This document shows, piece after piece, positions 1 through 64,000 of a DNA stretch of 64,000 bases. The DNA lies in the NCBI GenBank assembly GCA_029550965.1, contig JAKPGJ010000022.1:1-64000 (forward strand), read 5' to 3'. A program made the position numbers and the translations under genes. Numbering within the stretch: the stretch's first letter is position 1; every line of letters begins with the position of its first letter. Origin of the DNA: Bacillota bacterium (GTDB taxonomy: Bacteria; Bacillota; Clostridia; Oscillospirales; CAG-382). A model generated the notes under the pieces. It made no database searches and was not told where the DNA came from. It worked only from the letters and a program-made list of their open reading frames with translations.

Positions 1-81
1 ATTTACTTTTACAACAACCAGCGCATCCAGCTTAAAACAAAACTGACTCCGCTTGAAAAACGAAGTCAGTTTACAGCTTGA
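1..81 (+). mobile_element. C-terminal fragment of an IS3/IS150-type transposase (OrfB), truncated by window edge
   Basis: Frame 1 reads IYFYNNQRIQLKTKLTPLEKRSQFTA* ending at TGA 79-81; matches the typical 'YYNxxRIQxKLxxLxPxEYR' tail of IS3-family transposases. Confidence 0.7.
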
Positions 82-216
82 TTTTTAATTACCTACCATA
101 GGGTTCTTTTTGTGCAGTCCGCACAATCTGGTGCGGTGCAAGAGAAGCCGGTTTTTTATAAAATGCGGTTTTCATCGATGCTGTTGTGCCAAAAAAAGAA
201 TCTTGTCAATAGAAAA

Positions 217-259
217 GCAGTCTGATAAGACTTTGCCGAAGCAATGTTTTTCAGACTGC
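217..259 (-). terminator. Inverted repeat / probable intrinsic terminator of rnhA operon
   Basis: GCAGTCTGA (217-225) / TCAGACTGC (251-259), followed on - strand by TTTTCTATT. Confidence 0.5.
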
Positions 260-262
260 GCT

Positions 263-727
263 TCATTCTTGTTTTACACGGTCCGCCGCGGTGGTCGCAA
301 GGAGGTCGCAGCGTTCGTTGTAGCGATGCCCGTCGTGTCCTTTGACCCACTCAAAGCGGACCTTATGCCGCTCAAGCTGAACAATCAGCCGCTCCCATAA
401 ATCCACGTTGAGCACAGGCTTGCCGTCGCTCTTTTTCCAGCCCTTCGCGCGCCAGCTGTTAAGCCAGCCCTTTTGGATTGCGTCGATTAAGTACTTGGAA
501 TCGCTGTAAAGCGTGACCTCGCAGGGCTGTTTGAGCGCTTCCAGCCCGACGATCGCGGCGGTTAACTCCATGCGGTTGTTGGTCGTGTTCGGAAACCCTT
601 CCGATAATTCTTTCTCCCTGCCCTCGTATTCGAGGATTACGCCGTATCCGCCCGGTCCGGGGTTTCCTCTGCATGCTCCGTCGGTGTATATGTTGACTTT
701 TTTCATAAAATTTTCCTTATCATCCAT
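263..727 (-). CDS. rnhA: Ribonuclease HI
   Basis: [25 protein letters not shown]...NRMELTA...[11 protein letters not shown]...[15 protein letters not shown]; probable start is the internal Met near 706. Confidence 0.93.
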
Positions 728-761
728 TTATCGCAGCAAACGGAAATCATTTAGAGATACG

Positions 762-1745
762 TTATGTATCGCTTTTTTTCTCGCTCAGTTTTTGCAGACG
801 GACATCCTGCCCGGTGAATTTCATAATCAGCGATTCGCCCAAAAGACGGGAGTAAACGCGCTCGCCGTAATTCTTTTTGATCTGCTGCGGCGTAAGGTTG
901 GTGCTGATGATGGTCGGCTTGGAGTTCACAATGCGCCAGTTGAGCAGCGCGGAGAACACCGCCACCGTGTACTGCGTCATGCACTCCGCGCCGAGGTCGT
1001 CGACGATGAGCAGGTCGCAGTTCTCGTATTTTTTGATGATATCTTTGGATTCTTTTCCGAACCGGACCGACTCGTAATCGTCAAAAATGCTCTGCGCGCT
1101 GTCGTAAATGACATAGTATCCTTTCTCCAGCACCACCTTCGCGATGGCGGCGGAAAGATGGGTTTTGCCCAGTCCGGTTCCGCCGATCATCAGAATGCTC
1201 TCTGAAGACGGGGTAAACCGCTGCGCGTACCGTTTGCAGCAGTTGTAAATAATCGTCATGTTTTCCCGGTCCGAAAGGCCGCCGTCGCCTTTTCCGCTGT
1301 AATATTTCAGCGAGAAGTTTTCGAAAGTCTTGTCCAGCAGCGCTTTTCCGAGACCGGAGCTTGTATATAAGTCGGTGTTCAGCTCTTTTTTGACGCATTC
1401 GCAAAAATGAAGCCCTATGTATCCAGTGTCCGCGCATAAAGGACACGCAAACTTCGGGCTGTCGTAATCGACAGGGTAGCCGTGCTGCTCAAGCAGCGCC
1501 GCTCTTTTTAGCAAAAGTCTGTCGTTCTCGCTTTTAATTTCTTCAAGCCTTGCTTCCAGATGCGCTTTGTCGGTCAACGCGGCGTTCATAATCTTCATCG
1601 AAACCGATTGAAGCGCGTTGTCGATATCGAAAAGCTCGGGAATCTCCGCCCGCAGCTTCTCGCTTTTTTCTTCCGCTGCTTTTATCGCGGCAAAGCGGCT
1701 GTCCTGCTTGCGCTGGATTGCTTCGTAAATATCCAAGCGGCTCAC
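762..1745 (-). CDS. DnaC/DnaI-like replication ATPase (helicase loader)
   Basis: Walker A GGTGLGKTHLSAAIA, Walker B LLIVDDLGAE; adjacent DnaD-domain gene. Confidence 0.85.
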   Translation of the reverse strand: MSRLDIYEAIQRKQDSRFAAIKAAEEKSEKLRAEIPELFDIDNALQSVSMKIMNAALTDKAHLEARLEEIKSENDRLLLKRAALLEQHGYPVDYDSPKFACPLCADTGYIGLHFCECVKKELNTDLYTSSGLGKALLDKTFENFSLKYYSGKGDGGLSDRENMTIIYNCCKRYAQRFTPSSESILMIGGTGLGKTHLSAAIAKVVLEKGYYVIYDSAQSIFDDYESVRFGKESKDIIKKYENCDLLIVDDLGAECMTQYTVAVFSALLNWRIVNSKPTIISTNLTPQQIKKNYGERVYSRLLGESLIMKFTGQDVRLQKLSEKKSDT

Positions 1746-1761
1746 CTGCCTTTCGGTTCGT

Positions 1762-2715
1762 TTATGTATTCATCGTACGCTTGACGGCGGCTTCGAAGAA
1801 CTCGTCCGCGTCGAAGCTGCTCTCGACGCATTCCTTTTTATCGCCGGCCGCTACGTCCTCTGCGGTTCGATAGCCGTTTTCATACCAGCATTTGAGAATG
1901 CTGTTCATATACGAAAACTTTACCTTGCCCGTATTGTCGACGGTTTTGTCGTACGCGAGCTTTATCAGATCGAACGGCATGTCCCAGCGTATAAACCAGT
2001 TGTTGACATACTCGTTTTCCTTCGCCGAAAGCTCCCGGTCGCCCATGCCGCACAGCTTTCGAAGCATGCCGATGCCGGTTTTGGCTTTTTCTTTTTTCGC
2101 CAGCAGCTGTTCGAGTTTTTCGTATGTATCGATTCCTTCCTCGTACATGCCCAAAGCCGTCTTCATCATATACTGCATGCTGAACTTCTTTTCCTGCTTG
2201 CAGTACTGGGCTATCCCGCAGATCAGGTCGGCGGGCAGCCCGACGTAATCGTACAGATAATACAGGGAATTGTAGTCGTTCTTGTTCAAAATCCGTTCCG
2301 TCAGGTCGCCGACGGCGTTGCACAGCTCTCTGAACTCGCCGTCCTTCTCGATGGCGTTCGACAGAACGTCGGAATCGTAGTTTTGATAAAGGCTGATGTT
2401 GGCGGAACTTTTCTTCGCTTCCTTCGCGCTGGTCAGTTCGACAACGCCCGCGCCTCTCCAGAACGCGACCGCGGCTTCCACCTCGCTGACGGTCAGTCCC
2501 AGCTCGCGCGCGGCTTCGCCGGCTGTAAAGTCCGGATTGGCAAAAAGATAGATGAGCACCTTAAGCTCGGTCTCGCCCGCGTTTTTGAGGTGTTTTTGCA
2601 CAGCGCGCGGAAGTATGATCAGGTCTTCGCAAGGGGTTTTTACTTTGGTTCTTGCGGCAATCGTTTGATTCATTTTATTGTCCGTGCAAAAGCAAAAAAG
2701 ACCGCACAGACCCAC
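1762..2715 (-). CDS. DnaD-domain primosome protein
   Basis: Two DnaD-type segments incl. ...YEEGIDTYEKLEQLL...YVNNWFIRWDMPFDLIKLAYDKTVDNTGKVKFSYMNSILKCWYENG; start may be internal (MNQTIAAR...). Confidence 0.85.
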   Translation of the reverse strand: MGLCGLFCFCTDNKMNQTIAARTKVKTPCEDLIILPRAVQKHLKNAGETELKVLIYLFANPDFTAGEAARELGLTVSEVEAAVAFWRGAGVVELTSAKEAKKSSANISLYQNYDSDVLSNAIEKDGEFRELCNAVGDLTERILNKNDYNSLYYLYDYVGLPADLICGIAQYCKQEKKFSMQYMMKTALGMYEEGIDTYEKLEQLLAKKEKAKTGIGMLRKLCGMGDRELSAKENEYVNNWFIRWDMPFDLIKLAYDKTVDNTGKVKFSYMNSILKCWYENGYRTAEDVAAGDKKECVESSFDADEFFEAAVKRTMNT

Positions 2716-2756
2716 ACCTTCCTTTTTTAAAAATAGTTAGAGAAGTAAAAAACCCC

Positions 2757-3233
2757 TTATGACGTCAAGGCTTCTTTGTTCGGATATACCGAAACGGTCA
2801 GCTTGTTCTGTTCGGCGAGGTTGCCGACGATTTCGATGGAGTAATTGATGTTCAATCTGCCGCCCTCCAGCGTCAGGCGGTTTTCAAGCTCTTTTGTGCA
2901 GATGCGCAGCTGCATCGGGAAAACGCCGGTATCATAAATGCAGGTATGGCATTTGCCTTTTTCAAACACCATGTGCGAGCTCATCGCGCCGACGCGATTG
3001 ACCGAAACCAGATTGTCGCCGAACGTGTTGATGGTCGTAACGGTCTCGCCGGCGCCGTTTTCCCCGGCTTCGGTATATTCTACCTGAAGTCCGTCTTTGG
3101 TCTTTTTCATATATCCGGTTACGTTGGCATAGCTGATCTCCGGCTCGATGGCCTGTCCGCCCCTCATTCCGAGGTCGTTATAGATGCGTTCTGACTGTAT
3201 TTTAATGTTAATCGGGATTTTCATCTCGCTCAC
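2757..3233 (-). CDS. DUF1934 (YwiB-like) domain protein
   Basis: Small beta-barrel protein with GYMKKTKDGLQVEYTEAG...GERLTLEGG..INYSIE; located next to murI. Confidence 0.65.
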   Translation of the reverse strand: MSEMKIPINIKIQSERIYNDLGMRGGQAIEPEISYANVTGYMKKTKDGLQVEYTEAGENGAGETVTTINTFGDNLVSVNRVGAMSSHMVFEKGKCHTCIYDTGVFPMQLRICTKELENRLTLEGGRLNINYSIEIVGNLAEQNKLTVSVYPNKEALTS

Positions 3234-3241
3234 TTCCTACT

Positions 3242-4102
3242 CTAATAATTCTCGATATCGATTTTGTAAATATTGTCGCTAATATCTTTGCCTAAAAAAC
3301 GTTTTGCATTCCTTGCGAAGAGCAAGGGGTCGTCGCTTGTGTAAAAAGTGGTTGTGCCGTTACCTTTTTCGGAAAGAAGCCCTTTTTCCATAAGCGTTTC
3401 CTTCAGTACGGCCGCCGCTTCGCTTCCCGAGCTGATCAGCGCGGAATCCGGCAGGTAGTTGCTGATGATATCCGCAAGAAGCGGATAATGCGTGCAGCCC
3501 AGAATGACGGCGGCCGGTCTGTACGGCGCGATTTCGCTTAAATACTCGTTGGCAATGGCGTTAGCGGCAATATCGTGTCTGCCGGTGTATCCGTTCTCGA
3601 CCAGGGGAACGAACATCGGGCAGCTCTTTTGAATTACTTTCAGAGAAGGATTGATTTTCTCGACCGCGTTTTTAAAAGCGCAGCTCGCGACGGTCGCGTC
3701 TGTGCCCAAAACCGCGACAATTCCGTTGTCCTTTTCGGCGATCGTGGCGGCTTTTTTCGCCGCGCCCTCGATTACGCCGACGATGGGCAGAGAGAAGCTA
3801 TTCTGCAGCAAATCAAGGGCGTTTGAGCTGACGGTTCCGCAGGCAACAAGGATTGCCTTGACATTTTTGGAGATCAAAAAGCGGCAATCCTGCATCGAGT
3901 ATTTCTTTATTACTTCTTTCGAGCGCGTTCCGTAGGGAATACGGGCGGTATCGCCGAAATATATGTAATCTTCGTTGGGCATGAGCCTCTTGATTTCGTT
4001 GATGGCGGTCAGTCCGCCCAGCCCGGAATCGAAAATTCCAATCGGTTTGTTTGACATAGAAGATCCGTTTCTCCGGCGGTGTAGTATAAACACTCGGACC
4101 AT
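3242..4102 (-). CDS. murI: Glutamate racemase
   Basis: KPIGIFDSGLGGLTAINEIKRLMPNEDYIYFGDTARIPYG...VACGTVSS...ILGCTHYPLL; real start probably MSNKPIG internal Met. Confidence 0.95.
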   Translation of the reverse strand: MVRVFILHRRRNGSSMSNKPIGIFDSGLGGLTAINEIKRLMPNEDYIYFGDTARIPYGTRSKEVIKKYSMQDCRFLISKNVKAILVACGTVSSNALDLLQNSFSLPIVGVIEGAAKKAATIAEKDNGIVAVLGTDATVASCAFKNAVEKINPSLKVIQKSCPMFVPLVENGYTGRHDIAANAIANEYLSEIAPYRPAAVILGCTHYPLLADIISNYLPDSALISSGSEAAAVLKETLMEKGLLSEKGNGTTTFYTSDDPLLFARNAKRFLGKDISDNIYKIDIENY

Positions 4103-4133
4103 TTCCGCCGGAGAAATGGCCGGTTGTTTTTAT

Positions 4134-5195
4134 TTACGCGAGCGCTAACTCAATCAGCTTTTCGATTAAAGCGGGGTAGGCGTATCCGGCATTTTCCATC
4201 AGACTCGGATACATGCTGATCGGCGTAAAGCCGGGAATGGTGTTGATCTCGTTGAGATAAAAGCTGCCGTCTTCGCAGGCGAAGAAGTCAACTCTTGCCA
4301 GACCTCTGCAGTCCAGCGCCTTGTACGCTTTGACCGCAGTTTCGCTGATTTTTTTGTTCAGAGCGCTGTCAATGCGCGCCGGGATAAAATACTCGGCGGT
4401 ATCATTTATATATTTTGTTTCGTAATCGTAGAACTCGCTGTGCGGGTCGATTTCTCCGCAGACCGACGCGACCGGGTTGTCGTTGCCCAGTACGGCCACT
4501 TCGATTTCCTTGCCTTTGACGGCTTTTTCGATCAGAATCTTTCTGTCGTTTTCGAAAGCGGTTTTGACGCCCTTCTCAAACGAAGCGCGGTCATATGCTT
4601 TCGTAACGCCGACGGAGGAACCTGCGTTTGCGGGTTTGATGAACATCGGATATCCGAAACGCTGTTCCGCTTCGGTTCTGAGTTTTTCCAGATCAAAATC
4701 CGGCGTGTTCCGCGCGCAGATAAAAGGCACGATCGGAATGTTCTCTTTTTCGCATAGAATCTTTGTGGCGGCCTTATCCATGCAGACTGCGGACGCGTAT
4801 GTATCGCTTCCCACAAAGGGGATGCCGGCGATTTTCAAAAGCCCCTGTATGGTGCCGTCCTCGCCGTTCTTTCCGTGCAGAACCGGAAAAGCCGCGTCAA
4901 CGCGGACGATTTCGTACTTCTTGTTCGGCTTATCCAGTACCATAAATCCGTGGTGTACCGTGCAGGGCGAAATAATCGCGGGATACAGGTTCTCGGTTTC
5001 CTGCGACCATTTCTGCGTGCGCATACTCTCGGTACTGCCCGTATACAGGAACCAGACGCCTTCCTTTGTGATGCCGATTTTTGAAATCTCGAATTTATCT
5101 TTGTCCATGTTGTCGACAACGCCTGCCGCCGACACGCAGGAAACTTCATGCTCTGTTGACATTCCTCCGAAGATAACGGCGATGTGCTTTTTCAT
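4134..5195 (-). CDS. ddl: D-alanine--D-alanine ligase
   Basis: IAVIFGGMSTEHEVSCVSA...HGKNGEDGTIQGLL...FIKPANAGSSVGV...YLNEINTIPGFT. Confidence 0.96.
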   Translation of the reverse strand: MKKHIAVIFGGMSTEHEVSCVSAAGVVDNMDKDKFEISKIGITKEGVWFLYTGSTESMRTQKWSQETENLYPAIISPCTVHHGFMVLDKPNKKYEIVRVDAAFPVLHGKNGEDGTIQGLLKIAGIPFVGSDTYASAVCMDKAATKILCEKENIPIVPFICARNTPDFDLEKLRTEAEQRFGYPMFIKPANAGSSVGVTKAYDRASFEKGVKTAFENDRKILIEKAVKGKEIEVAVLGNDNPVASVCGEIDPHSEFYDYETKYINDTAEYFIPARIDSALNKKISETAVKAYKALDCRGLARVDFFACEDGSFYLNEINTIPGFTPISMYPSLMENAGYAYPALIEKLIELALA

Positions 5196-5306
5196 TAAAA
5201 GACCCCTTAAAATAGGATTAACATCAATTAAAAATTAAATAATATCAATATTTCCGTACATTACAGTATATCATAATCGCGAAATAATGTAAATAGAAAA
5301 AATAAA

Positions 5307-5325
5307 AATCCCCCGACGGGGGATT
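5307..5325 (-). terminator. Intrinsic terminator of the 5342 lipoprotein gene
   Basis: AATCCCCCGACGGGGGATT hairpin, T-rich on - strand side. Confidence 0.75.
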
Positions 5326-5341
5326 CTTATCCTGTTTTTTA

Positions 5342-5980
5342 TTAATCGATCTTTAATGTATCGATGCTTTCCTGGAAAACGCCTGCTTTATCTTGACTTG
5401 TAAAGCCCATTGCGACAGAGACAATACGATCTTTCGAAGGAATCAATGCGTTGTAAGTATATACTTGCATATCAAGATCGGAAACATCCACAACCACAAG
5501 GCAGGTATATGCATCCTTGCCGTCGATTTTTACACTTTGCATATCCTGAATGGTAAAACCATCAAACTGCTCACCAAAATATTCCTCAAGTTCTTCCTGC
5601 GTTAATGCGGTATTACCGGTCGGATTCGGTGCACTTACAATAGAAAGAGATTCTGAATCTGCAGAAGAAAAGACTACCATATACTCAGATTCCACTAATA
5701 AAATAAACCCTTGCGGGATTTTCATGCTGTAACCTTCACCGTAATAAACGCCGTCAACAAGACCCATTAATGCGCCGCTTGAGGCGTCGCTGGACGTTTC
5801 AGCGCTGGATGTTGCTTCGGACACAGCGCTGGATGCTGCTTCGGACATAGCGTCGGACGTTTCCTGACTGCTGACCGCGCTGCTCGAATCGTTTGACGTC
5901 GTGGTTTCCTTCTCGCCGCAAGCTGCGAAGAAAGATATAAGCAACAGGGCGAGCAATAACGATAAAATCTTTTTTGTCAT
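5342..5980 (-). CDS. Secreted lipoprotein with Ser/Ala-rich linker
   Basis: MTKKILSLLLALLLISFFAACGEKE lipobox; SD GGAGGAAC before ATG at 5980; low-complexity SSAVSEATSSAETSSDASS linker. Confidence 0.8.
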   Translation of the reverse strand: MTKKILSLLLALLLISFFAACGEKETTTSNDSSSAVSSQETSDAMSEAASSAVSEATSSAETSSDASSGALMGLVDGVYYGEGYSMKIPQGFILLVESEYMVVFSSADSESLSIVSAPNPTGNTALTQEELEEYFGEQFDGFTIQDMQSVKIDGKDAYTCLVVVDVSDLDMQVYTYNALIPSKDRIVSVAMGFTSQDKAGVFQESIDTLKID

Positions 5981-6247
5981 ATGTTCCTCCAAATTTTGTG
6001 TTGATGCAATTATATATTGTTTTACAAAATTTGTCAATAAAGAAATTTAGAAAAATAATTTTGTAGAAACACCGAACGGGAACGAAAAATCGCGCCGCAA
6101 ACTCTTCCTGTTTTTTAATCGGCGCCATGACGAAAAATTAATTTTTGATTGTATATTTAGCCATTATTTGTAAACAATATTTGCGGAAACAATTCATAAA
6201 AAAGCAACAAGGCTTTTTGCAAACAGCTTAGAATTCGGAGGATTGGT

Positions 6248-6787
6248 ATGAAAGCCACAGGAATTGTGAGAAGGATAGATGATCTTGGACGAGTTGTTAT
6301 TCCGAAGGAAATCCGCCGCAGTCTGCGGATAAGGGAAGGAGAGCCGCTGGAAATCTTTACGGACAACGAGGGCGGCGTCGTTTTCAAGAAGTATTCCCCG
6401 GTCGGAGAAGTAGGGGAGTTCACCATGCAGTACGCGGAGGCGATTAACAAAACCAGCGGCATTCCGGTCGCGATTTGCGATTTGGACAGCGTTATTGCCG
6501 TGGCGGGTGTTCCGAAAAAGGAGTTTTTGGAAAAACCGATTTCCAACACGCTCGCAAACCTGCTTGAACACCGTCAGAATTACGTAGCAACGCCTTCGTC
6601 CGAAGAAATTCCGATTACGGAATCGGGAAACGGCAAGGTTTCGTATATGACGCCCATCATATCCGAAGGAAGCGTCATCGGAGCGATTATGTCGCTCAAG
6701 AGCGAGGACAAGCCGGCTCCTGACGAAACCGAAAAGAAGCTAATCAACACAGGCGCTTTGTTCCTTTCCAAACAGTTAGAAATTTAG
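6248..6787 (+). CDS. spoVT: AbrB-type stage V sporulation regulator
   Basis: MKATGIVRRIDDLGRVVIPKEIRRSLRIREGEPLEIF plus C-terminal GAF-like domain. Confidence 0.93.
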   Translation: MKATGIVRRIDDLGRVVIPKEIRRSLRIREGEPLEIFTDNEGGVVFKKYSPVGEVGEFTMQYAEAINKTSGIPVAICDLDSVIAVAGVPKKEFLEKPISNTLANLLEHRQNYVATPSSEEIPITESGNGKVSYMTPIISEGSVIGAIMSLKSEDKPAPDETEKKLINTGALFLSKQLEI

Positions 6788-7028
6788 CGTATTCCCTTGT
6801 CATAAAATAAAACCTACCTCACCTCATAATCGAAAAACGCCGTATCATACCAAAAAGAAGGTATGTACGGCGTATTCTTATATCGCTTTATCTGTTATGA
6901 AATCATCGGGTACGGGCACTGCACTTCCCGGTCGTATCCGCCGTCTTTTATGATACCGTTGCTCATGCGCAGCGGAGCACAGCCATGGGAAAAGTATGCA
7001 GGTTATACAGCAATTTCTTATAAAAAGG

Positions 7029-7057
7029 TTGACAAAGTTGGTTTATCTGACTAAAAT
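7029..7057 (+). promoter_or_regulatory. SigA-type promoter for Gfo/Idh gene
   Basis: TTGACA-17 nt-TAAAAT. Confidence 0.6.
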
Positions 7058-7086
7058 AAATTCAAAAGTTTGGTAGTAGAAGGGGT

Positions 7087-8154
7087 TTGATTATGGAGAA
7101 AATTAAGGTCGGCATTATCGGCACAGGCAACATCAGCCACTGTCATATGGGCGGTTACAAAGCGCTTCCCGATTTGTGCGAGGTTACCGCCGTCTGCGAT
7201 ATTGACGAAGCAAAAGTAAAGGCGTACGCCGCTTCTTACGGCGTTCCCCGTTATTATACCGATTACAACGAGATGCTCGCGAAAGAGAAACTGGACGCCG
7301 TTTCGGTCTGCACCTGGAACGCGGAGCATAAAAACGCCACCATCGCGGCGCTCAAGAGCGGCGCGAACGTCATCTGCGAGAAGCCGATGGCGATGAACGC
7401 CGAAGAAGCGCTGGAGATGGAAAAGACCGCGAAAGAGTGCGGAAAACTCTTGATGATCGCGTTCGTCCGCAGGTTCGGAAACGACGCCGACATTCTCAAA
7501 AAGTTTATTGACGCCGGCTCGCTTGGCGATATTTACTACGCGAAAGCTACCTATCTGCGCCGCAACGGCTGCCCCGGCGGCTGGTTCGGCGATAAGAAGT
7601 ATGCCGGCGGCGGACCGCTGATCGATTTGGGCGTTCACGTCATTGACCTCGTACGCTACCTTGCCGGCAGTCCGAAGCCGGTTGCCGCTTACGGTGTTAC
7701 ATACAACAACCTCGGCATGAACAGAGCAAGCGGCGGTCAGAGCTGGGTTTCCTCTACCAAGGGTTCGAACTTTGTCTATGACGTAGAGGATTTCGCATCC
7801 GCATTCGTCCGTTTCGACAACGGACTTACGCTGCTGGTCGAGGCGAGCTTCAACCTGAACATTAAGAACGATACCGGCAACATCGAGCTGTTCGGAACCA
7901 AAGCCGGCGCGAAGATAGACCCGCAGATCGAGTTCTTCTCGGATATGAACGGCATGTTTGTCGACATCAAGCCGCACGGCGATACGGCTTTGAGCTTCAA
8001 CGGCCTGTTCAACAGAGAGATTGCGCACTTCGTCGACTGCGTACGCAACGGCACCCCCTGCAGAAGCCAGGCGGAGGACGGCGTTATGCTCATGAAGATT
8101 CTTGACGCGATCTATAAGAGCGCGCAAACCGGCGCCGTGGTTGCGATCGAATAG
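7087..8154 (+). CDS. Gfo/Idh/MocA family NAD(P)-dependent oxidoreductase
   Basis: KVGIIGTGNISHCHMGGYKALPDLCEVTAVCDIDEAK...CEKPMAMNAEEA...GGGPLIDLGVHVIDLVRYL. Confidence 0.95.
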   Translation: MIMEKIKVGIIGTGNISHCHMGGYKALPDLCEVTAVCDIDEAKVKAYAASYGVPRYYTDYNEMLAKEKLDAVSVCTWNAEHKNATIAALKSGANVICEKPMAMNAEEALEMEKTAKECGKLLMIAFVRRFGNDADILKKFIDAGSLGDIYYAKATYLRRNGCPGGWFGDKKYAGGGPLIDLGVHVIDLVRYLAGSPKPVAAYGVTYNNLGMNRASGGQSWVSSTKGSNFVYDVEDFASAFVRFDNGLTLLVEASFNLNIKNDTGNIELFGTKAGAKIDPQIEFFSDMNGMFVDIKPHGDTALSFNGLFNREIAHFVDCVRNGTPCRSQAEDGVMLMKILDAIYKSAQTGAVVAIE

Positions 8155-8172
8155 AATTAAAAATAATAAAAC

Positions 8173-8200
8173 GCTGCATATCCCGGAAAGGATATGCAGC
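8173..8200. terminator. Bidirectional terminator hairpin between convergent genes
   Basis: GCTGCATATCC / GGATATGCAGC, followed by tgatttttt. Confidence 0.75.
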
Positions 8201-8216
8201 TGATTTTTTGTTTGGG

Positions 8217-9719
8217 TTAAGTATCGTTATCTTCCAGATAGAATTCGATCAGCTTTTCCAAATTGTACTCAGCGGCGTCAATTCTTGCCTCGTAAGCCGA
8301 AACAAAATCTTTCGACCGGTTGTTGAGCACTTCTCTGACAAGATGCTGAATGTTGTTCAGGTTGTAAGAATATACGACGCCGAAATTGAACCGTACGCCT
8401 GCGAGCACCTTGTCGTACATCCGCGCGTCCTCGTTGGTGCGCAGATATCTGTACTTCATAATGACTTCGAAGTAGGCGGGCGTGACCGTGCGGTAAGACT
8501 CTGCGGCCAGCAGCTCAAGCGCCGCGCCGACCATCTCCAGTCTGTCCTCAGGCTCGGTGACGGGTATGGAGAGGAACGAGGAGGCGTCGTAAGCGCAGGT
8601 GTAATAATCCTCCTGCTCTTTGTCCAGCTTGGGGATGGGCAGCAAGCCGTATTCGAAATCGACATCGGTATATGTATTGACCGTGTTCAGTTTGGTGATG
8701 TTGAAAATGGTCTCCTGATTCCGGAACTTCTTCTCCATCAAATCAATGGAATCAAAGGTGTACTGACCCGGCAGCACGCCCTGATTGTTGAACAAAAGGT
8801 CGTACATTTTGTCAAAGAACTGAATCGTCCGTTCGCTCATAAACGTAAAATAGGGCAGACCTTCGCTGTTTTTTGAGGTGATCGGAATATTCGCGCCGGC
8901 GAAAAGCGCATCGATGGGCGTCGAAGCGGTCGCGATGCCGATGCCGTAGAAGTCGCCGTTGCTTCTGTCGCCGCTGCCGTCCTTGTCGTCATATATGTTT
9001 TTGACAAGCTGGTTTAAGTAGTCAAGCGTCCAGTCGCCGTCGTCCACAACCTTGTAGAAGTCGATTTCAGGGAACCATTTCTTTGCCAGGTCCTTGTTGT
9101 AGAAGGTGGCGAACGTGTAGTCAATGGAGGAGAACGACGCGTCGCCGATGACGAAATACAGCTTGTCGTTGATGGTCATTTCGCTAATAAAGTCCTGATT
9201 CCACCAGGGTTTGCTGAAATCAAGGTAGGGAACGTTGATCAAATTTTTCAGCAGTCCCTCGTTCGCGAGCGCGACGCCGTAATAAGCGTACGAAGCGATG
9301 ATGTCAAAATCATTGGTTCCGCCCAGGATTGCGGCGCGCACCGCTTCGTTAAAGTCGTTCGAGGCCCATACTGTTCCCGCAGGGGGATAATGGATGATTG
9401 TTTTGATTTTGATGTTGAGCGCTTCCTCAACTCTGCTGTTTCGGGTGTAAAGCGAGTCGTTGAGTATGGACCCGTTTGTTTCCTCCACGCCGAATTCCAT
9501 AACGTGCAGATCGTCGCTGCGGACCAAAACGTACAGCGTTTCGCCGCCGAAATCGAGATCGTCCGGTACGTTGTCCTCGATGTAAGGCCGTCCGTACTCG
9601 TCGGTTCTTTCGACCGACACTTGTGATTTTTTAGGCTTTTCATTCTGGCAGGAAACCAGCGCAGGCAAAACCGCAAAGAGAATCACAAGCAGGAAAATGA
9701 ACACTTTTTTGGCCCTCAT
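8217..9719 (-). CDS. Extracellular solute-binding lipoprotein (paralog 1)
   Basis: MRAKKVFIFLLVILFAVLPALVSCQNEKPKK lipobox; SBP family-1 like; closely similar to the 9884..11386 gene. Confidence 0.85.
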   Translation of the reverse strand: MRAKKVFIFLLVILFAVLPALVSCQNEKPKKSQVSVERTDEYGRPYIEDNVPDDLDFGGETLYVLVRSDDLHVMEFGVEETNGSILNDSLYTRNSRVEEALNIKIKTIIHYPPAGTVWASNDFNEAVRAAILGGTNDFDIIASYAYYGVALANEGLLKNLINVPYLDFSKPWWNQDFISEMTINDKLYFVIGDASFSSIDYTFATFYNKDLAKKWFPEIDFYKVVDDGDWTLDYLNQLVKNIYDDKDGSGDRSNGDFYGIGIATASTPIDALFAGANIPITSKNSEGLPYFTFMSERTIQFFDKMYDLLFNNQGVLPGQYTFDSIDLMEKKFRNQETIFNITKLNTVNTYTDVDFEYGLLPIPKLDKEQEDYYTCAYDASSFLSIPVTEPEDRLEMVGAALELLAAESYRTVTPAYFEVIMKYRYLRTNEDARMYDKVLAGVRFNFGVVYSYNLNNIQHLVREVLNNRSKDFVSAYEARIDAAEYNLEKLIEFYLEDNDT

Positions 9720-9835
9720 AGATGCTCCTTTCAAGTAGATATTTCTTAATATAAATATACGATAAAAACAACACAAAGTCAACAAATAATTAACGGATAA
9801 TACATATATTATAGGATGTTTTATAATATAAAAAA

Positions 9836-9863
9836 CCGGTTTCTCATTTGTTTGAGAAACCGG
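9836..9863 (-). terminator. Terminator between tandem solute-binding protein genes
   Basis: CCGGTTTCTCA / TGAGAAACCGG with poly-T on - strand. Confidence 0.8.
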
Positions 9864-9883
9864 CTTCGATATTCGCCGCGGTT

Positions 9884-11386
9884 TTATGTGTCGTTGTCTT
9901 CCATATAGAATTCAAGCAGCTGTTCTAAGTTGTACTCCGCTTTGTCGATGGTCCGCTCGTAGGTGGAGACGAAATCCTTCGACCGTTGATCAAGGATATC
10001 TCTGACGATATGCTGGATATCGTTCAGGCAGTAAGAATATACGACGCCGAAATTGTAGGTGACGCCTTCGAGCACTTTGTCGTACATCCGCGCGTCCTCG
10101 TTGGTGCGCAGATATCTGTACTTCATAATGACCTCGAAGTAAGCGGGCGTGACCGTGCGGTAAGACTCTGCGGCGAGCAGCTCAAGCATTGCGCCGACCA
10201 TCGGCAGCCTGTCTGACGGCTCCGTAATCGGGATGCAGAGCATCGAGCAGGAGTCGGAACAGCAGGTGTAATAATCTTCCTGGTCTTTGTCCAGCTTGGG
10301 GATGGGCAGCAAGCCGTATTCGAAATCAACGTCGGCCAGCAGGTTGACAATATCCAGTTTGTCGATGTTGAAAATGGTTTCCTGATTCTTAAACTTCTGC
10401 TGCATCTTTTGAATGGATTCGCCGGTATATTTTCCCGGCAGCACGCCCTGGTTGTTGAACAGCAGTTCGTACATTTTGTCGAAGAACTGAATCGTCCGTT
10501 CGCTCATAAACGTGAAGTAGGGAAGTCCTTCGTTGTTTTTCGAAGTGATGGGAATGTTCGCGGCCGCGAAAAGCGGGTCGAGCGGGGTGGAGGCTGTCGC
10601 CATGCCGATGCCGAAGAAGTCGCCTTCGGATTTATCGCCGCTGCCGTCCTTATCTTCGTATGTATTTTTTACAAGCTGATGGAAATAGTCGAGCGTCCAG
10701 TCGCCGTCGTCCACAACCTTGTAGAAGTCGACTTCGGGGTACCATTTCTTCGCAAGGTCTTTGTTGTAGAAGGTGGCGAACGTATAATAAATGGAAGAGA
10801 ACGACGCGTCGCCGATGACGAAGTACAGCTTGTTGTTGATGTTCATTTCGTTGATAAAGTCCTGATTCCACCAGGGCTTGCTGAAATCAAGGTAGGGAAT
10901 GTTGACCAGGTTTTTCAGCAGTCCTTCGTTCGCGAGCGCGACGCCGTAGTAGCCGTAAATCGAGATTACGTCAAAATCGTTGGTGCCGCCCAGGATCGCG
11001 GTGCGCACTTTCTCGTTGAAGTTGAAAGGCGCGTAGGTGCCGGCGTCGGTGGTCTGCACCAGCGTTTTGATTTTTATGTTGAGCGCTTCCTCAACTCTGC
11101 TGTTTCGGAGGTAGAGCGAGTCGTTGAGAATCGAGCCGTCCGTTTCCTCTACGCCGAACTCCTTCTTGTAAAGTTCGCCCTCGCGGACCAGAATGGTTAC
11201 CGTTTCGCCGCCGAAGTCGAGGTCGTCCGGTACGTTGTCCTCGATGTAAGGTCTTCCGTACTCGTCGGTTCTTTCGATCGAGGTCTGCGCTTTTTTGGGT
11301 TTCGTGTTATTCTGACAGGAAACCAGCAAAGGCGAAACCGCTAAGAGAATCACAAACAGGAAAATCAGAACTTTTTTTATTTTCAT
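9884..11386 (-). CDS. Extracellular solute-binding lipoprotein (paralog 2)
   Basis: MKIKKVLIFLFVILLAVSPLLVSCQNNTKPKK lipobox; tandem paralog of preceding gene. Confidence 0.85.
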   Translation of the reverse strand: MKIKKVLIFLFVILLAVSPLLVSCQNNTKPKKAQTSIERTDEYGRPYIEDNVPDDLDFGGETVTILVREGELYKKEFGVEETDGSILNDSLYLRNSRVEEALNIKIKTLVQTTDAGTYAPFNFNEKVRTAILGGTNDFDVISIYGYYGVALANEGLLKNLVNIPYLDFSKPWWNQDFINEMNINNKLYFVIGDASFSSIYYTFATFYNKDLAKKWYPEVDFYKVVDDGDWTLDYFHQLVKNTYEDKDGSGDKSEGDFFGIGMATASTPLDPLFAAANIPITSKNNEGLPYFTFMSERTIQFFDKMYELLFNNQGVLPGKYTGESIQKMQQKFKNQETIFNIDKLDIVNLLADVDFEYGLLPIPKLDKDQEDYYTCCSDSCSMLCIPITEPSDRLPMVGAMLELLAAESYRTVTPAYFEVIMKYRYLRTNEDARMYDKVLEGVTYNFGVVYSYCLNDIQHIVRDILDQRSKDFVSTYERTIDKAEYNLEQLLEFYMEDNDT

Positions 11387-11628
11387 AAAAGTCTATCCCC
11401 TTTAGTTTGTTAAAATGTCCACATATATTTATATTATAAAATCCAAAGAATGTCAACAAACAATCAGCAAAATTTACGAAATTATTTGAATTATGTTGAA
11501 TAAACAGCGCGAAACCTGCGATCAAACCTGCGCCGGTTGAAAATATATTCAAATTCATTTTTAAGGTATTGAAAAACCGGCGAAAATATGATAAAGTATG
11601 CAAATAACGATCATGGGAGGAATTCAAC

Positions 11629-12213
11629 ATGATACCTTCACCAACATTTATTGAGAACGAGGGCGGCAGACAGGTAGGATACGATCTGTTTTCAAGGCTT
11701 CTCAAGGACAGAATCGTGCTTTTGTTCAATGAGATAACCGACGACCTGGCTTGCTCGATCGTAGGGCAGCTTTTGTATCTTGCTGCGCAGGATCCTGAAA
11801 AAGAAATCAAAATGTATATAAACTCTCCCGGAGGCAGCGTATCTGCCGGTTTTGCCATTTATGATACCATGAAGAACTTAACCTGCGACGTTTCGACGAT
11901 CTGCGTCGGCGCCGCGTGCAGCATGGGTGCGTTTCTGCTCGCCGCGGGAACCAAAGGAAAACGCTTCGCGCTGCCGAACAGCGAAATTATGCTGCATCAG
12001 GTGATCGGCACGGTGGGCGGCCAGGCTACGGATATGCTCATTGCGACCAATTTCGCAAAGCGCACAAAAGAGAGAATCAATAGAATACTTGCCGAGAATA
12101 TCGGAAAGGATATTGAAACCATCACGCGCGATACCGAGCGGGACAACTGGATGTACGCCGAGGACGCGCTCGCTTACGGCATTATAGACGGGATTTTGGA
12201 AGCAAAAAAATAG
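11629..12213 (+). CDS. clpP: ATP-dependent Clp protease proteolytic subunit
   Basis: RLLKDRIVLLFNEITDDLACSIVGQLLYL...YINSPGGSVSAGFAIYDTM...GAACSMGAFLLAAG..HQ. Confidence 0.95.
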   Translation: MIPSPTFIENEGGRQVGYDLFSRLLKDRIVLLFNEITDDLACSIVGQLLYLAAQDPEKEIKMYINSPGGSVSAGFAIYDTMKNLTCDVSTICVGAACSMGAFLLAAGTKGKRFALPNSEIMLHQVIGTVGGQATDMLIATNFAKRTKERINRILAENIGKDIETITRDTERDNWMYAEDALAYGIIDGILEAKK

Positions 12214-12261
12214 TTTTTACTTACAAAGTTTGGTTCTCTAATACCTTGTTACAACACGGAT

Positions 12262-12281
12262 GGGGCAGCAAAAGCTGCCCC
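12262..12281 (+). terminator. clpP terminator hairpin
   Basis: GGGGCAGC aaaa GCTGCCCC. Confidence 0.6.
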
Positions 12282-12311
12282 GTATTTCAGTATAGAAACA
12301 TTTCGTAGGAT

Positions 12312-13247
12312 GTGATTTGTTTGCAGTTTCTCAATACTGCGGTCAATGTGCTCGTCATGCTTGCGTATGCCGCGCCGGGCTATGTTTTTATTAAGCGCAA
12401 AATGGTAGAAGAAGAATCTATCAACGCGTTCGCAAAGGTTTTGCTGCTGATATGTCAGCCCTGTCTGTCCATCTATTCGTTCAACAAGGCGGATTATACG
12501 CCCGAGCTCGGAAAGCAGATGCTGCTGTTCTTTATTTTAGGCACTCTTTTGCAGCTGGTTATGCTGGTGCTTACATATCTTGCGTTCAGAAAGAAGTGCA
12601 AAACGGACGCTTCATACAGCGTGTGCACGATTGCAGGAACACTGGGGAATGTCGGATTTTTGGGCGTGCCGCTGCTGGAAGCGTTGATCGAGAACAAAAA
12701 CGCCGTCGCTTTTTCCGCAGTATATATTATCGGCATGAACTTTATATCCTGGACGGTCGCTTCGGCCATCATAACGGGAGATAAAAAGTACATCAGCCTA
12801 AAAAAGCTGATATTCAATCAGGTCATTCTGACGCTCGCCATCGCGCTTCCGCTGTTTTTGACAAAAACAAAACTGCCGGCCGTATTGGATAACAGCGTAA
12901 CCGTTTTGGGAAAAATGACTACGCCCCTGTCCATGCTGATTCTCGGCATGCGGCTGGGACTTATTGAGTTTAAGCAGCTGTATTCGGACAGGAAGGTTTT
13001 CTTCTTCGTGTTTTTAAAGCTCATCGTATTTCCGTTGTTCGGAATGGCGGTCGTGAGCTTTCTGCCGTTAGAACCCTATATCAAAGCTACGCTGGTGATC
13101 TTATGCTGCTGCCCGACGGCCTCCGCCGTGCTCAGCTTCGCGGAGATGTATAACAAGGGGCAGAAAACCGCGGCGAACATCGTATTGGTCAGCACGCTTT
13201 TGAGCGTGATTACCATACCGCTTTTGATGCTGCTGGTAAAGGTGTAA
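12312..13247 (+). CDS. AEC (auxin efflux carrier) family transporter
   Basis: Hydrophobic TM protein with GTLGNVGFLGVPLLEAL, ...TPLSMLILGMRLG; membrane transport family pattern. Confidence 0.8.
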   Translation: MICLQFLNTAVNVLVMLAYAAPGYVFIKRKMVEEESINAFAKVLLLICQPCLSIYSFNKADYTPELGKQMLLFFILGTLLQLVMLVLTYLAFRKKCKTDASYSVCTIAGTLGNVGFLGVPLLEALIENKNAVAFSAVYIIGMNFISWTVASAIITGDKKYISLKKLIFNQVILTLAIALPLFLTKTKLPAVLDNSVTVLGKMTTPLSMLILGMRLGLIEFKQLYSDRKVFFFVFLKLIVFPLFGMAVVSFLPLEPYIKATLVILCCCPTASAVLSFAEMYNKGQKTAANIVLVSTLLSVITIPLLMLLVKV

Positions 13248-13262
13248 ATTTTTTAATAGAAC

Positions 13263-13291
13263 TTGACATAATGTGTATTATTCTTTATAAT
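13263..13291 (+). promoter_or_regulatory. Consensus SigA-type promoter
   Basis: TTGACA-17 nt-TATAAT. Confidence 0.75.
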
Positions 13292-13343
13292 ATTGTAGAA
13301 AGATGGGAAAATGATGGGAATGTTCATCACGGAGGTTGTGTAA

Positions 13344-15461
13344 TTGGATATAAAAACAAAGCGAAAATCGCTTCATGCGTACATATCGTTCATAACGGCG
13401 TTTTTCATAATGCTTACGAGCATGGCCGCGTTTCCGCTGAAGGCGGAAGCGAGCGCCGAAAAAATAGCGCAGTTATCCATCAATAAACAGTATTTTCGGC
13501 GGACCATCGGTTCTTATGCTCGGGCGAATATGTATAAATATGACGTTTTAGCGTCGCTGATGACAGCGCAGGCGATTCTTGAATCAAGCTGGGGAACCAG
13601 TTTGCTCGCCACAACATCGAACAATCTGTTCGGCATGACAGTCGGCAGCTGGAAGGGCAAGGTGAATTACAAAGGCAATATCTGTAAGGATTACGACGAC
13701 GCGGTCCTGTTCCGGCAGGCAAGCAAAGATTACCTATGGCGGGTTTACGACAGCTGGTTTGAAAGCATGGAAGATTACGGGACTTTGGTCGGCACCTCGA
13801 GCCTGTACGAAGAGGTTCGGGGCGTAAAGGATTATAAAACAGCGTGCAAGAACATCGCCAAAAGGTATGCGCCGCCGTCAGATCCGAGAAATGCAGAATA
13901 TGCCGAGAAACTGATTAAGTTAATAGAAGATTACGACTTAACCGAGTTTGACAACGCAGAACCGAACGAATTCGCGCTTACCATGACCGACGCCAAGATA
14001 GAGATGAATAAAGGCGCAACCTATCAGCTTTCGGCAAACATTGTCGGAACGACGACGCAGCCTCTTGTCTGGGAGTCGTCCAATAATATAATTGCCAAAG
14101 TTTCGCAGGATGGTATTGTTACCGCAAAATTTGCGGGAACAACACTGATTACCGCAACCATCGGTGATAAAGAAGCATGCTGTATTGTTACAGTAAATGG
14201 CAATGCAGTAACTACCGATTATATAAAAATCAGGGAAAGTCATAGCGTATCCAGTAAGGAGTTGGGAAGATTTCTCAGCGGTACGCAGATTATGGTTACA
14301 GGTGATGCTGTACATACCGATGATGTAAATTACCCGGATTGGTATCCTGTAACTGGTTTTACAGAGAAAGATGAGCTGGTCAGCGGTTGGTGTTATGCTG
14401 GTTATATAAGCATACTGAAAACCGAAGAGCCGATTCAGGTAAAAAACATCGCCTTTCACCGGTATGAGCTCAACCGGGACATCAACCGTACATATCAGAT
14501 GAAATACGCGGTCGCTCCCTGCGACGCCGAGGACCAGACGCTGACCTGGACCAGCTCCGACCCTTCTGTCGCGAGCGTTGAAGACGGGCTGATTACGACC
14601 CATAATTACGGCACCGCCGTTATCACGGCAACCGCCTTGAGCGGCGTGTCGAAATCCTGCGTGGTCTATGTTACGGACAAGACCGTAAAGTATAAGGCGA
14701 TGGCGGTAACCGAATTAAGGGTACGGCCGGAGGACAATACGTTAAAATCGGAAATCGGAAGGTTCGCGACAGGCACCATCCTTACCGTCACGGACAACTA
14801 CTATATCGATGGCCGGCCAATCAGCGACGACTTCTATTACGCGGAAGGCGTCATGTCAAACGGCAATATGGGCGCCGGATTTTCCACCGCGCATTATATC
14901 TTCTTAATGGAAAGATTGGAAACGGCGGATCCTGATCCGGGCAACGGAGACCCGGAAACGCCTGAAGAACCGGAGGATCCGGAGAATCCTGAAAACCCCG
15001 GACAGCCCGTGACCGGCGTTATCCCGAACGACTATCCGTTTGACGACAGCGCGCTTGTCGCAAAAGACGGATACCTGTACGGCGTGCCGCTTTCTTCCAC
15101 AGTCGGCGCGCTGCTGGAGCGCTTATCCGGCGCGGAAGCGTCCGTGTATGACGCGGACGGAAATCTGCTTTCCGCACACGACTTTGTCACAACCGGCTGT
15201 ACGCTCGAGATAAAGAGCGAAAACGCGCTGCTGCGCGCGGTTGTCGTGATCAAGGGCGACGTCGACGGTTCGGGAGAATTGGATTCGTTCGACATGCTGC
15301 TCGTAAAGCGCGCCATTATCGGCACGCATACGCTGGATGGCCCGTACCTGATGGCTGCGCTCGTCGCGGACGGCAGCGAGCTGAGTTCGCTGGATTTTCT
15401 GTTGATGAAAAGGCATTTCATCGGCAGCTACACGATTGAGCAAACGCCGAATGATAATTGA
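13344..15461 (+). CDS. Secreted glucosaminidase (autolysin) with Ig-like (Big_2) repeats, SH3-like segments and C-terminal dockerin-like module
   Basis: Signal peptide; AQAILESSWGTSLLATTSNNLFGM glucosaminidase motif; two Big_2-like segments (MNKGATYQLSA...ITATIGDKEACCIVTV; LTWTSSDPSVASVEDGLITT); C-term GDVDGSGELDSFDMLLVKRAIIG...SLDFLLMKRHFIG; TTG start. Confidence 0.8.
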   Translation: MDIKTKRKSLHAYISFITAFFIMLTSMAAFPLKAEASAEKIAQLSINKQYFRRTIGSYARANMYKYDVLASLMTAQAILESSWGTSLLATTSNNLFGMTVGSWKGKVNYKGNICKDYDDAVLFRQASKDYLWRVYDSWFESMEDYGTLVGTSSLYEEVRGVKDYKTACKNIAKRYAPPSDPRNAEYAEKLIKLIEDYDLTEFDNAEPNEFALTMTDAKIEMNKGATYQLSANIVGTTTQPLVWESSNNIIAKVSQDGIVTAKFAGTTLITATIGDKEACCIVTVNGNAVTTDYIKIRESHSVSSKELGRFLSGTQIMVTGDAVHTDDVNYPDWYPVTGFTEKDELVSGWCYAGYISILKTEEPIQVKNIAFHRYELNRDINRTYQMKYAVAPCDAEDQTLTWTSSDPSVASVEDGLITTHNYGTAVITATALSGVSKSCVVYVTDKTVKYKAMAVTELRVRPEDNTLKSEIGRFATGTILTVTDNYYIDGRPISDDFYYAEGVMSNGNMGAGFSTAHYIFLMERLETADPDPGNGDPETPEEPEDPENPENPGQPVTGVIPNDYPFDDSALVAKDGYLYGVPLSSTVGALLERLSGAEASVYDADGNLLSAHDFVTTGCTLEIKSENALLRAVVVIKGDVDGSGELDSFDMLLVKRAIIGTHTLDGPYLMAALVADGSELSSLDFLLMKRHFIGSYTIEQTPNDN

Positions 15462-15492
15462 CTAAAAATATCCTTTCTATGAATTTTTATTA

Positions 15493-15521
15493 TTGATTTT
15501 TATAACGAAGTATGTTATAAT
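15493..15521 (+). promoter_or_regulatory. SigA-type promoter
   Basis: TTGATT-17 nt-TATAAT. Confidence 0.55.
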
Positions 15522-15564
15522 ATGAACGGCTTTAAAATCCATTAATAAAAGGAGATTTTAGTTA

Positions 15565-16446
15565 ATGAAGAAGCTATCTGTATTCGTATTAACGGCATTG
15601 CTCGCAGTTTCTTTATTCGCTGTATTCGCGAATGCTGAAGAACAAAACGTTGCGCTGGGCAAATCATACACCTACACCGGCGCATATACCGATCCGAACA
15701 GCGGAAACGTACTGTATCCCGACACCGACAACAAAGAGCTTACAGACGGCATCGCAGCTTCAAAGGATGCGGACGTAGCTTACGGCGTCGATTTGTGGGT
15801 TGGTATGAATCAGGGCGGCGCAGGCGTTGTTCCCAACAGCGGAACCGTTGAGATTGTCGTTGACCTTGGCTCATCCGTTTCCGGCATCACAAAGTTTACG
15901 TTGAACACGCTGCATCTGGCAGGTCCGGCGATCAAACGTCCGAGCGAAGTTACGATTTCCGTTTCTACGGACAATCAGAACTTCAGCAACGTAGGCAAAA
16001 TGACCTCCAACCAGGTTGTTTCGAAACCCGGCGCGGACGATAACAGCAAAGAAGACGGCATTTATGAGTTCACGCTTTCTTCGACCGAGAAGACCGCACG
16101 GTACGTAAAGTATACGATTAAGCTCGGCAGCGCATGGTGCTTCGTTTCCGAAGTCGGCGTTTACACAGGCGCGCCTGCAGCTTCTAAGGATCCGATTGGT
16201 GAGACAAGCAGCGAAGAGGCAACTTCTTCTCAGGCGCAGTCTCAGGCTGCTTCCGCCGCAGAATCCTCTAAGCCCCAGGCAACTTCGTCCGCAGCTTCTT
16301 CGACAGCTTCTACAACTTCAGCAGCAGAGAGCGCTGAGAGCAGCGGTTTAAGCACGGGCGCTATCATCGGTATCGTTATCGGCGCGGTAGTCGTTATCGG
16401 AATTGTTGTTGCTGTTATCGTTGTAAACAAAAAGAAGAATCAGTAA
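15565..16446 (+). CDS. Secreted discoidin (F5/8 type C)-like protein with C-terminal TM anchor
   Basis: Signal peptide; NVALGKSYTYTGAY...ELTDGI...VEIVVDLGSSVSGITKF; Ser/Ala-rich linker; TM IIGIVIGAVVVIGIVVAVIVV-NKKKNQ. Confidence 0.75.
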   Translation: MKKLSVFVLTALLAVSLFAVFANAEEQNVALGKSYTYTGAYTDPNSGNVLYPDTDNKELTDGIAASKDADVAYGVDLWVGMNQGGAGVVPNSGTVEIVVDLGSSVSGITKFTLNTLHLAGPAIKRPSEVTISVSTDNQNFSNVGKMTSNQVVSKPGADDNSKEDGIYEFTLSSTEKTARYVKYTIKLGSAWCFVSEVGVYTGAPAASKDPIGETSSEEATSSQAQSQAASAAESSKPQATSSAASSTASTTSAAESAESSGLSTGAIIGIVIGAVVVIGIVVAVIVVNKKKNQ

Positions 16447-16466
16447 TACATAATTCAGGAAAATCA

Positions 16467-16494
16467 AAAGGATAGCCTTGCGCTGTCCTTTTGT
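16467..16494 (+). terminator. Terminator hairpin
   Basis: AAAAGGATAGCcttGCGCTGTCCTTTT. Confidence 0.5.
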
Positions 16495-16523
16495 TATATA
16501 AATGCAATTATGTGAGGTTTACC

Positions 16524-18620
16524 ATGATTAAGAAAGCAGTGTTATTCTTCATGTGTTTTATTTTATTGTCCCCGGCGGTTTTAGACGGCGGTTCGTGCGC
16601 CGCGGCGAACACGAATATCGCGCTGAATAAAAAATACACCATCGAGAGCGGCGCGGCGAACGAAAACAGTTATGCTTCTACGGAAGTCGGCAGCAAGGAG
16701 CAGCTAACGGACGGAAAGACCGGAAACCCGAAATACTGTTACAGCGGCGAGTGGAGCCATTTTGTGCGGGCGATCAGCCGCACCATAACGCTGGATTTGG
16801 AAAAGGTCATGTCCGTCAACGGTTTTGAAATCGGATTTTTGCAGAACAAATCTGCCGGAATCTATTGCCCGCAGGAAGTGGTTTTTTCGATTTCCGAGAA
16901 CGGGCAGGATTATATGACGGTGGCGAAGGTTCCGAACAGCGTTCCGAACACGGAAATCACGCCGACCCGGGTTGTTTACAGCGCTTCGACGAAAAAGAGT
17001 TATAAGGCGAGATATGTCAGAATCTACTTTGACGTACAGGTAAACAGCTTCGCGGACGAAATACAGGTATTCGGCAGCGAGAATATAAGCGGAGCTGCAT
17101 CCATAACCCCGGACGCGCCGGTAGAGGAAAGCAGATACTTTGACAGCGGCGAGAAAGTCGGTGTAAAGGATATCATTTGCTTCCATTACGGCTATTGGCC
17201 AGACGATGAAACGCTTGCGAACAATAAAAAGGATGTATTCAAGCCGTATCTCGGATATATCGATAAAGACGGGAACTATGTCGACACCATGTTTGACGCC
17301 GTAATGTTCCTGATTATACAGGGAAAATGCCCCTCCGGCGGTTCGTTAACCGTAAACGGCGGTCCTTCCATTTTGAGCGACTGGGAGTACCTGATTAACA
17401 ACACTTTTGAAGAAAATATCAACCTTGATGCGCTGGATCAGGCGACTGCCGAACTCAAAGAAGCGCTCAAACTGCCGGACAGCCATAAAACGGTGGTTTA
17501 TCTGTCCGTGCCGCACCCGAAAGTCAGCGATATTGAATTCGGCGATTACGACGGCGACGGAAAGGTGAACAAAATTACCAATCTGAACGACTGCGTGAAG
17601 GTTTACACCTGGTACGTCGACAAGGTTCTGCAGATTTATCAGGAGAAGAACTATCAGCACATCGAGCTGAAAGGCTTCTTCTGGTCGAACGAGTCGCTTT
17701 TGGCGGAGTATTACGAGGAGGAGCCGGAGCTCGCAAAACGGTGCGTCGCGGAACTGCACAAACGGAACATGCAGTGCATATTCATTCCGTACTATCAGGC
17801 GACCGGCATAGAAAAAGCGCAGGAAGTCGGCTTCGACGCGACCATCATGCAGGCGAACCTTACGTTTAACCAGACGCTTCGGCAAAATCCGGCGGGCATG
17901 ATGGAGGATTTTAAATATACTGCCGAGAAGTACCATACCGGAATCCAGATGGAGATGCACGACGCGTTTGTTTATAACTACGCTACGTACGCTCCGCTGT
18001 ATAAGCAGTATCTGATTTCCGCGTCGAACAACGGTCTGATGAAGGACGCGATCCACGCGTATTATCAGGGCGCGGGCTACGGCGCGATGTATCAATGCGC
18101 GGTTTCAAAGGACCCGAGCATCCGCTGGTTCTACGACGCGACCTATAAGTTTATCAAGGGCACGCTGAACCTGTCGGATTTCAATATCGAAATCACCACC
18201 GAAGGAACGACCATAAAAGGCAAGGCTTTTATCGGAAAATTCAACATAGAAGGCGACTGGTGCAACAGCCAGCATAATTTCTCGGTTTCGAAACAGCCGA
18301 AACACGGTACGGTCGGAATCAATGCGGAGAAAGGCGAGTACATTTATCGTCCGGACAGAAATTATGTGGGTACCGACAGCTTTACGCTGAAATACGACGA
18401 CCCGAACGGCGAGCCGGTTCTCGTAGAAGTGAACATGACGGTCACCACAGAGAGCGGCGAACTTTCGGAGCCCGGCCCGGAGAGCAGCGCGGTTTCGAGC
18501 GAAGCCGAACCGGAAGGCGACGGCAGCGGAAGCGGCTGGCTGTACGGCATCATCGCCGGCGGCGTCGTCCTGCTGGCGGCAGCGGCATACTTTATATTCA
18601 GAAAAAAGAAGAAATCGTAG
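16524..18620 (+). CDS. Discoidin + DUF4855 + cadherin-like surface protein, TM-anchored
   Basis: NIALNKKYTIESGAANENSYASTEVGSKEQLTDGK; DUF4855-like core (ICFHYGYWPDD..., KGFFWSNESLLAEYYEEE); KQPKHGTVGINAEKGEYIYRPDRNYVGTDSFTLKY; C-terminal TM and KKKK. Confidence 0.75.
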   Translation: MIKKAVLFFMCFILLSPAVLDGGSCAAANTNIALNKKYTIESGAANENSYASTEVGSKEQLTDGKTGNPKYCYSGEWSHFVRAISRTITLDLEKVMSVNGFEIGFLQNKSAGIYCPQEVVFSISENGQDYMTVAKVPNSVPNTEITPTRVVYSASTKKSYKARYVRIYFDVQVNSFADEIQVFGSENISGAASITPDAPVEESRYFDSGEKVGVKDIICFHYGYWPDDETLANNKKDVFKPYLGYIDKDGNYVDTMFDAVMFLIIQGKCPSGGSLTVNGGPSILSDWEYLINNTFEENINLDALDQATAELKEALKLPDSHKTVVYLSVPHPKVSDIEFGDYDGDGKVNKITNLNDCVKVYTWYVDKVLQIYQEKNYQHIELKGFFWSNESLLAEYYEEEPELAKRCVAELHKRNMQCIFIPYYQATGIEKAQEVGFDATIMQANLTFNQTLRQNPAGMMEDFKYTAEKYHTGIQMEMHDAFVYNYATYAPLYKQYLISASNNGLMKDAIHAYYQGAGYGAMYQCAVSKDPSIRWFYDATYKFIKGTLNLSDFNIEITTEGTTIKGKAFIGKFNIEGDWCNSQHNFSVSKQPKHGTVGINAEKGEYIYRPDRNYVGTDSFTLKYDDPNGEPVLVEVNMTVTTESGELSEPGPESSAVSSEAEPEGDGSGSGWLYGIIAGGVVLLAAAAYFIFRKKKKS

Positions 18621-18643
18621 AATAATCTTTTTTAAGCAACTAT

Positions 18644-18673
18644 AAAAGCCGGAGAATGAATTCTCCGGCTTTT
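18644..18673 (+). terminator. Intrinsic terminator
   Basis: AAAAGCCGGAGAA tgaa TTCTCCGGCTTTT. Confidence 0.8.
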
Positions 18674-18805
18674 CGCTTTAAAAAAGGATAGGTTCTGTGT
18701 TCAAGATTGCACGTTCCGAAAAAAATAGAGCCGTACTTTCGGTTGCGCGCGTCGAACGCTCAAATGCGCTGTCATTAAATATATAAAATTCCAATCATAA
18801 TTCAT

Positions 18806-18834
18806 AAAAAAAGGACCGGTAACGGTCCTTTTTT
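18806..18834 (-). terminator. Rubrerythrin terminator
   Basis: AAAAAGGACCG gtaa CGGTCCTTTTTT. Confidence 0.8.
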
Positions 18835-18874
18835 AGGAAGTATGGATGAGTATATAATTTGGATGGGGCAAAAA

Positions 18875-19429
18875 TTAATACTTGTTGACTTTGAGCTGGA
18901 AGTATGCCTTCGGATGCTGGCAGACAGGGCAGACTTCGGGCGCTTTCTTGCCGACATGAACGTAGCCGCAGTTCGAGCAGATCCAAACCACAACGTCTTC
19001 CTTGATAAAGATGGTGTCGGTGTTGAGCTGCTCAAGAACTGCTTTGTATCTTTCCTCGTGATGCTTTTCAATCTTTGCTACCTGCTCAAACAGGAAAGCG
19101 ATCTGATCAAAGCCCTCTTCTCTTGCAACCTTTGCGAACTCGGCGTACATTTCGGTCCATTCGTAATGCTCGCCCGCAGCCGCGTCTTCCAGATTCAGAT
19201 TGGTTGCCGGAATGCCGCCGTCATGCAAAATCTTGAACCAGATTTTTGCGTGCTCTCTCTCGTTTCTGGAAGTCTCATCAAAAATGTCGGAAAGAAGGGT
19301 ATAGCCTGCTTTTTTTGCCTCGCTGGCATAGTACTCGTACTTTACTCTTGCCTGCGACTCGCCGGCGTAAGCCGCTTTCAGGTTGGCCTCTGTTCTGGTG
19401 CCTTTCAAATTCTCAAACTTGTAACTCAT
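18875..19429 (-). CDS. Rubrerythrin
   Basis: Ferritin-like [20 protein letters not shown] and C-terminal rubredoxin [27 protein letters not shown]. Confidence 0.95.
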
Positions 19430-19450
19430 AGCAAATCTCCTTTTATATTT

Positions 19451-19846
19451 TTATATATTGTTTTTCTTTTGACAATTGAAGCACAATCCCTTAAAAATAA
19501 TGTCATGGCTTTCTATAAAAAACCCGCTTTTCTTGCAAAGAAATCCGTCCATACTATAATCGTAATCGACGTCTTCCAAATCGTCGAACGAACCGCACAC
19601 TTTACAGCACACATGATAGTGCTTGGTCGGATTCTTTTCAAAACGGTCAGGCTGGTCGGGAATCAGCAGCCGCTTGATAACCCCCTGCTGCGCGAGTTTG
19701 TTCAGGTTTCTGTAAACTGTCGTCAGACTTATGTTTGGAATTTCTTTAACTACTTCCAGGTAAACTTCCTCGGCTGTCGGATGAGAATGATGATTCCTTA
19801 CCGCCTGTAAAACAAGCGCTTTTTGCTTGGTATTTCTTTCATCCAA
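19451..19846 (-). CDS. Fur-family (PerR-like) regulator
   Basis: HPTAEEVYLEVVKEIPNISLTTVYRNLNKLAQQGVIKRL...HYHVCCKVCGSFDDLE; divergent stress-regulator next to rubrerythrin. Confidence 0.9.
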   Translation of the reverse strand: MDERNTKQKALVLQAVRNHHSHPTAEEVYLEVVKEIPNISLTTVYRNLNKLAQQGVIKRLLIPDQPDRFEKNPTKHYHVCCKVCGSFDDLEDVDYDYSMDGFLCKKSGFFIESHDIIFKGLCFNCQKKNNI

Positions 19847-20013
19847 TTTGGTTACCTTCTTATTAGCAATTATTACTGATAAAAATTATAATACAAATGA
19901 AAACGGTTGTCAATAGGTTTCCGAGAAATTTTATTCATTTTATTCGGTTTACAAAAGCGAATATCTGTGTTATAACTCAATAAAGCGGATTTTGAAATAA
20001 CAGGAGAGAAAGA

Positions 20014-21873
20014 ATGTTTTTACCGATTACAGCAGAAGAATTGAACGAAAGGGGTTACAGCCAGGCCGATTTTGTCATCGTGACCGGCGACGCGTACGTC
20101 GATCATCCGTCCTTCGGAACGGCCGTCATCGGGCGGGTTTTGGAAGCGGAAGGGTATGTCGTTGCCGTGATCCCGCAGCCGGACTGGAAAAGCACGAAGG
20201 ACTTTCTGCGCTTCGGCAGACCGAGGCTCGCTTTTCTTGTCAACAGCGGCAATATCGATTCCATGGTCGCGCATTATACGGCAGCGAAGAAACGGCGCAG
20301 CGACGATTATTACTCGCCCAGCGGAAAGGCGGGGTACCGTCCCGACCGCGCGGTGATCGTCTATTGCAACCGAATCCGGGAAGCGTACGGCGACGTGCCG
20401 ATTATCATCGGCGGCATCGAGGCTTCCACGCGCCGGTTTGCGCACTATGATTACTGGACCGATAAGGTCAGAAGAAGCGTTCTGGTGGACAGCGGCGCCG
20501 ACCTGCTCGCGTACGGCATGGGCGAAAACATCATCAAAAGAATCGCTTTCCTGCTGGATAAGGGCGTTCCCATCCGAAAAATCCGGGACGTCAGGGGAAC
20601 CTGCTTTTTGGAAAACCGGGATTTTACGCCGCATTTTGAAAGCGTGTTCTGCGGCGAATACGACGAGATAAAGTCCGACAAAAAGGCGTTCGCTTCGGCG
20701 TTTTTAATACAATATGAAAACCAGGACCATATCCGCGGCAAAGCTGTAATCGAAGGGTATGACGATAAAATTCTGGTTCAGAATCCGCCGATGCCGCCGC
20801 TGACGCGCAAAGAGCTGGACGCTGTTTATTCTCTGCCGTTTATGCGGAATTATCACCCGATTTATGAAAAAGACGGCGGCGTGCCCGCGATTGAGGAAGT
20901 AAAATTCTCCATCACGCACAACCGGGGCTGCTACGGAAACTGCAATTTTTGCTCGATCGCCTTTCATCAGGGCAGAACCGTGACCTCGCGGAGCATAGAG
21001 TCGGTGGTCGAGGAAGCGAGACTGCTGACCAAACTGCCGGATTTTAAGGGATATATTCACGACGTCGGCGGACCGACGGCGAACTTCCGCCGCATCGCCT
21101 GCGAAAAGCAGAAAAAACACGGCACCTGCAAGGGGAAGAACTGCCTTTTCCCGACGATCTGCGAGAATTTAAAGCCGGACCACAGCGAATATGTCGAGCT
21201 TTTAAAGAAAATCGAAGCGCTGGACGGCGTGAAAAAGGTGTTCATCCGCTCCGGCATTCGGTTCGATTATCTGATCGCGGACAAAAACGAACAGTTTTTA
21301 AAAAAACTGGTGCGTGATCATGTCAGCGGGCAGTTGAAGGTCGCGCCCGAGCACTGCTCGAACCGCGTCCTGAAGCTGATGGGAAAACCTTCGGTAGAGG
21401 TATATAATAAATTTGAAAAGCGGTTTTACGAGCTGACCAAGAGCATGAACAAGGAGCAGTATCTTGTCCCGTACCTGATGTCGTCGCATCCGGGCAGCAC
21501 GCTGAACGACGCGATCGAGCTGGCGCTGTACCTGAAAAAGCACAATCTCAATCCCGAGCAGGTGCAGGATTTTTATCCCACGCCCGGAACCGCCTCCACC
21601 TGCATGTTCTACACCGGCATCAACCCGTTTACGGGAGAAAAGGTGTATGTGGCAAAAAGCTACGAGGAAAAGCAGCTGCAGCGCGCGCTGTTGCAGTTTC
21701 ACAAGCCGGAAAACGCGCCGCTTGTCCGAAAGGCGCTGATCAAAGCGGGCAGACAGGATTTAATCGGCTTTGGAAAGGACTGCCTTGTCGCGCCGCCGGT
21801 TCAGGCATTCGCAAAAAGCGTCCGAAAAGCGGCGAAAAATAAACGAACAAAAAACGGTAAAAAACGGAATTAA
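20014..21873 (+). CDS. YgiQ family radical SAM protein
   Basis: [34 protein letters not shown]...[19 protein letters not shown]. Confidence 0.95.
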
Positions 21874-21940
21874 AAAAGTTCATTAAATTATATATAAAAT
21901 ATAATACGCAATTTTTAGAAATTTAAAATATTCCAATCAG

Positions 21941-22015
21941 CTTTTACCTACATATTTTTAACCGCATTGCACACATTATTTTTGATGCAAAAATCAAAAA
22001 TGAGGTAGGTAAAAG
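21941..22015 (+). promoter_or_regulatory. Nested inverted repeats in spoIVB leader
   Basis: Outer CTTTTACCTAC (21941-21951)/GTAGGTAAAAG (22005-22015); inner ATTTTTGAT (21978-21986)/ATCAAAAAT (21993-22001). Confidence 0.6.
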
Positions 22016-22018
22016 GGA

Positions 22019-23071
22019 ATGAGGAATAAATTCAAGGCGGTTGTCACAACAGTTCTGGCTCTTTCCGTTTTCCTTGGTCTTACCGGATTCAAAGCTGACG
22101 GCAACCTGCTTGCGGTTGCCACGCTTGCGAACAATCACTCCGAACGGATCAGTCTGTCGCCCGGCGGAGTTGCGTTCGGCGTAAAATATTTTACCAAAGG
22201 AGCGCTTGTTGTGGGCATAACAGACATCGAAACCGCGCAGGGCTTGCAGTGTCCGGCTCGAGACGCGGGGCTGTCTGTTAAGGATATCATCACAAGTATA
22301 AACGGAAAAGAAATAAAAAATGCAGAAGATTTTCAAAAAACAGTCAATGCGTGCGAAGGCAAAAGCATTGAAGTGAAATATATCAGGGACGGAGTCGAGA
22401 ACAGCTTAAAAATCACTCCGGTCGTCGATAAAAACGAGAACGTGTATAAGCTGGGTTTATGGGTGCGCGATTCCACGGCGGGCATCGGCACAATCACCTT
22501 TGTCGACAGGAAAAGCGGCAGGTTCGGCGGACTGGGGCACGGCATCTGCGATTCGGAAACAGGGACCCTGCTGCCGCTGGACAGAGGCATTATCGTCAAT
22601 GTGAAGATAACCGAAATTGTCACGGGGAAAAAGAATGCTCCCGGAGAAATAAAGGGCGTGTTTGACCGTTTCCGCAGAGGCGAGCTGACGAACAACAGCG
22701 AAGTCGGAGTTTTTGGAATACTGGACGAAATCCCTTCCGGCATCGGCGAAGAGATTCCGATCGGGTTCAAAAACGAACTTCAGACGGGAAAAGCGTATAT
22801 CATCACAACGCTCGACGCGGGCAGACCAGAGGAGTTTGAGATCGAAATCGAGAAGATTTATCCCGACTCCGGACCGACGAAGAACTTTATGATTAAAATA
22901 ACCGACAGCGATCTGATAGCCCGTACAGGCGGCATTATTCAGGGTATGAGCGGCAGCCCGATTATCCAGAACGGCAAACTGGTCGGCGCCGTAACCCATG
23001 TTCTGGTCGGAGATTCGACGAGAGGTTATGGAATTCATATCGAAAACATGCTCGCCGGGATGCAAAAATAA
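22019..23071 (+). CDS. spoIVB: SpoIVB peptidase (PDZ serine protease)
   Basis: PGGVAFGVKYFTKGALVVGITDIE; PDZ segment; catalytic GGIIQGMSGSPIIQNGKLVGAVTHVLVGD. Confidence 0.95.
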   Translation: MRNKFKAVVTTVLALSVFLGLTGFKADGNLLAVATLANNHSERISLSPGGVAFGVKYFTKGALVVGITDIETAQGLQCPARDAGLSVKDIITSINGKEIKNAEDFQKTVNACEGKSIEVKYIRDGVENSLKITPVVDKNENVYKLGLWVRDSTAGIGTITFVDRKSGRFGGLGHGICDSETGTLLPLDRGIIVNVKITEIVTGKKNAPGEIKGVFDRFRRGELTNNSEVGVFGILDEIPSGIGEEIPIGFKNELQTGKAYIITTLDAGRPEEFEIEIEKIYPDSGPTKNFMIKITDSDLIARTGGIIQGMSGSPIIQNGKLVGAVTHVLVGDSTRGYGIHIENMLAGMQK

Positions 23072-23145
23072 TTTAAAAAGTTGCTGGTTAAATCATTGTT
23101 TAGCATTATGTGAATCTATGCATTATGTAATGTAGGATATTATGT

Positions 23146-23178
23146 CGCCGGAGTCGAATTATAAGACAGACTCCGGCG
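23146..23178 (+). terminator. Hairpin downstream of spoIVB
   Basis: CGCCGGAGTC / GACTCCGGCG (no strong U-tract). Confidence 0.45.
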
Positions 23179-23371
23179 ATTGCTTTGAAAAATGGGAGTT
23201 TTTAAGGCATTGAAAAGAAAAAGGAGTAAATTTATCGAAAATTGTATCACGAAATTTTATACATATTCAAAAAAAATTCGGTTAAACTATTGCTATTCTT
23301 TGGATAATATGGTAAAATATGGCAAACACTTGGTGAACAACCAAAGAAGTCTATGAAAGTTTACGAAAGGA

Positions 23372-24166
23372 TTGGCGATGATGGAAAAAGGTCAAATCAA
23401 GGCAAGGGTTTTAATTGCAGACAGCAACAGTGAGTTCCGAACGCAATGCGCGCAGAACCTGAAGCGGCACGGCATCGAGGTTGTAGCGGAAGCATCAGAC
23501 GGCCAGGAAGCATTCGCAAAAATGGCCAGGTTAAAACCTAACGTTGTTATTTCGGATCTTTATCTGGGGAAAATCGATGGCGTCGGACTGATTCGTGAAG
23601 CTAAAAAACAACTTGGTGAAAACTTCCCCGCATTTGTGATGCTCGCATCTTTCAACAGCCAGAACCTATTTGAGGAATGCTGCGAAGCTGGAGCCGCATA
23701 CTGCATGCTCAAACCGCTCGACTTCGCTTCGTTGGCAGAACGTGTTATAAAACTCGCCGACCGCAGCCGCAGAAGAGGAATGGCTCAGGTTCCTACCAGA
23801 GAAGAAGCCGACCTCGAAGCGCAGGTAACCAAAATTATTCACCAAATCGGCGTGCCGGCGCATATCAAAGGTTATCAGTACCTGCGGACAGCAATCATTA
23901 TGACCATCAACAACAGCGACGTGATCAATTCGGTAACGAAGGTGTTGTATCCGTCGGTTGCAAAGCAGTACGGGACAACCTCCTCCAGAGTCGAGAGAGC
24001 CATCCGTCATGCGATCGAGGTTGCATGGGACAGAGGAGATTTGGACGTGCTGAACTCGTTCTTCGGCTACACGGTTCAGAATCAGAGAGGAAAGCCGACG
24101 AACAGCGAGTTTATCGCTATGATCGCGGACAATCTCCGGCTTAAAAACAAAGCGCTGGCGGTTTAA
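23372..24166 (+). CDS. spo0A: Sporulation master response regulator Spo0A
   Basis: Receiver domain; C-term [20 protein letters not shown]...[32 protein letters not shown]. Confidence 0.97.
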
Positions 24167-24215
24167 ATAAAAGGATACATAAAGTAAGTGTTCAGAAATG
24201 TTCGTGTGCGCAGTC

Positions 24216-24255
24216 AAATAGGAGTCGCTTGAAGTATCGCGGCTCCTATTTTTCT
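24216..24255 (+). terminator. spo0A terminator
   Basis: AAATAGGAGTCGC/GCGGCTCCTATTT + TTCTTT. Confidence 0.75.
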
Positions 24256-24282
24256 TTGCAAAATTTTTTGTGAAAATAATGA

Positions 24283-24326
24283 AAACCGCTGCATATCGGG
24301 CCGACCGACATGCGGCGGTTTTTTTA
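24283..24326. terminator. Second hairpin terminator in convergent intergenic region
   Basis: AAACCGCTGCAT/ATGCGGCGGTTTTTTT. Confidence 0.7.
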
Positions 24327-24390
24327 TGACGGTTTTTCTTAATAAATAGAATGCTTTCCGTGTTCTTTAACGGCGTCCGCTCATACGCTG

Positions 24391-25299
24391 TCAGGGACCG
24401 GGAGCAGAGACGGCGCCGCTTGTATCGCTTTCGGCTCCGCCAACATCGCTTGAAGCGTCCGAGCTTGTGTCCATGCTTGGCTGGGAAGGGGCGGGTTCGG
24501 GCGGTATCGAGCATTTGCCGATGCCGTTCGGCGCGACGATCTTCGCAGCCACCAGCACGTCGCTCTGGGTGGAGCGGGTCAGCGTGCAGGTGCTGTTTTT
24601 ATCGTCGAACGCAATCGTGATGCCGTCTATGTAGTTGCTGATCAGCTCAATCGGAAGAAGGTAATCGTTCAGCTGAAAAATCACGGGTTTTGAAAGACGG
24701 ATGGCGTTGTCGTTGATGTATATCAACGAGGAGTTGTTGTTGATCTCGATTCTGTCGTTGCCCGGCCGGACAAGGATGATGATGTTTTCGTTGTCGCCCA
24801 TAATGCTCAGGTCCGCGATCATGGACAGCTTGCTGTAAGGGACATACAGGCCGTACTCGTTGTTCGCCTGCGCGGCGTCGATCGTCGCGACCTTTGTTTT
24901 GTCTCTCCGAAGCACGAGCGTGTAGGGTTTCGCTTCGTCGGACTGCCGGTTGAAATCCAACAGTAAAATTCCGAATACGGCGAGATTAATCAGGAGATAA
25001 AGTGTCAACAATAAGAGCAGGACGGCCGCGATTTGCTGCTTCTTCGCGCGGGAAGCCTTGCGCTTGACGGGTTTTGGGTCTTGAACCGGCAGAGCTCCGG
25101 CCGGCGTTCCGTTTCCCGGCGGAACAGCATCTGCGGCGGCGGGTCTCCTCCTTTTTTGAGCCTTTTTTTCGGCAGACTGCCGCGGCGCGGCGTTCTCAGG
25201 GGGAGGGGGGTGCGGCGTACTCCGTTTAGGGCTCCGCGGCGGCGTCCGCTTTTTCCTGCTGGAATCTACGGGCCTTTTGGGTTTTTCTTTGCTATCCAT
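24391..25299 (-). CDS. Membrane protein: Pro/Lys/Arg-rich cytoplasmic N-terminus, one TM, extracellular copper-amine-oxidase-N-like stalk domain
   Basis: KPKRPVDSSRKKRTPPRSPKRSTPHPPPPENAAP; TM IAAVLLLLLTLYLLINLAVFGILLL; INDNAIRLSKPVIFQLNDYLLPIELISNYIDGITIAFDDKNSTCTL. Confidence 0.6.
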   Translation of the reverse strand: MDSKEKPKRPVDSSRKKRTPPRSPKRSTPHPPPPENAAPRQSAEKKAQKRRRPAAADAVPPGNGTPAGALPVQDPKPVKRKASRAKKQQIAAVLLLLLTLYLLINLAVFGILLLDFNRQSDEAKPYTLVLRRDKTKVATIDAAQANNEYGLYVPYSKLSMIADLSIMGDNENIIILVRPGNDRIEINNNSSLIYINDNAIRLSKPVIFQLNDYLLPIELISNYIDGITIAFDDKNSTCTLTRSTQSDVLVAAKIVAPNGIGKCSIPPEPAPSQPSMDTSSDASSDVGGAESDTSGAVSAPGP

Positions 25300-25424
25300 A
25301 CTTGAAAATATCCCTCCTCCTTTCTCCTGAATAATTATTTAAAGTATAGCATAGATTTTGTGAATTAGAAAGTAGTTAAGGCACATTTTTCGAAAAATTT
25401 TCATAATCTGTATTCGGGAGGTGT

Positions 25425-27689
25425 ATGGCAGAAGCTATGACAAAACGATTTACCGAGAACGCGAAGCGGGTCATAAGCGCGTCGCTCGCGATTGCCAAAG
25501 AGCTTGGACACACCTACATCGGAAGTGAACATCTGCTGCTCGGTATTCTGTCGGACAGCACGAGCAGCGCCGCGAAACTTTTGAATGCAAGAGGAGTAAC
25601 TTTTTCAGATATAAAAACGCGAATCATCGAACTGGTCGGCATGGGCTGCAAAAGCAATCTTTCTACGGAAGATATGACGCCGACCTGCAAGAAAATTCTC
25701 ATGAGTTCATCGGCGCAGGCGAAAAACTCGCTTTATAATTATATAGGTACCGAACATATCCTGATGGCCTTGCTGAAGGAAGATTGTGTCGGTGCGAGGC
25801 TGATCGAAGCCGCGGGCGTCAATACGGCGGAGCTTTGCGGCTGTTTGGACGGTATGTATTGCAGGATGTATGAAGAAACAACTGCGGAGGCAGAAGTGAA
25901 CCAGATTCGAAAAAGCACACCGAACCTTGATAAAAACGCAATAAACCTTACGGAAAAAGCGCTCGCCGGGAAGATCGACCCGGTTATCGGCAGGGAAAAG
26001 GAAGAAGAGCGGCTGATCAGCATCCTGCTGCGCCGCAGCAAGAACAACCCCTGCTTAATCGGCGAAGCGGGTGTGGGCAAAACTGCGATTGTCGAGTCGG
26101 TAGCGAGCCGCATCGCGTTCGGCAACGTTCCCGCTGAGCTTGCCAACAAGCGGATTATGGCGCTGGATATGTCCACGCTGGTCGCCGGCACCAAGTACAG
26201 AGGCGAGTTCGAGGAAAAAATCAAGGGGATCATCAACGAAGTGACCGAAGCGGACGACGTGATTCTCTTCATCGACGAACTGCACACCATCGTCGGCGCG
26301 GGCGCCGCCGAAGGCGCGATCGACGCGTCGAATATTTTAAAACCCGCGCTTGCCAGAGGCGAGTTACGGCTGATCGGCGCGACCACGCTGAAAGAGTACA
26401 AAAAGTCCATCGAGAAGGACAGCGCGCTCGAGCGCAGGTTCCAGCCGGTCTATATCAAGGAGCCTTCCGAAGAAGAATGCGTTACCATTCTGGAGGGCAT
26501 CCGGCACAAATACGAAAACTACCACAACGTAACCATCAGCGACGAGGCGATCAAAAGCGCAGTTTCGTTATCCTCACGGTATATCACCGACCGTTTCCTG
26601 CCGGATAAGGCGATCGACCTGCTGGACGAAGCGGCCGCGAAGAAGAAGCTCACCAGAACCGCGCCGGACCAGCAAATCACGATTACCGGCAACGACATAG
26701 CGCTTGTCGCGCAGGAACAGACGGGCATTCCGCTGGCGGTGCTGACAAAGAGCGAGAGCGAGCGGTTTATGAACCTTGAGGAGGAAATGCAGAAATATAT
26801 TATCGGTCAGAAAGAAGCCATCTCGACCGTATGCAGAGCTGTCCGCCGCACTCGTGCAGGACTTCGGGACACGCACCGACCGAGCGGATCGTTTCTTTTT
26901 TTAGGTCCGAGCGGCGTAGGAAAAACCGAAACGGCGAAGGTACTTTCGCGCCTGATTTTCGACCGCGAGGACGCGTTTATCCGGCTGGATATGAGCGAGT
27001 ATATGGAAAAGCACAGCATATCCAAGCTCATCGGCGCTCCGCCCGGTTATGTCGGCTACGGCGAAGGCGGCGCGCTGACCGAACGGGTACGGCGTTCCCC
27101 CTATTCGCTGCTGCTGCTGGACGAAATCGAGAAAGTGCACCCGGATATTTTGAATATCCTGCTGCAGATTCTTGACGACGCCGTTTTGACCGACTCGAAC
27201 GGCTTAAAGGTCAGCTTCAAGAATGTGTTCGTGATTATGACGTCCAACATCGGCTTCTCGAACACGGACACCCGCTCCATCGGCTTTACCAGCGCCACCG
27301 ACCCGAAAGCGGAGCGCGGCAAGATATTGGAATCAGTGCGCAAAACGCTGCCCGCCGAGCTGTTGGACCGCATTGACGAAATCGTGGTCTTTGACCGGCT
27401 GACGAAGGATGAGCTTCGCCAGATCGCGCGGATGCAGCTCAACGAACTGTCCGAACGGATTGCCGAGAAGGGCATCAAGGTGACCTTCGAGGACAGCTTC
27501 ATCGACAGCGCGTTCGATTCCGAACTGGAAATGCGCGGCGCGCGGGCGATACGCAGCCATCTGATCCGCAAAGCCGAGGACCTTTTGTCCTGCGAAATTC
27601 TGAGCGGCGCGTGCGGAGAGGGCGCCGAAGCGACCATCCTTGCGGAAAACGGGGAAGCCAAAATCAAGATAAAAACAAAAAATTGTTGA
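25425..27689 (+). CDS. clpC: ClpC-type AAA+ Clp ATPase
   Basis: Clp_N repeats (HTYIGSEHLLLGIL; NYIGTEHILMALL), two AAA modules (GEAGVGKTAIVE, GPSGVGKTETAKVL). Confidence 0.9.
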   Translation: MAEAMTKRFTENAKRVISASLAIAKELGHTYIGSEHLLLGILSDSTSSAAKLLNARGVTFSDIKTRIIELVGMGCKSNLSTEDMTPTCKKILMSSSAQAKNSLYNYIGTEHILMALLKEDCVGARLIEAAGVNTAELCGCLDGMYCRMYEETTAEAEVNQIRKSTPNLDKNAINLTEKALAGKIDPVIGREKEEERLISILLRRSKNNPCLIGEAGVGKTAIVESVASRIAFGNVPAELANKRIMALDMSTLVAGTKYRGEFEEKIKGIINEVTEADDVILFIDELHTIVGAGAAEGAIDASNILKPALARGELRLIGATTLKEYKKSIEKDSALERRFQPVYIKEPSEEECVTILEGIRHKYENYHNVTISDEAIKSAVSLSSRYITDRFLPDKAIDLLDEAAAKKKLTRTAPDQQITITGNDIALVAQEQTGIPLAVLTKSESERFMNLEEEMQKYIIGQKEAISTVCRAVRRTRAGLRDTHRPSGSFLFLGPSGVGKTETAKVLSRLIFDREDAFIRLDMSEYMEKHSISKLIGAPPGYVGYGEGGALTERVRRSPYSLLLLDEIEKVHPDILNILLQILDDAVLTDSNGLKVSFKNVFVIMTSNIGFSNTDTRSIGFTSATDPKAERGKILESVRKTLPAELLDRIDEIVVFDRLTKDELRQIARMQLNELSERIAEKGIKVTFEDSFIDSAFDSELEMRGARAIRSHLIRKAEDLLSCEILSGACGEGAEATILAENGEAKIKIKTKNC

Positions 27690-27714
27690 CAAAACGATAT
27701 AGTAAGGATATAAT
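27686..27714 (+). promoter_or_regulatory. Consensus SigA promoter overlapping clpC stop
   Basis: TTGACA-17 nt-TATAAT; TGA stop 27687-27689 lies in the -35. Confidence 0.75.
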
Positions 27715-27715
27715 G

Positions 27716-27753
27716 ATGCCTGTAAAGATTTTTACTTTACAGGCATATTTTTT
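27716..27753 (+). terminator. 12-bp perfect hairpin + T tract immediately at predicted +1
   Basis: ATGCCTGTAAAG attttta CTTTACAGGCAT aTTTTTT. Confidence 0.8.
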
Positions 27754-27766
27754 CGGAGAGTTGCGT

Positions 27767-28084
27767 ATGGAAAAAAAGCATGCTTTAATCTGCGAGCTTC
27801 TGGACTACTATGCGGCCATACTCTCTCCTCGTCAGCGCGAAGTGCTTGAGCTGTATTATTACGACGATCTGTCCCTGGCGGAGATAGCGGAAAATCTCGG
27901 CATCACAAGACAGGGCGTGCGGGATGCGGTCAAGCACGGTGAGGAAGCGCTAAAAGGTTTCGAGAATGCGCTCGGCTTGATGAAGAAAAGCAAACTGATA
28001 TCAAGTTCGGCTGAGGAAATCGAAAAGCTGACCGACGACGAACATATCAAACAACTGGCGCGGAATATTTTGGAGGTATTATAA
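27767..28084 (+). CDS. ylxM: YlxM-family SRP-associated helix-turn-helix protein
   Basis: LSPRQREVLELYYYDDLSLAEIAENLGITRQGVRDAVKHGEEALKGFE; directly upstream of ffh. Confidence 0.88.
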   Translation: MEKKHALICELLDYYAAILSPRQREVLELYYYDDLSLAEIAENLGITRQGVRDAVKHGEEALKGFENALGLMKKSKLISSSAEEIEKLTDDEHIKQLARNILEVL

Positions 28085-29413
28085 GTGTTTCAGAGCTTAG
28101 TAGAGAAAATGTCCGAGGCATTCAAGAAGTTTAAAAACAAGGGCAAGCTCACCGAAGCCGACGTCAAAGCGGGCATGCGCGAAATCAAGCTTGCTCTGCT
28201 CGAAGCGGACGTTAACTTCAAGGTTGTCAAGGACTTTATCAATAAAGTAACCGAACGCGCTGTCGGCAGCGAGGTTCTTGAGAGCCTTTTGCCGGCGCAG
28301 CAGATAGTAAAAATCGTCAACGAGGAGCTTACCGCTCTGATGGGCGGGACAAACTCCAAGCTCACCATCGCCTCGAAGCCGCCGACCATCATTTTGATGT
28401 GCGGACTTCAGGGTTCGGGAAAAACCACCCATTGCGCCAAGCTCGCAAGGCTGTATAAAAAACAGGGAAAAAACCCGCTTTTGGTAGCCTGCGATATTTA
28501 CCGCCCCGCCGCGATTAAGCAGCTGCAGGTGGTCGGCGAGCAGGTCGGCGTTCCGGTGTTTGAACGCGGAACGGCAAACCCGGTCGAGACGGCGAAGGAA
28601 GCGGTCAAATACGCAATAAAGTACGGCTACGATATGCTGTTCGTCGATACGGCGGGCAGACTGCACGTGGACGAAGCGCTGATGAACGAGCTGCGCGCGA
28701 TGAAGGAAGCGCTCAACCCGACCGAGATTTTGCTGGTCGTGGACGCGATGACCGGTCAGGACGCGGTCAATGTCGCCGAGAGCTTCAACAACCTTTTGGA
28801 TATCACCGGCGTTATTCTTACCAAAATGGACGGCGATACCAGAGGCGGCGCGGCGCTCTCGGTTCGGTATATTACCGGCAAGCCGATAAAGTTTATCGGA
28901 ACCGGCGAGAAGCTGGACACCATCGAGCCCTTCCATCCCGACCGCATGGCGTCCCGCATACTCGGCATGGGCGACGTGCTCTCGCTGATTGAAAAGGCAG
29001 AGCAGGCGTTTGACGAAAAGAAAGCGTTGGAGCTGGAGCGCAAGTTAAGAGAGCAGTCATTTACGCTGGAGGACTTCCTCGACCAGCTGGGGCAGTTTAA
29101 GAATATGGGTTCGCTGGACTCCATTTTGGGCATGATGCCCGGCATTAAGCCGTCGCAGCTTGGCAATGCGAAAATAGACGAGAAAGCGCTTGCGCGGACC
29201 GAAGCGATCATCCTTTCGATGACGCCGCGCGAGCGTCTGCACCCCGAGATCATCAACTATTCCCGCAAAAAGCGCATCGCCGCCGGAAGCGGCACGAGCA
29301 TTGAGGATGTCAACCGGCTGCTGAAGCAGTACGAGCAGACCAAAGCGCTGATGAAACAGCTCTCGGGCAATAAAGTCTTTAAAAAGAAAGGCAAGTTCAG
29401 ATTGCCGTTTTAA
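28085..29413 (+). CDS. ffh: Signal recognition particle protein
   Basis: GLQGSGKTTHCAKLARLYKKQGKNPLLVACDIYRPAAIKQL; GTG start; M-domain. Confidence 0.97.
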   Translation: MFQSLVEKMSEAFKKFKNKGKLTEADVKAGMREIKLALLEADVNFKVVKDFINKVTERAVGSEVLESLLPAQQIVKIVNEELTALMGGTNSKLTIASKPPTIILMCGLQGSGKTTHCAKLARLYKKQGKNPLLVACDIYRPAAIKQLQVVGEQVGVPVFERGTANPVETAKEAVKYAIKYGYDMLFVDTAGRLHVDEALMNELRAMKEALNPTEILLVVDAMTGQDAVNVAESFNNLLDITGVILTKMDGDTRGGAALSVRYITGKPIKFIGTGEKLDTIEPFHPDRMASRILGMGDVLSLIEKAEQAFDEKKALELERKLREQSFTLEDFLDQLGQFKNMGSLDSILGMMPGIKPSQLGNAKIDEKALARTEAIILSMTPRERLHPEIINYSRKKRIAAGSGTSIEDVNRLLKQYEQTKALMKQLSGNKVFKKKGKFRLPF

Positions 29414-29422
29414 AAAAGTAAA

Positions 29423-29474
29423 CGCTCGGAGACAGGCGAGCGAATCCCGCTTGTGAAACGAAGCTACACAAGCG
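29423..29474 (+). other. Two tandem hairpins between ffh and rpsP
   Basis: CGCTCG/CGAGCG (29423-29442); CGCTTGTG/CACAAGCG (29448-29474); no U-tract. Confidence 0.5.
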
Positions 29475-29556
29475 ATATCAATAAGGTATAAAAGAGCAGA
29501 TAAAAATCTTCTCTTTCATATAAAAAACACTTTATATAGTTTTGGAGGAAAAACAC

Positions 29557-29799
29557 ATGGCAGTAAAAATCAGACTTAGAAGACTGGGCGCAAAGAAAGC
29601 GCCTTTCTACAGAATCGTCGTAGCGGATTCCCGTTCTCCCAGAGACGGCAGATTCATCGAGGAGCTCGGATACTACAATCCGATGACCGATCCCGCGGAC
29701 ATCAAGGTTGACGTAGAAAAGGCAAAAGCATGGCTTGCAAAAGGCGCGCAGCCGACTGACACGGTCAGAGCGATTCTGAAAAAGACCAACGTCATATAG
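29557..29799 (+). CDS. rpsP: 30S ribosomal protein S16
   Basis: [52 protein letters not shown]. Confidence 0.98.
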
Positions 29800-29850
29800 A
29801 GCTCGTCCGCACAGAGTTTTAATTGACTGTCACCATATACAGGAGGACAA

Positions 29851-30078
29851 ATGAAACAGATTCTTTTAGATATCGCCAAATCGATTGTGGACAAACCCGA
29901 TGAGGTGATCGTGGTTGAAAAGGTCAGCGGCGATACCAGTATTCTCGAACTCTCCGTCGCCAAGGAGGACATGGGCAAGGTCATCGGAAGAGGCGGCAAA
30001 ATCGCGAAGAGCATTCGAACCATAATGAAAGCGGCAGCGGTAAAAGAAAACAAACGGGTTATCGTGGATATTATTTAG
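29851..30078 (+). CDS. khpA: KH-domain RNA-binding protein KhpA
   Basis: LSVAKEDMGKVIGRGGKIAKSIRTIMKAAA; between rpsP and rimM. Confidence 0.93.
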   Translation: MKQILLDIAKSIVDKPDEVIVVEKVSGDTSILELSVAKEDMGKVIGRGGKIAKSIRTIMKAAAVKENKRVIVDII

Positions 30079-30080
30079 CC

Positions 30081-30575
30081 ATGAGACGCTTTTTGGAAGC
30101 AGGCAGATTGACGTCACCGAGAGGAATTAAGGGAGAGGTTCGCTTCGACTGCTGGTGCGACAGCCCGGAATTCCTCATCGGTGTCAGCCGTTTTTATTTA
30201 GACGACAAGGGCGAGCGGTTTCTGACGGTCAAGCAGTACCGCCCGACCATTCCGTCGATTCTTTTTGAAGGATACGAGGATCGTACTGCGGCAGGCGCGC
30301 TTGCGGGCAAAATCATATACTTCGACCGCAACGACGTCACCCTCGAGGAGGGCGTCTGCTTCAACGACGACCTTCTTTCGCTGCCGGTATTCGACGTCGA
30401 TTCCGGCGAACAGATCGGCGTTCTTGAACGGATCGACGAGGGCGTTATGAATGATTTTTATTTCGTCCGCGGCGAGAAGAACAGTTATTATATTCCCGTC
30501 CGGGACGAGTTTGTCAAAGAAATCAGTCTGGAAGCCGGAATCAAGGTAAAACTGATTGAAGGTTTAGAACTGTAA
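30081..30575 (+). CDS. rimM: Ribosome maturation factor RimM
   Basis: LEAGRLTSPRGIKGEVRFDCWCDSPEFL; context. Confidence 0.93.
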   Translation: MRRFLEAGRLTSPRGIKGEVRFDCWCDSPEFLIGVSRFYLDDKGERFLTVKQYRPTIPSILFEGYEDRTAAGALAGKIIYFDRNDVTLEEGVCFNDDLLSLPVFDVDSGEQIGVLERIDEGVMNDFYFVRGEKNSYYIPVRDEFVKEISLEAGIKVKLIEGLEL

Positions 30576-31300
30576 TGGATCAGAGTGAGGATTTACCAGT
30601 GCGTTTTGAAGTTTTAACGCTTTTTCCCGAGATGCTCGAGGGATTTTTTAAAAGCAGCATTTTAGGCAGAGCGGCCGCGCAGGGCTATATTGAAATTAAC
30701 TGCACGAACATCCGCGATTACACCAAAAACAAGCACCGTAAGGTGGACGACACGCCGTACGGCGGCGGCTACGGCATGATTATGGCGTGCCAGCCGGTCG
30801 TGGACTGCATCCGCGCGGTAAAGGCAAAGCTCCCGAACGGCTGCGACAAGGAAAAGACAAGGGTTATCTATATGTCGCCGCAGGGCAAGCTTTTTGACCA
30901 GAAAAAAGCGCACGAGCTGAAACGATACGAGAACCTGATTCTGCTGTGCGGGCATTACGAGGGCATCGACGAGCGGATTATCGAGCTTGAGGTGGACGAG
31001 GAGCTATCGGTCGGCAATTATGTGCTGACCGGCGGAGAGCTGCCCGCCGCGATTGTGGTGGACGCGGTCTCCCGTTTGGTGGACGGCGTTCTGCCCTCGC
31101 CGCTGTGCTATGAGGACGAGAGTTTGCAGAACGGTCTGCTGGAGCATCCGCAGTACACCCGCCCGCGCGTCTTTGAAGGGCTTGCGGTGCCGGAAGTGTT
31201 AATCAACGGCAACCACGCCATGCAGGAAGCGTGGAAAAAGGAGCAGGCGTTAAAGCGCACGCTGGAAAAACGACCGGACTTACTCAAGGATAAAACATAA
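30575..31300 (+). CDS. trmD: tRNA (guanine37-N1)-methyltransferase (start may be GTG 30599)
   Basis: FEVLTLFPEMLEGFFKSSILGRAAAQG...DDTPYGGGYGMIM...LTGGELPA. Confidence 0.96.
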   Translation: MDQSEDLPVRFEVLTLFPEMLEGFFKSSILGRAAAQGYIEINCTNIRDYTKNKHRKVDDTPYGGGYGMIMACQPVVDCIRAVKAKLPNGCDKEKTRVIYMSPQGKLFDQKKAHELKRYENLILLCGHYEGIDERIIELEVDEELSVGNYVLTGGELPAAIVVDAVSRLVDGVLPSPLCYEDESLQNGLLEHPQYTRPRVFEGLAVPEVLINGNHAMQEAWKKEQALKRTLEKRPDLLKDKT

Positions 31301-31329
31301 TGAGAGCGGTATGACGCCGCGGATATATT

Positions 31330-33180
31330 GTGGATATGGACAACGCTGCAAGAACAAAAAAGAATTACAAGGGCAGTTTGATAAAAAGGCTTATTCGCGA
31401 GAGCCTTATTTTGTCCTGTCTAAATAAGCTGTCCGACCGAATCTTCAAGCTGTTCTCGGCCGGCGTTTTTTATCTTGTTTTCTGCGGCTGCAATGAAGCG
31501 GACAATCTGCTCAAAAACGGCGTCTGGGGCAGGATCGCCTCCAAGTTTAAAGCTGTCCGGCTGAAGCGGTTTATCGCATCTGGCATCGAAAAAAGTTTTT
31601 TAGTAAACGAGTACAGGCGGCTGGTCGGCCATCTGCTGTCGGCTTCGCTGCGCACGTACGGAATTTTCTTCTGTTCTTTCGGCATATACAGCACGGGCAT
31701 TTATTTCGCCAAACTGTATTCCTACATCGCGACGGTGCCGGGAGAGGATGAGATCATCGTCTGCGCCCTTTTGATTCTTGCCGGCATACCGATGCTGTTT
31801 TCCAAAAGAAGCATCTGCGGCGTTTTAAAGACCAGCCGGGTTTTCAGGGGACTTTTTATCAACATATTCGGCGTCAACGAGCTTGCTTTGCGCGAGCGCG
31901 CGACGCCTCGGACCTACGGAACCGCGGCGTTCATATTCGGCACGTTTACCGGGCTGCTCGCCGCTTTTGTAAGCCCGGCGCTGATTGCCGCGGCCTTGGT
32001 GTTTACCGTAATCAGCTTTTCCATACTGTATTCACCCGAGCTCGGCGTTCTGCTGTCGGTTTTTTTGTTTCCGCTGATATCGGTTCGGGTGCTCGCGACC
32101 CTGCTTGCGGTCACCACCGTTTGCTATCTTTTAAAAGTGTTGCGGGCAAAGCGCAACCTGGTTTTTAAAACGGCGGATGTTTTTGTGTTCTTCTTTGCGT
32201 TGTATATCGTCGCAATCGGACTGCTTTCGGGCAGCGGCGGGCAGATCCGGGCGCTGTATCTGCTTTGCTTTTTGACTTCGTATTTCTTAACGGCCAACCT
32301 GATCGCGTCCGAAAAGCTTTTCCGGCAGGCAATGGTCAGCCTATGCGCGGGCGCAGGCATCAGCTGCGCTTTGTATGTATTGCAGGATTTAACCGGCGCG
32401 AATATCCGGTATTTGTCCGATTTTATGGCGGATACGCTGGCGGGCAGAAGCGGTTTCGGCTATTTTCTCGTAATGCTTTTGCCGCTGTCTGTCGCGCTGG
32501 CGAAAGTGAGCCATAACAGAAAGACGAAGGGCGCGCTGCTGATTCTTTCGACCTTCACGGCGGCCTGCGTCGTTTTAACCGGCGACAAACTGATTATAAC
32601 CGCCGCGTATATCGCGCTGTCGCTGTATATCCTTTTGTCCAGTAAAAATATCCTTACGACATTGCTTGCGGTCGGCACCGTAACCGTTGTCATCAGCTTC
32701 GCGATACCAATCGTGCCGTTTTTAAACGATATTTTCTCGACGCCGAACAAGGCGTACGCCGACGAAGGCGTCCATAAGGTGATTCAGGCGTATTTCGCGA
32801 CGGGAGTCGGCGTCGGCGACAAAGCGCTGCGGGTCGCGGCGAACAAAATCGGCGCGGCCGGCGGAACCCTTACGGTTGGACTTTTCGACCGGCTGATCGC
32901 GGAAGGTGGAGTTTTTACGCTCTTTGTCTTCGCGCTTACGGTGTATTTCATCCTGCAGCGCGCGCTGTACTGCATTTTTAAGCTGGAGCGAACTTCGATT
33001 AATACCATAGCCGCTTCGTTCGCCGCCGTGCTGATCATGTTTATCGCGCTCGGGCTGTTCTACGATGTTTGGGACGACATCCGGATGTATATGCTGTTCT
33101 GGCTGGTATGCGGTTTGACCACCGCCGCGCGGAACGTGTACGGAAGGGCGGTTTACAAAAGGGAGGATTTAACGCGATGA
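31330..33180 (+). CDS. O-antigen ligase/polymerase-like multi-TM membrane protein
   Basis: ~12 hydrophobic segments; RSGFGYFLVMLLPLSVAL...Wzy/O-antigen-ligase-like layout. Confidence 0.65.
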   Translation: MDMDNAARTKKNYKGSLIKRLIRESLILSCLNKLSDRIFKLFSAGVFYLVFCGCNEADNLLKNGVWGRIASKFKAVRLKRFIASGIEKSFLVNEYRRLVGHLLSASLRTYGIFFCSFGIYSTGIYFAKLYSYIATVPGEDEIIVCALLILAGIPMLFSKRSICGVLKTSRVFRGLFINIFGVNELALRERATPRTYGTAAFIFGTFTGLLAAFVSPALIAAALVFTVISFSILYSPELGVLLSVFLFPLISVRVLATLLAVTTVCYLLKVLRAKRNLVFKTADVFVFFFALYIVAIGLLSGSGGQIRALYLLCFLTSYFLTANLIASEKLFRQAMVSLCAGAGISCALYVLQDLTGANIRYLSDFMADTLAGRSGFGYFLVMLLPLSVALAKVSHNRKTKGALLILSTFTAACVVLTGDKLIITAAYIALSLYILLSSKNILTTLLAVGTVTVVISFAIPIVPFLNDIFSTPNKAYADEGVHKVIQAYFATGVGVGDKALRVAANKIGAAGGTLTVGLFDRLIAEGGVFTLFVFALTVYFILQRALYCIFKLERTSINTIAASFAAVLIMFIALGLFYDVWDDIRMYMLFWLVCGLTTAARNVYGRAVYKREDLTR

Positions 33181-33665
33181 AAGTAAAGCAGAAAACCAAA
33201 AGCCGCGGCATACTTTTCGATATTGTCATCGCTCTGCTCGTAATCGGCGCCGTCGGCGCGGCGATCTATTTTGGCGTCAGGCCGGAAGAGGTGCAAACAG
33301 TCCAGATCGAGTACACGGTCGTTTTTGATTCGGTAAAAAAAGAAATCGCCGGCAACGTGATGCCGAAGGAAACCTTCCTTTCCGAGGACGGCGAGAACAT
33401 GGGCGTTATTATTTCCGCGCTCGTGGACGACAAGGTGATTTCGGTTTTCGATGCAACCGCCGAATCGGATTATGAATATAGTTATAAAAAGAATATTTCG
33501 GACGAATACAAGACCGTCAGAGCGAATGTGTCCGCGTATGCGACTTACGAAAACGGAAGTTTCTATATCGGCGGAAAGGCGATTCGCGCGGGGGAGCAAA
33601 TCGTACTCAGGCTGAACGATTTTTACGGCGTTGCGCATATAACGAATGTAACCGTTAAAGACTAA
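33177..33665 (+). CDS. DUF4330-like small membrane protein (paralog A)
   Basis: Single TM IVIALLVIGAVGAAIYFGV + beta-rich tail; ATGA overlap with previous gene. Confidence 0.55.
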   Translation: MKVKQKTKSRGILFDIVIALLVIGAVGAAIYFGVRPEEVQTVQIEYTVVFDSVKKEIAGNVMPKETFLSEDGENMGVIISALVDDKVISVFDATAESDYEYSYKKNISDEYKTVRANVSAYATYENGSFYIGGKAIRAGEQIVLRLNDFYGVAHITNVTVKD

Positions 33666-33686
33666 GCGGGAAAGGACGGCAGAAAA

Positions 33687-34184
33687 ATGGCATCGAATGA
33701 GATTACAAACGACAGGCTGTCGGAATACAGAACGCGGTTCAACATACTGGACGTTGTCATTATCGTCGTAATTGCCGCTCTTATCGCCGGTTTGTTCTTC
33801 CGGGAAAACATCGTCAGCATGTTCAAAACCGAAGAAATGTCGGATATTACGTATGTCTTTGAGATAAAGGGACTGGAAAGGACCAAGCTGTCCAGTCTGA
33901 CCGAGAACGTTCGGCTCACCGATAAAAACAGCGGGAAGGATATGGGCAGAATCAAGCTCGTAAACGCCGTCAATTCCTACGCCACCGAATATAAAGCCGA
34001 CGGAACCGCCGTCAAGATTAAGAGAGACGGGTACTGCGACGCGGTGGTAACCGCTGTCGCGAAAGGGTTTAAGAGCGATACGGGCGTTTATTTAGAGGGC
34101 GAACTGCTGATCGTTCCGGGTCAAACCTTTACGATTTACACGGCTACCGCAACCTATAATGTGACAATTTTGGCTGTAAATTAG
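33687..34184 (+). CDS. DUF4330-like small membrane protein (paralog B)
   Basis: RFNILDVVIIVVIAALIAGLFFR... V.LTDKNSGKDMGRI...YLEGELLIVPGQTFTIYTATATYNVTI. Confidence 0.65.
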   Translation: MASNEITNDRLSEYRTRFNILDVVIIVVIAALIAGLFFRENIVSMFKTEEMSDITYVFEIKGLERTKLSSLTENVRLTDKNSGKDMGRIKLVNAVNSYATEYKADGTAVKIKRDGYCDAVVTAVAKGFKSDTGVYLEGELLIVPGQTFTIYTATATYNVTILAVN

Positions 34185-34250
34185 CATGAATATACAAAAA
34201 TCTATTTTGGAAGTTTAATAAATTTATCAATTTATCCCAAAGTTTATCTA

Positions 34251-34279
34251 TTGTATAAAACTATGTCTTGTGTTATAAT
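34251..34279 (+). promoter_or_regulatory. SigA-type promoter for HPr gene
   Basis: TTGTAT-17 nt-TATAAT. Confidence 0.55.
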
Positions 34280-34308
34280 TATCCTAATATCACTGGGGGT
34301 ATAAATCA

Positions 34309-34572
34309 ATGCTAAGTAAGAATATTACCATACAAAACTCTGTGGGACTTCATGCAAGGCCTGCCACTTACTTTATTCAAAAAGCCAATTCTTACAAGAG
34401 CTCTATTTGGATAGAGAACAGCGACAGACGCGCCAACGCAAAAAGTCTTCTTGGTGTACTTTCTCTTGGCATTTCCAAGGGAGACGAGATAACCATTCTT
34501 GCTGACGGTGTTGACGAGCAGGAAGCAGTGGACGGATTGGTCGAGTTGATTTTAAAAGGATTTAACGAATAA
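34309..34572 (+). CDS. ptsH: HPr family phosphocarrier protein
   Basis: VGLHARPATYFIQKA (His site) and AKSLLGVLSLG (Ser46 region). Confidence 0.93.
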   Translation: MLSKNITIQNSVGLHARPATYFIQKANSYKSSIWIENSDRRANAKSLLGVLSLGISKGDEITILADGVDEQEAVDGLVELILKGFNE

Positions 34573-34688
34573 TATACGATAGATATCAGAATATCCGGTC
34601 TGAGGAATTCTGTTATGCGATTGAAGGGAACAAGCCTTGGGCTCATTTCTTAATATGAGTTCAGGGCGTTTTTATTCAGAAAACGGTT

Positions 34689-36518
34689 ATGACGAAAGAA
34701 GAGTTACTGGAAAAAGCGAAACTGCTTCCGCCCACACCCGGTGTTTATATGATGAAGAACCGCGCGGGCAAGGTGATTTACGTTGGTAAATCAAAAGCTT
34801 TGCGCAACAGGGTAACCAGCTATTTTGCCCCTTACCAGAACCATTACGGAAAAACCCTTAAAATGGTAAACTCGGTTTACGATTTTGAGGTGTATCATAC
34901 CAAAACGGAGCTTGAGGCGCTGCTGCTGGAAAATCAGTTCATTAAGCAGTACATGCCCCGATACAATATTAAGCTGAAGGACAGTTCGGGGTATCCGTAT
35001 ATATACGTAACCAACGAGCGGTATCCGAAAATCGGCTTTACCACCCGCCGCCAGAACGACAAGGACCGCTATTTCGGGCCGTTTTCGTCCATTACGGTCG
35101 CCAAAAACATCGTGGAACTGGTGCAGAAAACCTTTCAGCTGCCCTCCTGCAGCCGGCGTTTTCCTGAAGATATCGGAAAAATGCGCCCCTGCCTGAACTA
35201 CTACATCAAACAGTGCGCCGCGCCCTGTATTCCGAACCATATTACGGAAAAGGAATACAACGAGCTGGTCGAGGAGGCGTTGCACTTCCTGCGGGGCGAT
35301 TACGGTTCGCTGATTCAGAAACTGAAGGAGAAAATGGAGGAAGCGTCGGAGCAGATGCTGTTCGAGCAGGCGGCGAAGTACCGCGACAGAATCCGCGCGC
35401 TCCAGAAAATCGGGGACAAACAGCAGATTGTCGCGTCCCCGCAGACCGAAGCGGATATATTCGGGCTTTATACCGACGATTTGGGCAGCGCGCTCGTCAT
35501 ATTCTTTGTCAGAGGCGGCGCGATTATCGACCGCGAGAGCTTCTTTTTCGGCGCCGACGAGATTATCAGCAGCGGTTCGCTGAGCACGTTCATGCAGCGC
35601 TTTTACGAGCTGCGGGAGTATATTCCGAAAAAAATCTATGTCGATTTTGCGCTTGCGAAGGACGACCAAGAACTGATCGAGGGCTGGCTTTCGGACACCG
35701 GCGGCTATAAGGTGCGCATTACCAGGCCGGAGCGCGGCGATATGAAGGCGCTTGCCAGCCGCGCGAGCGAGAACGCAAAGCAGTTATTGCTGCAAAAGCG
35801 CGCCGAGGAGGATAAAAACAACGACTTTTTGGTATCCCTCGCGTCGTTTCTGCAGCTTGGGATTGTTCCGGACAGGATAGAGGCATACGATATTTCCAAC
35901 AGCGGCGGCGAACACACCACCTGCGGCATGATTGTGCTGGAGCGCGGACGCTTTGTCAAAAAGAAATACCGTTCCTTCAACATCAAAACCGCCGCCGGGC
36001 AGGACGATTACGGCGCTTTGCGGGAAGCGTTGGAAAGACGGTTCTCGCATTCCGACGACGAGGAGGGCTGGGAGTACCCGGACCTGATTTTGATGGACGG
36101 CGGCGCCGGACAGGTTTCGATCGCAAAGGAAGTGCTGGCACAGCGCGGGCTGGATATCGCCGTTTACGGAATGGTCAAGGACGAACACCACAAGACCCGG
36201 ACGCTGACCGACGGACAGGGCGAGCTTTCGCTCAACAAGCGTCAGGATATCTTTGTGTTTATTTATAAAATACAGGAAGAAGTTCACCGATACGCGCTGG
36301 CAAGAATGGACATTCAGCGCAGAAAAACCGTAAAAAAGAGCTCGCTGACCCAAATCAAAGGCGTCGGCGAGGTCAAAGCGAAGCAGCTGCTCGACCACTT
36401 CGGCAGCTATCAGGCGCTCAAAAACGCGACCGTAGCGCAGTTGGCCGAAGTGAAGGGTATAAATCAAAGCCTTGCGGAAACAATTTATAAAGAACTTCAC
36501 GAAGAAAAGAAAGGTTAG
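34689..36518 (+). CDS. uvrC: Excinuclease ABC subunit C
   Basis: PPTPGVYMMKNRAGKVIYVGKSKALRNRVTSYF; AYDISNSGGEHTTCGMIVLERG; HhH C-terminus. Confidence 0.97.
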   Translation: MTKEELLEKAKLLPPTPGVYMMKNRAGKVIYVGKSKALRNRVTSYFAPYQNHYGKTLKMVNSVYDFEVYHTKTELEALLLENQFIKQYMPRYNIKLKDSSGYPYIYVTNERYPKIGFTTRRQNDKDRYFGPFSSITVAKNIVELVQKTFQLPSCSRRFPEDIGKMRPCLNYYIKQCAAPCIPNHITEKEYNELVEEALHFLRGDYGSLIQKLKEKMEEASEQMLFEQAAKYRDRIRALQKIGDKQQIVASPQTEADIFGLYTDDLGSALVIFFVRGGAIIDRESFFFGADEIISSGSLSTFMQRFYELREYIPKKIYVDFALAKDDQELIEGWLSDTGGYKVRITRPERGDMKALASRASENAKQLLLQKRAEEDKNNDFLVSLASFLQLGIVPDRIEAYDISNSGGEHTTCGMIVLERGRFVKKKYRSFNIKTAAGQDDYGALREALERRFSHSDDEEGWEYPDLILMDGGAGQVSIAKEVLAQRGLDIAVYGMVKDEHHKTRTLTDGQGELSLNKRQDIFVFIYKIQEEVHRYALARMDIQRRKTVKKSSLTQIKGVGEVKAKQLLDHFGSYQALKNATVAQLAEVKGINQSLAETIYKELHEEKKG

Positions 36519-36520
36519 CT

Positions 36521-37072
36521 ATGAGAATAATCACAGGTTCTGCAAAAGGCACTAAGCTGATGACGTTGGAAGGGGAAGATACGAGACCGACGACCGAGAA
36601 GGTCAAGGAAGCGATCTTCTCCGCGATTCAGTTTGAACTGGCGGAAAGAAGCGTGCTCGACCTGTTCGGCGGAAGCGGACAGCTTGCGCTGGAAGCGCTT
36701 TCAAGAGGCGCGAAAAACGCGGTCATCGTTGATTTCAGCCGGGCGGCGACGGAGGTTATCAAGGCGAACGCCATCAAAACCAAGCTGATGGAAAAATGCC
36801 GCATCGTGACCGCGGACTGGCGGGATTACCTCAAAGGCGCGAAAGGGAAGGAGTCCTTCGGGCTTGTGTTTCTGGACCCGCCGTACCAGGCAGGCATTTT
36901 GGACGAAGTATTAAAAGCAATTTACGCTTCGGATATCCTTGCGCCGGACGCGATTATTGTCTGCGAGAGCGACAAGGACAACGTTCCGGAACCGCTGGAC
37001 AATACCGCGCAAAGGCTGTATAGGCACGGAAAAACCTATGTTTCGATTATAAGAAGTCAAAAAACCGATTGA
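36521..37072 (+). CDS. rsmD: 16S rRNA (guanine966-N2)-methyltransferase
   Basis: MRIITGSAKGTKL..TRPTTEKVKEAIFSAI..VLDLFGGSGQLALEALSRGA...FLDPPY. Confidence 0.95.
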   Translation: MRIITGSAKGTKLMTLEGEDTRPTTEKVKEAIFSAIQFELAERSVLDLFGGSGQLALEALSRGAKNAVIVDFSRAATEVIKANAIKTKLMEKCRIVTADWRDYLKGAKGKESFGLVFLDPPYQAGILDEVLKAIYASDILAPDAIIVCESDKDNVPEPLDNTAQRLYRHGKTYVSIIRSQKTD

Positions 37073-37082
37073 GAAAGGGATA

Positions 37083-37559
37083 TTGAAGTTGAAAACAGCA
37101 ATCGTAACCGGCAGCTTCGACCCGATCACGGTCGGGCATTACGACGTCATCCTGCGCGCGGCGGAACTGTTTCCGCGCGTCGTCGTCGCGGTGCTGGACA
37201 ATACCGAAAAGCGTTTCTACTTTTCGCCGGAAAAACGCCTGAAATCGGTTCAAAAGAGTTTTGAGGACGACAAAAAAATCGAGGTTCTGCTTTGGAACGG
37301 CATGCTCGCGGATTTTATCCTGCAGATCGACCGGCCGGTCATCGTGCGGGGCGCGCGGAACTCGGTTGATTTTGAGTACGAGCGCATGCTCTATGAAATC
37401 AACCGGACGCTCGCCGGCGTCGAGAGCGTCATACTGCCCGCGAAAAAGGAGTATGAATATATCAGCTCGACTTTTGTCCGCGAGCTTTTAAAATACGACA
37501 AACCGCTGGACGGCTACGTTCCGGCAAAAGCGATTGAGGTTTTATTGGCAGATGAGTAA
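37083..37559 (+). CDS. coaD: Phosphopantetheine adenylyltransferase (TTG start)
   Basis: KTAIVTGSFDPITVGHYDVILRAAELFPRVVVAV...YISSTFVRELLKYD. Confidence 0.96.
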   Translation: MKLKTAIVTGSFDPITVGHYDVILRAAELFPRVVVAVLDNTEKRFYFSPEKRLKSVQKSFEDDKKIEVLLWNGMLADFILQIDRPVIVRGARNSVDFEYERMLYEINRTLAGVESVILPAKKEYEYISSTFVRELLKYDKPLDGYVPAKAIEVLLADE

Positions 37560-38850
37560 TTTCAGAATCAAACAGTGCGGGCTGGAGTTTATCCGCGAAA
37601 AGCTCGCGCAGCCCTTTGGATTTAAGGGTAGGTACCTAAACGAGCTGTGGCAGGTTGTCGTGCGCATAAAAAGCGACCGTTTTACGGCGGTCTGCCCTTC
37701 GGTCGAGAGCGTATTGTGGTCGGACAGCCATGTTTTCGGCGAGAACCCGCCCGCCGCTTCCAGCGCGATGATGATGCTGGTTACCAACCGGGCGCTTAAA
37801 ATGCTGGAGGGCTTTGAGGTGGACACGCCCGAAGCCGTCATAGAGGAACTTGTCCCCGAGCTGGAGAAGTACGCCGCCGCGGTCTGCGGCAGGCCAGTCG
37901 CGCAGACTTTCGTGCTCAACGCGCTGGTCGGAATCGATTACGCGCTATGGACTTTGTACGCAAAGGAAAACGGAATTTCGGACTTTGACGGGATTATTCC
38001 GGAATACGCGAAAGACGCTTTGTCCGCAAAGCATGAAAAGTTGGCGCACATTCCGCTCATCAGCTACGCGGTGTCGGCGGAAGAACTTCGGAAAATACTC
38101 AACAGCGGCACCGCGCTAATCAAAATAAAAATCGGAAAAGCGACCGGCGCGGCGGCTTCGCAGGAAGAAGATATGCGCTCGATGCTCGAATGGGACAAAA
38201 ACAGACTGACCGAGATACATAGCATCGCGTCGGAATACCAAACAGACCTGACAAAAAGCGGACATATTTTGTATTATCTGGACGCGAACGGCAGGTATGA
38301 CACCAAAGAGCGGCTGTGCGCTTTGCTCGAGCACGCGGAGAAAATCGGCGCGCTGAACCGAATCGCGCTGCTGGAGGAGCCGTTTGAGCAGGAGAACGAG
38401 GTGTATGTCGGCGACCTTCCGGTGGTGATCAACGCCGACGAATCGGCGCACAGTCTGGCGGACGTGCAGAAGCGGCTCGCGCTGGGCTATAAGGCGGTCG
38501 CGCTCAAACCCATCGCAAAGACAATGTCGGTTTCTTTTAAAATGGCTGCGGCGATTCATGCGGCGGGCGGTCAATGCCTTTGCGCGGATTTGACCGTAAA
38601 CCCGCTGCTGGTCGAATGGAACAAGCAGTTCGCGGCGCGGATTCAGGCGCTTTCCGGCATGAAGACCGGCTGCCTGGAAGTGAACGGACACCAAAATTAT
38701 GTAAACTGGGAAGCGTTGAAAACGCTGCTTCCCGAAGGGCTGTCCTGTCCGCCGGAAAAGGACGGCGTTTTTACGCTGGGCGACGGTTTTTACGCGAACA
38801 GCGGCTCTTTGTTCGAACCGAACGGATACGCAAAATACTTTATCGACTGA
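37552..38850 (+). CDS. Enolase-superfamily (mandelate racemase/muconate lactonizing-like) enzyme, substrate unknown
   Basis: KIKIGK KxK motif, YLDANGRY, LLEEPFE, VINADES; overlaps coaD stop. Confidence 0.8.
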   Translation: MSNFRIKQCGLEFIREKLAQPFGFKGRYLNELWQVVVRIKSDRFTAVCPSVESVLWSDSHVFGENPPAASSAMMMLVTNRALKMLEGFEVDTPEAVIEELVPELEKYAAAVCGRPVAQTFVLNALVGIDYALWTLYAKENGISDFDGIIPEYAKDALSAKHEKLAHIPLISYAVSAEELRKILNSGTALIKIKIGKATGAAASQEEDMRSMLEWDKNRLTEIHSIASEYQTDLTKSGHILYYLDANGRYDTKERLCALLEHAEKIGALNRIALLEEPFEQENEVYVGDLPVVINADESAHSLADVQKRLALGYKAVALKPIAKTMSVSFKMAAAIHAAGGQCLCADLTVNPLLVEWNKQFAARIQALSGMKTGCLEVNGHQNYVNWEALKTLLPEGLSCPPEKDGVFTLGDGFYANSGSLFEPNGYAKYFID

Positions 38851-38864
38851 AGAGGAATCAAAAA

Positions 38865-39854
38865 ATGGAAAAAATCGCATTGATCATGGGCGGCGGCTCA
38901 AGAAACATGGTTTTTAACGAGAAGTCGCTCAAAAGGCTTGAGAAAATCGGCGAGGTCGTTCTCAATAACGGCGGAACCGACAAGGAGAACATAAAAAAGG
39001 TTATCAAAGGCGCGACCATCGCGGTGACGTCGTGGGGAAACACGGCGATTGATCAAGAAATTCTGGCGGAATGCCCGGATTTAAAAATCGTCGCGCACGC
39101 GGCGGGCAGCGTAAAGCCGGTGGTTTCGGACGATTTGTGGGCGAAAGGCGTCCGCGTCGTCAGCAGCGCGTGCGTATTGAGCATGGGCGTTTCGGAAACC
39201 GCGGTCGGCTTTACCATCTCGGCGTCGAAGAACTTTTACGCGCTCAACGACGCGATGCACGCGGGTGAATGGCCGGCCGAAAGAGAGAACATCAAAGACC
39301 TGTACGACCTGACCGTCGGCGTCGTCGGCGGCGGCTGGGCGGGACGCCATTATATCGAGCTGATGCGCGCGTACAGCGTGAACATCCTGCTGTACGACCC
39401 GTACGTTTCCGAGGAGCAGGCTGCCGAACTGGGCGCAAAGAAGGTTTCGTTTGAGGAGCTTCTTAAAGAGAGCGATATCGTTTCCATCCACGCGCCGTCC
39501 ATACCCGAAACATACCATATGTTCAATAAAGACACATTGAAATTAATGAAAAAGGACGCGGTTTTAATCAACACCGCAAGAGGTTCTTTGATTGACGAGC
39601 AGGCGCTGTACGAGTTTATGAAAGCCGGCAATCTCAAGTATGCCTGCTTAGACGTATTTGACCCGGAACCGCCGAAAGCCGACAATCCTTTGCGCACGCT
39701 CAAGAACTGCATTATGACGCCGCACCTTGCGGGGCAGGCGAACAACGGGCTGAAAAAAATCGGACAGCATGTCTGCGAGGAGATTGAAAGACTGCTTGCC
39801 GGGCAGCAGCCGATTTGCGAAGTCACAAAGGAAATGCTCGCGACCATGGCGTAG
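38865..39854 (+). CDS. D-isomer-specific 2-hydroxyacid dehydrogenase
   Basis: LTVGVVGGGWAGRHYIELMRAYSVNILLYDPYV...LINTARGSLIDEQALYEFM...DVFDPEPP. Confidence 0.93.
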   Translation: MEKIALIMGGGSRNMVFNEKSLKRLEKIGEVVLNNGGTDKENIKKVIKGATIAVTSWGNTAIDQEILAECPDLKIVAHAAGSVKPVVSDDLWAKGVRVVSSACVLSMGVSETAVGFTISASKNFYALNDAMHAGEWPAERENIKDLYDLTVGVVGGGWAGRHYIELMRAYSVNILLYDPYVSEEQAAELGAKKVSFEELLKESDIVSIHAPSIPETYHMFNKDTLKLMKKDAVLINTARGSLIDEQALYEFMKAGNLKYACLDVFDPEPPKADNPLRTLKNCIMTPHLAGQANNGLKKIGQHVCEEIERLLAGQQPICEVTKEMLATMA

Positions 39855-39878
39855 CGACGACAACAAGAGAAAACAGGC

Positions 39879-40874
39879 ATGAGAAAACTATTGTGTTTGA
39901 TTTTAACGCTGTGCGCGGTACTTACGTTTGCAGCCTGCACAAGAGGTTCAGCGATTGAAGTAAGTGAAGTGTCTGAAACGGATTCTTCGGAAGCAGATTC
40001 TGTAATAGAGACCTCCCGGGAAGAAAGCACGGTCAAGAACAATATTACTCCGCTTTTATGGAAGGTAACAAACAATGACAGCGGCGCGGTGGTTTGGCTT
40101 TTTGGATCCAGCTTGGCAGACGAAAAAGCCTTTCCGCTGCCCGACGCGGTCATGTCTGCTTATGAATCATCTGAGAACCTTATAGTGCTGCATAACTTTG
40201 CGGAAGAGAATATTGACGTAGAAAAAGTACTAAAGGAATTTGAATATCCAGACGGCTCTTCGATAAAAAAGCATATTCCCGAAGACATCTATCAAAAAGC
40301 CAACAGAATCGTATATAATGCTTACGGGACGTCAGGCTCTGTCGCTTTGGATGGCTTCAAGCCGATTATGTGGGTAACTGAAATCGAGAAAGTATATACG
40401 CTCGATTCTACTTTCACCGACAGCATAGATTCCTATTTTATTACACAGGCGCAAAAAGACAAAAAGCACTATTTTGCCCTTGAAGATTATAATTCACTTA
40501 TAAAGCAGTTTACAAATCTTTCGGATGCGCTGCAGGTATTCCTTTTAAAGCGGATAATAAACATTAATGCTGCGGAGTATATAAAACAGCTATCGAATCT
40601 TTACGACGCCTGGTCGGTCGGCGCCGCCGGATTCATCGAACAATACTTTTTTGATACGAACGGATATACGCAGGAAGAACAGAGGCTGCTCTCAGAATAC
40701 AATAAAATATTCTATGAGGATAAAATCATAAGAATTGACGAGGCTTTACAGGAATACCTCTCTATCAAAACAAGCGTGTTCGCCTGCATCAGTATTGAGC
40801 ATTTCGTCGGCGAAAAAGGCGTTGTCAAACTGCTGACCGACGCCGGATACCAAGTAGAACGGGTATATACGTAA
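39879..40874 (+). CDS. TraB/GumN-like lipoprotein, catalytic motifs degenerate (paralog 1)
   Basis: Lipobox TFAAC; LLWKVTNNDSGAVVWLFGSSLADEKAFPLP...; GSSL instead of GSIH and ISIEHFVG instead of VGLGHMIG. Confidence 0.75.
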   Translation: MRKLLCLILTLCAVLTFAACTRGSAIEVSEVSETDSSEADSVIETSREESTVKNNITPLLWKVTNNDSGAVVWLFGSSLADEKAFPLPDAVMSAYESSENLIVLHNFAEENIDVEKVLKEFEYPDGSSIKKHIPEDIYQKANRIVYNAYGTSGSVALDGFKPIMWVTEIEKVYTLDSTFTDSIDSYFITQAQKDKKHYFALEDYNSLIKQFTNLSDALQVFLLKRIININAAEYIKQLSNLYDAWSVGAAGFIEQYFFDTNGYTQEEQRLLSEYNKIFYEDKIIRIDEALQEYLSIKTSVFACISIEHFVGEKGVVKLLTDAGYQVERVYT

Positions 40875-40922
40875 AGAATGACCCTTTGCCGCAATCAAAA
40901 TATGATGGAGAAGGAATGTTTT

Positions 40923-41945
40923 ATGAAAAAACTATTATGCCTGTTACTGGCGCTGATAACCCTGTTTTCGCTGGTTTCCTGCCGCGTGGCGAGAGGGATG
41001 CCGCTTGCGGATTTCAGCGACGTTTCTTCGACAGAGGTCAGCTTCGCGGATGAAAGTACGGTTGACGCAATCGACAGCGGTATTACGCCGCTGTTTTGGA
41101 AGGTAAAAAGCAAAGACGGAAACAACGTGCTTTGGCTGTTCGGTTCGATTCACATTGCCGACGAAAGCCTATATCCGCTGCCGGACGTGATCCTTACGGC
41201 ATATGCGTCCTGCGACGCGCTCGCCGTCGAGTGCAACATCGTCGACGACAGTATAGGCGCGTCCGAATTAATGAAAAAAGCAGCGTATTCCGACGGCACG
41301 ACGATACAGGACCATATTTCCCAAGAGGTTTATCTGGACGCGAAGAAGATTCTGACGGACGCTTATGGCAGCGTCGTGGTTTCACAGCTTGACCAATACA
41401 AACCGTATTTATGGTATTCGTTTATAGATGAGATTTACAGGTCAAAGAGCCGCCTGAAAAGCGAATACGGCATCGATATGTATTTCATACAAAAATGCAG
41501 GACCGATAAAAAAGAGCTTATCGAGATTGAATCGGTAGAGTTTCAAACCAACATGCTGTTCGGTTTTCCGGACGACGTTCAGGAGCTAATGCTTGCCGAA
41601 ATCGTGAGAGCCGGGCAGGAAATTTACATAAAGGGAATTGAGGAACTCTACGAAGCGTGGATGACCGGCGACATCGAAAAACTCGAGAAGATACTGTTGG
41701 ATGACGACTTGTCGGGCTATACCGAGAAGGAAATCCAAGCGATTGAAAAATACAACAAAGCGGTTATTACAGACCGAAATCTCAACATGGCGGAAAAAGC
41801 GAAAGAATACCTATCGCAGGGAAAGAACGTATTCTACGTCGTCGGTTTGGGGCATATGATCGGCGAAAAGGGCATTGTTCAGCTGCTCAAGGACGCCGGT
41901 TACGAGGTCGAGCTGATTCCGATCAACGCAAAGAACAGTCTGTAA
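40923..41945 (+). CDS. TraB/GumN family lipoprotein (paralog 2, canonical motifs)
   Basis: Lipobox SLVSC; FWKVKSKDGNNVLWLFGSIHIADESLYPLP...AVECN...VFYVVGLGHMIGEKGIVQLLKDAGYEVE. Confidence 0.85.
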   Translation: MKKLLCLLLALITLFSLVSCRVARGMPLADFSDVSSTEVSFADESTVDAIDSGITPLFWKVKSKDGNNVLWLFGSIHIADESLYPLPDVILTAYASCDALAVECNIVDDSIGASELMKKAAYSDGTTIQDHISQEVYLDAKKILTDAYGSVVVSQLDQYKPYLWYSFIDEIYRSKSRLKSEYGIDMYFIQKCRTDKKELIEIESVEFQTNMLFGFPDDVQELMLAEIVRAGQEIYIKGIEELYEAWMTGDIEKLEKILLDDDLSGYTEKEIQAIEKYNKAVITDRNLNMAEKAKEYLSQGKNVFYVVGLGHMIGEKGIVQLLKDAGYEVELIPINAKNSL

Positions 41946-41958
41946 CAAGAAACAACGC

Positions 41959-41987
41959 CGGGCGGGTAAAACCCGCCCGTTTTTTTA
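41959..41987 (+). terminator. Strong intrinsic terminator
   Basis: CGGGCGGGT aaa ACCCGCCCG TTTTTTT. Confidence 0.9.
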
Positions 41988-42094
41988 GCTATTAGCGCTT
42001 GGCCTCGGCAGATTTGCCTGTTCGCCGCATGAAAATATACAACTTCAATAAAATCAACTGATAAATAATGCCGAAAATTATTTATAATATACTA

Positions 42095-42123
42095 TTGACA
42101 AAATCTATAATACCCTGTATAAT
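42095..42123 (+). promoter_or_regulatory. Perfect-consensus SigA promoter for leader/metY transcript
   Basis: TTGACA-17 nt-TATAAT, ~200 nt upstream of metY-like ATG. Confidence 0.8.
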
Positions 42124-42181
42124 CCAAAGCATATAATATTAATATGTTTACTATACTATTTGACAGAGGAGGCACATTTCC

Positions 42182-42274
42182 ATGTTTTCCAGATACTCAA
42201 TCATCTTTATCATGCTGAGGAGAAACTTCAGAAACGGTCGAATGTGCCGCGTAAGTACCCTCCTAACCGCTTAA
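42182..42274 (+). CDS. Candidate 30-aa regulatory leader peptide
   Basis: SD AGAGGAGG then ATG; MFSRYSIIFIMLRRNFRNGRMCRVSTLLTA*; sits between a consensus promoter and the metY-like gene. Confidence 0.65.
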   Translation: MFSRYSIIFIMLRRNFRNGRMCRVSTLLTA

Positions 42275-42332
42275 CACGATTCACGCTTATTAAAAACAAA
42301 ACTAAAAATTAATTACGAAAGAGGTACTTACG
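42250..42332 (+). promoter_or_regulatory. Anti-Shine-Dalgarno helix linking leader ORF to metY-like start
   Basis: CGTAAGTACC (42250-42259) perfectly complementary to GGTACTTACG (42323-42332), plus TC/GA (42261-42262 with 42321-42322) across a 1-nt bulge. Confidence 0.65.
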
Positions 42333-43616
42333 ATGTCAAACGGAAAATATAAATTCGAAACATTACAGATACACGTCGGACAGGAGATTCCGGATCCCGC
42401 TACGAACGCAAGAGCGGTTCCGATCTATCAGACGACATCCTATGTTTTCAAGGACTGCGCGCATGCCGCCGCGCTTTTTGGCCTCTCCGAGGCGGGCAAC
42501 ATTTACAGCCGGCTTACCAACCCCACCGAGGATATTTTTGAAAAAAGAATCGCTGCGCTGGAGGGCGGCGTTGCCGCGCTGGCGACCGCGTCCGGAGCCG
42601 CAGCGATCACCTATACGTTCCTGAACCTCGCGCAGGCGGGCGACCATATCGTTTCCGCAAAGACCATTTACGGCGGAACCTACAACCTGCTCGCGCATAC
42701 GCTTCCGCAGTACGGCATTAAAACCACCTTTGTCGATCCGGACGTCGAAGGTTCGTTCGAAGCCGCGATTCAGGAAAACACCAAGGGAATATTCATCGAG
42801 TCGCTCGGAAACCCGAACTCGAACGTAATCGACATCGAAAAGGTCGCCGCCATCGCGCACAAGCACAAGATTCCGCTAATTGTGGACAACACGTTCGCGA
42901 CGCCGTATCTTTTGCGCCCGATTGAGTACGGCGCGGACATTGTGGTGCATTCCGCGACCAAGTTCATCGGCGGTCACGGAACCGCTATCGGCGGCGTCAT
43001 CGTGGACAGCGGAAAATTCGACTGGATTGCCAGCGGCAAGTTCCCGTCGCTGGTCGAGCCGAACCCGTCTTATCACGGCATCAGCTTCGCGAAGGCGGTC
43101 GGGCCCGCGGCGTTCGTCACCAAGATTCGCGCGATTCTGCTGCGCGACACGGGCGCGTGCGTCGCTCCGCTGCACGCGTTCCTGTTCCTGCAGGGTCTCG
43201 AAACGCTCTCTCTGCGCGTCGAACGCCATGTTTACAACGCGCTGAAGGTTGTCGAATACCTCTCGAAGCATCCGAAGGTCGAAAAAGTAAACCATCCTTC
43301 TCTGCCCGACCATCCGAATCATGAGCTTTATAAGAATTATTTCCCGAACGGCGCGGGCTCGATCTTCACCTTTGAAATCAAGGGCGGCGCCGATACCGCG
43401 AAGCGCTTCATCGACCGGCTGGAGATTTTCTCGCTGCTCGCGAACGTCGCGGACGTAAAATCGCTGGTCATTCACCCGGCCTCCACGACGCACTCGCAGC
43501 TGACCGAAAGCGAGCTGCTGGATCAGGGCATTAAGCCGAACACCATCCGGCTTTCCATCGGCACCGAGCATATCGACGACATTATCGCCGACCTCGAGCA
43601 GGCATTTGATAAATAG
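42333..43616 (+). CDS. O-acetylhomoserine aminocarboxypropyltransferase/sulfhydrylase family PLP enzyme
   Basis: [37 protein letters not shown]...[22 protein letters not shown]...[11 protein letters not shown]. Confidence 0.95.
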
Positions 43617-43619
43617 TGC

Positions 43620-43648
43620 TTGACATAAAAGCATAAAAGAAATAGAAT
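43620..43648 (+). promoter_or_regulatory. SigA-type promoter for mnmA overlapping end of metY-like gene
   Basis: TTGACA-17 nt-TAGAAT. Confidence 0.6.
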
Positions 43649-43661
43649 AATTAAAAATAGT

Positions 43662-43692
43662 AAAGTGTACTGTACGCTATACAGTACACTTT
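43662..43692 (+). terminator. 13-bp perfect hairpin (metY-like terminator / mnmA 5' hairpin)
   Basis: AAAGTGTACTGTA cgcta TACAGTACACTTT gctttt. Confidence 0.7.
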
Positions 43693-43732
43693 GCTTTTCC
43701 ATATAGCCGATTTGGTAAAAAGAGGGGCTTCT

Positions 43733-44806
43733 ATGCAAAAGAGTGTAATCGCGGCAATGAGCGGCGGCGTGGACAGTTCGGTCGCGGCGTACCTGCTTGT
43801 CAAAGAAGGCTACAAGGTCATCGGCGCGACCATGAAGCTGTTTGAGAATCAGGACGTCGGCATCAGCCGGGACCATCCGTGCTGTTCGCTGGAAGATATC
43901 GACGACGCGCGCAGCGTTGCCGTAAAAATAGGCATACCATACTTTGTTTTTAATTTTACCGATTCCTTCAAGGAAGAAGTGATCGACCGCTTTGTCAAAG
44001 CGTACGAGAGCGGCGCGACGCCGAACCCCTGCATCGACTGCAACCGGTTTATGAAGTTCGATAAACTGCTGCGCCGGGCAGACGAGCTGGAGATGGATTA
44101 CATCGCGACCGGTCATTACGCGAAAATCGAACACGACGCCGCAAGCGGCAGATACCTGCTAAAAAAAGCGGTCGATTTGACAAAGGACCAGACATACGTG
44201 CTCGCCTTCATGACGCAGGAGCAGCTGAAGCGAACCATTTTTCCGCTCGGCGGGCTGAAAAAGACGGAGGTCCGGGAAATCGCGGAGGAAAACGGTTTTG
44301 TCAACGCGCACAAGCACGACAGCCAGGATATCTGCTTCGTGCGCAACAACGATTACGCCGGTTTTATCGAGTTCTATACGGGCAAACGCTATCCTGAAGG
44401 GGATTTCGTCGATAAGAACGGCAACGTTTTGGGCAGGCACAAAGGCATTATTCGATACACGATCGGACAGCGCAAGGGGCTTGGGCTTTCGCTTCCGCAG
44501 CCGATGTACGTCTGCGCGAAAAACGCGGACGACAACACCGTCGTGCTCTGCAGAAAGGAAGAACTGATCGCGAAGGATTTTTACGTCACCGACATCAACC
44601 TGATCGCGGTGGATAAAATCGACAAGCCCATGCGCGTCATGGCGCGCACCCGCTACAACCAGAAAGAGCAGCCGGCGATTGTCGAGCAGGTAGGGGAGAA
44701 CCGGCTGCATGTCGAGTTCGAAACGCCGCAGCAGCCCGCCGCGAAAGGGCAGGCGGCGGTACTCTATGACGGGGATATTGTTGTCGCTGGCGGAATCATC
44801 GAATAA
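43733..44806 (+). CDS. mnmA: tRNA-specific 2-thiouridylase
   Basis: KSVIAAMSGGVDSSVAAYLLVKEGYKVIGATMKLFE...GHYAKIE...TIGQRKGLG. Confidence 0.96.
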   Translation: MQKSVIAAMSGGVDSSVAAYLLVKEGYKVIGATMKLFENQDVGISRDHPCCSLEDIDDARSVAVKIGIPYFVFNFTDSFKEEVIDRFVKAYESGATPNPCIDCNRFMKFDKLLRRADELEMDYIATGHYAKIEHDAASGRYLLKKAVDLTKDQTYVLAFMTQEQLKRTIFPLGGLKKTEVREIAEENGFVNAHKHDSQDICFVRNNDYAGFIEFYTGKRYPEGDFVDKNGNVLGRHKGIIRYTIGQRKGLGLSLPQPMYVCAKNADDNTVVLCRKEELIAKDFYVTDINLIAVDKIDKPMRVMARTRYNQKEQPAIVEQVGENRLHVEFETPQQPAAKGQAAVLYDGDIVVAGGIIE

Positions 44807-44809
44807 ATA

Positions 44810-44835
44810 AAAACCGCAGGAAACCCTGCGGTTTT
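44810..44835. terminator. Bidirectional terminator
   Basis: AAAACCGCAGG / CCTGCGGTTTT. Confidence 0.85.
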
Positions 44836-44852
44836 CTTATGTCTATGCGGAA

Positions 44853-45680
44853 TTATTTGTCAGCCAAACGGCTTCTCCGGTTTATCGCGTAAACCGTTCC
44901 GGCAGAAATCAATGCCAGTACGGCAAAGACCGCGAGTCCGGCGTCGCCGGTCTGCGGGTTGGAACCGGTCTGACTGGAAGAAGCCTGACTGCTTGCCTGC
45001 TGGCTGGATGACGCGGCGCTGCTGGCGGAAGAAGCGCTGCTGGAAGTCTGGCTGGAAGAAGCCTGACTGCTGGAAGCGGAAGAAGTCTGGCTCGAACTAT
45101 TGTTGTTTGCAGACGGATCCGCGAACACCTGAATCTCCGTGCTCCAGATGAAGTTGTCGCCGGTTGCCGTTACGCGGACGTATCTTGCGGATACGGGAGC
45201 CGACAGCGTCAGTATGTATTCGTCGCCGTACCAGCCTTCGTTCGACTTATTGACAGCGTCTTTTTTCTCAACTTTGCCGAGATAGGTATAATTAACGCCG
45301 TCAACAGATACCTCGTACTCGACGCTTTTCGGCTCTTTGATGCCCCACGGTCCGTAATACATATCCATGTTGAACTTCTTAATGCCGTTGACGACGGAAC
45401 CCAAATCGATTACATAAACCGCTTGCGGCGTATATTGCGCGCCGGGAAGACCTGCCAGTCCGCCGTCGGTTCCGCCGACGACGCCGTCGGTCAGTCTCTG
45501 GAATGATCCGTTTTCGCCGTCCGACAGACTATCGTTATCATAGGGCTGTCCCTGCTCTCCAATATCGACAGTGTACTTTTTGCCCAGCGCGACGTTGACC
45601 AAATCGTCTGCGCTTGCAATTATAGAAAGAAAAGGAACGGTGAGCAATAATACTAAAATTACAGCGAGTGCTTTTTTCAT
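44853..45680 (-). CDS. Secreted discoidin-like protein with NPQTG-type cell-wall sorting tail
   Basis: Signal peptide; NVALGKKYTVDIGEQGQPYDN; Ser/Gln/Ala linker; SNPQTGDAGLAVFAVLALISAGTVYAINRRSRLADK. Confidence 0.75.
   Translation of the reverse strand: MKKALAVILVLLLTVPFLSIIASADDLVNVALGKKYTVDIGEQGQPYDNDSLSDGENGSFQRLTDGVVGGTDGGLAGLPGAQYTPQAVYVIDLGSVVNGIKKFNMDMYYGPWGIKEPKSVEYEVSVDGVNYTYLGKVEKKDAVNKSNEGWYGDEYILTLSAPVSARYVRVTATGDNFIWSTEIQVFADPSANNNSSSQTSSASSSQASSSQTSSSASSASSAASSSQQASSQASSSQTGSNPQTGDAGLAVFAVLALISAGTVYAINRRSRLADK
44974..45071. repeat. 20-bp direct repeats within Ser/Gln-rich linker
   Basis: ctggaagaagcctgactgct at 44974-44993 and 45052-45071. Confidence 0.85.
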
Positions 45681-45941
45681 GATACACACCTTTCTTTTTG
45701 TATTTAGTAATAAAGCGCTGTGTTATTATACCGCAGCGGGAAAAAGAAAATTGGCGAAAAAAACCATTTGTCTTTATAAAACCACATTATTGTTAAAAAT
45801 AGATGAACAATCAATTATTATATATATCAAATCTTTAAATTTCTGTCAAGACTTGTTGTTATGTAAAATTTAAATGATCGTTATGTATTCTTAAAAATTC
45901 TTATCGGCGGACCAAAGATCGACGGACGGTCAAGATTCATA

Positions 45942-45970
45942 TTGCATTGTTTTCATAAATGTTGTAAAAT
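45942..45970 (+). promoter_or_regulatory. SigA-type promoter for DEAD-box helicase gene
   Basis: TTGCAT-17 nt-TAAAAT. Confidence 0.5.
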
Positions 45971-46014
45971 ATAAAATAAGACATATCATTTAAACGATTG
46001 ATGAAGAGAAGGAC

Positions 46015-47535
46015 ATGGCAGCATTTGAAGAATTAGGCATTATACCAGAAATTTTAGCATCTTTAAAGGAAATGGGCTTTGCGCAGCCGACGGAGGTTCA
46101 AAGCAGAGCGATTCCGCACGTATTGGAAAAAAAGGACATGATCGTCCAGTCCAAAACCGGAAGCGGCAAGACCGCGGTGTTCGGAATCCCGATTCTGCAG
46201 CTTACGGACATGGACGCAAAGGAGCCGCAGGCGCTGATTCTGACGCCGACCCGCGAGCTTGCGGTGCAAATCGACAACGACATTCGAAGAATGGCTTCGC
46301 ATTTGCGGCACAAAACCGCTGTCGTCTACGGACAGCACAATATCAATACCGAAATAAAGGCATTAAACGAGGGCGTTGCGATTTTAACCGGAACGCCCGG
46401 CCGGGTTTACGACCATATTTCGCACGGCACGCTGAAAACGCAGAATATCCGCTTCCTGGTCATGGACGAAGCGGACAGAATGCTGGATATGGGCTTTATC
46501 GACCAGGTTCGGCGCATTATTCGGGCTTTGCCGAAGAACAGGGTCATGCTGCTGTTTTCGGCGACGATGCCGCCGGAAATACGCAGAATCTGCACTTCCT
46601 ATATGAAAAACCCTGTGAACATCGTCATCGAATCCCAGACCATGACGGTGGATACCATCCAGCAGATTTATTACCGGGTAAAAGAAAACGAAAAATGCGA
46701 CCAGTTAAACCGCGTTCTTTTGCATTACAGACCGGAGAGCTGCATTATTTTCTGCAACACGAAGATCGCCGCCGATATGGTGCAGCACTACCTTACCCGC
46801 AAAGGGTATCACTCGCACGTGCTTCACGGGGACGTGCCGCAGGGAAAACGTCTGCAGACGATACAGAATTTTAAGCAGAATAAATTCCACATTCTGGTCG
46901 CCACGGACGTCGCCGCGCGCGGACTGGACATCAACGACCTCGCGATGGTCATAAACTTCGACATTCCCGAGGATAAGGACAACTATGTCCACAGAATCGG
47001 GCGCACCGGCAGAGCGGGCAAGGGCGGCGTCGCGGTTTCGCTTGCGACCACGAACGATATTATGGACTTATACGCCATCGAGGAGCATATCGGCGTCCTG
47101 ATCAATCAGGAAGAGCTTCCTGCCGACGAAAACATCGAAGCGGAAAAAGAAAGCGTCGAGAACTGGATTGCGCAGAACCGGTTAAAGGAAAAAGAAGCGC
47201 CCGAAGAAAAGAAAGCCGCCAGGAAAAACGCGAAGAACCGCAGCCGATCGAACCGAAAGAAAGAGGGCGGAAAGCCCGAGCAGAAAAAGAAGGAAAACGA
47301 CGGCAAGAGCGTAGGCAAGAGCGAAGGCAAGAGCGAAAAACGTCCGAGCGCGGTAAAACACGACGGCAAAAAGCCGCACGGCAAAGCGCAAAACACCGCA
47401 AACCGCCGGCCTTCTCCGGAGCGGACCCCTGCCGTTCAGACGCCGCCGGCGGCTGAAGTTCAGACTGCCGAACCGGAAAAGAAGACCTTCTTGCAGCGGC
47501 TTGCGGAAAAACTGTTCGGCAAAAAGAAGAAGTAA
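46015..47535 (+). CDS. DEAD-box RNA helicase (CshA/DeaD-like) with long basic C-terminus
   Basis: SKTGSGKTAVFGIP, TPTRELAVQ, DEAD, SAT, HRIGRTGRAG; Lys/Arg/Glu-rich tail. Confidence 0.95.
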   Translation: MAAFEELGIIPEILASLKEMGFAQPTEVQSRAIPHVLEKKDMIVQSKTGSGKTAVFGIPILQLTDMDAKEPQALILTPTRELAVQIDNDIRRMASHLRHKTAVVYGQHNINTEIKALNEGVAILTGTPGRVYDHISHGTLKTQNIRFLVMDEADRMLDMGFIDQVRRIIRALPKNRVMLLFSATMPPEIRRICTSYMKNPVNIVIESQTMTVDTIQQIYYRVKENEKCDQLNRVLLHYRPESCIIFCNTKIAADMVQHYLTRKGYHSHVLHGDVPQGKRLQTIQNFKQNKFHILVATDVAARGLDINDLAMVINFDIPEDKDNYVHRIGRTGRAGKGGVAVSLATTNDIMDLYAIEEHIGVLINQEELPADENIEAEKESVENWIAQNRLKEKEAPEEKKAARKNAKNRSRSNRKKEGGKPEQKKKENDGKSVGKSEGKSEKRPSAVKHDGKKPHGKAQNTANRRPSPERTPAVQTPPAAEVQTAEPEKKTFLQRLAEKLFGKKKK

Positions 47536-47614
47536 AGAATTTCTTTATTTATAGCAATAAAACGCGTTCATTTTCGGCACAATAAAGGTATTGCCGGGAG
47601 AAAGGAAGTTATGT

Positions 47615-48217
47615 ATGAACGCGAAGGAATTGTTTTTACACATCGACAAGCATCTGCTTTCCGACGAAAAACCGTCCGCTTTTTTAAACGGCGTGTACGA
47701 TATGCCGGCGTTTTCGCAGTATCCGTTCGATTTGCTGCGTCAGCTGCGCCTGACCGAACAGTCGCCGGACCATCATCCGGAGGGCAACGTCTGGAACCAC
47801 ACGATGCTTGTCGTGGACGAAGCGGCAAAGGTAAGGGAAAAAAGCAAAAACAAGCGCGCCTTTATGTGGGCGGCGCTTTTGCACGATATCGGAAAACCCG
47901 CCACTTTTCGCATTAAGAAGGGCAGGATTACCGCGTACGGGCACGACAAAGTCGGCGCGGAACTTGCCGAGAAGTTCCTTGCGCATTTCGGCGAGGAGGA
48001 AGGATTCATCCGGGAAGTCGCCCAGCTTGTCCGCTATCATATGCACCTGTTGTATGTGGTAAAAGATTTGCCGTTCGCGGACGTTTCGGGCATGAAACGG
48101 AATACCGATATCGGCGAGCTCGCGCTGTTCTGCCTGTGCGACCGGCTGGGCAGAACCAACGCGGACCGGACGCGGGAGGAAGAAACCGTCCGGCTGTTTT
48201 TGCAGAAATGCTCGTAA
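47615..48217 (+). CDS. HD-domain protein
   Basis: GNVWNHTMLVVDEAAKVREK...AALLHDIGKPATFR...VRYHMHLLY. Confidence 0.85.
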   Translation: MNAKELFLHIDKHLLSDEKPSAFLNGVYDMPAFSQYPFDLLRQLRLTEQSPDHHPEGNVWNHTMLVVDEAAKVREKSKNKRAFMWAALLHDIGKPATFRIKKGRITAYGHDKVGAELAEKFLAHFGEEEGFIREVAQLVRYHMHLLYVVKDLPFADVSGMKRNTDIGELALFCLCDRLGRTNADRTREEETVRLFLQKCS

Positions 48218-48327
48218 ACCGACGCCGCGCTTCCCTCCTGCAAGCGGTATCCGTCTTGACGAAAAGCCAATTGTAGTGTAAAATGGCTAAATGGATAAAA
48301 GGACAGGCAACAGAAAGGAAAGTGAAC

Positions 48328-50970
48328 ATGAATTCGGAACCTGTTTATATCGATGGCGAAGCCGGAGAGGACCGTTTTTACTATTATAAAAAGGTCTTTT
48401 TCTATTCGCTTCTGATTTCGGTAGCAATCATGCTTCCGTTTGTGATTGTTGAGCTGATAAAGGTACAACGCCCAATCTTCCTGTATTACGGAGATTACAA
48501 CGTTCAGCAGATCTGCTTTTACAGGCACTGCGTCGACATGGTTCGAAACGGCGATTTTGGCTGGGACTGGTATACCGATTTGGGTTCCAACTTCATCGGC
48601 AGCTATTCGTACTACATGCTCGGAAGTCCGTTCTTCTGGATTTTGTGCCTGTTCCCCGCATCATGGACGCCGTATCTCATGGCTCCCACTTTCGTGCTCA
48701 AGTACGTCACCTGCGCGCTTTTTTCCTACGCGTACATAAAGCGGTTTGTCAGAAAACAGAATTACGCGGTGGTCGGCGCGCTGTTATACACCTTCAGTGG
48801 ATTCCAGATTTACAACACCTTCTTCAACCAGTTCCATGAAGTGGTCACGCTCTTCCCGCTGCTGCTGCTCGGCATGGAGGAACTGGTTCAGAACAACCGC
48901 AGAGGACTGTTCGCGCTTGCGGTCGCATTGAACGCGGCGTGCAACTACTTTATGTTCGCCGGACAGGTCGCGTTCTGTATTCTGTACTTTGTATTCAGGC
49001 TTTCGCAGAAGTCCTTTAAGATTACGTTCAAAAAGTTCGGTCTGCTCGCGTTCGAGGCCGTTCTTGGCGTCGCGATGGGCTGCATCATCTTCCTGCCCGG
49101 CGCGCTCGCGGTTTGGGACAACCCAAGAATCAGCGGTGGACTGAGCGGCATCAATATGCTGATTTACCGCCGCAACGGTCAGTTCTACTGGCAGCGATAC
49201 GGGCATCTTCTGGAATCCTTCTTCTTCCCGCCCGACATTCCTTCCAGAGTCAACTTCTTTTACGGACATGAGGAGCGCTGGGCGTCGATCGCGGCGTACC
49301 TGCCCATGTTCGGCGTGAGCGGCGTGTTCGCGCATTTCGCGTCCAAAAAGCGCCCGTGGCTGAAGTACTTTACCATGTTTTTGATACTCTGCCTGTTCGT
49401 GCCCGTCCTCAACAGCATGTTCTTTAAGTTCGAAGCCGCGTATTACGCGCGCTGGATGTACATGCTGCTGCTGATGATGTCGCTGGGCACCGTCGTTATG
49501 GCGGAAGACGACAGCGTTGAGAACGACCGCAAGTGGAAGGGCGGCATTATCGCGTACCTCATCGGCGCTTCGGTCATATTCCTGCCGCTCGGACTGTTGT
49601 GGTATGAAAATACGAACACAAGCGCCGTAGACTATAAACTCGGCTATCCGCCGTATATCGACCGCTTCTGGATTTACGTCGGCATCACGCTGCTCAGCAT
49701 CGCGATTCTTTGGTATTTGTTCACGCGCTTAAGACGCAAAAAGATTTTTGAGTTCGCGCTGCTGATTGCGACCAGCGTCATCACCGTTCTGTACAGCGTC
49801 ATTCACATCGCCCATGGCAAACAGCATTCCTGGAGCAGCGAATTTCTTGTCAATCGGGCGATTGAGGGCAGGATCGATTTTGACGAATCCGAATTTGCCA
49901 GAATGGATATGTACCGCTACGGGGACGAGAACATCTTCGACAATCTCGGCATATTCTGGAAGGTTCCTTCCATCGAGTGCTTCCATACGGTCGTACCGCC
50001 CTCTATCATGAAGTTCTATCCGTATATCAACGTGACCCGCAACGTCGGCTCACGCGCCGTTTCCTCTCTGTACGGTTTAAGAGCGTTCACCTCCACGAAG
50101 TACTCCATTGTAGACGAGGGCGGCAGACACGACGCGCTGGGATTTAAGAAAATAGGCACCCAAAACGGCTTTGACATTTACGAGAACGAAAACTACCTTC
50201 CGATGGGCTTTGCCTATACCGAGTTTATGACGCAGTCCGAAATGGAAAAGGTCTACGTCGGCACCAGACACGCTTTGCTCTGCACCTATCTGGTCGTGCC
50301 GGACGATATGGCGGATTATTACAGGCAGTTCATGAAGGAAGTCAAATTCATGGACGAGGACCGCATAACGCCGAACTATGATAATTTCAAAGAGTCGGTC
50401 GAAGAGCGCAGAACCATGTGCGCAAGCAGCTTCGAGTACTCAAGCAAAGGGTTTGAGGCGAAAATCCATTTGGACAAGCCGAACATCGTGTTCTTCAGCG
50501 TTCCCATGGACGACGGCTGGTCGGTCACCGTCAACGGCGAGAAAAAAGACGTGCTCAGCGTATACTGGGGCGGCTTCGTAGCCGTAGAGTGCGGCGCGGG
50601 CGACAACGAGATTGTGTTCACCTATCGTACGCCCGGTTTGACGTTAGGCGCGCTGCTCACGTTCGGCGGATTCCTGATTTGGGGCTTATACATTTACTTC
50701 GGCAGAAAGTGGTTCGGCAGAGCGGAATACAAGTTCTTCAAAGAGGACTACTACGATGACGAAACCGTGCCTGTCGCCGTAAACGCCATCCCGCTCAACA
50801 TGAATCTGCAGATTGCGGATTCGGAACCGGCTCAGGACCGGCAGAGCGCGCAATCGGTCAGTCCAACGGATGTTCCGTCGGGCGAGCAGGCGGGCAGCGG
50901 CACGCCGAACGACAATTCTCAAACAGAGAATATAAAAATTGATACGCAAACTGACCAAAATCAACAGTAA
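48328..50970 (+). CDS. YfhO-family large multi-TM membrane protein
   Basis: YYGDYNVQQICFYRHCVDMVRNGDFGWDWYTDLGSNFIGSYSYYMLGSPFFW; C-term DGWSVTVNGEKKDVLSVYWGGFVAVECGAGDNEIVFTYRTPG. Confidence 0.85.
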   Translation: MNSEPVYIDGEAGEDRFYYYKKVFFYSLLISVAIMLPFVIVELIKVQRPIFLYYGDYNVQQICFYRHCVDMVRNGDFGWDWYTDLGSNFIGSYSYYMLGSPFFWILCLFPASWTPYLMAPTFVLKYVTCALFSYAYIKRFVRKQNYAVVGALLYTFSGFQIYNTFFNQFHEVVTLFPLLLLGMEELVQNNRRGLFALAVALNAACNYFMFAGQVAFCILYFVFRLSQKSFKITFKKFGLLAFEAVLGVAMGCIIFLPGALAVWDNPRISGGLSGINMLIYRRNGQFYWQRYGHLLESFFFPPDIPSRVNFFYGHEERWASIAAYLPMFGVSGVFAHFASKKRPWLKYFTMFLILCLFVPVLNSMFFKFEAAYYARWMYMLLLMMSLGTVVMAEDDSVENDRKWKGGIIAYLIGASVIFLPLGLLWYENTNTSAVDYKLGYPPYIDRFWIYVGITLLSIAILWYLFTRLRRKKIFEFALLIATSVITVLYSVIHIAHGKQHSWSSEFLVNRAIEGRIDFDESEFARMDMYRYGDENIFDNLGIFWKVPSIECFHTVVPPSIMKFYPYINVTRNVGSRAVSSLYGLRAFTSTKYSIVDEGGRHDALGFKKIGTQNGFDIYENENYLPMGFAYTEFMTQSEMEKVYVGTRHALLCTYLVVPDDMADYYRQFMKEVKFMDEDRITPNYDNFKESVEERRTMCASSFEYSSKGFEAKIHLDKPNIVFFSVPMDDGWSVTVNGEKKDVLSVYWGGFVAVECGAGDNEIVFTYRTPGLTLGALLTFGGFLIWGLYIYFGRKWFGRAEYKFFKEDYYDDETVPVAVNAIPLNMNLQIADSEPAQDRQSAQSVSPTDVPSGEQAGSGTPNDNSQTENIKIDTQTDQNQQ

Positions 50971-50979
50971 ATAAAAAAT

Positions 50980-51003
50980 CAGGTGCGCAAAAAAGCGCAC
51001 CTG
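50980..51003. terminator. Bidirectional terminator
   Basis: CAGGTGCGC aaaaaa GCGCACCTG tgttttt. Confidence 0.8.
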
Positions 51004-51011
51004 TGTTTTTA

Positions 51012-51149
51012 TTAGTTTTTTATGCTGCAGCCGTCGCACCTGCCGCGCCCGCAGCAGCCACCCTTCTTTTTCCGGCGGAACACGAACCGCAAAGCGATAC
51101 AGACGCAGACGGCAAGAATAGCAATCAGAATATAATCAAGGATGTTCAT
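51012..51149 (-). CDS. FeoB-associated Cys-rich small membrane protein (45 aa)
   Basis: MNILDYILIAILAVCVCIALRFVFRRKKKGGCCGRGRCDGCSIKN*, directly downstream of feoB; below ORF-track cutoff. Confidence 0.85.
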   Translation of the reverse strand: MNILDYILIAILAVCVCIALRFVFRRKKKGGCCGRGRCDGCSIKN

Positions 51150-51167
51150 AACGCGCTCCGAACATTT

Positions 51168-53171
51168 CTAAGAAATACTGCCGATTTGGTAAACCGCAAC
51201 AGCGACAATCCAGGCGACGGCGCATTGCGCGATCACGACGCCGACCGTCTGCAATCTGGAGCCGAGCTCGCGTTTTATGGTCGCAACTGCGGCGACGCAG
51301 GGCGTGTAAAGCAGCGTGAACAGCAAAAAGCAAACGGCGGACAGCGGCGTGAACATCTGCGACAACGAACCGGCGAGCTCCGCCGTTCCGGTGCCGAGCA
51401 GAACGCCCAGCGTGCTGATGACGGCTTCCTTGGCGGTAAATCCGGTTATCAGCGACGTCGCGACGCGCCAGTCGCCGAATCCCGCCGGGACAAATATCGG
51501 CGCTATAAATCTTCCGATAACGGCAAGAAGGCTGTTCGCGCTGTCCTCGACCACGTTCAGTTTCGCGTCGAAGGTCTGCAGGAACCAAATAACCACCGTC
51601 GCCAGAAAAATAACGGTAAACGCGCGCTGGATAAAGTCCTTCGCTTTCTCCCACATCAAAAGAAACACGCTCTTGAGGGAGGGGATGCGGTAGTTCGGCA
51701 GCTCCATGACGAAGGGTACCGGTTTGCCGCGGAACGCGGTCTTTTTTAAAATCAACGCCGCAAGGATGCCGATCAGGATGCCGGAAACGTACAACCCGAA
51801 CATGACCAGCGCCTGATATTTCGCGAAAAACGCCGCGCTGAACACCGCGTAAATCGGAATCTTTGCCGAGCAGCTCATGTAGGGGGTAAGCAGAATGGTC
51901 ATTTTTCGGTCGCGCTCGGAAGCGAGGGTTCTGGTCGCCATAACCGCCGGAACCGTGCAGCCGAAGCCGATGAGCATCGGAACAATGCTCCTGCCGGACA
52001 AACCGATCTTGCGCAGCAGTTTGTCGAAAACAAACGCGACCCTTGCCATATAGCCGGTGTCCTCCAATATCGACAGGAAGAAAAATAAAACGACAATGAT
52101 GGGCAGGAAGGACAACACGCTGCCCACGCCGGCGAAAATGCCGTCTATAATCAGGCCGTGCACAACCGGATTGATTTCGTAAACGGTTAAGCCTTCGTCA
52201 ACCAGCGCGGTCAGCCAGTCCAGCCCCGCCGAAAGCAGGTCGCTCAAGTAACTGCCGACGACGTCGAAGGTGAGCCAGAACATCAGAAGGATGACAGCGA
52301 AAAATACGGGCAAAGCCGTGTATTTTCCGGTCAGCACCGTATCAATTTTCAGGCTTCTTCTGTGCTCTTTGCTCTCTTTACATCTTTTCACCGATTCGGC
52401 GCAGACCTTCTCGATAAAGTTGTAGCGCATTTCGGCGAGCGCCGCGTTTCGGTCCAGCCCGGTCTCGTTTTCCATTTCGATCACGCTGTGTTCAAGCGTT
52501 TCGATTTCGTTCTGACTGAGCGACAACTTTTGAAGAACCGATTCGTCGCCCTCGATCAGCTTGACGGCGCAGAAACGCGCCGAAGCGCCGATTTTTTCGG
52601 CGTGGTCCTCTATTAAAAGGGAAACGGCGTGAATACATCTATGTACCGGGCCGTCGGGGCAGAAGTCCAAGACTTTGGGCAGTATTCTCTTTTTGGCGAC
52701 CTCGACGATGCTGTCCACAACGTCTTTGATGCCTTCGTTTTTTGCCGCGCTGATCGGGATTACCGGAACGCCGAGCGCAGCGCTCAGCTTCTTAATATCG
52801 ATCGTACCGCCGTTCGCGCGGACCTCGTCCATCATGTTCAAAGCGATCACCGTCGGAATGCGCAGCTCCAAAAGCTGCAGCGTCAAATAGAGGTTGCGCT
52901 CGATGTTGGTCGCGTCCACGATGTTGATAATGCCGTCCGGTTTTTCGTTCAGGACAAAATCGCGCGCGACGATTTCCTCAGGCGTATAGGAACGAATGGA
53001 ATAAATGCCCGGAAGGTCAACTACGGCGCAGTCTTTCGCGAAGGTAACGACGCCCATTTTCTGGTCGACGGTCACGCCCGGAAAGTTGCCGACGTGCTGC
53101 TTGGCGCCTGTCAGGGCGTTGAAAAGCGTGGTTTTTCCGGAATTCTGGTTTCCGACTAATGCAAATATCAT
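51168..53171 (-). CDS. feoB: Ferrous iron transport protein B
   Basis: ALVGNQNSGKTTLFNALTGAKQHVGNFPGVTVDQK; two Gate segments. Confidence 0.97.
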   Translation of the reverse strand: MIFALVGNQNSGKTTLFNALTGAKQHVGNFPGVTVDQKMGVVTFAKDCAVVDLPGIYSIRSYTPEEIVARDFVLNEKPDGIINIVDATNIERNLYLTLQLLELRIPTVIALNMMDEVRANGGTIDIKKLSAALGVPVIPISAAKNEGIKDVVDSIVEVAKKRILPKVLDFCPDGPVHRCIHAVSLLIEDHAEKIGASARFCAVKLIEGDESVLQKLSLSQNEIETLEHSVIEMENETGLDRNAALAEMRYNFIEKVCAESVKRCKESKEHRRSLKIDTVLTGKYTALPVFFAVILLMFWLTFDVVGSYLSDLLSAGLDWLTALVDEGLTVYEINPVVHGLIIDGIFAGVGSVLSFLPIIVVLFFFLSILEDTGYMARVAFVFDKLLRKIGLSGRSIVPMLIGFGCTVPAVMATRTLASERDRKMTILLTPYMSCSAKIPIYAVFSAAFFAKYQALVMFGLYVSGILIGILAALILKKTAFRGKPVPFVMELPNYRIPSLKSVFLLMWEKAKDFIQRAFTVIFLATVVIWFLQTFDAKLNVVEDSANSLLAVIGRFIAPIFVPAGFGDWRVATSLITGFTAKEAVISTLGVLLGTGTAELAGSLSQMFTPLSAVCFLLFTLLYTPCVAAVATIKRELGSRLQTVGVVIAQCAVAWIVAVAVYQIGSIS

Positions 53172-53192
53172 GGAACCGCTTTCTTTCTATGT

Positions 53193-53420
53193 TTAATCTA
53201 CCTGCGTTACTTCAATCACAGAAGCGTCGTCTTTTCGTATGGTAAGGTTGTAACCCCGCAAAAAAATCTGTATCGGATCGCCCAAAGGAGCGGTTTTTTG
53301 CACCTTTACCCGGGTTCGCGGTATAATTCCCATGTCCAAAAGGCGCAGTCTTAAGGCGCCCTCTCCTCCGACTTTGGTGACGATTCCTTCTTTTCCTGCT
53401 TTTAGTTCGCTCAATGTCAT
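53193..53420 (-). CDS. feoA: Ferrous iron transport protein A
   Basis: LRLRLLDMGIIPRTRVKVQKTAPLGDPIQIFLRGYNLTIRKDDA. Confidence 0.95.
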   Translation of the reverse strand: MTLSELKAGKEGIVTKVGGEGALRLRLLDMGIIPRTRVKVQKTAPLGDPIQIFLRGYNLTIRKDDASVIEVTQVD

Positions 53421-53434
53421 TTAAACAACCTCCC

Positions 53435-53482
53435 GCGTTAGCCAAGACTAACTCCAATTATAAGTTAGCACAAGCTAACGCG
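53435..53482 (-). promoter_or_regulatory. Double dyad operator upstream of feoAB
   Basis: GTTAGCCAAGACTAAC (53437-53452) and GTTAGCACAAGCTAAC (53464-53479), both GTTAG-N6-CTAAC; outer CGCGTTAGC/GCTAACGCG. Confidence 0.65.
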
Positions 53483-53577
53483 CATGTCAATGTTATTTAT
53501 GACTAATAAAGCGATTCCTTTTAAATAGAAATATTGGCGATTCTTACAATAAAAAAATAACAATTTTAAATAGCATC

Positions 53578-53606
53578 TTGAAAAAAATTAACAGTTCTGC
53601 TATAAT
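53578..53606 (+). promoter_or_regulatory. Upstream SigA-type promoter (P1) of hypothetical gene
   Basis: TTGAAA-17 nt-TATAAT. Confidence 0.5.
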
Positions 53607-53658
53607 ACGAACGCATGTTTAATATTGAATAATCATGGGTTTAATGATGAAATATTTG

Positions 53659-53687
53659 TTGATTATTCGTCATAAATATAGTATAAT
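53659..53687 (+). promoter_or_regulatory. Proximal SigA-type promoter (P2) of hypothetical gene
   Basis: TTGATT-17 nt-TATAAT. Confidence 0.55.
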
Positions 53688-53724
53688 CAATTAGTTAAAA
53701 CGGTATTGTGAGGGCAGGAAAGCA

Positions 53725-55599
53725 TTGAATACAGGGATTTTTCTAACAAGCATTATTTCGGTGCTGCATAGCAGCGTAACGGACACGGTATCGGCCGACG
53801 CCACCGCTGCTGTCTATCTGAAGGCCAAGTTGTTGCTTGCAGAAGATGAAAACGCGGAACAAGCGCTGAACCGCGCGATTGAGAACAGCATTGTTTCGGG
53901 GTACTACTACGCTCTGTATTACTGTGTCGATGAGTGTCGAAAAAAAGCGAAAGCGAATCCCGACAGAACCCTGCTGATTGAGCTGAACAACATAGAGAAG
54001 AACATCGGCGTAAAGCAGCAGCAGTCCGACAACGCCGACATTAAAAAAATATTCGCCGACCACGGGGGAGTCACCCTCTTCATCGGCGCGGGCGCGGAAA
54101 AGGAGAAGATAGAGGATTTAACTTACAAACTGCTGAGCGCCACGTTCGACAAGATGTTTCTGCCGCAGGAGTACCGGGCGGAGGCCGAAGCGCATCTTTT
54201 TGAGCGGGTAAAGAGCTTTTTTACCGCCGACATCAAGGAGAACGGCCTTTTGATAAGCCTGCTTGAAAAACTGCTGGCGCTTCTCAAGGACGACTTCGGC
54301 GACAGCGTAACCATTCAAGTCCGCGAAAGAATCCGGGACCTGTTCAAACCGCGGTACAGCGGCATCGACGGCGGTTTTGAAAAAAAGATTCAGCTGATCC
54401 GCAAGTACGGCGCATTGTACGGCGTCAGCCCGCTCAAGGAAGCGGTTACCGTCGATTTGAAAAGCTGCCCTTCTGAGATGCTTGAACTATACAAAACCTG
54501 GGAGAGCAGAAGAGACAGCGGCACGGAGACGGAAGCGAAAAAGCGGAAAAACGACATATTGGCCGCGCCGAGAGCGAAAGACGAGAACAGGACCGAACGG
54601 TTTACCGTCAGCGACGACATTGCAAACGGACCGGTTCCCGCCAGATTGTTTTTCGTGATATGCCGAAGCGAGTCGCCGACCCTGCTGTATCCGGTTCAGG
54701 CGGCGGAAGTGGAAACCGACCCGAAAAAGAGCAGGATATACCGCACCTATGAAGTAAATACCGCCTGCAGAATTGGCGGCTACTACAACATCATAAGCGT
54801 GCTGCTGCACGCCGACCACGCGCTGGTTCAGACCGCCCGGCTTAAAAGCGGCGGGTCGATCGAGGAATTCGGCGATACCAGAAGCGTCGCGTACACCTAC
54901 GGCAGTCAGGAGGCCGATTTCAGCGAGCGCGACCTGGAAGCCGAGGTTTGTTACAGCGTGGACAATCCTTTTAAGGTTCTCACGTTTATCGACGTGCATG
55001 AGAAATGCATTGTCATGCCGAAAACCAAGTATGATTACGAGCTGGAAACCAAATACGGTTCGCTGACGCTTTTGCGGAACGGCGTTTACCTCGCATTGCA
55101 GCTGAATTTCGCACTTGAGAAGGAATCCGTGCCGGCGATTGATTTCTATAACGCTTTGCGGGACGAAGCGTCAAGCGAATATATTCCGCTGCAGTTCGCG
55201 CTGATTATCAAAAACAGGCTGACGAAGATATTGGATTTATATACCGGCAAATACGCGCAGGACGTTCTTAAGTACAGCCGCGATCTGTTCTGCTGGACGA
55301 CGCTTTCCGCGGACAGCGAGCATCTGGAGAGCGAAATGGACAGCTTCTCGTCCTATTTAACCGAGATTTTGAAAAAGGAAAAGGATATTAAAAACATCCT
55401 CGGGCTGTCCGACCTGCAGGCGTGCGCTGTCTATAACAAAGCGCTTGCCAACAAGCGGGAAGGCAGAATGGACAAAGCGGTTTCCTGTTTGGAGCAGGCG
55501 GTTCAGATTGTTAAAATGATCAAGAGCATCCAGCCCGACTACCCGCTTAAAAAAGACCTCTCGTTTTACGAGAGCGCGCTCAAGCGCATACAGCGATAA
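53725..55599 (+). CDS. Hypothetical 624-aa protein, no recognised domain; C-terminal TPR-like segment
   Basis: Long codon-biased ORF, TTG start with SD AGGGCAGGAAAG; C-term LQACAVYNKALANKREGRMDKAVSCLEQAVQIVKM. Confidence 0.75.
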   Translation: MNTGIFLTSIISVLHSSVTDTVSADATAAVYLKAKLLLAEDENAEQALNRAIENSIVSGYYYALYYCVDECRKKAKANPDRTLLIELNNIEKNIGVKQQQSDNADIKKIFADHGGVTLFIGAGAEKEKIEDLTYKLLSATFDKMFLPQEYRAEAEAHLFERVKSFFTADIKENGLLISLLEKLLALLKDDFGDSVTIQVRERIRDLFKPRYSGIDGGFEKKIQLIRKYGALYGVSPLKEAVTVDLKSCPSEMLELYKTWESRRDSGTETEAKKRKNDILAAPRAKDENRTERFTVSDDIANGPVPARLFFVICRSESPTLLYPVQAAEVETDPKKSRIYRTYEVNTACRIGGYYNIISVLLHADHALVQTARLKSGGSIEEFGDTRSVAYTYGSQEADFSERDLEAEVCYSVDNPFKVLTFIDVHEKCIVMPKTKYDYELETKYGSLTLLRNGVYLALQLNFALEKESVPAIDFYNALRDEASSEYIPLQFALIIKNRLTKILDLYTGKYAQDVLKYSRDLFCWTTLSADSEHLESEMDSFSSYLTEILKKEKDIKNILGLSDLQACAVYNKALANKREGRMDKAVSCLEQAVQIVKMIKSIQPDYPLKKDLSFYESALKRIQR

Positions 55600-55602
55600 A
55601 AA

Positions 55603-55622
55603 ACGCCTGCAAAAGCAGGCGT
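55603..55622. terminator. Bidirectional terminator
   Basis: ACGCCTGC aaaa GCAGGCGT. Confidence 0.75.
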
Positions 55623-55627
55623 CTTAG

Positions 55628-56170
55628 TTATATGCAGTGTATGTACTTCTTAGGCGGAAGTTTGCTTTTTAGGAGAGCGCGCAGTTTGCTTAAGGTTGCC
55701 ATATCAATGTTCTTTTTGTTGATGAGCATCGCTTGTCGCGTACTTACAAAAAGGTAAATATATTGATCGGTCTCGTATGCCTTCAATAAAGCGGCATAAT
55801 CGATTTCCATGCTGCCGTTGACCCCGTTGTGCTCGGTGGTCATCAGTATTTTATCTTCCCGGAAAACATAGGTGTTTATGATATCTTTCAATCCGTTTTT
55901 CTTGTAAAAAATTCTCGGCCGTATAAAATATATCAGTACCGCCACAGCTATTAAAATCAGGTTGATAGCCATTAAAACCAAATACAACGGTTCGTAATAA
56001 CCGATCGTTACGCCTTCGATCAACCGCATAATGACGTAGCACGTTAAAAAGAACAGAAAAGTAAAAAATAAAAGTCTTTTTGTCTTGTAGTATTTTCCCC
56101 GGAACACAAAAAATCTGGAAAACTTTGCTTGCGCTTCGTAATCATGTTTTGCGTCAACTTTAATCTCCAT
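55628..56170 (-). CDS. YcxB-like membrane protein
   Basis: Two TM segments; C-term INKKNIDMATLSKLRALLKSKL pattern of YcxB-type proteins. Confidence 0.6.
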   Translation of the reverse strand: MEIKVDAKHDYEAQAKFSRFFVFRGKYYKTKRLLFFTFLFFLTCYVIMRLIEGVTIGYYEPLYLVLMAINLILIAVAVLIYFIRPRIFYKKNGLKDIINTYVFREDKILMTTEHNGVNGSMEIDYAALLKAYETDQYIYLFVSTRQAMLINKKNIDMATLSKLRALLKSKLPPKKYIHCI

Positions 56171-56358
56171 TTTCGCACCTCTTGACTATGATTTAATATT
56201 ATGGCGGTAAATCAATATAAATTGAGGTTAAAAAATGCGCTTTTTGGATAATTCTTAGGATTTAATCGTCAAAGAAGCGAAACGGAACCCGTATTTCCCG
56301 ATTCCCAAGGATTTGATAAACGAAGATGCCGGGTAGCGCCGCCGGCAGTCCGCAAAAA

Positions 56359-56384
56359 AACAGCAGAGGAGAACCTCTGCTGTT
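56359..56384 (-). terminator. pyk terminator
   Basis: AACAGCAGAGG / CCTCTGCTGTT. Confidence 0.8.
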
Positions 56385-56399
56385 TTGCTTTTTATGTTG

Positions 56400-57818
56400 T
56401 TATACGATCTGAACCTTCAGCATATTCGTGTTGCCGGCGGTGTCGAGCGGAATGCCCGCGGTCATGACGACCAGGTCGCCGTCGGTTACGATATCGTCCT
56501 GTTTTGCGCAATCGATCGCGTGCCGCATCAGTTCTTCTAATCCGGTCTGCTTGCGCGCGAGCACCGGATAAACGCCCCAGCTCAGGGAAAGCTGATGGAA
56601 GGTCTTTTCGACATGCGTCGCGGCCACAATCGGCTGCACGGGTCTGAATTTTGACATCCTTCTTGCGGTGTGGCCGGATTTGGATACGGCGATAATCGCT
56701 TTTACGTTCAAATCCCTTGCCGTGGTGCAGGCCGCGTCGCAGACGGCGTTGGTCATGTCCGTAATGTCGTTTTCGTACTGGATGCCGTTGAAATAATTCA
56801 TTTCAAACGCGTCTTTTTCCGCCTGCTTCGCAATTTTGGACATAACCTTGACAGCCTGAACCGGATATTTTCCGGTCGCGCTCTCGCCGGAGAGCATAAC
56901 CGCGGACGTGCCGTCGAATACCGCGTTCGCGACATCGGTGATTTCGGCTCTTGTCGGAAAGGGGTTGGCGATCATCGAGTCGAGCATCTGGGTCGCTGTG
57001 ATGACGATTTTTCCCGCCTGGTTGCATTTACGGATCAACTTCTTCTGCAGACCGGGAAGCAGTTCGTACGCAACCTCTACGCCCATGTCGCCGCGCGCCA
57101 CCATGATTCCGTCGGAGTATTTCAGGATCTCCTCGAAATTCTGGATGCCTTCCATGTTTTCGATTTTCGAGATAATCTTAATCGAGTGCCCGCCGTTGTA
57201 GTCGATAAACTTTCTTAACGCGATCACGTCTTCCTTGCAGCGTATAAACGACGCGGCGACGAAGTCGATGTCGTTCTCGATGCCGAACAGAAGGTCCTGC
57301 TTGTCGGTCTCGCTCAGATAGGGGATGTCCAGATGAATGCCGGGGATGTTGATTCCTTTGTGGTTGCTGACGATTCCGCCGTTTACGACTTTGCAGACGA
57401 TGTCATCGCCGTCGATTTCCTCGACCGTCAGATGAATCTTTCCGTCGTCGATTAAAATGTCGTTGCCGGCGCGTACCTGTTTTGCCAGATTGGGCAGGGT
57501 TACCGAAGCGATTTTGCTGTTTCCGAGCAGCTGCCTGCTGGTCAGCGTGAAATGCTCGCCCTCTATCAGCTCCGCGCGGCCGTTCTCAAAATCGCACAGC
57601 CTGATTTCCGGTCCTTTCGTGTCAAGAAGGATGGCGACCGGCAGTCCGAGCTCTTTTCGGATTTTCTTAACCCGGTCGATTCTTTTTTTATGTTCCTCAT
57701 GAGTCCCGTGTGAGAAGTTCAGCCTGACGACATTCATGCCTGCCTTCATCATCGCGGCTATGGTCTGTTCGCTGTCGGATGCGGGACCCAGCGTGCAGAC
57801 GATCTTCGTTTTGCGCAA
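56400..57818 (-). CDS. pyk: Pyruvate kinase
   Basis: RKTKIVCTLGPASDSEQTIAAMMKAGMNVVRLNFSHGTHEEH...ATQMLDSMIANPFPTRAE. Confidence 0.97.
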   Translation of the reverse strand: MRKTKIVCTLGPASDSEQTIAAMMKAGMNVVRLNFSHGTHEEHKKRIDRVKKIRKELGLPVAILLDTKGPEIRLCDFENGRAELIEGEHFTLTSRQLLGNSKIASVTLPNLAKQVRAGNDILIDDGKIHLTVEEIDGDDIVCKVVNGGIVSNHKGINIPGIHLDIPYLSETDKQDLLFGIENDIDFVAASFIRCKEDVIALRKFIDYNGGHSIKIISKIENMEGIQNFEEILKYSDGIMVARGDMGVEVAYELLPGLQKKLIRKCNQAGKIVITATQMLDSMIANPFPTRAEITDVANAVFDGTSAVMLSGESATGKYPVQAVKVMSKIAKQAEKDAFEMNYFNGIQYENDITDMTNAVCDAACTTARDLNVKAIIAVSKSGHTARRMSKFRPVQPIVAATHVEKTFHQLSLSWGVYPVLARKQTGLEELMRHAIDCAKQDDIVTDGDLVVMTAGIPLDTAGNTNMLKVQIV

Positions 57819-57942
57819 TCAAATACCTCCAGAGTATTATTTTATGCCAAAAATGGTCACCTCATTTTACAGGATAAATATTAATAATACTGCTGAACTA
57901 TTTAAAATGTTTTACGTTTTATCTGTTGAGAACCCAAACAAT

Positions 57943-57973
57943 AAAAAAACAAGGAACTCGTCCTTGTTTTTTT
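57943..57973 (-). terminator. Terminator of DUF4352-type lipoprotein gene
   Basis: AAAAAAACAAGGA actcg TCCTTGTTTTTTT. Confidence 0.85.
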
Positions 57974-57987
57974 GGGATTTAGAGACG

Positions 57988-58587
57988 CTATTTTAAAGAG
58001 AGCCAGACGCCGCCGTCGTTTCGGTCAAGAAAAACGGCCAGCGGTTCGTCGCCGACGTTCACGGCGAACACGATATATCCTTCCTGCTCTTCGCCCGCGC
58101 GCATTTCCTTCAGCTGCGGCTCGACGCCGGAAACGGCGGTCAAACCGTCATACTTTGCGCCGTCTTTGCCGACCAGGTCGAAGCTGGACGCGCCGATGTC
58201 GATTTTTTCGTCGTTTTCCGATTCAATCGCTTTGATTTTCACTTTTATAATCAGGTATTCTTTGCCTTCCGGCGCGGGCGGGTTGGATTCGCTGCCCTGT
58301 CTTACAAGCGCCCAGGCTTCTTCGCCCCGGAGAACCTCTGTGACGGTAATATCAGCTTTATACTTGTCGATTTGGGCGCCGCTTCCGTCGTAGTAATACG
58401 TCGATCCTAACGGAACCGGGTTTGTCCTTGAGCCGAGCCTTGCTTCTTCCGCCGCCGCGGATTCGGCCGGAGCGGTGGTTGTTTTCGTGATAGTCTTGCT
58501 TACGGTGATTTCTGTTTCATATATAATGCAGCCGGTCAGGAAAAAAGAAAAAATGATTATGAAGAGTAAAATGATTATCTTTTTCAT
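57988..58587 (-). CDS. Lipoprotein with DUF4352-like domain
   Basis: MKKIIILLFIIIFSFFLTGCIIYETEI lipobox; GKEYLIIKVKIKAIESENDEKIDIGASSFDLVGKDG...AGEEQEGYIVFAV. Confidence 0.75.
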   Translation of the reverse strand: MKKIIILLFIIIFSFFLTGCIIYETEITVSKTITKTTTAPAESAAAEEARLGSRTNPVPLGSTYYYDGSGAQIDKYKADITVTEVLRGEEAWALVRQGSESNPPAPEGKEYLIIKVKIKAIESENDEKIDIGASSFDLVGKDGAKYDGLTAVSGVEPQLKEMRAGEEQEGYIVFAVNVGDEPLAVFLDRNDGGVWLSLK

Positions 58588-58698
58588 CGCTTTCCTCTTT
58601 TCATAGGTCTTTTTTCTTTTTATTATTGATATTTCGCCGGGTTTATATGCTAAAAAGGGAAAAGAAGCGGCCGTTCTCGCCCGCTCCTGAAGAAAAAA

Positions 58699-58728
58699 AA
58701 CAGCAAGGACTTTTTCGTCCTTGCTGTT
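58699..58728 (-). terminator. tRNA-Val terminator
   Basis: AACAGCAAGGAC / GTCCTTGCTGTT with poly-T on - strand. Confidence 0.8.
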
Positions 58729-58729
58729 A

Positions 58730-58805
58730 TGGTGGGGACTACAGGGCTCGAACCTGTGACCCTCTGCTTGTAAGGCAGATGCTCTCCCAGCTGAGCTAAA
58801 TCCCC
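58730..58805 (-). tRNA. tRNA-Val (anticodon TAC)
   Basis: GGGGATTTAGCTCAGCTGGGAGAGCATCTGCCTTACAAGCAGAGGGTCACAGGTTCGAGCCCTGTAGTCCCCACCA; complete cloverleaf with encoded CCA. Confidence 0.97.
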
Positions 58806-58888
58806 GATTTTCGCTGCCTCTCTCTCGAGGCACGAACAGGATTATAGCATGTCGACGCAAACTTGTCAATACTTTTTTGAAGGAATTT

Positions 58889-59443
58889 TTATTTAAAGTG
58901 AAAATTGCTGACAACGGTATCCAGCGCCGCGACGGTTTTATCGTAGTCGCTCTCATGCGCGGTAAACGTAATCAGATACACATATCCAAATCGGATGCAG
59001 ATGACGCTGACAAATTTGTACGGCACGTTGTTCAGCGACGCCGAATAGCCTTTTCTGGCGGCGACTACGTTGTCAAGCGTTATCTCTTTGTCGTCGAAAA
59101 CGCTGAAATTCTGGAAGGTGGATTCCAGGCTCGGCTGATATTCTTTTTCCCAATACTCTTTAACGCTCTGGTTCTGGTCGGTCAGGTTAAAAGTGGTGAC
59201 GGAGATGCTCGCGTACCGCTCGACTTTGCTGGACAGCGAGGTGTTGTATTTGATGCTGATCATTCCGTCGTTTCTGTCCAGCTGCCAGTCGTCCGGGTAA
59301 TAGAAGTAATAATCGACGGCTTCGTTTTCCGCTTTCAGCGTGTTCGCGGGCTGGTCGGCGCCGGTGTTCTGACCCGAACAGGATGTCAGCAGGGGAACCG
59401 CAAGCGCGGCGAGTGCGATAATGACTGCAATCAGTTTTCTCAT
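58889..59443 (-). CDS. Lipoprotein, PsbP-like fold
   Basis: MRKLIAVIIALAALAVPLLTSCSGQ lipobox; YYFYYPDDWQLDRNDGMISIKYNTSLSSKVERYASISVTTFNL. Confidence 0.7.
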   Translation of the reverse strand: MRKLIAVIIALAALAVPLLTSCSGQNTGADQPANTLKAENEAVDYYFYYPDDWQLDRNDGMISIKYNTSLSSKVERYASISVTTFNLTDQNQSVKEYWEKEYQPSLESTFQNFSVFDDKEITLDNVVAARKGYSASLNNVPYKFVSVICIRFGYVYLITFTAHESDYDKTVAALDTVVSNFHFK

Positions 59444-59652
59444 ACGATGTACCTTTCAGCTTCTGCGCGTATTTATTTTCAGAAACACAGTATTTCCGTA
59501 ACGATATTGGTTTAAAGTATTCATATTGAGGACAGCACGATTATACTATATAATTCCAACAAACACAAGTACAAAAACTTAAAATTTTTATTGTAATAGC
59601 GCGTTTTATGTGATATAATAAAAGAATGTTGAAGGGAGGAACAAATGTTCAG

Positions 59653-61605
59653 ATGGGTAACTTTAAATTGGTAAGCGACTTTCAGCCGACGGGCGACCAG
59701 CCCGCCGCCATTGAGAAACTGGTCGAGGGAATCGAAAAAGGCTATCGGGACCAGACGCTTCTTGGCGTTACCGGTTCGGGAAAAACCTTCACAATGGCGA
59801 ACATCATCGCAAGGCTGAACCGTCCGACGCTCGTGCTTGAACCCAACAAAACGCTCGCAGCGCAGCTGTGCGCGGAGTTCAAGGCGTTCTTCCCCGAAAA
59901 CGCGGTCGAGTTTTTTGTATCCTACTACGATTATTATCAGCCGGAGGCTTATGTCCCGGGCAAGGATATATACATTGAAAAGGACGCTTCCATCAACGAC
60001 GAGATAGACAAGCTCCGCCATTCCGCGACCAGCGCTTTGTTCGAGCGCAGGGATGTTATTATTGTTGCATCGGTTTCCTGCATTTATTCTTTGGGCGACC
60101 CGAACGAGTACCGGAATCAGGTCATTTCGCTGCGTCCGGGTCAGATTACAACGCGCGACGAGATTATCAGAAGGCTGGTCGCGCTGCAGTACACCCGCAG
60201 CGACATCGGCTTTGAGCGCAACAACTTCCGGGTGCGCGGAGACGTGCTGGAGATTTTCCCGTCCAACACGCTTACCGACGCGATTCGTGTCGAGATGTTC
60301 GGCGACGAAATCGAGCGCATTTCGCAGATCAACGTCGTCACCGGCGAAGCGGTCGCGAAACTCGCGCATGCCGCGATCTACCCCGCATCGCATTATGTGA
60401 CCAACGAGGAAATCCGCAAAAGAGCGATCGAGGAGATTCTCAGAGAGCTGGACGAGCGGATTGCGTATTTTGAAAGTCAGGGCAAAATGATAGAAGCGCA
60501 GCGCATCAAAGAGCGGGTGCTGTTCGACGTCGAGCAGATACGCGAAATCGGCTACTGCAACGGCGTCGAGAACTACTCGAGGGTGCTCGCGGGCAGGCCG
60601 CCGGGAAGCACGCCTTATACGCTTTTGGATTACTTCCCGAAAGATTTTATCGTGTTCATCGACGAAAGCCACCTGGCATGTCCGCAGATACGGGGAATGT
60701 CGGGCGGCGATTACTCGCGGAAAAAGAACCTGATCGACTTCGGCTTCCGCCTGCCCTCCGCGTTTGACAACCGTCCGCTCACCTTCGACGAGTTTAATCA
60801 GAAGCGCGGACAGACCATCTATGTAAGCGCGACGCCGGGGGACTACGAGAAAAGTATCTCCCGGCAGATTGTCGAGCAGATTATACGTCCGACCGGACTG
60901 CTGGACCCGGAGGTCGAAGTCCGTCCGGTCAAAGGTCAGATCGACGACCTGCTCGGCGAAATCCGTCAGCGCGCCGAACGCGGCGAGCGTGTGCTGGTCA
61001 CGACGCTGACCAAGAAGATGGCGGAGGATTTGAGCGAGTTCTTAGAGCTGAATCATGTGCGCTGCCGCTATATGCATTACGATATCGACACCATCGAACG
61101 CATGGAAATCATCCGCGGCCTGCGCGCCGGCGAGTTCGACGTTCTGGTCGGCATCAACCTGCTCAGAGAGGGGCTTGACCTGCCCGAAGTATCGCTGGTC
61201 GCCATTCTGGACGCCGACAAAGAGGGATTCCTGCGCAACGAAAGGTCGTTGATTCAGACCATCGGCAGAGCGGCAAGAAACGCGAACGGCAAGGTTATCA
61301 TGTACGCGGACACGATCACCGAGTCTATGAACAGAGCCATTACCGAAACCAACCGCCGCCGCCGGATTCAGGATGAGTACAACAAAGCGCACGGAATCAT
61401 CCCGAGAACCATAAAGAAAGAGATCCGCGCGAACCTGGAGATTACCAGCAAAGCGGAGATCGAAGCCGGCGAAAAAGGCATATTGAGCAGGGAAGCGAAG
61501 AAGAAGCTGATCGAGAAGCTGACCGCGGAAATGAAGCGCGCCGCCAAGGAGCTCGACTTCGAGACCGCGGCCGCCATCCGCGACAGAATCAAAAGACTTA
61601 TGTGA
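59653..61605 (+). CDS. uvrB: Excinuclease ABC subunit B (start uncertain, 59626 possible)
   Basis: [52 protein letters not shown] motif C-terminus. Confidence 0.97.
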
Positions 61606-61621
61606 AAATTAAGGAGATAAA

Positions 61622-64000
61622 ATGGCATCGGAAATTGTTATCAAAGGCGCGAGAGTTCACAACCTCAAGAACATCTCGCTCACCCTTCCAAGAGATAAAT
61701 TTATCGTTTTTACCGGGATTTCGGGTTCCGGCAAGTCGTCTTTGGCGTTTGACACGATTTACGCCGAAGGGCACCGCCGTTTTGTCGAGTCGCTTTCGTC
61801 CTACGCCAGACAGTTTCTCGGACAGCTGGACAAGCCCGACGTGGATATGATCGAGGGGCTTTCGCCCGCCATTTCCATCGACCAGAAAACCACGTCGAAG
61901 AACCCGCGCTCGACGGTAGGCACGGTGACCGAAATATACGATTATATGCGTCTTCTATACGCAAGAATCGGCGTTCCGCACTGCCCGATTTGCGGCGAGG
62001 TGATCAAACAGCAGTCGGTTGACGAAATCGTCGATAAAATTATGCAGCTGGAAGAGGGAACCCGCTTTATGGTGCTCGCGCCGGTCGTGTCCGCGAAAAA
62101 GGGCATGCACGAGAAAGTGCTTGCGGACGCCGTTAAAAGCGGTTACGTCCGCGCGCGCATCGACGGCAACATGTACGAGCTGTCGGAGAAAATAGAGCTG
62201 GACAAGAACAAAAAGCACGATATCGACATCGTCGTGGACAGGCTCGTCATGCGCAAGGAGAACATTCTCTCCAGACTGACCGACAGCATCGAAACGGCGT
62301 CCCGTTTGTCCGACGGAATCATAAAGATTCTGATTGTGGACGAATCGGCGGGCGAGAACGAAGAAAATGAAATGGTTTTCAGCCAGAATTACGCCTGCAA
62401 AACGCACGGCATTTCGCTCGGCGAACTCACGCCGCGCATGTTTTCGTTCAACAGCCCGTTCGGCGCCTGCGAGGCCTGCGGCGGTCTGGGCGAGAACTTT
62501 GTGGTTTCGCCGGACAAGGTGATCCCGGACAAGAAACTGTCTTTGTTCGGCGGTGCGATTATCTGCAACGGCTTTAAGTCCATCGAAGCGGGCAGTTATC
62601 TAGGCAATATCCTCAACATGGTCGGAAAGTTTTATAATTTTGACATTCACAAGCCGATTTGCGAATATTCTCCCGAGGCGCTGTCGGTTCTGTATTACGG
62701 CAACCTGAGCAAAAACCGCGCGTTCGGCGAGCCGAAATTCGAAGGAATTCTGAACCTGATCAAACGCCGGTACGAGCAGAACGCCTCCTTTGAAGTGCGG
62801 GAGTATTACGAAGAGTTCATGGAGAACGTGCCCTGTCCGGTCTGCAACGGAAAAAGGCTTAAAAAGGAATCGCTCGCGGTAACGGTGGGCGGAAAGAACA
62901 TCAGCGAGCTGTGCGATTTTAGCATTTCGCAGCTGAAGAATTTCTTTACGGACCTCAAACTGTCCAACACCGAGGAAACCATCGCGAAGGAAATCAAAAA
63001 GGAAATCAACAGCCGGCTCGGCTTTTTGGAGAGCGTAGGGCTGGACTACCTGACCCTTTCCAGAAGCGCCGGCACGCTTTCCGGCGGGGAAGCGCAGAGA
63101 ATCCGGCTGGCCACGCAGATCGGCTCTTCGCTGGTCGGCGTGCTGTATATCCTTGACGAGCCCAGCATCGGGCTTCACCAGCGGGACAATTACAAGCTGA
63201 TTAATACATTAAAGAAACTGCGTGATCTCGGCAACACGGTCATCGTGGTCGAGCACGACGAGGACACCATGCTCGCCGCCGACTATCTGGTGGATATCGG
63301 GCCGAGAGCCGGCGTTCACGGCGGAGAAGTCATCTTCACCGGACCGCCTTCGGAGATTGTGAAGTGCGAGCAGTCCATCACCGGGCAGTATTTGTCCGGC
63401 AAAAAGAAAATCCCCGTGCCGGCGACGCGCAGGCCCGGAAACGGAAAGTTCCTGACTGTTTACGGCGCGCAGGAGCATAACCTGAAAAACATCGACGTAT
63501 CGTTCCCGCTCGGCTGCTTTATCTGCGTGACCGGCGTTTCGGGTTCGGGAAAAAGTTCGCTGGTCAACTCCATCCTCTACAACGCGCTCGCCAAAAAACT
63601 GGGCAGAGTGAGCGCGATCCCCGGAAAACACAGAGAGATAACCGGCGCCGAGGAAATCGACAAGGTCATCAACATCGACCAGTCGCCGATCGGCAGGACG
63701 CCGCGCTCCAACCCGGCGACCTACACCGGACTGTTCGCGGACATCCGCGGCGTGTTCGCCGCGACGCCCGAGGCGAAGGCGAGGGGATACAAAGAGGGAA
63801 GGTTCTCCTTCAACGTCAAGGGCGGACGCTGCGAAGCCTGCGAAGGCGATGGAACCATTTTGATTGAAATGCACTTCCTGCCCGACGTTTACGTCACCTG
63901 CGACGTCTGCAAGGGCAAGCGATACAACCGCGAAACGCTGGAAGTGAAGTATAAAGGCAAAAATATATACGACGTGCTCGAGATGACGGTGGACGAGGGC
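61622..64000 (+). CDS. uvrA: Excinuclease ABC subunit A, truncated by window end
   Basis: [68 protein letters not shown]; runs open to end of window. Confidence 0.97.

Follow-up and report, generated by a model that had tools for sequence, protein, structure and literature searches.

A tandem pair of TraB/GumN lipoprotein genes in a Clostridia genome, one predicted to be non-catalytic, and apparent recurrent loss of catalytic residues in the TraB family

TraB/GumN lipoproteins occur commonly in bacteria but have hardly been characterised, and for those of the Clostridia we know of no substrate, unlike for the TIKI superfamily. This superfamily includes Tiki, PrgY/TraB, the erythromycin esterases, RRSP, ChaN and PMT. 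PrgY/TraB is thought to act outside the cell, where it would degrade a peptide pheromone (PMC7117660). RRSP, an endopeptidase of the TIKI superfamily, requires its 2His/2Glu residues, and PMT, whose catalytically silent C1/C2 region has the TIKI fold without this motif, is inactive on KRas (PMC6254334). The fold can also form a structural part, as in the complex IV of the ciliate Tetrahymena, which contains a TraB-family protein as an accessory subunit (PMC10060162). Inactive copies that stand beside active kin are described in a review of inactive metallopeptidase homologs, from which the Tiki/TraB family is absent (PMC11266112), and among dead-paralog activators such as the trypanosome prozyme, which activates its enzyme AdoMetDC (PMC5201418).

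Here we describe two adjoining members of the secreted lipoprotein branch of PF01963 in Clostridia, P1 and P2, which lie in the window (the whole stretch of 64,000 nucleotides that was analysed) and are the only TraB-family matches in a genome of 2.07 Mb that is 97% complete. The features of the locus are:

38874..39854, + strand, D-2-hydroxyacid dehydrogenase gene, directly upstream of P1 with a gap of 24 bp (Pfam 2-Hacid_dh_C, 190 bits)
39879..40874, + strand, P1, TraB/PrgY/GumN lipoprotein of 331 aa, predicted non-catalytic (PF01963 match, motif columns, AlphaFold)
39879..39938, + strand, P1 signal peptide with a lipobox-like end, LTFAAC (sequence read by eye)
40104..40121, + strand, P1 degenerate motif 1, GSS-LAD versus GSIHIAD, with one residue deleted and the first catalytic His (His1) lost (alignments)
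40182..40196, + strand, P1 degenerate Glu motif, IVLHN versus AVECN (alignments)
40791..40811, + strand, P1 degenerate motif 2, SIEHFVG versus GLGHMIG, with the second catalytic His (His2) kept and Gly lost (alignments)
40923..41945, + strand, P2, TraB/PrgY/GumN lipoprotein of 340 aa with all family motifs (PF01963 match, motif columns, AlphaFold)
41959..41986, + strand, intrinsic-terminator-like hairpin (9-bp stem, 8 GC pairs) and a run of seven T, 3' of P2

P1 and P2 are separated by 48 bp. The open reading frame of P2 reaches upstream to 40878; the start is most likely at 40923 (MKKLLCLLLA), which is preceded by a good ribosome-binding site, GGAGAAGGA, rather than at the 40878 ATG. The ribosome-binding site of P1 is weak, and its lipobox has Phe at -3, which is less usual. 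As read from the sequence, a terminator-like hairpin is present after P2 only and none lies between the two co-directional genes; the upstream dehydrogenase gene is probably in the same operon. Two other features lie downstream in the window. Positions 42095-42332 lie upstream of an O-acetylhomoserine sulfhydrylase-like gene (42333). They contain a promoter of consensus sequence, TTGACA-17-TATAAT, and encode a leader peptide of 30 aa, MFSRYSIIFIMLRRNFRNGRMCRVSTLLTA, whose ribosome-binding site is strong. The arms of an exact inverted repeat of 10 bp, CGTAAGTACC / GGTACTTACG, pair the end of the leader with the ribosome-binding site of the sulfhydrylase-like gene. The sister species G001 carries a counterpart of the leader, MYSVIFIMLRKNFRNGRMCRCK, and a repeat that nearly matches, in which an end pair is compensatory. 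This arrangement resembles a translation attenuator that senses Cys or Met; it has no match in Rfam. Further on, the protein encoded at 44853-45689 (- strand) is secreted and carries an F5/8 type C domain (PF00754) and a Ser-rich stalk; its C-terminal NPQTG and membrane anchor look like a sortase signal.

The initial annotation had read P1 and P2 as tandem TraB/GumN lipoproteins with shared motifs, and this is borne out: PF01963 covers the full length of both (109.5 bits for P1, positions 1-263, and 210 bits for P2, at a cut-off of 26.8), all of the motifs it quoted are found, and the proteins, which are 34-36% identical, have in common WKV, LFGS, PLPD and GEKG...DAGYxVE. P2 is complete for the H/E/E/D/R/GxxH set (GSIH, AVECN, GLGHMIG) and contains the catalytic TraB/TIKI motifs, GxxH, Glu, second GxxH and Arg, with the same His/Glu/His arrangement as the superfamily. 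It is presumed to be active, as a TraB/TIKI-type hydrolase or peptidase at the cell surface. P1, which resembles P2 and the rest of the branch in its full-length domain, lipoprotein signal and fold, differs in that this motif set is incomplete. The inactivated motifs that had been proposed for it, GSSL, IVLHN and SIEHFVG, hold up in the alignments, with two refinements: His2 (in SIEH) and Glu2, the acidic residue of the ALED/IEIES motif, are still present, and the Arg of the DRN motif, earlier unlisted, is lost as well (DKI). The residues absent from P1 are His1 (GSS-L), Glu1 (IVLHN), the Arg and, in the second GxxH (SIEH), the Gly. The AlphaFold models of P1 (pLDDT 95.0, pTM 0.89, although this model leans on an alignment of active relatives) and P2 (pLDDT 95.5, pTM 0.91) have the same fold, with the same order of elements and similar confidence. 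As in other pseudoenzymes, the parent fold is retained (AlphaFold) and catalytic residues are gone (motif alignment). The pseudo-enzyme reading of P1 is well supported by sequence, with the export signal and the reading frame also kept, and P1 falls within known pseudoenzyme biology.

The extent of this loss can be judged against TraB domains drawn from the loci of family, order and class surveys and then aligned. In a first set of 64 full-length relatives, the GxxH, Glu, second GxxH and conserved Arg are present; they are absent in P1 and in one other protein. Conservation among these 64 relatives reaches 90% or more in sixteen columns, of which P1 keeps 10 (62%). The six that it loses, His20, Glu46, Arg228, Met232, Val250 and Gly251 (P2-domain numbering), are all in or adjoining the active-site motifs, whereas conserved columns outside the motifs are kept in every case (7/7). 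This confinement to motif columns has a one-sided Fisher p of about 0.01, calculated by hand on columns grouped after the fact; in leave-one-out tests, retention of the 16 columns by the relatives was never below 81%. A larger set comprises 145 distinct TraB domains, which come mostly from Clostridia, with a few rows from other phyla; His1, Glu1 and His2 are all kept in 138. Some of the loci were fetched with a pattern containing the first motif, so that those rows are biased toward intact motifs. This bias does not apply to the order and class surveys, which relied on the Pfam profile. Two loci (L089 in G067 and L090 in G061) encode tandem proteins of ~780 aa in which an uncharacterised N-terminal part of ~500 aa is fused to a motif-complete TraB domain. 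These were considered as active/inactive pairs and rejected, since both members are motif-complete.

The seven domains without the full His/Glu set are P1 and members of three unrelated lineages. The TraB protein of G157 has lost His1, Glu2, Arg and His2 and retains Glu1, that of G623 is without His1, Glu1 and His2, and that of genus g194 is without His1, His2 and Arg. Two of these genes are:

L088:6094-7194, G157 lipoprotein, TraB fold match without catalytic His, the sole TraB match in its genome
L195:6846-7835, G623 lipoprotein, TraB fold match without catalytic His, the sole TraB match in its genome

In g194 (L168, L177, L178 and L179; also L192 and L193), the protein lacks both catalytic His, has an ordinary signal peptide, and is kept in four species at 65-90% identity with a dN/dS of 0.20-0.23. 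At the two loci that were read, its gene lies between what we take, from N-terminal sequences rather than a family search, to be GH3-like and GH94-like genes. No active TraB sibling was detected in G157, G623 or g194. Since the g194 protein is retained at this dN/dS without an active sibling, a TraB fold lacking the catalytic His can be maintained as a stand-alone protein. Loss of catalytic residues is thus recurrent in the TraB family, having occurred several times. At the position of His1, Ser is found in three of the four lineages that lack this His (GSLS, GAIS and GS-S; loci L168, L174, L177-L179 and P1), and a change from His to Ser needs at least two base changes.

Comparison with known structures is less informative. 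Searches of the PDB by phmmer gave chance matches only, as did a profile search. Foldseek gave no significant match for P2, those to BcR135 and RRSP being weak and not significant, and structure therefore adds little on mechanism. The best PDB fold matches of P1 are chains of the ciliate complex IV, at an E-value of 0.008 and a TM of 0.44; these are weak, the complex is eukaryotic and mitochondrial, and the matched chain is presumably the TraB subunit. Complex IV offers, by analogy, a weak though fitting precedent for a structural or binding use of P1. Absence of the catalytic motif is shared with the C1/C2 region of PMT (PMC6254334); however, that region belongs to an unrelated branch, and P1 is instead a bacterial lipoprotein adjoining a motif-complete paralog.

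Two sister species inform the history of the locus. G002 has a single intact TraB gene at the same locus, after the same dehydrogenase gene; its product is 43% identical to P2 and 32% identical to P1. G001, in which the dehydrogenase is closer to that of the window (82% identical, versus 74% in G002), has conserved flanks around an interval that encodes a flavin reductase, a YdeI-like protein, an HTH protein and an ammonium transporter; neither this locus nor the rest of its genome yielded a TraB gene. A signal-peptide-like scrap there, MKKLLCVMLTVVLIFGFV, was not counted as the remnant of a lost gene, given an E-value of 0.06 and nothing TraB-like after it. The G001 ammonium transporter (L047:5605-7419) carries a P-II domain fused at its C-terminus. 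The larger of two trees groups P1, P2 and the G002 copy in a single clade (support 97/94), and together with the position of the G002 copy at the same locus this places the duplication within the lineage of the genus. By these comparisons, the TraB gene is ancestral at the locus and appears to have been duplicated in the lineage of the window or just before, and lost in G001. By the trees, P1 may have split either before or after the G002 copy. The branch of P1 is long, at 1.6 changes per site compared with 0.46 for P2. Surveys of the genus, family, order and class, and back-translated patterns searched against GTDB genomes, found no ortholog of P1. A chimeric assembly is unlikely, since synteny of the flanks extends to both sister species.

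P1 also differs from its surroundings in composition, with a GC3 of 0.47 where genes of the window average 0.65 (sd 0.08). This value resembles that of the G002 copy (0.46), and the smaller tree pairs the two (86/74), as would be expected if P1 had come from a relative of the genus with a higher A+T content rather than by duplication in this lineage. However, the larger tree does not contain that grouping, and pairing of P1 with P2 or with the G002 copy is in neither case rejected (AU p 0.38-0.40). In addition, third-position identity of P1, although measured over few sites, is higher with P2 (0.42) than with the G002 copy (0.17), and P1 sits in tandem at the ancestral locus; acquisition is thus quite unlikely. 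The low GC3 and long branch are also compatible with relaxed constraint, and a decaying duplicate, heading to loss and without present function, would account for them as well as for the weak ribosome-binding site and the unusual lipobox. Indeed, gene turnover at this locus is fast, the TraB gene being absent in one sister species. Against decay, when the P2 frame was mutated neutrally to 65% identity in a simulation, it acquired 6 stops on average and none of 200 trials was free of stops. The 331-codon frame of P1 is intact at 35% identity to P2, and since neutral copies always held stops at up to 65%, this frame has probably been under selection for most of the divergence. The full-length domain match, the confident fold and the retention of all conserved residues outside the active site likewise speak against decay, which we consider unlikely. 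Because the open frame and the long branch with low GC3 both fit, the evolution of P1 is best described as accelerated and partly relaxed after duplication.

If P1 is functional, the question becomes what it does. We infer that it is catalytically inactive, because both of the proposed His-Glu catalytic pairs include a Glu that it lacks, the correspondence with RRSP residues being assigned by motif order. Given that His2 and Glu2 are kept, P1 may have residual or altered activity. A different chemistry, kept or gained, in which Ser at the place of His1 acts with these two residues, would draw on the odd recurrence of Ser in P1, G623 and g194; however, the match in P1 hinges on where the alignment places the one-residue deletion, G623 and g194 do not have His2 and so share no new triad with P1, and Glu1 is gone from P1. 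We regard such chemistry as very improbable. The initial annotation had instead paired P1 with its active sibling as a dedicated regulator, chaperone or decoy. In such a reading P1 would be expressed with P2 from one operon and would either bind P2 or compete for its substrate. The adjacency and common direction of the genes, the terminator after P2 only, the 34% identity with the same predicted fold, and the prozyme precedent (PMC5201418) would fit this. The proposal does not find support among relatives. The pair is not maintained in either sister species, an outcome that the initial annotation had itself named as refuting, with the same locus in G002 having one intact enzyme gene without P1 and that in G001 having none; among 394 order-level and 391 class-level genomes sampled, no other active and inactive TraB pair was found; and the three other lineages without catalytic His each have a single TraB gene, with no active sibling found. 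A role of this kind is thus rather unlikely; one limited to this one species is possible, with adjacency as its evidence.

The reading that we favor, as the more probable one, is that P1, a fast-evolving TraB-fold lipoprotein without catalytic activity, goes back to a tandem duplication within the genus, most likely acts by binding, and needs no conserved partnership with P2. The ancestor of P2 would have been duplicated in tandem within the genus, and the copy that became P1 would then have evolved fast, losing catalytic residues while keeping its fold and export signal. P2 would process a surface or extracellular peptide. P1, for which a surface location and a binding role are predicted, would bind the same or a related ligand, or might act as a protein-interaction module that binds another protein.

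More useful than the pairing of P1 and P2 is the wider pattern, in which TraB proteins have repeatedly lost catalytic residues. Such loss with the fold kept suggests that the TraB domain is also useful without catalysis, probably for binding, and cautions against labelling every PF01963 match a protease. P1 with P2, and genus g194 versus its active relatives, are the pairs in which to search for a shared ligand. Tentatively, and at somewhat less than even likelihood, TraB-fold proteins without the catalytic His may form a recurrent class of functional surface binders in Clostridia, with four independent origins, one of them under purifying selection in several species and flanked by two glycoside-processing genes. 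If so, P1 would represent a recent instance, its parent enzyme still lying next to it, and the step from enzyme to binder would be open to study.
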